Shown here: in pieces, positions 1 to 64,000 of the stretch | Position numbering within the stretch: position 1 is the first letter of the stretch | Layout: each line of letters starts with the position of its first letter | Source of the DNA: Capitulum mitella | Taxonomy: Eukaryota; Arthropoda; Thecostraca; Pollicipedomorpha; Pollicipedidae | Length of the DNA: 64,000 nucleotides | Direction: 5' to 3' | Assembly: GCA_030062745.1 (NCBI GenBank) | Contig: CP099841.1 | Location: 5,030,423 to 5,094,422, forward strand | The notes under the pieces: generated by a model | What the model was told of the DNA's origin: nothing | The model's database searches: none | What the model saw: only the letters and a program-made list of their open reading frames with translations | Position numbers and translations under genes: made by a program

Positions 1-187
1 CCAGCTTTCATGGCCGCCTCGATTGCATCCTTCTCGCTGAGAATGCCCTTCACGGTGGTTCTCTTAACTTCGACGCCCCATTTCTTACTCATCTCCCTGG
101 CCAGCTTGGACTGATTCGGCTCCTTCTTCGCGGCATCGATGATCTTTTTCTTCTTCAGCGTAAAGTTGGTTCGCTTGCGCTTCTGAG
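1..187 (-). CDS. Partial CENP-B/Tigger-type helix-turn-helix protein
   Basis: Reading the minus strand from 187 down to the window edge gives an open, Lys/Arg-rich frame. It includes KRKRTNFTLKKKKIIDAA, then SKLAREMSKKWGVEVKRTTV and GILSEKDAIEAA. This pattern (basic start, an Ile-Ile-x-Ala helix, LAREM, then a T-V-x-G-I-L recognition helix) is typical of the CENP-B N-terminal/psq helix-turn-helix domain of Tigger/pogo transposases and of host genes derived from them. A possible splice acceptor (TTGTCAG on the minus strand) lies at 188-194, but the frame also stays open upstream, so the true 5' boundary is unclear. The rest of the protein lies outside the window. I cannot tell a transposon from a domesticated gene. 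Confidence 0.6.
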
Positions 188-1997
188 CTGACAATGTGGG
201 CTGAATTTGAAAAAAAATTGAATTCGAAAATACAACACACACAATCGTGGCATAGTAGCGAGATTAGGGAGTGGCATAGTAAATTTATTTTGTATTGAAT
301 TTTGTCGGGCCCGAGCAAAAATGGTATAATAGCGGGAGTGGCATAGTAGCGAGGTGGCATAGTAACAAGATTTGACTGTATAACATATTTTGGATGACAT
401 GCAGAAAATCCGGATTTTTTACCTGTGTTCTGGCAAGATACTTCCCAGCCCAAAATTGTCCTGGTCCAACTATTTTTATAAAAATGTTCTATGAGCGGTC
501 AGCGGTGGAAATGTATGAACGTTATGTGGACGTCGTTCATACAGGGATGGAAATAATTTATGGTGCATTTAATGCAGTTTTAGTGCTCGCTTTTTCAAAT
601 TTCAGTCCTAAATAGGTCCTACGAAGCTGTCTCCGAAAAATCCCTGGGTACAGACCAAGGGTACAGACGGGACACATGTCGCATCAAGCTTACCTGTCTG
701 CTTCTTCTAAAGTGCTGCCATCTTCCATTGAATACATGAAATTGGGTAATAGTATAAAAATAGCGGCATAACCTTACTGATTTTATAGTATTAATCTTTC
801 TCAATATACATACTGCCGTCCAAGATTATGACTTTTTTACCTTATATGCTCATAGTATTGTGTCACAAAGCAGATGAAAGTTCCCGCGGACATTAAAACT
901 GTTACCGATTGTGGAGTTTCAGCTACAAAGTCTCCCGTACTCAGTACCGGCCGTGGGCTAGAAGTACTCCGGTGTTGGCCCGGGTTGTGTGTTGTAACAG
1001 GGCCGACGAGCGATTACGTGACTACATACGTTATATAGGCCTGTTTTCACGCCGGGGAGTGTGGTGAGAATTGCGCAGGATTGTTTTCGTCGCCATGATG
1101 AGCTTTTATCCCCAATGTCGTATGTTTTAACTAGGTTAGTTATCGGCAGTTACCTGTTCGCATTGTGGTGGGATCAGTGAACTCCGGTGCATAACGGCCC
1201 TGACAATGAAAACTCCATCCTTTCTAGACTTGCGATTTCCAGGGCTTGGCGAGGGGAATTAACAAGTCAGATATTGCTTGATATGGCGTTGCTATGGTTT
1301 GTGGGATGCTCGCCATAACCTAATGGTTCTGAAAGAAGCCTAAATTTTCCATTCTAACAAATGTGGGACTTTGAAGTGATGTTTTGGCCATAGGCCCTTG
1401 TCATCACTTATGATTGGTGTTGCATGCAATGAAGGGGGCATATGGAATGAAGCAGTGTATTTTGAGCATGATAAAAAGCATTTTTTCTGCATCATTCTGG
1501 TACTGCAGTGAGGGCATATATCTCAAAATGTCATGGAAGACTTGGAGAGAAATGAAAACCATTAACCATTGCTGAACCTGATAGCCATCCAGCAAACAAC
1601 CTTTTTATTAGACTCTCCTTTACAATAATATTTGTCACTGGATCACTTTATGGCATTGCTTCTGACTCTAGGCATACTTGGATTTTGGAATGTTTTAGGG
1701 CTTGATTACAGCGACATGAATAAAAACGGCATATGTGTCAAAAACATGAAGTATGCATTTATGGTATGTTGTGGCATTATCATAATTGATACCATGGGAT
1801 ACAGATGCATGCCTTATGTGCATATCATTGGGATGATTGCTCTTTAAGGGCTTTTTGCCTTTAATTTGCCTTTAATTTGCTTTGCCTCATAATGGCTGTG
1901 ATCTATATATATACACTACCAAGTGGTGTCATGAATGTGTCAATGAACATATGACAGTTTAGTATGCTACTGTAACAAACTGCTATGATTCTTTCAG
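188..1997. other. Intergenic / possible 5' region of the SMARCAD1 gene
   Basis: No convincing coding exon is seen here. The stretch is mostly AT-rich with a mild GC rise at about 890-1110. A short degenerate repeat, GTGGCATAGTA-like, occurs several times at 245-365. Any promoter or non-coding first exon of the downstream gene should lie here, but I see no TATA box that decides a start. Confidence 0.3.
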
Positions 1998-2117
1998 GAT
2001 TACATTTGAAGCTGCAACTGGCTTTTGTATATTTGTATAATCAGTAACATACAAAGTTTAAACTCATCAAACACCTTGCAAATAGTGAAAGCAATCAGAT
2101 CAACCACTTGCTCAGCC
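1998..2117 (+). other. Possible 5'UTR part of SMARCAD1 exon 1
   Basis: A good acceptor (GATTCTTTCAG) ends at 1997. The following 120 bases lead to the ATG at 2118 and would be untranslated leader if that acceptor is used. A second AG just before the ATG (TTGCTCAG, ending at 2115) is also possible. Confidence 0.35.
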
Positions 2118-21490
<19,373 letters not shown>

Positions 21491-21529
21491 CGGCCAGCAG
21501 CTCTAGACTCTTCTAATACACCGGAGGCG

Positions 21530-21611
21530 GCGTCTGGCCGGGCCGGGCCGCCGCCGGCAGGCCGCCAGACGTTCGCACATTCTGCACCGCCGGGCGGCGC
21601 TGCGCCGCCCG
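21530..21611 (+). other. GC-rich hairpins in the likely SMARCAD1 3'UTR
   Basis: Just after the stop codon two strong inverted repeats occur. CGTCTGGC pairs with GCCAGACG around a GC-rich loop. The 21-base stretch at 21591-21611 is a perfect odd palindrome with 10-bp arms (CGGGCGGCGC) and a single T at its centre. Confidence 0.65.
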
Positions 21612-23073
21612 CTTCTCACCTCGAGGGCATTGTTTTGCGGTCAGCGGACTGGCCTCTTCTGCAAGTGGCTGCTTGGTTTCTGGCTACGGCTCAGCGTGTC
21701 ATCTGCTACAGACCTCTCTGTCTTGGCTGGCCAGACGTGAGCAGGCAGGGTGGCCTGTTTCAGGAGAAGGCCGACGTCGAGGGTATTTATTTGTTTGGTG
21801 CGGTCTTTTGCGAACGTTGACAACGTGCTGATTCGGAATGACGTTTTCCAGTGGAATTGTGATGCATGTTGTGTGGTTCAAAAAAGATCGTGAGCTCGAA
21901 AAAACCAGATTGACGATTTGCTGCTTCTGCTGTCGTGTTGTCCGTTTAAGTAGCAGTTCTTTTTATCCCAGTTAGCATTTTCATGCTTTTGTTTCGATGC
22001 CACATATATATCACCTCTGCCACCAATTTCCCATCGTCCAGATTTTCGCTTCAACTGTTTGAATGTATTTATTGCCTCATTCGTTCGTTGCGTCACATAT
22101 GTTCTTAAAATTCCCTTGTTCCGACCACTCATTGTTTTACATTAATTCATTTCGGTATATGTTCGTGTGTCACCGTGTCAGATGAATGTGTTCGATCCTT
22201 ACCGTGGTCTGGCGTCGTCTTTCTTCGTGGAGATGTTAGCGTTGTCATACCGCGAAATACCTAAGACCAGGAACCTCAGGCGGAACGCTCATCGATGGCT
22301 TAGATAATGATATGTCTGTTCTTTCTATTGGTTAATATTGGTATGGATACTGATATACATTTATTTGTCTGGTCTCTCTTCCCTCGAAGAGAATATTTTC
22401 CAAAAATCCGGCGTGATACAAAACATTAGTGTGATGAATGCGTCGAATACATATTTTGCATATCGTGTGTTTTACTTTGAAGGGGTGTCGCAGAAGGATT
22501 GAGCAGTTCGAACCTTGTAAGGAAGAAAACAAAATGTGACCAACTGCCCTGTGATCCCCACTCCCCTTTCCCGAAGGCGCGAGCTGCGGCGTTGCTTCAG
22601 TGCGAGAACTCCGTTTTGGACTCGTGCTGGAGGACATTAAAATGCTGTGACTTGTTATACAACAGCTTCGCAATAGCCACCAACAAACTGATGACAAGTC
22701 AGATAATGCCAACATGTACTTTATTTCTGTGCACCCCGAAAAGCTGTCAATAAGCATCTAGCTTAACCTGTGTTATAGAATCCTACGCATCATATGCTTC
22801 ATGCTAGTTTTGCAAAAGGTTTTTGAATGCTTCCTATTCTTTTCTGGGAAAGGTAATGCTAGTAAATGTGAACGTATAAAATATACAATCGATATTCCGG
22901 ATCACATCAGGAACATCTACCATTTTACATGAGTAGTCATTCTGCGACAGATTCTACAAGAGTGGAAAATTACGATAGAGGAGGTTAGGACACCATGATT
23001 TCAAGTCGATTTTTCCAGTAATCGCCTATAAACGACGTCTCCAAAAATATCGCATTTTAACAAAGACTAAATG
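21612..23073. other. Intergenic, nothing recognised
   Basis: AT-rich sequence. No AATAAA was found on the plus strand soon after the SMARCAD1 stop; several TTTATT words would serve only the minus strand. No coding exon is recognised. Confidence 0.3.
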
Positions 23074-23245
23074 CAGGGGCGCAGCCAGGATTTTCTGAGG
23101 GGGGAGGGGGCGGAACTCAGAGTGAAGTGAAATACGAAAACCGCCTGCCGAGAAGACCATGTGCAATGGTTTTCACAACTAAGAATTAGGCCTAACGGAG
23201 GGTCCGAGACCCCAGCCCCCCTTCCTTTGACTGCGCCGGTGCGTT
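23074..23245. mobile_element. hAT-like MITE
   Basis: The left end CAGGGGCGCAGCCAGG and the right end TGACTGCGCCGGTG are imperfect inverted copies enclosing about 140 bases with G-runs at the left and C-runs at the right. The CAGGGGCGNAGCCAGG terminus is a form I associate with hAT-type MITEs. No duplication was confirmed. Confidence 0.45.
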
Positions 23246-23639
23246 AATATATAATTTTCAGGCAATGGAGGTTTCCCTCCACTTATACATTTTGAAGTTT
23301 CATCCCTGAACTTCCACATGTTTCAACATGTTTCAACTTGTTCAAATGTTTTCATGTTCTAACATGTTTCAAAGTAAAGACAGTTGTTGGAAGCAAGGGC
23401 GGCAGAAGTGGGGGGCAGGGAGGGCAGCCGCTCCCCCCCCCAGTTGCGATGGGTCTGGGGTAATACTGTTTCTGTCCTTCCCCTTCCATTTATGATCATA
23501 AGAAATTGAACAGAAAAAATGGGGATACAAGCGACAAACACGCTAAAAAAAACAGAAAAAAGAAAATGCAAGTATGCAGGCAAGGAAGTAAGCACATGGC
23601 GTGCGTGTTCATTCAAGTCTTATTTTGTTAGGGGCTCCA

Positions 23640-24490
23640 GCTGCTTCCGGCAGGGGAACAGATTGGACTCAAAACTGGCCAGACCGCGAACTTACAATTT
23701 TTAAGGGGCCTCACGGAATGGACCTGGCTGGCCTACCCCGACACACAGTTCAGATCCTGCTAGGGAGCCCGGCTTCCATCCAATAGAGGGCCTCGTGTTG
23801 ATTACACTCAAAGGTGGTCCAGCGACCAGGACTCGTAATTTCCAGGGGCCTCAGAATTAATGGACCGGGGTGGCATGCGCTGAACCGGGGTTCGAACCCT
23901 GTTAGGCGACCCCGGCTTAGGTCCGAGAGAAGGCCTCGTATCGATTACACTCAAACATGGTCCAACGACCAGGACCTCACAATTTTCAGGGGGCCTCAAA
24001 GAATTCATCGATAGGACTGGCCTACACTGAGCCAGGGTTCAAACCCTGCCAGGGGGCATCGGCTTAAGTCCGAATGAGGGCCTTATACCAATTAAACTCA
24101 AAGGTGGTGCAGCGACCAGGACCTTACAATTTTTACAGAATAAATGAGCGAGGGTGGCCTGCGCTAAACCGGGGTTCGAACCCTGCTAGGGTGTCCCGGC
24201 TTATAAGTCCGAAAGAGAGCCTTGTACCGATTACCACTCAAAAACAAAACAGGGTCCGGGAATCCAGTTATTCGAAAGGCCTCGCAGAAAGGACCCACGG
24301 GGCCGTCGCTAAACCAGTCCGGGTCTCGGGGGCGTCCCAGCATCCGTCCGTAGCAGGGCCTTGCGCGAATCACGCTCAAAAGTGACGCAGAGACCGGGAA
24401 CTTACAGCTTTTAAGGGGCCTCGCGGAATGGCAGACAGGCCTCGGATACAGCTCGGACCATGTTAGGGGCCCCAGGCTTCCATCCGAGAG
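23640..24490. repeat. Tandem array, about 140-bp unit, several units with a B-box-like word
   Basis: Six diverged units. Anchors such as TTACAATTTTTAAGGGGCCT fall near 23692, 23833, 23975, 24122, 24257 and 24400. Several units carry GGGTTCGAACCCTG, which is both palindromic and a perfect B-box core. No matching A-box at tRNA spacing is seen. Confidence 0.75.
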
Positions 24491-26016
24491 CGGAAACTGA
24501 TTGTTTACGTTGTTCTCCATTTTTAACATTGTATTATTGTATTGTATTTAACATTGTATTGTAAAGGCTCCTCCACACAATGGTTCTTAGGGCCCAGTCA
24601 ATACAATGTTAGCATATAAAACACATTGTGTTATGTGTCGTTATATATTTACATTACATTACATTGCGTTATGTGCTCAATTGATGTAAGGGTTTTCTTA
24701 ATTTTTGCGTCAAGTCGTAAGATAATTAGACTTGGATTCCATTGCCACCTCGCCAATTGCCTCGGCTTCCGACCAGTTATTTGGCTGTGGACGCTAGTCC
24801 ACGATGGGACAAAGCTGTACCACATCTGCTGAGTTTAGCGGTTGAATACCAGAGTTCGCACAACGCACGACTGGTTCGTGGACTTAACCTGCTCGGTCGG
24901 TCGCAATACGACTCCCATTAAGTAAGATATGGACTTTTGGGCGGATGAGGGCCCTTTGCAGGAAAGGGGACCTCTCAGAATCAAGGGGCCTCGAAATTTT
25001 GTTTTGCTTCCGTGATCAAATACGATCCGCCGCCACTGGTTGTAAGGGACTGGAAAAAACCGCATGGCTAAAACGCGTAGGAGTGCAATATAGCAGTCGA
25101 TTCCTACTAAAACATAGCCGCAAATGCCTCATACGCCTCTTCTCGGTTCCTTGCTGTTTGGCTGCTCTGCATGCTCCCGGGGTCGTGTGCGCAAGGTCCT
25201 GGTGTGCGCCATTTTCAGGCACCGGGGTCGGTCGTAGTTTCGAGTTGTCGGGCCTCATAGACAGCGTGAATTGGTTCCGCAGCGCGTTCTGGTAATTAGG
25301 GCGTTTCTGTGTAGTTTTGTTGTTGTGTCAGGTGAGTCGTTTTTGCGTGATAGCAATATGTAAACCCTGTTTCGTGTTCCTGAGGAAGTGGCGTGGTGAA
25401 GCGTGCCCAATTATTTACGGAAATTGGAGGTGTACGCTTGATTTCGGCTAGTTTTGCCCCTTTCTCATAAATATGTGCTGGCAGCTTATTGGAAAAGTGC
25501 TAGATTGGAGCATTTCACCATTTTACCTGAAATAATGCCAAAATGTCCTCTAGGGATTGTAACAAGATGGCATGGGATGCTATGGGGTACTCATGTTTTG
25601 GAATTTCCACACATAAAACTTTCTGTACTTTAAACATTTATTATGAGAAAATGAGTTCTATCCCTGCATCACATGTGCACAAAACAATGTAAATAATGTT
25701 GAAGTGAATGTGGGTTACTCTGCTGAAAAATGTCATTTCTAGATGGAGAATGTGAAAGAATTGCAGATTACTATTGTCACTCCATTCTGCACCGACTGCC
25801 ATGACACTTGTTTCTGGGTTCTGCATGGATTTTCTGCTAACTGATTTGGCTAGGGCATTTCCAAGGTTGAGGTGTTAAGCATGGTGTGGTCCCAGTAAAT
25901 GTTCTGCTTTATGCCATTGTGTTGTAATTTTACTTGATAATAAATGGATGGATAGCTTATGTCATAATAATGAATGTCCAATATATGTGTATGGATATTC
26001 ATGATAATATATATGC

Positions 26017-26073
<57 letters not shown>

Positions 26074-27014
26074 GGTAGATAGATAGATAGATAGATAGAT
26101 AGTGAAATATAATGTAATTTTTATCAATTCCATTGTAATCAGTTTTTTCCAAATATTTTAAGACATCATAGGAGCCAACACATTGCAGTCAAGATGGTGT
26201 GACAAGTTCCTGCCATGTCTGTTGACAGGACAGTAGAACTTGATTTTCTTTGGAAGTGGTAATGAGAATGTAACCAACAGGGTAGGAAATATAGTTTTGT
26301 TGTTGGTGCCAGAGTATAATTTTTTGTTTTGCAGTACAACATTTTGCAGAAAATAATATTTGTATAAGTGAGCATTCTTGGTGTAATTCAGTTACATCAT
26401 ACCTGTATCTTACTGAATGGAGACAGAGTCATTTGTTTGCAGAGTTAGAACTTCTTCAGCATTGCAGGTTTTTGATGGAGGTGCAGGATCATATGTTGGG
26501 AGTATAAAATGCTTTTAGGAGTGCATACCTTTTGTTGTTCTTCAATGCCAGAGAAGAACATATTTTCCAACCCTGGTAATCAATTTGCCATTGAGTATGA
26601 AAGTTAATCTGTTTTTCTGCACCATGTGTAGAGTAGAAGTGATGTGCAAAGAGTGAATATGTGATGGATTGCTGGAGACTGGAACCTCTGGCCCAAAGAT
26701 CAAGAACATTTTCTGTAGGAATCATTGTCATGGAATGGAAGCTTACTTGCCAATACAACAGATTTTTACATCATGATTGAAGACAATTAGTATGAAAATT
26801 TTCAGGCCTTGAGCACCCTATCATGTTGCATTACCATTGGGAAATGGTAGTTTGGTTAGAACCTTCAGTGATTGTGCTTGATGGTCCAGATAGGTCTACA
26901 TCTTTGATGGAGTAGTTAAGGTTGTCCATTAGGAAGCCTTATGTAGAAAAGCAACCTTAACCAAAGCTAACCCAACATAACCTGGCCTAATATTACTTAA
27001 CCTTTTTAGTAAAC
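24491..27014. other. Intergenic, AT-rich
   Basis: No coding exon recognised. Contains short ATTGT and ACATT runs near 24525-24670 and the compound microsatellite at 26023-26102. Confidence 0.35.
26023..26102. repeat. Compound microsatellite (TA)n then (TAGA)n
   Basis: About 48 bases of AT repeat followed by GTAGGTAGATAGATAGATAG. The same pair of motifs occurs in inverted order at 44823-44911. Confidence 0.95.
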
Positions 27015-27235
27015 CAATTTCTATGCCTGTGGCAGCTGATTACTGTGCCTATTGCAAGCTATGACCATGCCTGCTGAAACCAGCTTCTGTATCTGAGGCA
27101 AGCTGACCATTATGCCCACTGCCAACTGATTACCATTCCCACAGCAAACTGATTTGCATGTCTGCAGGGAATTGATTGCTATGCCTACACCAAGCCAGTT
27201 ATGCCTATGGTAAATTGGTTATTACACAGAAGCTG
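27015..27235. repeat. Degenerate tandem array, about 30-35 bp unit
   Basis: Imperfect copies of a unit like ATGCCTACTGCAAACTGATT follow each other (ATGCCTGTGGCAGCTGATTA, CATGCCTGCTGAAACCAG, ATGCCCACTGCCAACTGATT and others). No coding sense. Confidence 0.5.
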
Positions 27236-27448
27236 TGGGTGAATTAGTTCATTCCTACAAAACATTTCAGATCCCCAAAAATTACAATTGCAACAAAAGA
27301 ATAGCTTAGCATTAGTAAGCTAAGGTAAAACTAGGTATGTTGTGTAGGTCAGATTGATAAGCAAAGGCATTAATAGGTATGTTCTATTGCTGTTCCATGC
27401 TGATGTGAGTTGTATGATGTTTTACTCTTTGCATTATTGTGAGGTAGT

Positions 27449-27523
27449 CTGAATTCTTAGATTGCTGATCTTTCTGAATTCTTAGACTGGTGATCTTTCT
27501 GAATTCTTAGATTGGTGATCTTT
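27449..27523. repeat. Three tandem 25-bp units
   Basis: Three near-perfect copies of CTGAATTCTTAGATTG plus NTGATCTTT, starting at 27449, 27474 and 27499. Confidence 0.9.
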
Positions 27524-27880
27524 CCGCCAACAACAAGTTGTGCATACAAACACGAGTATAGAATATACGCTTGCAGTTTGGATGCTATTTATGATATATG
27601 CATTATGTATTATGGTGTCTTCATGGTGTTGTAACAACCCCAAAGTGTCAGCAGGTGTTTGTCCGTGCATCGTGTGCACGATCACAAGCTGTCACCACAC
27701 CTTCCTCTGTTTAAGTTCATGATTGGTCCTTACATCGACCGTCGTCTTTGCGGTCCATTGGTCCACCCATTATTCATTTGGTATTTGTTTGTTTGCATTG
27801 AGTGCTGTCGTTCTTGATTTAATGCGTGCGTATTGGTGTCATCAAACGTTCGCGGAATTTATCGTTCTCCCGGCTTTTCA

Positions 27881-27959
27881 GGCGTCCGCGGAGACGTGTC
27901 GAAGCCAGGGCTGTCACCAGGTCGGTACATCCCTCAGAGATCGGCGGCCGACGCCGGGC
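27881..27959 (+). other. Likely 5'UTR part of the CELF exon
   Basis: A strong acceptor (CTCCCGGCTTTTCAG) ends at 27880, and the sequence turns GC-rich exactly there. This suggests an upstream non-coding exon and a 79-base leader before the ATG. The frame is also open upstream of the acceptor, so an N-terminal extension is not excluded. Confidence 0.55.
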
Positions 27960-28943
27960 ATGACCAGCAACGAGGCGGGCGCCATGAACAATGGCGGCGA
28001 CAAGGCTGACGGCGGCGCCGAGCAGCCGGCGGCGGCGGCGGTGGCAGCGGGCGGCGCCAGCAGCGGCGACGCTCCGCGGCTCGGACCGGCCGGCGGCCTC
28101 CTCAGCAAGGCCGGCGGCGGCGGCCTGCTGAGCAAGGCCGGCACCGTGCCGGGCAGCGGCGGCGACCAGCCGAAGCCGGCCGTGGCTGGCCTGCTCGCCA
28201 AGGCGGCCGACGGCGGCGCCGACGAGCCGGCCAAGACGGCCTCCGGCGACCCGCCCACCAGCAACGGCGAGAGCGCGCCGAAGCGACGCAACCCGGCCCA
28301 CCCAGACCCGGACACGATCAAGATGTTCGCCGGCCAAATCCCGCGCCGCATGGAGGAGGCCGAGCTGCGCGCGGTGTTCGAGGAGTTCGGCCCCGTCTAC
28401 CAGCTGAACATCCTGAAGGACCGCGCCACCGGCCAGAGCCGCGGCTGCTGCTTCGTCACCTTCTACACGCGCAAGGCAGCGCTGGACGCGCAGAACGCGC
28501 TGCACAACCTGCGCACGCTGCCCAGCATGCACCACCCGATGCAGATGAAGCCGGCCGACGCGGAGAACCGCAGCGAGCGCAAGCTGTTCGTCGGCATGAT
28601 CGGCAAGCAGTGCAATGACGAGCAGGTGTGGGCCATGTTCGAGAAGTTCGGCCCGATCGAGGAGTGCACCGTGCTGCGCGACCAGAAGAACAACAGCAAG
28701 GGTTGCGCGTTCGTCACGTTCATGTCGCGCCAGAACGCGATCGCGGCGATCCGCGGCCTGCACCACTCGCGCACCATGGAGGGCTGCTCGGCGCCGCTGG
28801 TGGTCAAGTTCGCCGACTCTCAGCGCGACCGCGACAACCGGCGCGGTCCCTTCGGCCCGCCGCAGGGCGGCGCCAACTTCCAGCCGCAGGGCAACTACGG
28901 CGGCTGGGGCCAGCAGCAGCAGCAGAACCAGCTGCCGCCGCCC

Positions 28944-28974
<31 letters not shown>

Positions 28975-29810
28975 CCAACATGATGAACCCGTTCAGCCCG
29001 CAATGCCTGTCGCTGCTGCAGCAGCTGAGCAACGCGGCCAACGCGCTGTCGTCGATGGCTAGCCAGGGCATGCCCAACTGCCCGCCGCCCAACACCTTCG
29101 GCATGCCGCCGCCGAACAACGGCATGGGCCCGCCGCCGGCCGGCGGCAACCAGCAGGGCAACTTTAACCAGCAGAACAACCCGGCGTCGGCGCTGGCCAT
29201 GGTGCTGCAGGCGGCAGCCATGACGAGGGCGGCCGGCGGCGGTGGTCCGTCCTTCCAGGGACCGCCGCCCAACAGCGCCGGCGGCAACTTCAACCCCGGT
29301 AACAATTTCAGCAGTCCACCCGGAAACTTCAACTCCGGCGGCAACCTCAGCAACTCTGGCGGCAACTTCAACGCCGGCGGCGGCAGCTACGGCGGAGGTT
29401 CGAACAGCATGGGCGGCACGTCGGGCAACAACTTCGGTTCGTTCTCCAACCCTCCACCGTTCGCGGTGTCTCAGAACACCTACCCCCGCGCCCAGCCGGC
29501 CAACTCCAACACGCCACTCGGCAGGCAGGTGGAAGGTCCTGACGGCTGCAACCTCTTCATCTACCACCTGCCGCAGCAGTGCAACGACGCCGACCTGGCC
29601 AACATGTTCTCGCCCTTCGGCAACGTCATCTCGGCTAAGGTATTTGTCGACAAGCAGACCAACATGTCCAAGTGCTTCGGCTTCGTCTCGTACGACAACC
29701 AGGCCAGCGCCGAAGCGGCCATCCAGGGCATGAATAGCTTCATGATCGGCTCCAAGCGGCTCAAAGTGCAGCCGAAACGTTCCATGAAGGACTCGGCCAA
29801 ACCCTACTGA
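27960..29810 (+). CDS. CELF/Bruno-type RNA-binding protein, coding sequence in one exon
   Basis: 616 aa. CELF proteins bind GU-rich RNA and control splicing in the nucleus and translation or decay in the cytoplasm. RRM1 at about aa 121-199 (RNP2 MFAGQI, RNP1 RGCCFVTF), RRM2 at about 208-287 ([14 protein letters not shown]), then a long linker rich in Gln, Asn, Gly and Pro (290-529) with a poly-Gln tract, and RRM3 at about 530-608 ([14 protein letters not shown]). The end [11 protein letters not shown] matches the family's K-R-S...KPY tail. [19 protein letters not shown] in RRM2 is closer to CELF1/2 (bru1/bru2) than to CELF3-6. An in-frame ATG eight codons downstream is an alternative start. 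Known family genes have many coding introns; here there are none, so a retrogene is possible. The frame is intact and third positions are strongly G/C-biased. Confidence 0.95.
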
Positions 29811-30963
29811 GGTGGGGTGGCGCGGCGCGCATGCGCATTACCACGGCGAACATGGCATGACGTCACGGCGGTGTCTGGTGATGCTGCGTGAAACCCGGGG
29901 AGTCATCTTTGGGCCTCGTTTCTGGCTCTTAGCTGAACCGTCGGATGCTCGGCGTTCCGCAACGCCGCCTGCCACGTCTCCCGGCATTTGTTCCGTGGAA
30001 CATGTGTACAAACACCGTTTGACCGTCGCGGTCGTGGGGCCTGAGGAAGGTGCCGCTGACTGGACATCCCCTGCAATCAGCGCCGCCCGCATCTCGGCAA
30101 TCGCAAACGCCGCGGACGGCCGTGTGCGGCGTGAAAGTCATCTCTGAGTTTGGGACCAGGCGCGTTGAATAGCCATTGTGTGGCTAAAACAGACTGCACG
30201 TATGCTGTCCTTAAATTGCGAAGTCCATGCCTTCTGTGTATTGGGGATGAGTCCCGGATTCGCATTTTTTGACATTTTCTCAGCGTGAACTTGCCGTTTC
30301 CAAAGCTTGGACTTGCTTTTAGCTCTTCCTGTTTTCGTCAGCTGTTATCTATTTTTCAGCGTTTCTGTGCCAATGTCTGCACTCGTGTTGTGTTGTTCTC
30401 TTCGTGGATATCTCGTCTAAACGCATCTGGGTGGTGGCCGTAGACCATGGGTTTCGTTTCGTCATTCGGCTGGTGGAGAAGCTCGTCTGTCCGATGCCGA
30501 TTGTCCCACCACGTTTCAGTTTGCCGAAAGCCGGTGCCGTGTCGAGGACTCGTGCAGCATTGTGTCGGCGCCAGGATCTGCTCCGTCGGTGGTGTGTACC
30601 TCGTGCGCCACGTGGTGTCCGTGGCCGTGCCGCCGACAGTGGTCGGCGCGTGTTCCGAGTCGGCTCGCGCCCCCAGACTGTCCGGCGCCCGCTCTGTGCC
30701 CGGCTTGGCGGCCGACAGCGGCCTCCGCGCTGACACGCTGCGTGCCGCCGGGCGCCGGCTCGTGTGTGTGGTGGTCGTGAGGTCGGGAGATACGGCCGCG
30801 CCCGCCGTCCCGGTCCGTCCGGGCTGTCCGTGCCCGTGCGCCGTGGGCGCCGGCCGTAGCAGGCCGAGGTAGCACTAGCAGTAGAAGACACCAGTGGGTG
30901 TGGAAGGTGTGGCGCGTGTCCGGCGTTCTGTGTACCGACCCCCCACTGTACTCGTTTCTCGGG

Positions 30964-30969
30964 AATAAA
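30964..30969 (+). terminator. Polyadenylation signal AATAAA (proximal)
   Basis: AATAAA followed within 15-45 bases by TG-rich sequence (GGCTGTGGGTGGCTGTTGTG). Would give a 3'UTR of about 1.2 kb for the CELF gene. Confidence 0.6.
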
Positions 30970-32244
30970 TGTTCTGGACCGGCTGTGGGTGGCTGTTGTG
31001 TGGGCCGTCGGCCGCGGTCCGGTCGCGGCCGGCGCTGTCCTCGTGCCTGTGTGGGCCCGCTGTCTGCGGGCCGTGCTCGTGGCCGGCCGGCCGCGGGTCA
31101 GCGCCGGCGCGCTGAGCCGGCCGGGTCGGCGGCTGGTGGTCTGGGCTTTCGTCGTCCCTGTGCAGAGTCTGCGTACCGGCTGCGGACTGCCCGTGCTGTG
31201 TGGAACGAAGGTACTGTGCCGCCGGACGGTGGAGTGGGATTATGGCTGTGGGTCCTGTGGACGTCCCGGTGATGTCCTGCCAGTCTGTGTACAAAAGTCT
31301 TGTGTACGAAATTTTTTAGCAGTCATCTCATGAGACCGTGACGCATGGAGATTGGTTTTCAGGGAACCCCGGCTGGAGACGAGAAGGGGAAATCCAACGG
31401 GTGAGGGTTTTATACGCAGTGCCACGATCTTTTGGGGGCCTCGAGTCGTGTTCACCCTGTCTGCCATCGTCACCCGGTCGCATCGATGGGGCGTACCACA
31501 CGCTTGATTCGCGGTCGATCTCATGACGTCCATCGTTTTCCGATGAGATCGGTAATCGCTTCGCAGGTTCTGGTGCGTCGAATGGCGTGGACGGTTGGCC
31601 AGCGCGCGGATGCCTTTACGCCTCTTTACCGGCAGCCCGTCGTGCTCCCTTGCGCCGCTGTGCTCGAAGTCGTTGGACTGTGCGGAACCAATCGCCGCGA
31701 CCAGTCGCGCCCCGGCGAGGCTCGCGTGCGGCAGTGTCCGCGTCGTCCGCGGCTCCGCTCCGCCGGTGTGATTACGCGGTCCGGTCGCCTCAGGGGCACG
31801 GGCCGACGTGCGGGATCTCCGGCGTGGTTCTTGTTCCGTCGGGTCATGTGCGCAGGTGCCTCAGCGGTACCCGGTGAACGGGCGGGGCTGCGCTGACATT
31901 CCAGAGCCGTTACCGACAGGTTGGTGTCGAGCTGTTCCCGCGCCTTGGTTGGTTACCGGAAGTAGACAACGCCGCTCTGCCGCGGCTGCTCTGTATACGT
32001 GACATACGAATACACAGCAAGTGGAATGCAGCCAGTTGGTCGAACAAGATAGGCAACCAAAACCGGCTCGCGCCCGCGGTACCACGCGGCCGCGGCGTGG
32101 CGCCGGCCGACGGTGCGGTCTGGTGCCGCGCCAGCCGAACACCCGACCGCTGCTGCGTCAGGGGCGGCCCCGAGCCCGCCGTGCCCTGCTGCTGCGGCGT
32201 GACGACGGCCGACTGGGGACGTGCTTCTGCGAATGTTTCACTGA

Positions 32245-32250
32245 AATAAA
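32245..32250 (+). terminator. Polyadenylation signal AATAAA (distal)
   Basis: CTGAAATAAACTCACG at the end of the GC-rich block. It may be an alternative distal end for the CELF transcript or belong to an unrecognised unit. Confidence 0.4.
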
Positions 32251-32354
32251 CTCACGACTAAACTGGTACTAGAGCAAGCGGTCGACGGCAAATCCTGCGT
32301 GTCCCAATTTTTCTGTTATGCGAAAAACTGCGGCACGAGGTTAACTGCAAATGG

Positions 32355-32620
32355 CCATTTTAGCCGATGCGCTGATGTGAATTTGAGCAACGGAAGTGTG
32401 TGCGCCGAATGACCCTGCAGTCGGTGCGCCCCAAAGCCCCCATAACCAACCAGAAATGGAAGTGCGTATTTATGGAAAGGTTTGGCCAAAATCTGACTGG
32501 AACACAAGTGCGCATCGACATTTCAGCCGATGCACTGATATAAATTCCGGCAATGGAAGTGCCTATTTCTGGAAAAGGTTTCGCCAAAATCTGACCGAAA
32601 CACAAGGTACTCCCAAAGAA
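32355..32620. repeat. Tandem duplication of about 97 bp, one copy interrupted
   Basis: Two units share AGCCGATGC, GGAAGTG and AAATCTGAC-type blocks. The first unit carries a 59-bp insertion at 32399-32457 flanked by GGAAGTG on both sides. The second unit (GGAAGTG at 32555-32561) is uninterrupted and shows the empty site. Confidence 0.7.
32399..32457 (-). mobile_element. 59-bp insertion with 7-bp target duplication
   Basis: Flanked by GGAAGTG at 32392-32398 and 32458-32464. Its core is the inverse of 4327-4378, sharing CGACTGCAGGGTCATTCGGC on the opposite strand. It looks like a tiny or internally deleted transposable element. Confidence 0.6.
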
Positions 32621-34604
32621 GCAAGTGCTTCGAGCTTCATGCTTTTGGGGATGCCTGGGCGTGGTTCTGAGACCTCCGAATACGCCACACATTATATCAC
32701 GCCGCCGGGATGATTAGAGGCGACCGGCCCGATTGGTTGCCGGATGCATAGGTGCACCCATGGAGGGGAATTGTGTACCGAAAAAAATATTTTCTTCCAT
32801 AATGCCGGAAATTTCAGTGCAAAAATGACACCTTTATAAAGCGTCAAATGAGTACCATAATGTCATTACGTGTGTCGTTTTAGCCGTTTGGCTCGGCTTC
32901 AAATAGTGTTCAACCTTGATGGCTCCATTAACGCCCTTGAAATGAGGGTAAGGCAACCGAAATGACTTATTTGAGCAACATTATGAATGTCATTCAACAC
33001 TCATTGCAACACATGTTATTGTTCTCATGGCACACCTTTTCACTTAAAAAGTCCGAGCAGTACAAAAATCACACCCATTCCGGCCAAAAATCCGTATTAC
33101 ACTCATCAGACTGACATCATCAGAGCAGAATGGTTCATCAGAGCCAAAAATTCGCTTCCTACATGGATGTGCCATGACACCCATTTCAGACGTAGGGTGA
33201 AGCATTAGAAATTAATTATTTAAATATTACCCAAATGGCTTCCATGCAAGCAAACCACTTGAGTAAAATGCATTATAACAAGCATCCAGGTACGGCATGC
33301 GATCAGAGTACATGCCCAGCAGTTCAAATCGTCGCTGATACCCAGAACCAACCACACAGTAAAACAGTACCAGTTCAACAGATAATCCTGCATCCGGCGT
33401 TTTTGCCCCATGCATAACCACAGAGGGATTTTTGGTTCTTACTGCTATACGACACGGCCACCCTACTTCAGGTTAACCCTGACTGCCAGCTGCCAACTGT
33501 CCAGTGTATAGTGGTCGGGCCGGATGGTCAGTTTCGCTGGGGCTCGAACCCATGTGCCGCAGAACCGAAATCCTCGATATTATCCCTTCAGTCATGGGAT
33601 GGCTATGGTTGAGCCTGACCCGAGTCCGAGTCTGAGTCATGTCATGAATCGGAGCTTGAGTGCTCAGGCTCAGATTGCTCAGGACCCAGACTAGATCCAA
33701 TGAGATGCTTTTTAATGGGTGAGTCCGAGCTCAGTTCAACAAAGCCCTAAGTCCGTTTTGTGCACACCACACGCACCAGGTCCCAGGTCCGGTCGGGCTG
33801 AAACCTATTGTGTAGTTCGAAAGATGGGATAACATGAGATTGTGATATGCATGGAGACAGCCGCCGTAACAAGCGCGCAATGCAGAATACGTTAGAAGTC
33901 TACACTTACAACGTCCAAACCAACCTTCGAAGACTGCTCACAACCAACATACAACCACCTCCCACAGATCAACTTCGTGGACATATTTCTAGACCCCTAA
34001 ATGTGTCAGGATTGCTCTTCGAAGGGACACAACATTATTTTTGCTGACTTTATTAAAAAACATATGTCCATGTCAATGCAAAGAATGACTACATCATGCA
34101 TGCGTCCCACTGCGCGGTCACATTCGTGCTCCCTGAATGTTTCATTTGTTGGAACAGTAACACGTGAGTAACCAACCAGCACGGTTAAGGTCAGATTTAC
34201 GGTTCCAGCGCCCGCCGGAATGAGCTTCCACGGCGAATACGGAAATGGTGTGCAACTAGCACCTTCGTGGATTACAACGCAATGCGTCGCGGACCGAACG
34301 CGGCTTTCTACTTCAGCTTCTGTTAGAAGGAAAGCGGTTTTCCGGCACCTGCATGCCATCCTGGATTTCCAGAACCTAGCGCTGCAGGAACGCCCCCATC
34401 GCCCGGTACCTCTTTGGGAACGTATAACGTATAACGTATAAACACTGAATGAGCGAGCACGAAGGCGATCATCGCCAGCTCAGGATCGTTCAAGCTGTAG
34501 CGGGGGCTGCCTTCCACCCAGATGGTGCACCCCTGGGTTGTCCTTTGAACGCGGTGGTTGCCATCCCGAGGTTCCGACGTTTCAAACAACCATTTTTCCT
34601 TTAA
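32621..34604. other. Intergenic
   Basis: No coding exon recognised. Holds the SINE-like fragment at 33535-33605 and a triple CGTATAA repeat near 34420-34440. Confidence 0.3.
33535..33605 (-). repeat. tRNA-like SINE head
   Basis: On the minus strand TGACTGAAGGG (33584-33594, A-box-like) precedes GGTTCGAGCCC (33540-33550, B-box) by about 33 bases. The 5' half does not fold as a proper tRNA by eye. Confidence 0.4.
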
Positions 34605-35149
34605 CCCTACTCCCGGCAAGGGGGACTGAATTCCCTCCTCGGATTTTTTGCTTGTCAATTCCAGAATTTTTGACGCAGCGTTACGAAACTTGGTAACTTT
34701 TCTTAGCTATTCTTGCTACGTACTGTGACAAAATTTGGAAATTCTTTTTTATTCAGGGGCGGAGCAAGGCAACGTTTTTAGAAGGCACCTGAGGCCATTT
34801 TTGGCCCTTTTGAGGGTAAAAGGAAATGACTGTCAAAAATAGCATTTTTAAGCTAAAACTTAAAACTTTAGATGGATATATAGGCATATAGCTGAAAATA
34901 CAGTTTTGTTCTTCTGAGGTTTCTTTACAAGGTCAAGTCAAGTTCAAAAGTCAAAATTTAGATTAATAGTAATAATTTCGTTGTATTTTTATGCCAAACT
35001 CCGCCTATATATGACGTAGAAGGGTGCCCTCACTTGTGTATCAAGTTTCAGCTTGATATCAGGTCGAGTCACGGAGCTATGACCTAAAATGTCAGTGCGC
35101 GTACCCTATATCGCAATAGCCATAAAATAAAATTTTTGAAATAGAGTGA
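34605..35149. mobile_element. piggyBac-like non-autonomous element, truncated copy C (inverted)
   Basis: Starts with CCCTACTCCCGGC right after TTAA (34601-34604). It follows, in reverse orientation, the right half of the element at 43011-44188, for example GTCAGTGCGCGTACCCTATA. Homology stops at about 35149, so one end is missing. Confidence 0.75.
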
Positions 35150-35990
35150 CCGGGGCAAACCGGGGCATTCAGCCAGGACGTTAACCTGGGACAAAGGGAT
35201 CTGGGAAAAGGTGGGACATTCAGTCAAGTCGGTCAGCTGGCACACGACACGGATCTGAGTTCAAAAACCTGACCACGAGTCCGACGTCGAGTCAGTGCCG
35301 TGACTTAGTCCTTAGTTAACTTAAACCTAAACTTAGCCCGGGACGACTGTTTTAACTGATGAGTCCCAGTCCGGTTCAAAAGGGGACATACTCCCGGACT
35401 CGTTTCCGGGTCCGACGGCAATCAAACCCGTGTCTGACTAGAATAAAAAAGCGATACAAAGTGGCACATCTAGTCCCGTCATTTGGCCTATGTCGGCCAG
35501 CCTACATCAGAATTGGGACAGAATGGGACATTCAATCACGATGGCGGCTGAAACATGGGGCATTGGCACAGAATGGGATATGCAGTGGGCCATATTGCCA
35601 TTTGAAAAACTGAGTTTTGTAAGACGGTGGAGTGATTTTTGTGTGCGCTTACATGACAGTTAGTAAAACATTGCGCAAAATCTTCAGGTTTTGCCATGCA
35701 CAAATTCGACTTTAAGTTAACTCGTGTTCAGCTGTAAGGACGATCTTAATCTCTGTAGCAGGCAGTTAAGTTAATGAATGTTCTGACAATATACTAAGAG
35801 ACATTAACTATTTATTGTTGCTATTCGAAGATAATGTGTTATTTTCGCGTTTTATGAAAAGCGCATATTTTAACTGCAGAAGGGCGCTTCAAAATCGACG
35901 AAACAAATCGCACAAAACAGATCAAACCATTCTTGCATGCGAATATTTGCATGGTCATTTTCGGACTTCATGACTCCTGCAGTCATTTTT
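35150..35990. other. Intergenic, with short GGGACATTCA-type repeats
   Basis: The word GGGACATTCA or a variant occurs at about 35213 and 35527, with GGGGCATTCA at about 35161 and GGGATATGCA at about 35576. Nothing else recognised. Confidence 0.3.
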
Positions 35991-35999
35991 CCGTGGGCC

Positions 36000-37060
36000 A
36001 GTTTCACCCTGATGAAGCCACCCCTCCTCTCGCACCAGAAGACAGCCCAGGAGGCGAAGATGACCTTCGTGTCGCATCTTGCCTCCGTCCATGGACGAGG
36101 AAGTACTCAGCCTCCAGAAAGGCAAGCGTAAACCTCCTGGTCTGTTCGGCAGGCATCCAGAGTGAGGTCAGGTTTACTACCCCAGTTCTGGTCCTAAGAG
36201 GATGAGGGCCCGGAGCGTTTGGAAGGCCATCTTGCTGAGGCTGACCTTGCGCCTGCTCTCGATGTTAGTCGGGTCCTCCGCGTTCTCGTCTTCCGCCCCC
36301 TCCCCTCGTACAGGCAGAATTTTCTCTACAGGCAGCTTCCTGTCCTCTTCGTCCTCACTGCAGAGAAAGGCATGGAGCAGATCCAGCCAGCTGCACTGGA
36401 TTCCAGGTGTGTGAATACCAGGTAACCACTACCTTTTCCTGCAGTGGTATGACCTTCAGGAGGTTCAGGCAGGTATGGGCGCCCTGGAACCAATGATTTT
36501 TCATCTTGTCGCCGAGTCAAGTGGGATGATGGACGACGATATGTGCTTGCAGTTTTTTTTTGGGGAGGGGGGCTCCTAGTTTTTTTATTCCGCAACCCCT
36601 GAAGTCATGCCCATATCCGGAGGAAGCGGTCGGCCGTGGTCAGCCATCGGCTGCTGTCCATTGAGCCGATTTTTAGGTTGGCAGGTCAAACAGCTTGGTT
36701 GCCGGTGCGGGTCGCTATCACCAGGTCGTGCCCGTGATTCTGGCAGGTGGCGAGTTCATTCTTCTTCTCTTCCGTCAGCTCCAACAAGTTTGGACCAATG
36801 GTGGTCTTGAAGAGGGTGTTGGTGACAGTGGTGAAGGCAGTGCCCATGACCTGAAAATTCTGGGTGTGCGACGGTTCCGGAGGGTTTCCGCTGACATCTA
36901 TGGAGGTTGAGTACTTTTTCGTAGTCCCTCCCCCGCCTCCCACCCCGCCGCCTCATCCGCCGTCCTTGTAGTAGAACCTTTTTCCTGCTCCAGTTGTTGT
37001 ACACTTCGTTTATTTTTTCCAAATGCCTGCCTGCCCACAATATAATCGGCAAGGGACCCT
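36000..37060 (-). pseudogene. Decayed coding region, probably transposon-derived
   Basis: Read on the minus strand, several open stretches in shifting frames look protein-like: TTVTNTLFKTTIGPNLLELT, then EEKKNELATCQNHGHDL, then DSSRWLTTADRFLRIW, and further on LPVEKILPVRGEGAEDEN and KVSLSKMAFQTLRALILLG. Stops and frame changes interrupt them. The RWLTTA-x-R-x-LR motif resembles one I associate with uncharacterised transposon-linked proteins in arthropods, but I cannot name a family. Confidence 0.4.
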
Positions 37061-37563
37061 AGTCTGCTTACTCTCGAAGAGGCGGTTCAGGATATGTCAC
37101 AGGGTGTGTCCATACGTACAGCGGAAAAAAGCACAGAATCGATGGAATGACATTGACGCGGTTTGTAGTCAAAAGACACAGTAGTGTTGGTTATCAAACC
37201 AATACTGTTGCTCATAAGACTGTTGACGGCGGCCATGGAAAAGGGGTTGATTGCCAGTTGGCGACTGAATTTGGCAGCACAAAACAACGTCAGCTGGACA
37301 CGAATGGAAAAGCTGGAGTAGAATGGCTCAGGGGGTTCGGAAAGAGGCACCATCTCAGCAGCCGAACACCAGGAAGCTACGCCTCTTGCCAGACCCCGGA
37401 GACTGAAAGGTCTGGGGTCCCTGCTGCTAAATAGAACCCATCACGGGGCGGGAGGTTGGCAAAGAATGCTCACTGCTATCAAAATAGAGTATTTTCACTT
37501 CGTTTTTTTCAATTTTTTTCTTTCTCTCACTTAACCCTTCACATTTAGCTTCTGCCAATAGGT

Positions 37564-37599
37564 GGCTCAATTTACCCCATCCATGGGGTAAGTTGAGCC
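37564..37599. repeat. Short hairpin (17-bp arms, 2-base loop)
   Basis: GGCTCAATTTACCCCAT, loop CC, ATGGGGTAAGTTGAGCC. The arms are complementary except for one pair. A related single arm, GGCTCATCTTACCCCAC, lies at about 37762. Confidence 0.8.
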
Positions 37600-37969
37600 G
37601 GATGTAACTTAATGTTTCGCACAATTTTTCCAATACAAGCATGAACGTTATGCAAAAAATTGCAGTGCCTCGACCTACGCAGTGGACCAGCTGTTAGTAG
37701 AAATGTCAAACACATCGTTCTCGTGACTGCTACTTCTCACAATGTCGCCGACGCAAAAAGTGGCTCATCTTACCCCACTCTTCCCTGGACACAACTCATC
37801 CATAGGATTAGAGCCACCTCTTTTGGTTTTTGAAAGCCCGCCCCACCCCGCAACCCAAATCTGAAAACCTGCCCCGCCCCGCACCGCCACGCCCCGCAGG
37901 GAAGTTTCCAGAAAAACAACCCACAGAGCCTACAGTTAAAAACTACATAGTTTAACTCTGGGCCCCAAA

Positions 37970-39362
37970 TAACAGATGCGTTTCATTCAAATTGGTATCA
38001 GAAAGCTTTATTGGCTTGCGCAGGCCATAAACATGGTCAAACTGCCAGTTTTTAACACAATCCCTGATTCTGCTTGCATGTTTGACTTCTAAAAGACCAG
38101 AAAAAGCCCACAGAATCATCCGATCTGGCCTGGAAAACCCACAAAATTTCGGCGAGCGTTCTCGGCCCACACTTTGTGGGCATGCGGGCTCAAAAATGAC
38201 ACCTGTACCAGATATATCGACGTAGACAACGAACGCTACATGAGCGGAACATTTTTTGGTATGCGGTAAACCTTATATTCATAAAACTTATTAAAGACGC
38301 AAACGAGCGATGTAAGCAAAAAATGGACTCTTCGGATATTGGGTTTCACAGACATAAAATACCCGGCTATACATAGGTAGTCCCCATTCGGCCAGATTTG
38401 ACGAGTACCCATATCTAGGGGCAATTTCAGAGCGGTATACGGAAATGGAACATGGCTTAACTTGTAAACACACTGACAAGTTGTGTGTATGTTTTGTTTC
38501 CTCGTATCATATTTTATGGTGCATGAAATCATTCTTAAAACCTAGCACGCTGACTTTAAAATATACGTTTCCTAAATTAAGCATTAGCCACGTGAAACTA
38601 TCGTTCCGTTCCCGGCCATTCAGCGGCGAGTTCAGAGTAGACTTGCGTCTGGCAATGACCCAGCAATGCCAGAGCAGTGTGCTATAAATTCAACTAAGTG
38701 CGCAGCGGAGTCGGACGGCCGGACGGAAAACGTTGGTCGCATGGTTAGTCCAAGGCATTGGTCTTCAGTCCTCTTCCAGCACGACCCAAATTCATACTCT
38801 TATCAACCCACCACCCAAATGTCCGTACTTCATCGTAGAAACGACAACAAAGCGGATATTTTGAATCCGATTGACTTTTGCCAACATATACACCGTCGTA
38901 CTCTACAGGTGCGTTGCCAGGGAAAAGAATGGTGGAAATGCAGACAATAGGGACAATTTTTTAAGTAAAATTTATTTTGGAACAGGTACACTCACTTGTT
39001 AAGTTGCCATCCGTAAGCCAGCCCATCTCCAACGGGATTTTTGAAAAACCCCACAGAAGCCCACAGCTGAAACTACGAAGTTCAATTTTGATGTCGAAGC
39101 AACCTTTGCAAATATTCCAGATTGATCTTAGGGGGCTGTAATAATGTGCTGAGACCAAAATTATGAGCAAAACTGACAAATCTGAGCACAATTTTGCGTA
39201 GTTTTGATAAAGCCGCATACAATGTCGTATTTTATTTTTATATTTGGTATTTGAAGGCCCACGAAGAAATCACGGAGCCACACCAACTGGCCAGCAAACC
39301 CAACCAAAAGCCCGGCGGGCTTTTTTGGGCCAGGCCTTGTGGGCATGCATGCTCAAAAGTGG
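37970..39362. repeat. Two related dispersed repeat copies
   Basis: The word TTGTGGGCATGCGGGCTCAA at about 38174 and TTGTGGGCATGCATGCTCAA at about 39338 end two AT-rich stretches that also share GCCCACAG words. They probably belong to one transposon family. No coding sense. Confidence 0.4.
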
Positions 39363-41588
39363 AAGCTCTGCTCCCTTCCCCACGTAAAACTTAGACCCCA
39401 TTTCCTAAATCCCGTTTCCTATAAGATAAAGTACCACTGGAGCTGTCATGTTTATTGCTGGTCTCTACACGGTCCTTATTGGCTTGTATCCGCCACGTAC
39501 GTCGTAAACAAATGGTGCCGGTCAACCGCACTGTAGCAGTTGCGGGCGGCCGGCGCCATGTTTTTACCGCGCACCGTGCAAAAGGGTTCGTGAAAGTCTG
39601 ACGCTGATCCTGCGGAAACTTGCAATACCGCCTACATCGGACAGAAGTTATAGGGGTACCAGTCCATCTCCTTCTGCACAAACATCATTATGGCATCATT
39701 GCTATAAAAAGCATTTATATGCAACGAAATCCATTTTGCGGGTTAAAGAACCGTTCCAGAACCACCCTACCTATAATTATTGCGACGTATTAATTATTAA
39801 ACGCATCGTTTCATATTCATGCATACTACGATTGCGCTGTATGTTCACATGTCTTCCCGCCACTGTAGTAGAGTGACCTTCCGCCATGCAGATGGATGGG
39901 CGCCATTGCTTATCTATTGCACTGCAACGAACGCCCAACATCCGAACATATTACGGTTACCACGCAATACCTTATTACTGTCATCACTCCCGTCAATTCA
40001 GTCGAGTTCATCGTGCGTTGTACACAAACTGTCGGACAAGGATACCTATCATTTCAGTGCAACATGAGGAATTCACTTACCCTTGATGACTGGCGTCGAT
40101 CCTCCATGCGACACGCTGCTTAATGGCAGTTTGCGCATGCGCAGAAGCTCAGTACCATAACTATCCCGCTTTGCGTCCCGCCGTTCGCTCCCTCTACTCT
40201 CAAAACGGGGGCATGTTACCTCATTTTCTTTATGAACACCCATACATAAAACGTAGAGCCGCATGATAAATTTGGGAGGCTACTCGAGGGAGTTAGGTCA
40301 ACCAAGCGCCTTAAAGGGAGTGTGTCTAGTCTTTCCGGTTTTCCAAAAAGACGTTCCAGCGAATACTCGACCCTAGCTATGATTTATGACAGCAATGAAA
40401 AGTGCATCTGGGGCTTCGAACAATGATAATTCACTCATATGATTCCAATTTTTTTCAAATCCGCGATATCGATAGCTGTACGAGTGCAAATACAGCTCTA
40501 AGGGGCGGTAGCAAACGCAATCAATCAGCGGGCTGGAAAAGATCAGTACGTGATACAAAAAATGGCGCACCCGAGACAAAAACAAGATCGCAGAATGCTC
40601 AAATGTTCATGTAGTCATCTTGGGTAACGAATGGTTACCGACAGTCTCAACCAAGGGTAACTTTGCATACCTTTGGTATGGAGCTTGCCATACCAAAGAA
40701 AATTATTGCTAAGGGACCCCATACCATTATCTTGATCCGTTCATGTATTTTCTTGCTCTTTAAAATAATGCATTGTAGATGCGTCACGCCAAATGTGGGG
40801 GCCTGATGAATGAATTTTCCCGTACCAAAATTTGTTCCAATTCTACACCCATGGTCTCAACAGTACTTGTTTGAACAAATTCTAATTCCTTCTCATTTCT
40901 TTGTTCTAGGCGGGGTGTAGTTCTGCAAAATATGTTGGGGACGGGGGGGGGGGCTGAGAAGGAAAATGGCTAATCCTACCCACAAAACAGACAAAATTCT
41001 TCCCGGACTTCAACCACTTTCTTTCCAAGGTTGCGAGCGGGCTTGAACCGAAGTTGGGGGCTCAAGCCTCCACCCCCCAACTGAATAGCAAACTACAGCC
41101 TTGGCTCTAGACGTTACCGGCGTTTGATATCATTTGCCATGTGAACTGATTGCAGATGGTAGAGCCAGGCTCAAGACGAAATGTATGACTGCCAATGTGG
41201 CTTCAGTTTGGCAGTTCCACGCTTGGGTGAGATTGGTTATTCCTTTCTCTGAGACAGTTCATTCCTTTATTTATGAACATATCTTTACTTACAGCAGCCA
41301 GCAAGGTAACCATGTATGGATTTTTTTACACCAGTCTGTAGAATCAAACAACATTTAGTAAAATGGCTACCAGTCATTGTCATAGAGCACATCAGAATGC
41401 AGCCCCCTTGCATAATGAAACATTTGAAAATTTGATTTACTTGTGACAATTTTCATCTTTCATCTCAGGGTACATGGTAAACCAGGCAATGCCAAGTACA
41501 GGGGAGGTGAACAATATTAAATAACATGCAAAAAACAATACCGTATTTCAGGGAGGGGTAACTCGGCCGAGGTGTTCGACGATTAATA
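39363..41588. other. Intergenic, nothing recognised
   Basis: No exon, RNA gene or clear element seen. A long G-run lies near 40940. Confidence 0.3.
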
Positions 41589-41589
41589 T

Positions 41590-42180
41590 CATCCTGCGTT
41601 GTGTGGGCCATCCGCCAACGACTCCCAGAGCCTAACTACGCGGGGTGCAACGGCTTCCGCAGCATGCTCCAGGAGCTTTGAGCCACCCACAGCCCCCTCC
41701 CCCCCCCAGCGCCAACTGCTCGGCGCGCTGCTGCGGCGCCGACCGCTCCGGATGCGCAGACTCCTCGGCGGTGCCGGCAGCTCCCGATGTGCCGACTCCC
41801 CGGCCAGGTTGCCGCCGGTGCTGGCGGCGCTGGATGTACCGACGCATTGACGGCGCCGGCCGATCCGGTCGCGCCGACCCCTCTGCGCGCTCCGCGGCGG
41901 CGCCGGCGGTACCGGATGCGCACTTCTCGGGCAGTACCGCGGTGACGCGGGCAGCTCCAACTGCTCGACGCGTTGCGACGGCGCTAAGCCACTTCGGATG
42001 CGCAAACTCCTCGGCAAGCTTGGCGGCGGCGCCTGCCGCACCGGGTGTACCGATCCTTCAGCGAGCTCGGCGGCGGCGGCGGCGGCGGCGGTCGCTCCGG
42101 GTATGCAGACTCCTCGGCGACTCGATAGCGACGGCGACCGCCTCAATGATAGCGCCGATGGGCTTCAAGTTGCTTCCTGG
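41590..42180. repeat. GC-rich minisatellite island
   Basis: Degenerate units of about 45-50 bp, such as GGATGCGCAGACTCCTCGGC with a GCCGGCGGTACC-like partner, repeat several times in otherwise AT-rich DNA. Frames are open on both strands only because stop codons are rare in GC-rich repeats; no domain is seen. Confidence 0.65.
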
Positions 42181-43006
42181 ACGAGCTGATGTGCTCCACA
42201 GATGGTCGGGCACCAGGGTTTACACAGGAATGCAAGCATCGTGGGCAATCGGAGAACTTCGGACGTCGGCCAGAGATAGAAGCCTCTTCCCTGAAAGCCA
42301 CCATCAACCGGATTATCTCCGCTACGTCTGAGTAGCCTTTTGGAGCTCTTGTCGCAGGGCGAAAAGAGCGAACTCTTGTTCGGCTGTGCGCAGGGACTAA
42401 CCTGTAAACAGTGATTGGTTATGGGCATGTGTGATAACTGATCAGCTTATATTTGAACAATGCACCGCCTGTCAGAATGACAGCGCGTCTTCCAGTGACG
42501 TCTGAATAATGACACGCTTGAGGAAAGTCGGGACCAAATACTCAACATCTCATGATGCTGGCAAACTGCTTGTTGGCAAGGGCAGATCTGGGCGGGACTA
42601 AGGCCATGCCTCTGGTCTTTTTACGGAAAATTTGGTGTTCTGGGGACGACCTGACGCGCGGTGAAGCCGTCTTCGGTTGCGGATGAGTGGAAGACGTCAT
42701 TAATCAGTGACTTTCGCTGAGTTAGACCCGATGAATTTTTGACATTCAACATCTTTGTGAAAGATGCCCCAATTCGTTGTACGATTTTGATTCTTTCCTC
42801 CAAAATCCGCACGTAAGCTGACATGACGATATCCAAAGTGTCATCAACATGAAGACATAGAAATTACCCAGAAAATTACGACACTCAGAGTAACGCCGAC
42901 GCTGACGACTAAAATGCTTCTGATTTTATCCAAACACATGTTTAGCTGTATATCATGTCTCCAATATACATTATAATGATGTAACCCTTGTTGGGACGGG
43001 ACTCCC
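42181..43006. other. Intergenic, nothing recognised
   Basis: No gene or repeat recognised in this stretch. Confidence 0.25.
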
Positions 43007-43010
43007 TTAA

Positions 43011-44188
43011 CCCTATTCCCGGAGGGCTAGACGGTATGGTCGATTCCCGGCAGGGGGGGGCCGATTCGGCCCCCCCTGAGATCTCGAGAACTACTCGTCC
43101 GATTTCATCGCAACAAACGGCAATCGATTTGCCGTGACGTGAACTACATCGAAATTTGTGGATACAAGGGGCCAAAAATGTCAAAATGGGGGGTACTTTT
43201 GGACTTCTTATAAGTCCGTCGTTTATGGACCGATTTCAATGAAACTGGCATGAATCGAGAGATTATGGATAGGGCTTTTACCATGGGTCCGCAAATCTGA
43301 TATTTTGAGAACATTCATGGGCGTTCACAGGGTTTCAAAAATAGGAGGATTAATTTTCCAACAACTGAATGAACAAAAAAGGTAAAAGCACTTTTTTGGC
43401 TTCTGCTAGTCATCCTATGCTAAAAAAGTACAAATCGTATTGCAATGCTGGTATAATGTTAGCATAGGCGGTGCCAGGGACATGAAAAAGTGGGAACTGT
43501 CATGGTCACACGTTCTTCAGATCAACTTGTGACCTTTGACCTTAAATGACCTCCAGTGACCTTGAGGTCGCCTGGAATGATCTCGTGTGCATTTGATACT
43601 ATCTGTAAACGTTTTAAATCATCTGAATTCACTCTATTCCAAAAATTTCATTTTATGGCTATTGCGATATAGGGTACGCGCACTGACATTTTAGGTCATA
43701 GCTCCGTGACCCAACCTGATATCAAGCTGAAACTTTGTACACAAGTAGAGGGTATCCTTCTACGTCATATATATTCCGGATTTGGCATTTGAAAAAACGG
43801 CGCCGAAATTATTGCAAAAAAATAAATTTTGTTTTTTGACCTTGACCTGACCTTGTAAAGTGACATCAGATAAACAACATTTTGTGTGCACATTGCCCAA
43901 GTATTTAGCTATACAGCCATATAAAGTTTTAGGTTCTATCTTAAAAACTCTGTTTTTGGCAGCCATTTTCCTTTTACCCTCAACATGGCCAAAAATAGTC
44001 TGAGGTTCCTCCCAAAAACGTTGCCTGGTTCCGCTCCTGAGCAAAGTAGAATTGTGAAATTTTGTCACAGCGCGTAGAAAGCATAGCTAGGAAAAGTCGC
44101 CAAGTTTCGTGAAGCTGCGTCAAAAAGCCTGGAATTGGCAAGCAAAAAACTCGGAGGGGCGGATTCAGCCCCCCTGCCGGGAATAGGG
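43011..44188. mobile_element. Complete non-autonomous piggyBac-like element
   Basis: 1178 bp. The left end CCCTATTCCCGG and the right end CCGGGAATAGGG are exact inverted copies. Each is flanked outside by TTAA (43007-43010 and 44189-44192), the target duplication of the piggyBac superfamily. No transposase frame is present, so it would depend on an enzyme supplied elsewhere. Related copies start at 8409 and 34605. Confidence 0.85.
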
Positions 44189-44465
44189 TTAACCCGGCAT
44201 CGCCTGGCGTGTTTTATGTAGGCTACGCTACCCGCGACCGCCTGGAAGTGGTAAAAAAGTCACCCTCTTTATCTCAGGATCTAACAGTCGGATCTAAACC
44301 GGTCTAACGCCAGTCGATGGCCCTGAGTCCTGTGATTCAGAAAATACTATGTGAGCCCTGGTCACGTGACTGATGACGTCACTGATAACGCATAAGACAA
44401 CGTCATAAGACGTAAAACGCATAAAACAACGTCGGAAAAACTAACACCTGTTCTCACACATATCA

Positions 44466-44560
44466 TCCAGGGGCATAGGCACGGGAGCCATGGGGACAGA
44501 AGGGCTTCAGCCCCCAACTTTTTTGAATTTTAACATTGACCCTATGGGCGTTGACTGGGA
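44466..44560. repeat. Dispersed repeat, copy 3
   Basis: AGGGGCATAGGCACGGGAGC, then CAGCCCCCAACTTTTTTGAA and ACCCTATGGGCG. Same family as the copies at 3530, 6065 and 46490. Confidence 0.45.
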
Positions 44561-44822
44561 AGAATTGACCCAAAATGTTTCTCCCCCAACTGAAGAAGAG
44601 TTCCCGTGACTCTGTCCAGGGGTGTCCATTTGTATTCCTTTGAGAAGGCCCTGGCCCCTGAAAATTCAGGGGCCAGGGCCTTCTCCAATGTTGGATTGGA
44701 CCCAAATATTTTCTGCCGGTTTTAAAGGGAAATGGGCATGAATGACGAACGGCCGCAGCAGATAGGCGGAAAGTGTAGAAAAAAGCATAAAGTAATGTAT
44801 CTATCCTTCTATCTTTTATCTG

Positions 44823-44842
44823 CCTATCTATCTATCTATCTA

Positions 44843-44911
<69 letters not shown>
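44823..44911. repeat. Compound microsatellite (TATC)n then (TA)n
   Basis: About 23 bases of TATC units followed by about 66 bases of TA repeat. Mirror arrangement of the array at 26023-26102. Confidence 0.95.
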
Positions 44912-44913
<2 letters not shown>

Positions 44914-46466
44914 ATGGGATATACACAATTTTTATTCCACAAATAATAACGAAAATTTAACAGTTTCTGTTGATCAAACTAAAGTGGGTTAAATCCATTA
45001 GAAACCTGCATTTGGGGGAGGCTAGGTTGTCGGGTCCTCGGCTCGGCTCCCCAATCATTTCCGGAAATCGACAGCCTGATATCATCGGCGTTACAGGTCT
45101 TAGAGCCTTTAACTGGGTATCGAACAAGAAGTAACGGTCTTCTGCATCAGAAGTATGCCAAAATGTTGAAAAATGTTGAGTCATGGTCATTTTTAGGTTA
45201 CTTTTAGGTTACGTTAGGTTAGGTCATTTTTAGGTTACAACCTAGGCCAGGTGAAATACTGGTGTTACATGGCAATGATCGATATTTACTCGCAGACGTT
45301 TTGAAAGTCACAAAAAGGGTTGAAGTCAAACCTTTTTACGGTCAGTTTTGCATTGCCTGTTTTTTGCCCAGTTAAGGTCAGTCTAGGTCAGGTCAGATGA
45401 GGTTGAATTACTCTTCCTGACAAAGAGCAAAAACTGGTCGCTGGGATTCTTAACTCCGTCAAGTACAGAACTGAAATGACATCTCGTGGCAATTAAATCT
45501 TCTCTGTCTGCTCATGATTGGGCCAATGTCAAGCTAGGTCAGGAACGATAGTCATTTTGTCTTTTTTTACTGAGAACAATAACTGTCCTTTGCTGATACT
45601 GAACGATCTTCCACAGACAGTGTGGTATTTCATTTCGTTTTGACATCTACCTGTGACGTGACTTAACATGACCTCACGTTGCATTTGGTGAACCTTGCTA
45701 AGAGACGCATATAGATTTGTTTGTCTGGCGGGAACGATGGGGAAGGTCAGTGGCAGCCATTTCTTATCACGCACAATGCGACAGTCCAATTGCCATCATG
45801 CATGTGACCTAGCATGACCTCTGATCTTGATGTGTCACGGCTGTATAACCTTTTGGAGACCTTGTCTTACGTAGATCCAAATAACCCATGCATTATATTT
45901 GCGCATGTTTTCAAGAAACATGACATGTTCACGCCAATGCCCAAATAGGCAAAAAGATGCATGCAAGGGTTCACTTACGACGTAATATCTTTATAACCTG
46001 ACCTAACATGGGACTGGTTCTGAATATGTAAAACTTGTCATTGGACAAGTATTGCAAGCTTTAGTTGGCCTGGCTTCAACGGTTCAGAAGTTATCCACGG
46101 AAAACCGAGGGCTGCCCTATTTGACATCCCCAGGCGGAGCCGGGTTAAAATAGACCTACTGCTATATGCTGTTGCATTGCGGGTTTACCGCACTATTTAC
46201 CAATAAAAAGTCGTAACCCCACCATTCCCCTAACTTCTATTTCTCGGAAGCCCCCTGGACCTCGAACTGCCAGTTCACCAAGCCAACACCAGGGAGAAGA
46301 CGACTGGGGAACAACGCTGGGAAATAGCAAACGGCCGATATTAAATATATGATTGAATATATGACACCTGCACAGGCCCATGGCGGCAGACAACCATAAG
46401 GAGACAATGCATGCGGTCAAAGCAGCGGCGGTGCCGCCGGGGAAAGGGATAGCGGGGGTGACTGCT
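44912..46466. other. Intergenic, with short GGTTA runs
   Basis: No gene recognised. Words such as TTAGGTTAGG and TTTTAGGTTAC cluster near 45195-45240, and AGGTCAGG words follow near 45380-45400. Confidence 0.3.
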
Positions 46467-46915
46467 CCCCAGGGACGTAGCAAAGAGGGAGGGAAAAGGG
46501 TGCGGTCGCGCCCGCCCTAAAACGATCCGGGGAACCCCTACTCCCCAATATTCAGGAATTTTTGACATTATGCCTATGGCATTGATTGGAAAGCAACGAT
46601 TGGAAATCTTACGTGAACCTCCGTGGTAATTTTCGGAAATCTCATGTCATGCTAATGCCATGCCTTGAGGGTATAACAGTTCCCTTTGATGCTATAGGAG
46701 GTCCCCTTAAACCTTAAAGAGGCCCCATATTGTGCTACAGGAGGTCTCAGCAAACGATAAGGTCCCTTTTTAGGCCATGGAGAACCACCTCAGCACTTTT
46801 TGATGAAGGCCCCCTTAGGCTAAGATGGCCACATTGGGGAGAGGAGGCTTCCCTTCTGGGCATCCATCCCACTCCCCCTCCTCACCTTTGCCGATTCCTG
46901 GCTACGTGCCTGTCC
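46467..46915. mobile_element. MITE-like element with CAGGNACGTAG ends
   Basis: The left end CAGGGACGTAGC and the right end GCTACGTGCCTG are near-exact inverted copies about 450 bp apart. The interior includes a copy of the dispersed repeat at about 46490-46590 and no coding region. Flanks show no clear duplication. Confidence 0.5.
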
Positions 46916-48022
46916 GTCTCTCCCTAGCTTGGGAAAATTTAACGGTATCCCCATGGCGACTTATAGAGAGAAACGATTCGAAAATGTCGTACTCGGTCAA
47001 AAGGAACTGAAACAACTGTCGACAGAGTAAACGAAGCTTTCGCAAACGGATGGAGGAAAGTAGAGGTGGTCCAGCATGCGTTTCTCATGGGGACTGAGCG
47101 ATTGAGAGTGCTGACACCGTGAAGCCCAATGCTTATGTTGAACTGGAAAATACACTGGGATGCTCAATCAGAATTGGCCAACAACAGTCAGAGTCTGATC
47201 ATTGGCGACCACAGAGGAAGAGGGAAGGAAAAATCTTGGTAGCACCGGCACTGGGTCCTGTCTGCGGTTTGACATATGAAATTTCGACGCCTCACTATCA
47301 GGTTTCCGTTTTGAGTTAAATGACTCATTGGAGAACACTTTCTTATTTTTCTGTTATCGTTTGTTTCAGATCACAAGGTATTTTGGCGTGCCTTGCGAAA
47401 AAGTGGCATGGGCAATGGCACCGGTCTGTCCCAACAAGGTTATTCGGAAAGCGTTCTTTCGTATGAGGTAGGGTCGTCATTCTAATTACTGTACAGTCAT
47501 ACGTTAACCCTAAATTGATAGCCATTTGCATGTCACTGTAAGGAAGAAGCTAACTAGCTACACGTTAATTCACGAGTTATTTCGAGCTACACCTTAACTT
47601 ACGAGTTTGTTGTCCGCCTGTAGTCAGGTTGAAACTTTAACAAAATGGCATATGAAACTGATGACGTTCTTATTTCTAGACAAAAAATCGGTGAAGAGTA
47701 AGTGCTCAAAGGCTGCGTTTCTTCAAAATTTATTTCACTGGAAGGCTTGAACAATCGATGTATTTCAAGTCGTCAACGACAAAAGCATATAAACGGCATA
47801 TCTGTCATGTAGATTTGCGCTTGCTTTGTTAGAGTGGTCGAACAATATTTACCATTAACTCAAAATGACACGATGTTGATAAAATCTTAAAAAACACAAG
47901 ATATTGTGAACGTTCCGGGTTTGAAACGGTCCTGCAGAAGGCAATAAAGCCGAAACGTTGACAACGTCTTGCGTTTTTAGCATTTTATTAAACAGCCTTT
48001 GCATGGTTGCCACTCTACATTG
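46916..48022. other. Intergenic, flank of the 6-kb element
   Basis: No gene recognised. A partial copy of the dispersed repeat lies at about 46905-46960, and a hammerhead-like motif at 47932-47968. Confidence 0.3.
47932..47968 (+). ncRNA. Hammerhead-ribozyme-like motif of Penelope type
   Basis: CTGCAGA (core 1; consensus CTGANGA), then stem II GGC/GCC with loop AATAAA, GAAA (core 2), stem III CGTT/AACG with loop GAC, then TC at the cleavage position. Order and spacing fit a hammerhead with a very short stem III, as described for Penelope-like elements. One invariant core base (A to C) is changed and stem I is not convincing, so activity is doubtful. Confidence 0.4.
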
Positions 48023-48031
48023 GCTAATCAC
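48023..48031. repeat. Target-site duplication, left copy
   Basis: GCTAATCAC, repeated exactly at 54104-54112 on the other side of the 6-kb element. Confidence 0.85.
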
Positions 48032-48214
48032 ATGTGTGTCAAGACAGCCCACGGTCAGCCCACGCTCAGCCCACGGTCAGCCCATAAAAGCGGCCCCTTC
48101 AAAAGCGCCCAAAATGCACCATATGATGCATCTGGACGAGCTGAATACGATGGTGCAATTTAATGTTGGGTGCGTCCAATACTTTAGCCTGCAGAGCCAA
48201 TTATCAATCAAAGG

Positions 48215-49476
48215 GTGAGAGTTTCTCACTAATATTCACAGCCGACTGCATATAGTCGAGTAGCATCTCAAACGACTCCCCGTGTCAAGCCGAGCTCAAA
48301 ACTACCTCTTGTTGACCAATATCTTTTCAACTTTTCCAGCAGCACACATGTCGATTCGGTTTTTAACCTAATGCTTTATTTCCCATAGACTTTAACATTG
48401 AGGGCAACGGTCGTGAATTGGCCGGCCACTACGATTTCTCTGATTTTCCGTGTATGGGTACCCTGACCAGGAACACACTGCCTGGCAGTGAAATTTGCCG
48501 GGTGCATTGATATTCTCACCGATTACAAGGAGTGAGAATTTCTCACTAAAATTCACAACCGACTGCATATAGTCGAGTAGCATCTCAAACGACTCCCCGT
48601 GTCAAGCCGAGCTCAAAACTACCTCTTATGTATCAATATGTTTTCAACTTTTTGAGAAACATGCATCCAGAACCGGTTTTTCACCTAATGTTTTATTTCC
48701 CATAGGCTTTAACATTGAGGGCAACGGTCGTGAATTGGCCGGCCCCTACGATTTTTCTGATTTTTCGTGTATGGGTACCCTGACCAGGAACACACTGCCT
48801 GGCAGTGAAATTTGCCGGGTGCATTGATATTCTCACCGATTAGAAGGGGTGAGAATTTCTCACTAAAATTCACAACCGACTGCATAAAGTCGAGTAGCAT
48901 CTCAAACGACTCCCCGTGTCAAGCCGAGCTCAAAACTACCTCTTGTTGACCAATATCTTTTCAACTTTTTCAGTAGCACACATATCGATTCGGTTTTTAA
49001 CCTAATGCTTTATTTCCCATAGACATTGAGGGCAACGGTCGTGAATTGGCCGGCCCCTACGATTTTTCTGATTTTTCGTGTATGGGTACCCTAGCCAAGA
49101 ACACACTGCCTGGCAGTGAAACTTGCCGGGTGCATTGATATTCTCACCGATTACAAGGAGTGAGAATTTCTCACTGAAATTCACAACCGACTCCATATAG
49201 TCGAGTAGCATCTCAAACGACTTCCGGTGTCAAGCCGAGCTCAAAACTATCTCTTGTTTATCAATATCTTTTCAACTTTTTGAGAAACATGCATCCAGAA
49301 CCGGTTTTTCACCTAATGCTTTATTTCCCATAGGCTTTAACAATGAGGGCAACGGTCGTGAATTGGCCGGCCCCTACGATTTTTCTAATTTCTGGTGGAT
49401 GGGTACCCTCATGCAAGACACACTGCCCCTCAGCGAAATTTGCCGGGTGCATTGACATTCTCATTAATTACAAGGG
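48215..49476. repeat. Left tandem array, four 317-bp units
   Basis: Each unit opens with a near-palindrome GTGAGAATTTCTCAC and contains GGTACCCTGACCAGGAACAC and TTGAGGGCAACGGTCGTGAA. A 63-codon frame is open in the units only because they are copies of one another. Confidence 0.9.
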
Positions 49477-50059
49477 GTGGGAGTTTCTCCCGAAAACTCT
49501 GATCGCTGTAAACGCTGTCAAACTCTCCGTGTGATGTTGAGCTCAAAACTGTTTCTAGTTAATTTCTATTTCCTCGAGTTTTGTGTAACATGCATATCTA
49601 TTTGTTTTTTTCCACGTAATGGTGTATTTCCTGTAGGGTTTGTTAGGCATGTGTCTCCTTGTTGTGGGGGCATCGCGAGTGATTTGTCTGACTCCTAGGA
49701 TGTGCCTCTTTTTGTTATATAGGCGACTACTTGTCCGATTTATCAAAGTAAGACGTGTGTTTCGGTTAATTCTCATCACCTGAAATACTGGCTCGAAAAC
49801 GTACGTATATTTATCTGGAAAACAATTGCATCTTTATACACCTGAAGCGAGGAATTACAATCTCACAGGGATCAAATGTTCACGCGATAATATCATCCCT
49901 TTGGAACGACTATTGGGACAGGGTTCTGTAGCGCAAAATCGTTGGTCAAAATCCTGTAGGGCATCGGTACCATTACTGGTGATATTTAGATTTTTATCAG
50001 CCGTTCTCAACGTTCAGTGTGAAACAAAGTGATGCATACAGCACAACACGCATGATGTA

Positions 50060-52944
50060 GAGCCAGTTGTTTCGCTGCTTGTTGTTGTTTATCGGTGTTT
50101 TCGGGCGCGCCGACTTCTGAGGTTAGTTTGCGCTTATAACGAGGTTGCTTTGCCTCACTAGTGAGGTGTGTAAAGACATCGAAGTCAGCGTCTTTAAGAA
50201 ATAGAAAGAGCTGTTTCGATTCAAGAAAGCGTGAGTTGTCTCCAAGTACATCGCAGAGCGTCAGAGACGAAGCGTGCTGTCCGAAGTGAAGTCAACGTTT
50301 TTCAGCCAAGTATGGACACGAAAGGACCACGTGGTTGACAGTGAGGAAGGCACCATATCGATGGCAGAGAGGCCTACCAGCCCTAAGCAACAGATAGCCA
50401 TGGGTCGTATAAGTGACCGATACGCAGTCTGCACAGTATTATTTCCTCTCGTCTCGCCTTGCGAGAGCAGGATAACCATGAACCAGGCTTGGGTTTTACC
50501 ATTGTGAGTTTATTGCCATCTGTCTCATCCCAAGAGCGCTGCCACTTGTTGTACAGGAAGTTCCTAGTTGCCGGATAAAAGTCTCTGGCAAGATTGGCAG
50601 AAAACGTGTACATAGTGTCAGCGTTGCTCGCCTGGCAGCGGCATCGGTCAACTCGTTGTCCGTAATTCTGACGTGACTGGGTATCCAGCACAGGATGATT
50701 TTATTCCCAGTCCGATCCAGTTGTGTCAGACGTAGTAAAATGTCCTGTAGAAGGAAACATGCTGAATACAAAGATCTAAGAGCAATAAGGCTGCTAAGGG
50801 AATCCGTTAAAATCAGGTATAGTGATTCGTCACCAACTTCGATGAAACATAACGCCTTGGTGATTGTTATCAATTCCGATGTAAAAACAGACGCGTGTGC
50901 AGGCAACGAGAACGATCGGGTGACAGAACCGCACACAAACGCACAACCAACACCACCGGCGGTCTCAGATCCGTCCATGTACGTCAGTGTGTATCCGTCA
51001 TATGACGCCATGCGCTCCAGCGCCCTGGATCCCATTATATTTGGCATGGCTTCATTCTTTCTAATTTCTGCAAGCAAGGTGTCTATTGAAGGTGACGTCA
51101 AATGCCAGGGAGGAGAAGGCAGATGGCTTATTCGCTTCACCCCTCGAAGAGGAAATTCGCTCTCCTGCAACAGAGCTCGCATTCGGAAGCCGAAAGGCGG
51201 AGTGCGCTGCTGCGATCCACCGCGAAGGAAGCTCACAGTGGACCGTGAAAAACCTGCGTCATACGTCGGGTGTAACGGGAATTGTCGCAACTTCAGGGGA
51301 TAGCGCATGCCGAGCATTTTCCTCCTCGTCGACAGTGGCGACTCGTGTGACTCTGCCATAAGGCTAACAGCGGGTGATGTGCGGAAGGCCCCTGTGATGA
51401 TGCGGAGAGCGGTGTGATGGATGGTGTCTAGAATGCACTTGCTGGATCACATGCGCTGTCATACACAAAACATGCATAATCCAGCTTGGAGCGGACGAGA
51501 GAACGATATAACAGCATTGTGCGTGACACACATTTTAATATGTTCAGAGACTTAAAACAGCGATCGCTTAAAGTTTCCAGATGTGCATTATACGTAAGGC
51601 GGCGGTCAAAATACACCCAAAGATATCTGGCCACAGACTCTGTTGGAATGCACTGTCCATACAAACGGAGAGTCATTTCACCGTATCTGCAGCGACGAAG
51701 AAGATGCATGGCTGCGGTCTTATTTTTTAAAAACTGAACCCATTCATGGTGCTCCACCTCTCCACGCGGTCCACAGCCAGCTGGAGATGCCGTTCCATTG
51801 ATGGTGCTCTTACTGCACTCGTCCAAATGGCAAAAACATCAACAAAAAGAGCACAGCCAACAGACTGGGGGAGCACATCACCGATGTCGTTTATCATAAC
51901 TGCGAACAACGCTGCACTTCACACCGCCTTGGGGTACACCGTTTATTTGTGGGAACTTTTCGGAGAGCGTGTTTCCAACACGGAGACGGAAAAAACAGTC
52001 AGCTAAAAAGCGTCGAAGAAAAGTACTCATACGACCACGTTTACCATATCTAAACAGCTTTACAAGAATACCATGAAACCAAGTGGCGTCGTAGGCGCCC
52101 TCAGTGTCAAAGAAGGCTGTGCCTATATGCCTGATCGCTTTAAAACCGGTACGAATCATAGTGTCTAGAGCTATAAGATGGTCCACTATGTCCGGTTCTT
52201 TCTAAAACCGCACTGCGCGTTAGTAAAAACGTGATGCTGTTCAAAAAAAGGTCAATCGTGCGTTCACCATCTTTTCCATCAGTTTACAAAGTGATGACGT
52301 AAGAGAAATGGGTCTGTAGTGAAGAGGATCTAATCCACTTTTGCCTGGTTTCAGAAGTGGAACTATTACAGCTTCTCGCCAAACAGCTGGGAATTCATCT
52401 CTTAACCACAATGAGTTAAAATCCACCAAAAGCACGCGAAGTATGCAGGGCGGCAGATGTCTGAGCATGTCGTTGCGTATGGTATCAGGGCCTTCTGACA
52501 CACTGCGAAGCTTGACAACTGCCGATTCCAACTCCATCAAAGTGAATGGCTCATTGTATGCCTGCGATTCACTCGTGGAAAAATCTATCACTGTTTGCTA
52601 ACATCATGCTCTGTGCCGTAAGAACTGTGGGTTCGTGTTACCACCTTTGCTACGGTGTGACAAGGCTTGTGCAATCTCGTTAGCCACATCCAATGGCTGC
52701 GTCACAGTCTGGCCGTCCACACGTAGCACAGGAAGCGGCACGGATGAAAACTGCCCAGAAATACGCTTGTTCCGCGCCCAGATCTGCGAAGTTGGCGTAA
52801 ATCGGTTGAGCGTGTTACGTACGCACGCCAGGAAATACGTTTCGCTTCCCTTATCGTGCGCCGAGCTAAAGCTCTCGCCTTCTTGAAGGCTATTAGGTTC
52901 TCCATGCGACTCCTGACGTCAAAAGCACGGAATGCGCGTCGGTT
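50060..52944 (-). pseudogene. Decayed, 5'-truncated LINE (RT and RNase H), I/R1-like
   Basis: Minus strand, in order: a linker with RAFRAFDVRSRMENLIAFKK and IREAKRISW (52944-52700); RT palm pieces ESAVVKLRSVSEGPDTIRND and VPLLKPGKSGLDPLHYRPIS (52591-52241); FFDTEGAYDATWFHGILVKL and GVPQGG (52186-51878); FVDVFAIW in place of the catalytic F-x-DD (near 51840); an RNase H domain with YMDGSET, VFTSELI, LTDSLSSL and IPSHVRITDNELTDAAARR (51359-50600); and a C-terminal RLRIGH...VNHVVLSCPYLAEKR segment. Endonuclease and ORF1 are missing, and frames shift several times. RNase H after RT places it in the I superfamily rather than CR1 or jockey proper. Confidence 0.88.
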
Positions 52945-53920
52945 GTGAATTTTAGTGAGAAATTCTCACCCCTTGTGATTGGTGAGAATATCAATGCACC
53001 CGGCAAGTTTCACTGCCAGGCAGTGTGTTCCTGGTCAGGGTACCCATGCACGAAAAATTAGAAAAATCGTAGGGGCCGGCCAATTCACGACCGTTGCCCT
53101 CAATGTTAAAGTCTATGGGAAAGAAAACATTAGGTTAAAAACCGAATCGACACGTGTGCTACTGAAAAAGTTGAAAATATATTGATAAACAAGAGGTAGT
53201 TTTGAGCTCGGCTTGACACGGGGAGTCGTTTGAGATGCTACTCGACTATATGCAGTCGGTTGTGAATTTTAGTGAGAAATTCTCACCCCTTCTAATCGGT
53301 GAGAATATCAATGCACCCGGCAAATTTCACTGCCAGGCAGTGTGTTCCTGGTCAGGGTACCCATACACGAAAAATCAGAAAAATCGTAGGGGCCGGCCAA
53401 TTCACGACCGTTGCCCTCGATGTTAAAGCCTATGGGAAATAAAACATTAGGTGAAAAACCGGTTCTGGATGCATGTTTCTCAAAAAGTTGAAAACATATT
53501 GATACATAAGAGGTAGTTTTGAGCTCGGCTTGACACGGGGAGTCGTTTGAGATGCTACTCGACTATATGCAGTCGGTTGTGAATTTTAGTGAGAAATTCT
53601 CACTCCTTGTAATCGGTGAGAATATCAATGCACCCGGCAAATTTCACTGCCAGGCAGTGTGTTCCTGGTCAGGGTACCCATACACGGAAAATCAGAGAAA
53701 TCGTAGTGGCCGGCCAATTCACGACCGTTGCCCTCAATGTTAAAGTCTATGGGAAATAAAGCATTAGGTTAAAAACCGAATCGATATGTGTGCTGCTGGA
53801 AAAGTTGAAAAGATATTGGTCAACAAGAGGTAGTTTTGAGCTCGGCTTGACACGGGGAGTCGTTTGAGATGCTACTCGACTATATGCAGTCGGCTGTGAA
53901 TATTAGTGAGAAACTCTCAC
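52944..53920. repeat. Right tandem array, three 317-bp units, inverted relative to the left
   Basis: Palindrome anchors GTGAGAAATTCTCAC at 52955, 53272 and 53589, and GTGAGAAACTCTCAC at 53906, are spaced exactly 317 bp apart. The innermost unit is cut at about 52944, where the LINE begins. Confidence 0.9.
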
Positions 53921-54103
53921 CCTTTGATTGATAATTGGCTCTGCAGGCTAAAGTATTGGACGCACCCAACATTAAATTGCACCATCGTATTCAGCTCGTC
54001 CAGATGCATCATATGGTGCATTTTGGGCGCTTTTGAAGGGGTCGCTTTTATGGGCTGACCGTGGGCTGAGCGTGGGCTGACCGTGGGCTGTCTTGACACA
54101 CAT

Positions 54104-54112
54104 GCTAATCAC
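54104..54112. repeat. Target-site duplication, right copy
   Basis: GCTAATCAC, identical and in the same orientation as 48023-48031. Confidence 0.85.
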
Positions 54113-55209
54113 AGGTCAAATGTCTGAGGATTGGTCAACATAATCCAAATTTGGATATGCTTTTACCAGACGTGGAAGACAAAGATATGCCGGCCTGGTG
54201 TTTCTGGAGTACTAAACGAGAAATATCGCAGATGACCATGCCATTGTGCCAGTGACGTGTTGCTGCGAAGGTCATTATCATGCCCCACCCAAATCGACCC
54301 TCATGCGCTGTCCCTGACCTTGGTCTGCATTTTGCACCTCCCTTTGAGTGTGTGGAAAAATAGTCCGGACCATTGTCCCGAGGCCTACCACCGGGGAAAG
54401 CGTTCGGCTTGTGGCACGGCTGTCCGTGCCCCGCGGTCAAGCGCCTCGAGGCACGGCGGGATCGTTACCGGGCTCAGACCGGTCAGTCTCCGGGCGTCCT
54501 CCGATCTAGGCCACCGGACCCGGCCGGAGCACGTCCTGCCGGCGGTCAGGTCCGGCGCCGCGGGGGCCAGCCGCCAGGGTCGCCCCCCCCCCCCTCCTCC
54601 CCTCACCGCCCACCCCGCCCGTCGGGCGACGAAAGTGAAAGTGGACCACTGTTCCGCCGGCCGCCGTCGCCGCGCCACGCTCCAGGTCAGCCGGCCGGCC
54701 GGGTCATTGGCCCAGCCGGCGGGAGTGGTCCCCCCCCCCGCCCGCCCCGCCTCTGTCGGACTCGACGTCTGGGGGCCGCCGGTGCCAGCTGTCAGTGCTG
54801 CGCTGCATTCTCCAGTGGTCGTGTCTCAGCCTTGGTGATACGAATCAGTGCTGCGTTGTAGTCTTCGGTGCTTGCGTCCCGTAAGGCATCGTCATCTCTA
54901 CGCGGTGATTGTTTATCTTATGTTTATCTATTGTTTATCTGTACTTCACCATGCCGGGTCCTTGGGAAAAAGCTGGGGGATCACCATTTGGTCCGGATTT
55001 CCTCCATTCAACAGCCATTAGTCCCAAATGAAGCATATGAAACATGTCCCAGTGTACCTCATTTGTATGTAAGTTTCAAGACATCGCATCTTCCTGAGCT
55101 CTGTTTTTCCTGCCTTATTAGCCATGCATCGCAGTATCCTTCCGAAGTATCTGATAATCCATCAATACAGGCTGTCCTGTCGTTTTATCGACCCCTCTTG
55201 TGATTGCAG
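54113..55209. other. Upstream region of the CPAP1 gene
   Basis: A GC-rich block at about 54360-54840 with C-runs may be the promoter CpG island or a first non-coding exon. The coding start sits in an exon that begins with an acceptor at 55209, so at least one upstream exon must exist. I could not fix its donor. Confidence 0.35.
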
Positions 55210-55215
55210 GTCAAG

Positions 55216-55266
55216 ATGCAGAAATTTTTAGCGATATGCGCTCTGGGCTTGGCGATCGCCGGCCAG
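55216..55266 (+). CDS. CPAP1 exon 1 (signal peptide)
   Basis: Begins six bases after the acceptor TGATTGCAG. The whole coding part is the signal peptide, ending GGCCAG|GTAAGA, phase 0. A signal peptide split from the mature protein by a long intron is common in cuticle genes. Confidence 0.93.
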
Positions 55267-58200
55267 GTAAGACGGTGACCTGACTGCGGTGCTTCGACCA
55301 TCCGAAACATTACCATAATATCCCAAAACATCTTGAACAGCATAGGTAATGATCCTTACGTTACGATGTCAATGCTGTGTCGGATTTGCACAAGGTGTAG
55401 ATATTGGCCAATATAAAAACAGTACTTACGACGATTTCCTTTAAAAATAAGAGCAGAATATAAAACTCTCATACTTATAAATTCGGGATTATATCTGTTA
55501 CCTAGGTAATGATGTCCGCTTACTATCACTTGAATAACTAATAGGAGGCACGCTATTTCAAGAGTTTTAATTTTAGCTCGTCACGTGCCCCTTTGAGACA
55601 CATTCTTATTTGGAATTTGAGACAACTCAGGGTGTGATATGCGGTAAATCACACGGTGTTCCGTAAATCAGTAGGCGGCCATACGGGTCTGTCTTCTCTT
55701 GCCTCTGCTCCTGTCTCTGTCTGTCCTGGTCTCTGTTCCTTTCTTGCCTGCTCTCACCTCTGCTCCTGTCTCTGTTTGCCGCCCTTGTTTCTGTCCGCCC
55801 TTGTTTCTGTCCGCTCTCTCTTCTGCTCTAGTTTCCGTCTGGTCCCACGTTTGTTCTTGTCTCTGCCTGCCGTAGCCTCTGCCGTTGTATCTGCCTGTTT
55901 TCTACCTAGCTTTGAAGCCTACCTCTGGCTACCCTAGCCCATGCTTTGTCTGTGTCTGCTTTCGTCTCTGCTCGTGACCCCGTCTGCTCCCTTATTTGCT
56001 CTTGTCTCTGTCTGCTTTCGCCTCTAATCATGCCTTTCTGCTTTCCTTTTTGCCCTCGTCTCTGCGCTCTAACCTCTGCCCTTGTCTCTGTCTGCTTCGC
56101 ATGTGCTTATGTCACTGTGTGCTCTCACTTGTGCTCCTATTTCTGTCTGCTGTTGCCTGTGCACCTGTGACTCTGTCTGCTCTCGTCTCTGCTCTTCTGT
56201 ATGTCTGCTCTTGCCTCTTTCTCCTGTCTCTGTCAGTTCTCGCCTTTGTCCGCTCTCGTCTGCGTTCCTGTCTCTTCTGCTCTCACCTCTGCTCCTGCCT
56301 GTCTGCTCTCGCCTCTACTATTGTCCGTCTGCTGCCGTCTGTGCCCTTGTCTTCATCTGCTCTCGCCTCTGCTCCTGCCTCTGTCTGCTCTTGCTTCTGC
56401 CATTGTCTCTGCCTGCTGCCATCTGTGCCATTGCTATGTCAGCTCTCACCTCTGCCCCTGTCTCTGTCTGCTCCCGCTCGGCCCCGCTCCCGTCCGAGCC
56501 AGCACTGCATGGCGGCCGCGGCCCCCTCTCGGTCAAGGTTGCCTCTCGATCTCGGTTGATCGTTGCCGCCCGCGAGGCCGCCAAAAGCGGCGCTCGATTG
56601 GACCGAAACAGCAGCGCCGAGACGCCGTTACACGCCGTCCCAGGCCCCGTTAACTTTCCTTGCGGAGCTCCGAGGCCGCGGCGTGGCTCCGTTCGCCCTG
56701 CCGACTGCTGTTAATGGACGGGGTAATGGCGTAAGAGCGGTCCGTCATCGCGACGTGCTTGGAATCTGTCCGAATGCGTTTCTGTTTCGGATGAAAAGGC
56801 GGCTTCCATGGGGTGGGCTCGACCGGACACGAAGTCTCGTTTGGTGTCAAACTTCAGAATGCCGTTCCGCAGATAAGGCGCTGCTGATATGCGTGGACGG
56901 ACAACGTGGCACCGGATTTCTAGTGTTGTATCTTCAGTCATTATCATGTGCGTGTCAATCACTCACGCGTAGTATGTTTTCTTCTCCAACTTTCACTCGC
57001 CACTGCGGCTTTGATACCGACCTGCCGGGTGGCATGCCATTACCGACCGACACACCGTCTAATGCGTGGCGCAATCGATCTAGACTTGTGCAATGTTTCA
57101 TATAATAGCAGACCTATCAGAGACATTGCCAATCGACGTGGCATGTCAGACTGCACGATCTTTCGTGCACCGTGCCATAATAATATAGCGGTTCGTGACG
57201 TGGGGTGAGATAGCTACCTCGTGGTGTTTGTTTCATACTGATCGCTTAGTGAGATAACATCGCTGATGAACTTGAGAGGCTATGTTTCAGATCGATCGGG
57301 TGTCTGTTCTCATCCCATTTTGACTCCGTGTCCACTCTGTATCGCGACATCACGGCCAGTCCCGTTCTGCATTTCCGTTGGTTCAATGGCAATAGTTCAC
57401 TTAAGCGCATGCTGCTTGGAACACTAAACAGACCAAACAGGCTAAACAGACGCTACTGAAATGTCCCCGCGTCCAGGCGAACAGCGACGACACGCTGTAC
57501 CGGGGCCAGATCCCGAAGCGGCCGCCCACTGAGAAGCCACGCGTCGAAAACCCCGCCGACTACGACGTGTACGTGGCGCCGGGCATCGGCAGCGTCGGAG
57601 GCGACAACCTGGTGGCGGCGCCCGTCGCCCACCCGCCCGCGCCCGTCAGGAAATACGTGCCCAAGCCGTTCGTGCCTCGCGAGCGAAAGCAGGCAAGACT
57701 TTTCGTCTCCGAAACCTATTATTATCCACAAGCTGGCGACGTAACCACGAGAGTTCAAAAGGGACCGTCCCTTGTCAGCGAACTTTCCTGATTGTCAGAC
57801 GTCCGTCTTTTTCCTTAACCGACACTGTGTACTGTTAAGAAATCGTTTTTGCGACGAGCGTGGTGGTTGCGCGATAACACCATGAGCCGTTTCAATAACC
57901 GAAATGTAGCGCCGCCCCCAACTTGAGACTCACTCCAGCGGGCACGGCTGGCCGGGTCCGGCAGGTGAAGAAGTTGCAGCCGAACGGTCCCGTGCTGTAC
58001 ACGGCGCCGGAGGGCGGCTACGGCGAGCCGCGCTACGGCAGCGGCGTCAAGGCCCAGGACCTGAGCAAGATCCCCGGCTACCCGGGCGACGACTACCCGC
58101 TCTACGCCGAGGTCAGCGGGACCGGCGGAGTCGCCGTGCATCGGCCTGCAGCAGAGACTCAGACGTTAATTTTTTCCTCAGTCGGTTCATGGGCATTGCG

Positions 58201-60166
58201 TGAAAGCGCATCTGCTGTGCCCGTAGACATCAATGGCCATCCAGGCTTGGCTGTTTTGCTGTCAAGAACCTTGCCTGAATACTTTTGGGACATAATATTA
58301 ATTGCAGACGGGAAAAGCAAAATGTTGCGTACATGCTGATGAGCGTTTATCATTCGTTCCAAAAGTACTTTCGTAGTTATGACGTAATAATTGTATTTGC
58401 ATGAAATCTGGTTATCATTTGAAAATATTTCCGTGGTTTTCTGTCCGACATCCGAAGGTTAGGGATATTCTACCTGTGATGGTGTTTCATAATGTTACTG
58501 TAGATGGCCCAATTGGTTTTCTGCAGAGTCATTTAGATTCAGGGTTCTGTAAACATTTTTGTAGATGATGAAACCGTTAATTTGCCTTTCTTTAAGCGCC
58601 TACTGACACTGCGTGCGTTGCAGGCTCCCGAGACTGGTTTTACCTGTGACCAGGTGCCCCACCGCCCGGGCCTGTACGCTGATGTTGACACCAGATGCCA
58701 GGTACGTGTGATGGAGTGATAGTGGAGCTTACCGGCGTCCTTTGCTCTAAGTGCGCTTGCCACGTAGTCTTAAATGAGTGTAGGAGATATAAAAAGAGTG
58801 AAATTCTGTTCTGAATGGGTTTTTGCGGTTTCGAAAAACCTCTCCAGACATAATCACGGACCATCTGTTCCATATGAACAACAGTAAGGACCATGGCTCC
58901 CTCGATTATTTTATGCACCCATATCACAGCCCTTGAAATGATGGCACGAACCAATTAACTATTACTGTACCGCAATTCGGCACAAGGCATGGAACAAAAT
59001 ACTCTGACGGTTATTTTTCCGAATAGTGTTATTCCTCCTTACTAACTCGCAAGCGTCCTAAAAAATACAAAGATTGCTATATGGTAGAATGAGCGGACCC
59101 TTCAGATATAAAACTAACTGCGTGTATCAGCTTCTTCTTACCGCCGTTGCCGCCACCGTGGCTGTTGTCGAGATACGTCATCGTTGTGCTGACTGGGCCT
59201 TTGGTTGCTAGGCGTACCACATCTGCGAGGAGGACAACCGGCACGGCTACGCCGGCGCCACCTTCCTCTGCACCAACGGCACCGTCTTCAACCAGTACGA
59301 GCTGACCTGCGACTGGTGGTACAACGTCGACTGCGGCAACTCGGTCAACCAGTACGAGTAAGTGCCGGCATCTGATAACGGATGCTGGTTGGTTGTTAAT
59401 TAAGGTTAATGGGAGCTCAGACTGTGCAGCCATTGTCGTTCACGTGCCTGGCATAGTCATGTTCACGTGTCGTTCACGTGACGAGAGATGTCTGGCATAG
59501 ATACCGTCCCGTTACGTAATATTAAACAATCGTTAAGCGACGGCTCATTCTTCGATGCGGTTTTAAAAGGCATCATCGTCAAATAACCACTTCCCCTGGG
59601 GTAGCGTGGAAAAAAATGCCAGAAAGACTGTCGAAGTAACGTGCAGGTGTTAATGCGCACTTCACCATAGTCATATTTTTCCAGTCGGCGTCCCTAACTG
59701 CGCACAGACGTGTGAAGAGCGACGTTATGAAATAACAAAAACGTGCTGTGTTTGAAAAGCGCTAGGTTTTACAAAGAGACCTCGGTCATGTGAAGTATGT
59801 CTGGTGAAAGACATCAGTTTTTATCGCCAGCCACGTCAAAAATAACGGTGGCTTTCCAGTTAATCACCGGCGAAACGATGTACGGACAATGATTACCGTC
59901 TAAAGATGACCGATGTCACGGTGCAAATCGTCTGACGAGAGATACCCGCTCGTTGGCCGTCAATTGAGATGGACTGCGTGATTGCCGTTTTCACCGGGAG
60001 CCTGTCCGCCGATGACGGCGCCCACATCTGGACGAGATCCCACCGCCTCCGTCTGCTCCGTTCCAGGGTGAACCTGGACCCGTACAAGAACCCGTACCTG
60101 AGCACACCCGAGCAGGAGGCCAAGAAGGCTGCCCAGCAGTACGGAGCCCAGCCGCAGTACATCTGA
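55216..60166 (+). CDS. CPAP1-type cuticle protein (chitin-binding type 2), six coding exons
   Basis: 245 aa, secreted. Coding exons 55216-55266, 57477-57692, 57965-58111, 58624-58701, 59212-59357, 60067-60166; all phases join. Residues 1-17 (MQKFLAICALGLAIAGQ) are a signal peptide. Residues 18-138 are a Pro/Tyr/Gly-rich region ending KIPGYPGDDYPLYAE, typical before a CPAP1 domain. Residues 139-205 form one peritrophin-A/CBM14 domain with six cysteines at 146, 163, 169, 184, 197 and 205 (spacing 16-5-14-12-7) and aromatic DWWYNVDC. The short tail is rich in Lys, Ala and Gln. Proteins with one such domain (CPAP1) bind chitin in the arthropod cuticle. Codon use is strongly G/C-ending. No AATAAA was recognised soon after the stop. 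Confidence 0.94.
55675..56495. repeat. Polypyrimidine minisatellite in CPAP1 intron 1
   Basis: About 800 bases, almost all C and T with regular G, made of imperfect units of about 28-30 bp such as TCTGCTCTCGCCTCTGCTCC plus TGTCTCTG. Purines are rare, so long open frames on the plus strand are artefacts. Confidence 0.85.
56496..57476 (+). other. Rest of CPAP1 intron 1
   Basis: GC-rich stretch at about 56500-56710, then ordinary sequence. No exon recognised. Confidence 0.35.
57477..57692 (+). CDS. CPAP1 exon 2, followed by a GC donor
   Basis: Acceptor GCGTCCAG. Encodes DDTLYRGQIPKRPPTEKPRV through VPKPFVPRERKQ. No GT donor keeps the frame; AAGCAG|GCAAGA does and joins exon 3 in phase 0, so the intron is of the GC-AG type. 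Confidence 0.88.
57965..58111 (+). CDS. CPAP1 exon 3
   Basis: Acceptor GGTCCGGCAG. Encodes VKKLQPNGPVLYTAPEGGYG through IPGYPGDDYPLYAE. Donor GCCGAG|GTCAGC, phase 0. Confidence 0.93.
58624..58701 (+). CDS. CPAP1 exon 4 (CBM14, Cys 1-2)
   Basis: Encodes APETGFTCDQVPHRPGLYAD and VDTRCQ with the first two cysteines of the chitin-binding domain. Acceptor GCGTTGCAG, donor CAG|GTACGT. Confidence 0.95.
59212..59357 (+). CDS. CPAP1 exon 5 (CBM14, Cys 3-6)
   Basis: Encodes AYHICEEDNRHGYAGATFLC, TNGTVFNQYELTC and DWWYNVDC, completing the chitin-binding fold with its aromatic sugar-contact residues. Acceptor GGTTGCTAG, donor TACGA|GTAAGT, phase 2. Confidence 0.96.
60067..60166 (+). CDS. CPAP1 exon 6 (C-terminus, stop)
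   Basis: Acceptor CCGTTCCAG. Encodes VNLDPYKNPYLSTPEQEAKK and a Gln/Tyr-rich end, stop TGA at 60164-60166. Confidence 0.93.
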
Positions 60167-61780
60167 GGCCCGCGTCATAGCGCGCGGCCCTGAAGTACGG
60201 CGCTCGGTCGCAGCACGTCTGAGGCGCGCCCACGGCCGCGACGGACAGTGTCCGGCCCGCGGCGATTGTGGAACAGGGGGCGCTTACAGTATTTATGAAG
60301 CAGGAAAAGCTGAGGACCATGGGTGTGTCTTACCCCAACTTTGAAAAAGGGATTCGTGCGGAATGTTGCTGTGTTTGGAGTGCAGGAAACAAGAGGTTCA
60401 TTTTGAACCAGCTGTTTGAATGTATCTGCTCTATTTATGTAGGTAGTTAACCTATTTATTTCTCCTTGTCCAATGGTCCCAATGTGCCATGCTTTCAATT
60501 GGCCAAATGTCAGTGCCTTGTATACTTCAAATGTGCTGTCGATGGAATACACATATAAATACATTCCTCGGATATTTCAATGACAAGGGACGATGAAATG
60601 TTCCCTAAGGCAATGAAGCTGTGCTGCAGCACAAGACAGTGTTCGGTATGTCGCAACCCTTCTTTGGTTCTTAACATAAACGGAAGGACGACTGCATTAT
60701 TGCAATGCAGCATAATGGGCACTCACGCAGTGTGATAGCAATGACAACGCCTACCGTGGAGATATTGTTGGTTTCGTGATGTCCACGGGTCATAGGAGCA
60801 GTCGATTTAGAAAGGAGCCGTTTTTTTTTAGAAATGTAAATCCGGTTTTGTTCAGTTTCGTCGCGCTCCAAATTTGTATAAAAGATAGTCGATTAAGGCA
60901 TGTGTTAAAAACATACCTATCAATAGCTGCCATGGCTTCCTCAGAAGAGAAGACTGACTCAAAATGATATTCGATCTATTCCACCGCAAAAAGTGTCGCA
61001 GTTGTCGCCTAAAACCAAATTTTCCTTTTTTTGCATGTTATTCAAAGGGTATCCAAAACGAAAAACATTTGGAGCCAATCCATCAGCACAGCAAGGCAAA
61101 ATAGATTTAAATTGTTTTAAAGGGTTTGTCTGTCTGGACAATGCAAACTAAAATCAGCATACACCGCAACGAGTTGTATATTAATGTTATCCAGCAACTG
61201 ATGTCATTTGCCGTGCGATGGAAATAACTTTCACCAATGGCTGCTCTCGTCAGTATGTTCGTATGCTGGTACTCACAATCTTATTGTTAAGCTGGTGCCT
61301 AAAAGCACCGGCGCGCTTTGCTCAACAGACACTCACTTGTCGTCGGTGCTCATCGAAATGGATTTAACGTTGAGTATGTATCCGATATATGCTGAAGCAA
61401 ACTGCACGTCGATGCGATAATTTGTCGTAGAACATGTGCTATGAGTCATAAGACGCATAACGCTGGACTATCTGCTTAACCATGCAGAACCGGTTGTAAA
61501 GGCAGATAAGAATCATGACAATCTCGGAGGCACATCTATCATCAAAATATCCTAGAAGGAACTGAATTTCGTTTTCCATATGGAAATCGTCATTCAGACT
61601 ATCTGAATCCACCACTGGTGTTACATGTCAGAAAAATATGTTACGCCATTTTAAGCCAGATATTGTTAGACTTTCAAGTGTGGCTGCAACCATGTTTGAT
61701 CACAGGGCTCAAAACCAGATTGACTCTTCTTCATGGCGTTATGCCAATCAGCATGACGAGTGCAGGCCAACTGCTCGTTG
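60167..61780. other. 3' flank of CPAP1 and intergenic DNA
   Basis: No exon recognised. A short tandem echo of the coding end (TACGGAGCCCAGCCGCAGTA against TACGGCGCTCGGTCGCAGCA) follows the stop codon, as if the last codons had been duplicated. Confidence 0.35.
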
Positions 61781-62560
61781 ACCTGGCCAATAAGAGCCGG
61801 AGCTGGCCGTCGCCTGGCGCCGCCGGCCGCCGGACAGTCGCCGCTGACCCCGTCAGGTCGACCTTGGCAGGGCCGGCCGCGGAGCGCCGGAGCTGGCCCC
61901 GCCGTCACCGGGCCGCGGCGGCCGGAAAATCAGGACCGGCAGGGGCGCGGCCTGCCGGCCCCGAACAGCCGGCCTCCTGCCCGACCGAGGCGGGGTCGGC
62001 CGCCGCGGCCCGGCGAGGACACGGCTCAGGGTCAGTCGGCCCGACCGCAGCGCCGGACTTCCCGAGCAGGCCGGCGAAACGCCCCGTTACCTGGCCCGGG
62101 GTCAGGACTGCACCTCCTGAACACACCGTCAGAATGCACCGCCGCACAAAGACCCAGAGTCGGCCGGTGGGACCGTGGCTCCCGAACACACCACTGGAGC
62201 ACATCTCCCACTCGCGACTCATCTTCTGTCGGCGGGACGCGGCTCCAAAATTCGTCATCAGAGTGCGCCACCAAACCCCGGGAAACTTTCAAAGCCCGAT
62301 TTCACGCTTAAGAAATATGTCCAACTCACTGCCGAGCATAGCACATTCTTCACAGCTCGACTCGAAATGTCCCTTTCCATCCAGTTCCTGCGTGTGAAGT
62401 ACTGCTAACCGAAACACAGCTCCCGAATCTAACTGATTCATGGTCAGTAACAGGCAACTCGTGTCCGGACCACGCCTCGGGAACCAGGCACTGGAACTCA
62501 CCATCGGAACAAGAGCCAGCGGCAGTCAGCGAAGATAAGTGTCTAGAGGAAATGCAGCGC
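61781..62560. other. GC-rich block followed by degenerate repeats
   Basis: 61790-62110 is very GC-rich with the word GCCGGAGCTGGCC twice. From about 62110 to 62430 words like GGCTCCCGAACACACC, GGCTCCAAAATTCGTC and AGCTCCCGAATCTAAC recur at roughly 60-190 bp spacing. No domain is seen in the open frames. Confidence 0.35.
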
Positions 62561-63549
62561 CGGCACCCAGTGCCGGGGCACAACACATCAGCAAGGCCTT
62601 CAGTCAGCTGATGGCGTAAAAAAGATACAAATAACCTGGTATTGACAGCTGTAGCTTATGGTTTTCTGAGAAGTGCCAGAGACAAACGGCGTACGGAACA
62701 TGCATTTTCGTGGAAGTGAAAACACGGGCACAGCATCCAGTAACATAGCGTAGTTCCAAGCCCATTGTCCCGTGATCAGTACCAAAGCAGAAGGCATATT
62801 TTTACGCTAGATTTTATCAGCCCTGTTAGCCAGTGCCATGACAGGAGCTTCAGGCGGAAGTTCAATGAACTGTTTGAAAGCTCTCGACGTGCTCACCATC
62901 GTCTTTCCGCTGTCGCTATCAGCGATACGTGATTGCTGGCTGGAGCTTTCCATCACACTTTGGTCAGCAGCTGTCTCGGAATTCACTCTCGATGTTAGGT
63001 CTACAGTTGCGCGCCTGATACGCCGTTTCACATGAGTTTTGTTATGTGCATCCTTTTATGGGCCAGCGAACACAAATCGAAAAGGTCACAGGAAGCTATG
63101 CGGTACGCATACACGGCTCCGTTAGCAGAAAAGACCGAGTCAGCCATCCTGGGAGAAGTCAGACCGCTTTATAGGCGGAGGGGCATGGTGGATCAGAACC
63201 GCAATTTTGTTTGAGTGCGGAAATACACATGCCCAAACAGAGGCGTAGGATCATCCGAAAATTAGGTGGGGGAGGTGCACAAGCCTTTGTGAAGCAATGC
63301 TTTCAGTGAATCATAGATGACTAATGTAGGAAACGAGGAAAATTGGGAGAGAAGTGGCACCCTTGGCCCCTACTGTTCCTGCTCATACGAAGCCGTATAT
63401 CGTTTAAACTACGTCGTACGCATTATTCAGCGAGGTCTTGCGTAACGACATCGTTACTCAGAAAAGAAAACATGGGGCATGCAAGACAGAATCGACATGC
63501 CATCTTCAATCCAATGAATCTATCACGCAGTAAGGCGTCGCTCTGTGAC
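62561..63549. other. Intergenic, nothing recognised
   Basis: No gene or clear repeat recognised. A weak GAGGCGTAGGATCATC word near 63241 may be another fragment of the dispersed family. Confidence 0.25.
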
Positions 63550-63902
63550 TCCCGCCACAGGATGGCCGCCGGGTGAGGCGGCCGCACGTTTCCGGCCGGC
63601 TCTCGGGCGCCTCGGTCTGGCGGCGGCCGTCTGCGGCGCCCTGACCACGCTCCCCACCACGGGTCAGTTGGCGGCGTTGCCCAACGCTGGGCCGGCCGGC
63701 CCGGAAGACGACAGCGACATATGGCGCGACGTTACGAATTGCTCGCAGAAAAACTGAAAGTGGCGCGGCGGCGACCGCCGCCGCCGCAGTGGGGCGAGGC
63801 GGGCGCGTCTGACCGCGCACGTGCAGAGCGCTGACCGGGGATACCGCGCCGTGGAAGACGACCGCAGGGGCCGCCCGGCCGACGGCCACCACAGCAGTCA
63901 TG
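63550..63902 (+). other. Possible first exon of a gene running off the right edge
   Basis: A CpG-rich block like those of the other genes ends in AGCAGTCATG|GTGAGT: an ATG at 63900-63902 directly followed by a strong donor. If real, the exon is almost all 5'UTR. No protein can be named. Confidence 0.3.
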
Positions 63903-64000
63903 GTGAGTCCGGCGGGTTAGATCTGAGGTCCCAGGCGGTCGCTCAGTGGTGACCGGTGAGATTACGGGCCCGTTCACGGGTATGCAAACTTTGCCCGGGT

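Follow-up and report, generated by a model that had tools for sequence, protein, structure and literature searches.

A foldback element with a retrotransposon-derived core in Capitulum mitella and coding relatives that may supply its transposase

An element of 6,072 bp lies complete at positions 48032-54103 of the window, the 64-kb stretch of the Capitulum mitella genome analyzed here. It is flanked by short direct repeats and ends in long inverted arms built of tandem units. The locus raises the questions of what kind of transposon this is, what it carries between its arms, and which enzyme moves it. We consider it likely that the element is a non-autonomous foldback DNA transposon moved in trans, with coding relatives in the same genome as the likely source of the transposase and with a core that is cargo.

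Boundaries, copies and target duplications

The 9-bp sequence GCTAATCAC is present directly on either side of the element. It has two exact occurrences in the window and none on the opposite strand. The sequence ATGTGTGTCAAGACAGCCC occurs once on each strand of the window, at the two termini. An earlier note on this DNA had reported both repeats, which proved exact. The same note described inverted arms of about 1.4 and 1.15 kb, each comprising an outer module and 317-bp units, and was right about both lengths and make-up (Table 1). Pairing of the arms extends over 997 nt at 99% identity (1,166 columns at 97.8%), and the units of the right arm run in inverted order relative to those of the left arm. 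Elsewhere in the window, the open frame containing RRM domains appeared CELF/Bruno-like by eye.

Table 1. Features located in the window.
Feature	Position	Strand	Score or remark
U4 spliceosomal RNA	4889-5029	+	118.3 bits
Second related empty site of copy C8:2141813, 10-bp target present once	8880..8889	-	318/385 alike
Single 695-aa open frame, three RRM domains	27723-29810	+	
Related empty site of copy C2:32960276, 9-bp target present once	43017..43025	-	right-side match short only
Related empty site of copy C8:2141813, 10-bp target present once	43468..43477	-	joined flanks, 357/390 aligned bases alike
Left copy of 9-bp target duplication GCTAATCAC	48023..48031	.	exact match to right copy
Left outer module, 177 bp, starts with ATGTGTGTCAAGACAGCCC, contains an 11-bp repeat	48032..48208	+	end pattern 257 times in genome
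Left arm array, four units of ~317 bp (48209-48525, 48526-48842, 48844-49153, 49154-49463)	48209..49463	+	
Family core, a decayed, 5'-truncated non-LTR retrotransposon whose reverse transcriptase and RNase H frames are broken	49464..52977	-	array-edge sequence at either border
Degenerate unit at inner edge of left array	49518..49724	+	local scores 82, 53 (shuffle maxima 33, 32)
316-aa open frame with RNase H remnant	50496..51446	-	22.4 bits, under cut-off of 25.8
Right arm array, a partial unit and three full units (52978-53291, 53293-53609, 53610-53926)	52938..53926	-	
Right outer module, likewise 177 bp, starting with ATGTGTGTCAAGACAGCCC and containing the 11-bp repeat	53927..54103	-	
Right copy of 9-bp target duplication GCTAATCAC	54104..54112	.	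exact match to left copy

The genome of the host (477 Mb, 16 contigs) was searched with the first 23 bases of the element, with at most three mismatches. This search, of the kind advised in the earlier note, returned 257 matches, versus none for the reversed control pattern, and located coding relatives with similar ends. The window copy was compared with 23 copies fetched from the first genome search, 24 copies in total, and copies were found in either orientation on the chromosome. Twenty of the 24 copies were scored at either end, including 16 as plus/minus pairs (the window copy among them) and four that were completed within the fetched stretch. The flanks were identical over exactly 9 bp in 12 copies and over exactly 10 bp in three copies. 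The remaining five copies displayed a 9- or 10-bp match with one mismatch, one of them being located in an AT repeat and carrying little weight. As a control, left flanks were compared with the wrong right flanks, and none of the 380 comparisons gave a match at 9 or 10 bp, even allowing one mismatch. Together, the 20 copies fixed the boundary of the element at ATGTG, not CATGTG.

The ends of another 16 pairs were then read. An exact 9-bp duplication was present in pair C2:13669046, and among three short pairs one had a 9-bp duplication with one mismatch and two had none. The 12 other pairs comprised seven with an exact 9-bp duplication, one with a mismatch, and four without duplication. In total, 36 complete copies were analyzed: 20 with exact 9-bp duplications, three with exact 10-bp duplications, seven with one mismatch, and six without duplication (C16:11917108, C12:2411856, C8:6605211, C4:30333316, C13:8282230, and C10:2987465). 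These 36 pairs represent 72 of the 257 ends and were picked for the presence of an opposite end within about 13 kb and for top rank among the matches listed. Target duplications of 8-11 bp are given for the Mutator superfamily (MULE) in the description that we used (PMC6446971), and the 9- or 10-bp duplications of the window's family, exact in 23 of 36 copies and with one mismatch in seven more, are of this type. The earlier note had proposed a non-autonomous DNA transposon combining a Mutator-type duplication with foldback arms, a reading that would have been weakened if other copies had lacked the duplication; its presence at 9-10 bp, exact or with one mismatch, in 30 of 36 copies upholds the proposal. 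At C4:30333316-30346513, the flanks are CACTGGC and GCCAGTG, inverted rather than direct, which may be due to chance or be the trace of a recombination between copies.

The two arms of an element are 97.0-100% alike over the outer 470 bp (20 copies). The mean pairwise difference between 15 copies was 0.9%, and the window copy differed from the others by a mean of 2.2%.

For two of the 20 insertions, the target was another dispersed repeat, uninterrupted copies of which are present in the window. The related empty sites (Table 1) show precise insertion with target duplication. Together, the duplications and the empty sites show that the family transposes as a unit. Copies of a dispersed repeat with ends CCCTATTCCCGG are present at window positions 43006-43764 and 8415-9130, and a relative of about 1.2 kb, with TTAA on its flanks, lies inside the core of copy C5:30503635. 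Judging from its ends, this repeat looks like a TTAA-type (piggyBac-like) element.

Arm arrays and the common core

As in foldback elements, the inverted arms consist of tandem units that vary between copies, and the elements move as a unit with target duplication. The 24 copies contained 251 full-length units, and the arms that were covered had between 1 and 20 full units each. Units of the same element were more alike (means of 0.974-0.981) than units of different elements (0.965). Core-adjacent units were the most diverged, with a between-element likeness of 0.942 versus 0.976 for middle units. This pattern suggests that the arrays expand and homogenize away from the inner edge. We also considered that the unit might be a duplicated piece of the outer module, in the manner of the Tetris element discussed below. 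The local scores of 20 and 26 are to be compared with shuffle 95% points of 28 and 26, respectively, and shuffle maxima of 34 and 33. Since the scores are within the shuffle range, an origin of the unit from the outer module is not supported.

A single core is common to all 24 copies; in some of them an insert interrupts it or the fetched stretch ends within it. The longest open frame across the 20 aligned cores does not exceed 316 aa, and no transposase was found in the core of the 317-bp-unit family. In a sister copy, matches were obtained in three separate pieces of the core, to reverse transcriptase (56.7 and 24.4 bits, cut-off 29.6) and to RNase H (27.8 bits, cut-off 25.8), PF00078 and PF00075 both exceeding their cut-offs in pieces of one core. 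Judged by its domain matches, the core is a decayed fragment of a non-LTR retrotransposon, containing reverse transcriptase and RNase H, and not a transposase. The earlier note had seen no transposase, and this stands for the core; the coding relatives of this genome encode a candidate.

Endonuclease matches (PF14529 and PF03372) were detected in a longer copy, L038. Pair C12:2411856 contains the same core plus extra upstream sequence that includes an endonuclease domain (PF14529, 56.6 bits). The core of C12:2411856 suggests that a longer retrotransposon was present between the arms first and was truncated later, an order that we only infer since this pair has no target duplication. A sequence of about 1.3 kb bounded by inverted ends GGGGAAGGTGGGGTAAGACGG beside TA interrupts the core of C4:30333316 and looks like a non-autonomous element of the Tc1/mariner type.

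Coding relatives and the source of the transposase

Both inverted arms are complete in the coding element C2:13669046-13678611, which is flanked by GAGCTCAAG as an exact 9-bp duplication. Over 86 bp, its ends and those of the 317-bp-unit elements are 85-87% alike. The left arm contains six 329-bp units and the right arm about 2.6. These units are homologous to the 317-bp units over about 180 bp with about two thirds identity (score of 106 versus a shuffle maximum of 33). In the core, two open frames (491 and 404 aa) overlap, corresponding to a frameshifted gene. Three more pairs, read in parts, harbored the same gene between the same 329-bp-unit arms, with exact 9-bp duplications in two of the three.

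A genome search with the 404-aa part returned 104 matches, two of which were within open frames of 1181 aa, and its relatives reached down to 34% identity across most of the query. One of the two 1181-aa copies, that of C12, was read (the other is C3:26146961). The frame of the C12 copy is open, its left arm is missing, and N is present at the second acidic position. An Ulp1/C48 protease domain was detected at the C-terminus (31.5 bits, Pfam cut-off 20.7) and also in a piece of the C16 copy (22.4 bits, Pfam). Among four diverged relatives, C48 scored 20.1, 16.9, and 16.2 bits in three, below the cut-off of 20.7, and gave no score in one. The protein of the coding relatives combines, in one open frame, a D...(D/N)...E pattern, an in-frame minisatellite, and the C-terminal Ulp1/C48 protease domain. 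The motifs H.D, C..H, and SNA.VES were kept in all six aligned rows, in which the middle acidic position was D in four and N in two. The long open frames L065 and L069 have N for D at this second position, a substitution that may make them inactive though open. No coding copy that was examined retained both arms together with an open frame that has D at the second acidic position. A mariner-like open frame, named by eye, is present on the other strand inside coding copies L039 and L041 (C7). Plant MULEs (Kaonashi) also have an Ulp1/C48 protease domain; by description, the coding relatives are similarly transposons carrying this domain, which here forms the C-terminus of the open frame that also encodes the DDE-like part.

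The candidate transposase may use DDE chemistry. The C2 copy shows a D-D spacing of 74 residues and a D-E spacing of 207 residues. According to the description of arthropod MULEs used here (PMC13359780), the D-D spacing is 60-76, which includes the value of 74, and the D-E spacing is 120-135 in most clades, which is exceeded by the value of 207, and 214 in one clade, to which that value is near. None of the Pfam transposase models attained its cut-off with the coding-relative proteins, and the same was true of the Pfam FLYWCH and MULE models. PF10551 gave no match in four of five proteins and 14.2 bits (cut-off 27.6) in the fifth, over the D1-D2 stretch. Comparison of a profile of the protein with one PF10551 protein from the same genome was negative, and the sequence tests of Mutator membership did not reach significance. 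No Pfam PHD finger was detected in five proteins (some cut or from one-armed copies) at E values up to 0.1. The search for relatives of the protein gave four pattern matches in viral contigs, none of which was confirmed, and none in phage records or NCBIfam. A PDB sequence search returned one row each at E values of 0.0086 and 0.82, which were taken as chance.

The similarity of the ends suggests that the coding-relative protein moves the window's family. Since none of the complete 317-bp-arm elements examined holds the gene for this protein, the case for mobilization in trans is built on these shared ends. Close sharing is limited to the outer ~86 bp, the units being about two thirds identical over 180 bp, and about 185 of the 257 ends lie beyond the 72 that were read. 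These observations leave room for an alternative, which we regard as rather unlikely, in which the arms and duplications are correctly interpreted but the driver is another, unseen transposase, the 329-bp-unit coding elements being a sister family unable to move the 317-bp family. This alternative has to accommodate the fact that the end-pattern matches led to four pairs containing the gene described above and that no other transposase turned up among the pairs that were read. In addition, none of the six PF10551 places in the genome coincided with the listed end pairs or the coding copies examined, and a canonical MULE gene was rejected as the driver on this basis.

The presence of reverse transcriptase and RNase H remnants in the cores could also indicate that the retrotransposon is the mover and that the arms are secondary. 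This is very improbable, as none of the 20 aligned cores is intact, the core differs in coding elements whose ends are of the same kind, and a copy of 1.15 kb is almost entirely made of arms. Moreover, DNA transposons are characterized by exact inverted ends and by duplications of fixed length, both of which are found here, the latter at 9-10 bp. Duplications of 7-8 bp characterize the P superfamily (Galileo). A Galileo-like foldback element starting with CATG, with the 7-bp duplication CTAATCA, is permitted in the window copy alone by the C and G beside the ends. We hold it to be equally improbable, since in all 20 copies the match extends to 9 or 10 bp rather than ending at 7 or 8 bp, an exact 7- or 8-bp full-length match being found in none of them. 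Finally, the 99% complementarity of the arms over 997 nt might reflect chance or the assembly-made palindrome that the earlier note had feared, a negligible prospect given the unequal arms of the window copy (four versus three units), the duplications, the empty sites, and the existence of copies at many independent places that differ in flanks and, decisively for the palindrome, in arm length and place.

Known foldback elements and proposed mechanism

The combination of a Mutator-type duplication with foldback arms is already known from the published descriptions of Tm1 (PMC3169594), Tetris (PMC4079207), and FB4 (PMC8277862). Tm1 of root-knot nematodes resembles the window's family in its foldback-like arms of tandem motifs, its 9-bp duplications, and the existence of coding and non-coding members; as described, its motif is about 14 bp and its Phantom-like transposase has FLYWCH and MULE domains, whereas the units are 317-329 bp here (PMC3169594). 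Tetris of Drosophila virilis has foldback arms and 8-10 bp duplications, and its description reports that the driver was not found (PMC4079207). Like the window's family, Tetris is non-autonomous, has inverted arms consisting of an outer domain and a variable number of tandem units (of about 220 bp in Tetris), and has a middle without coding capacity (PMC4079207). By description, the window's family differs from Tetris in its 317-bp unit, its retrotransposon core, its far more numerous complete copies, and its coding relatives in the same genome (PMC4079207). In Tetris, a 37-bp stretch is common to the units and the outer domain (PMC4079207), whereas no such similarity was found in the window's family.

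FB4 (Foldback) of Drosophila melanogaster has long repetitive inverted arms and 9-10 bp duplications, as does the window's family, and FB4 copies with captured foreign DNA (Ssk-FB4) are comparable to the cargo-bearing elements described here (PMC8277862). The FB4 transposase is recorded as unknown (PMC8277862, section 9). By description, the differences are that the cargo is a retrotransposon fragment here and that a candidate transposase is present in the genome (PMC8277862). The coding relatives share with Rehavkus 9-bp duplications and a minisatellite toward the C-terminal end of the transposase region (PMC6446971). As described (PMC6446971), Rehavkus has a PHD finger and TIRs of 26-400 bp, in contrast to the coding relatives, which gave no PHD match.

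A literature search (open-licence papers, top matches) identified no paper on the window's family, its cargo, or its candidate transposase, and no animal foldback element with a transposase bearing Ulp1/C48. The suggestion of the earlier note that the family might be undescribed thus holds insofar as none was found in print, but the mix of Mutator and foldback features on which it was based has precedents in Tm1, Tetris, and FB4. The architecture is known; what is unusual is the cargo and a candidate driver that fits none of the transposase models searched.

Under the preferred reading of a non-autonomous foldback transposon moved in trans, the transposase would recognize the two inverted ends, cut, and insert the element with a stagger of 9-10 bp. 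Its likely source would be the coding elements of the same genome, with which the terminal ~86 bp are shared and whose arms consist of 329-bp units homologous to the 317-bp ones. A non-LTR retrotransposon would have come to be enclosed by the arms, undergone 5' truncation and loss of its frames, and then multiplied with the arms, in that putative order; the core would be a passive passenger in movement. Unequal crossing-over or gene conversion could account for the variation of the arrays and their partial homogenization within an element. Additional binding sites for the transposase may lie in the block that is conserved between the two types of unit (317 and 329 bp).

More tentatively, the coding relatives might represent a transposase lineage missed by Pfam, comprising a DDE-like core, a minisatellite linker, and a SUMO-type Ulp1/C48 protease, that moves elements with foldback arms, including the swarm with retrotransposon cargo, and that could be of the kind driving FB4 and Tetris. 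Since non-autonomous and coding foldback elements with similar ends are present in one genome, the driver and the reason for arms made of tandem units are directly testable. The family also illustrates how a DNA transposon can multiply a dead retrotransposon as its cargo, and how a tandem repeat can spread and grow longer genome-wide.
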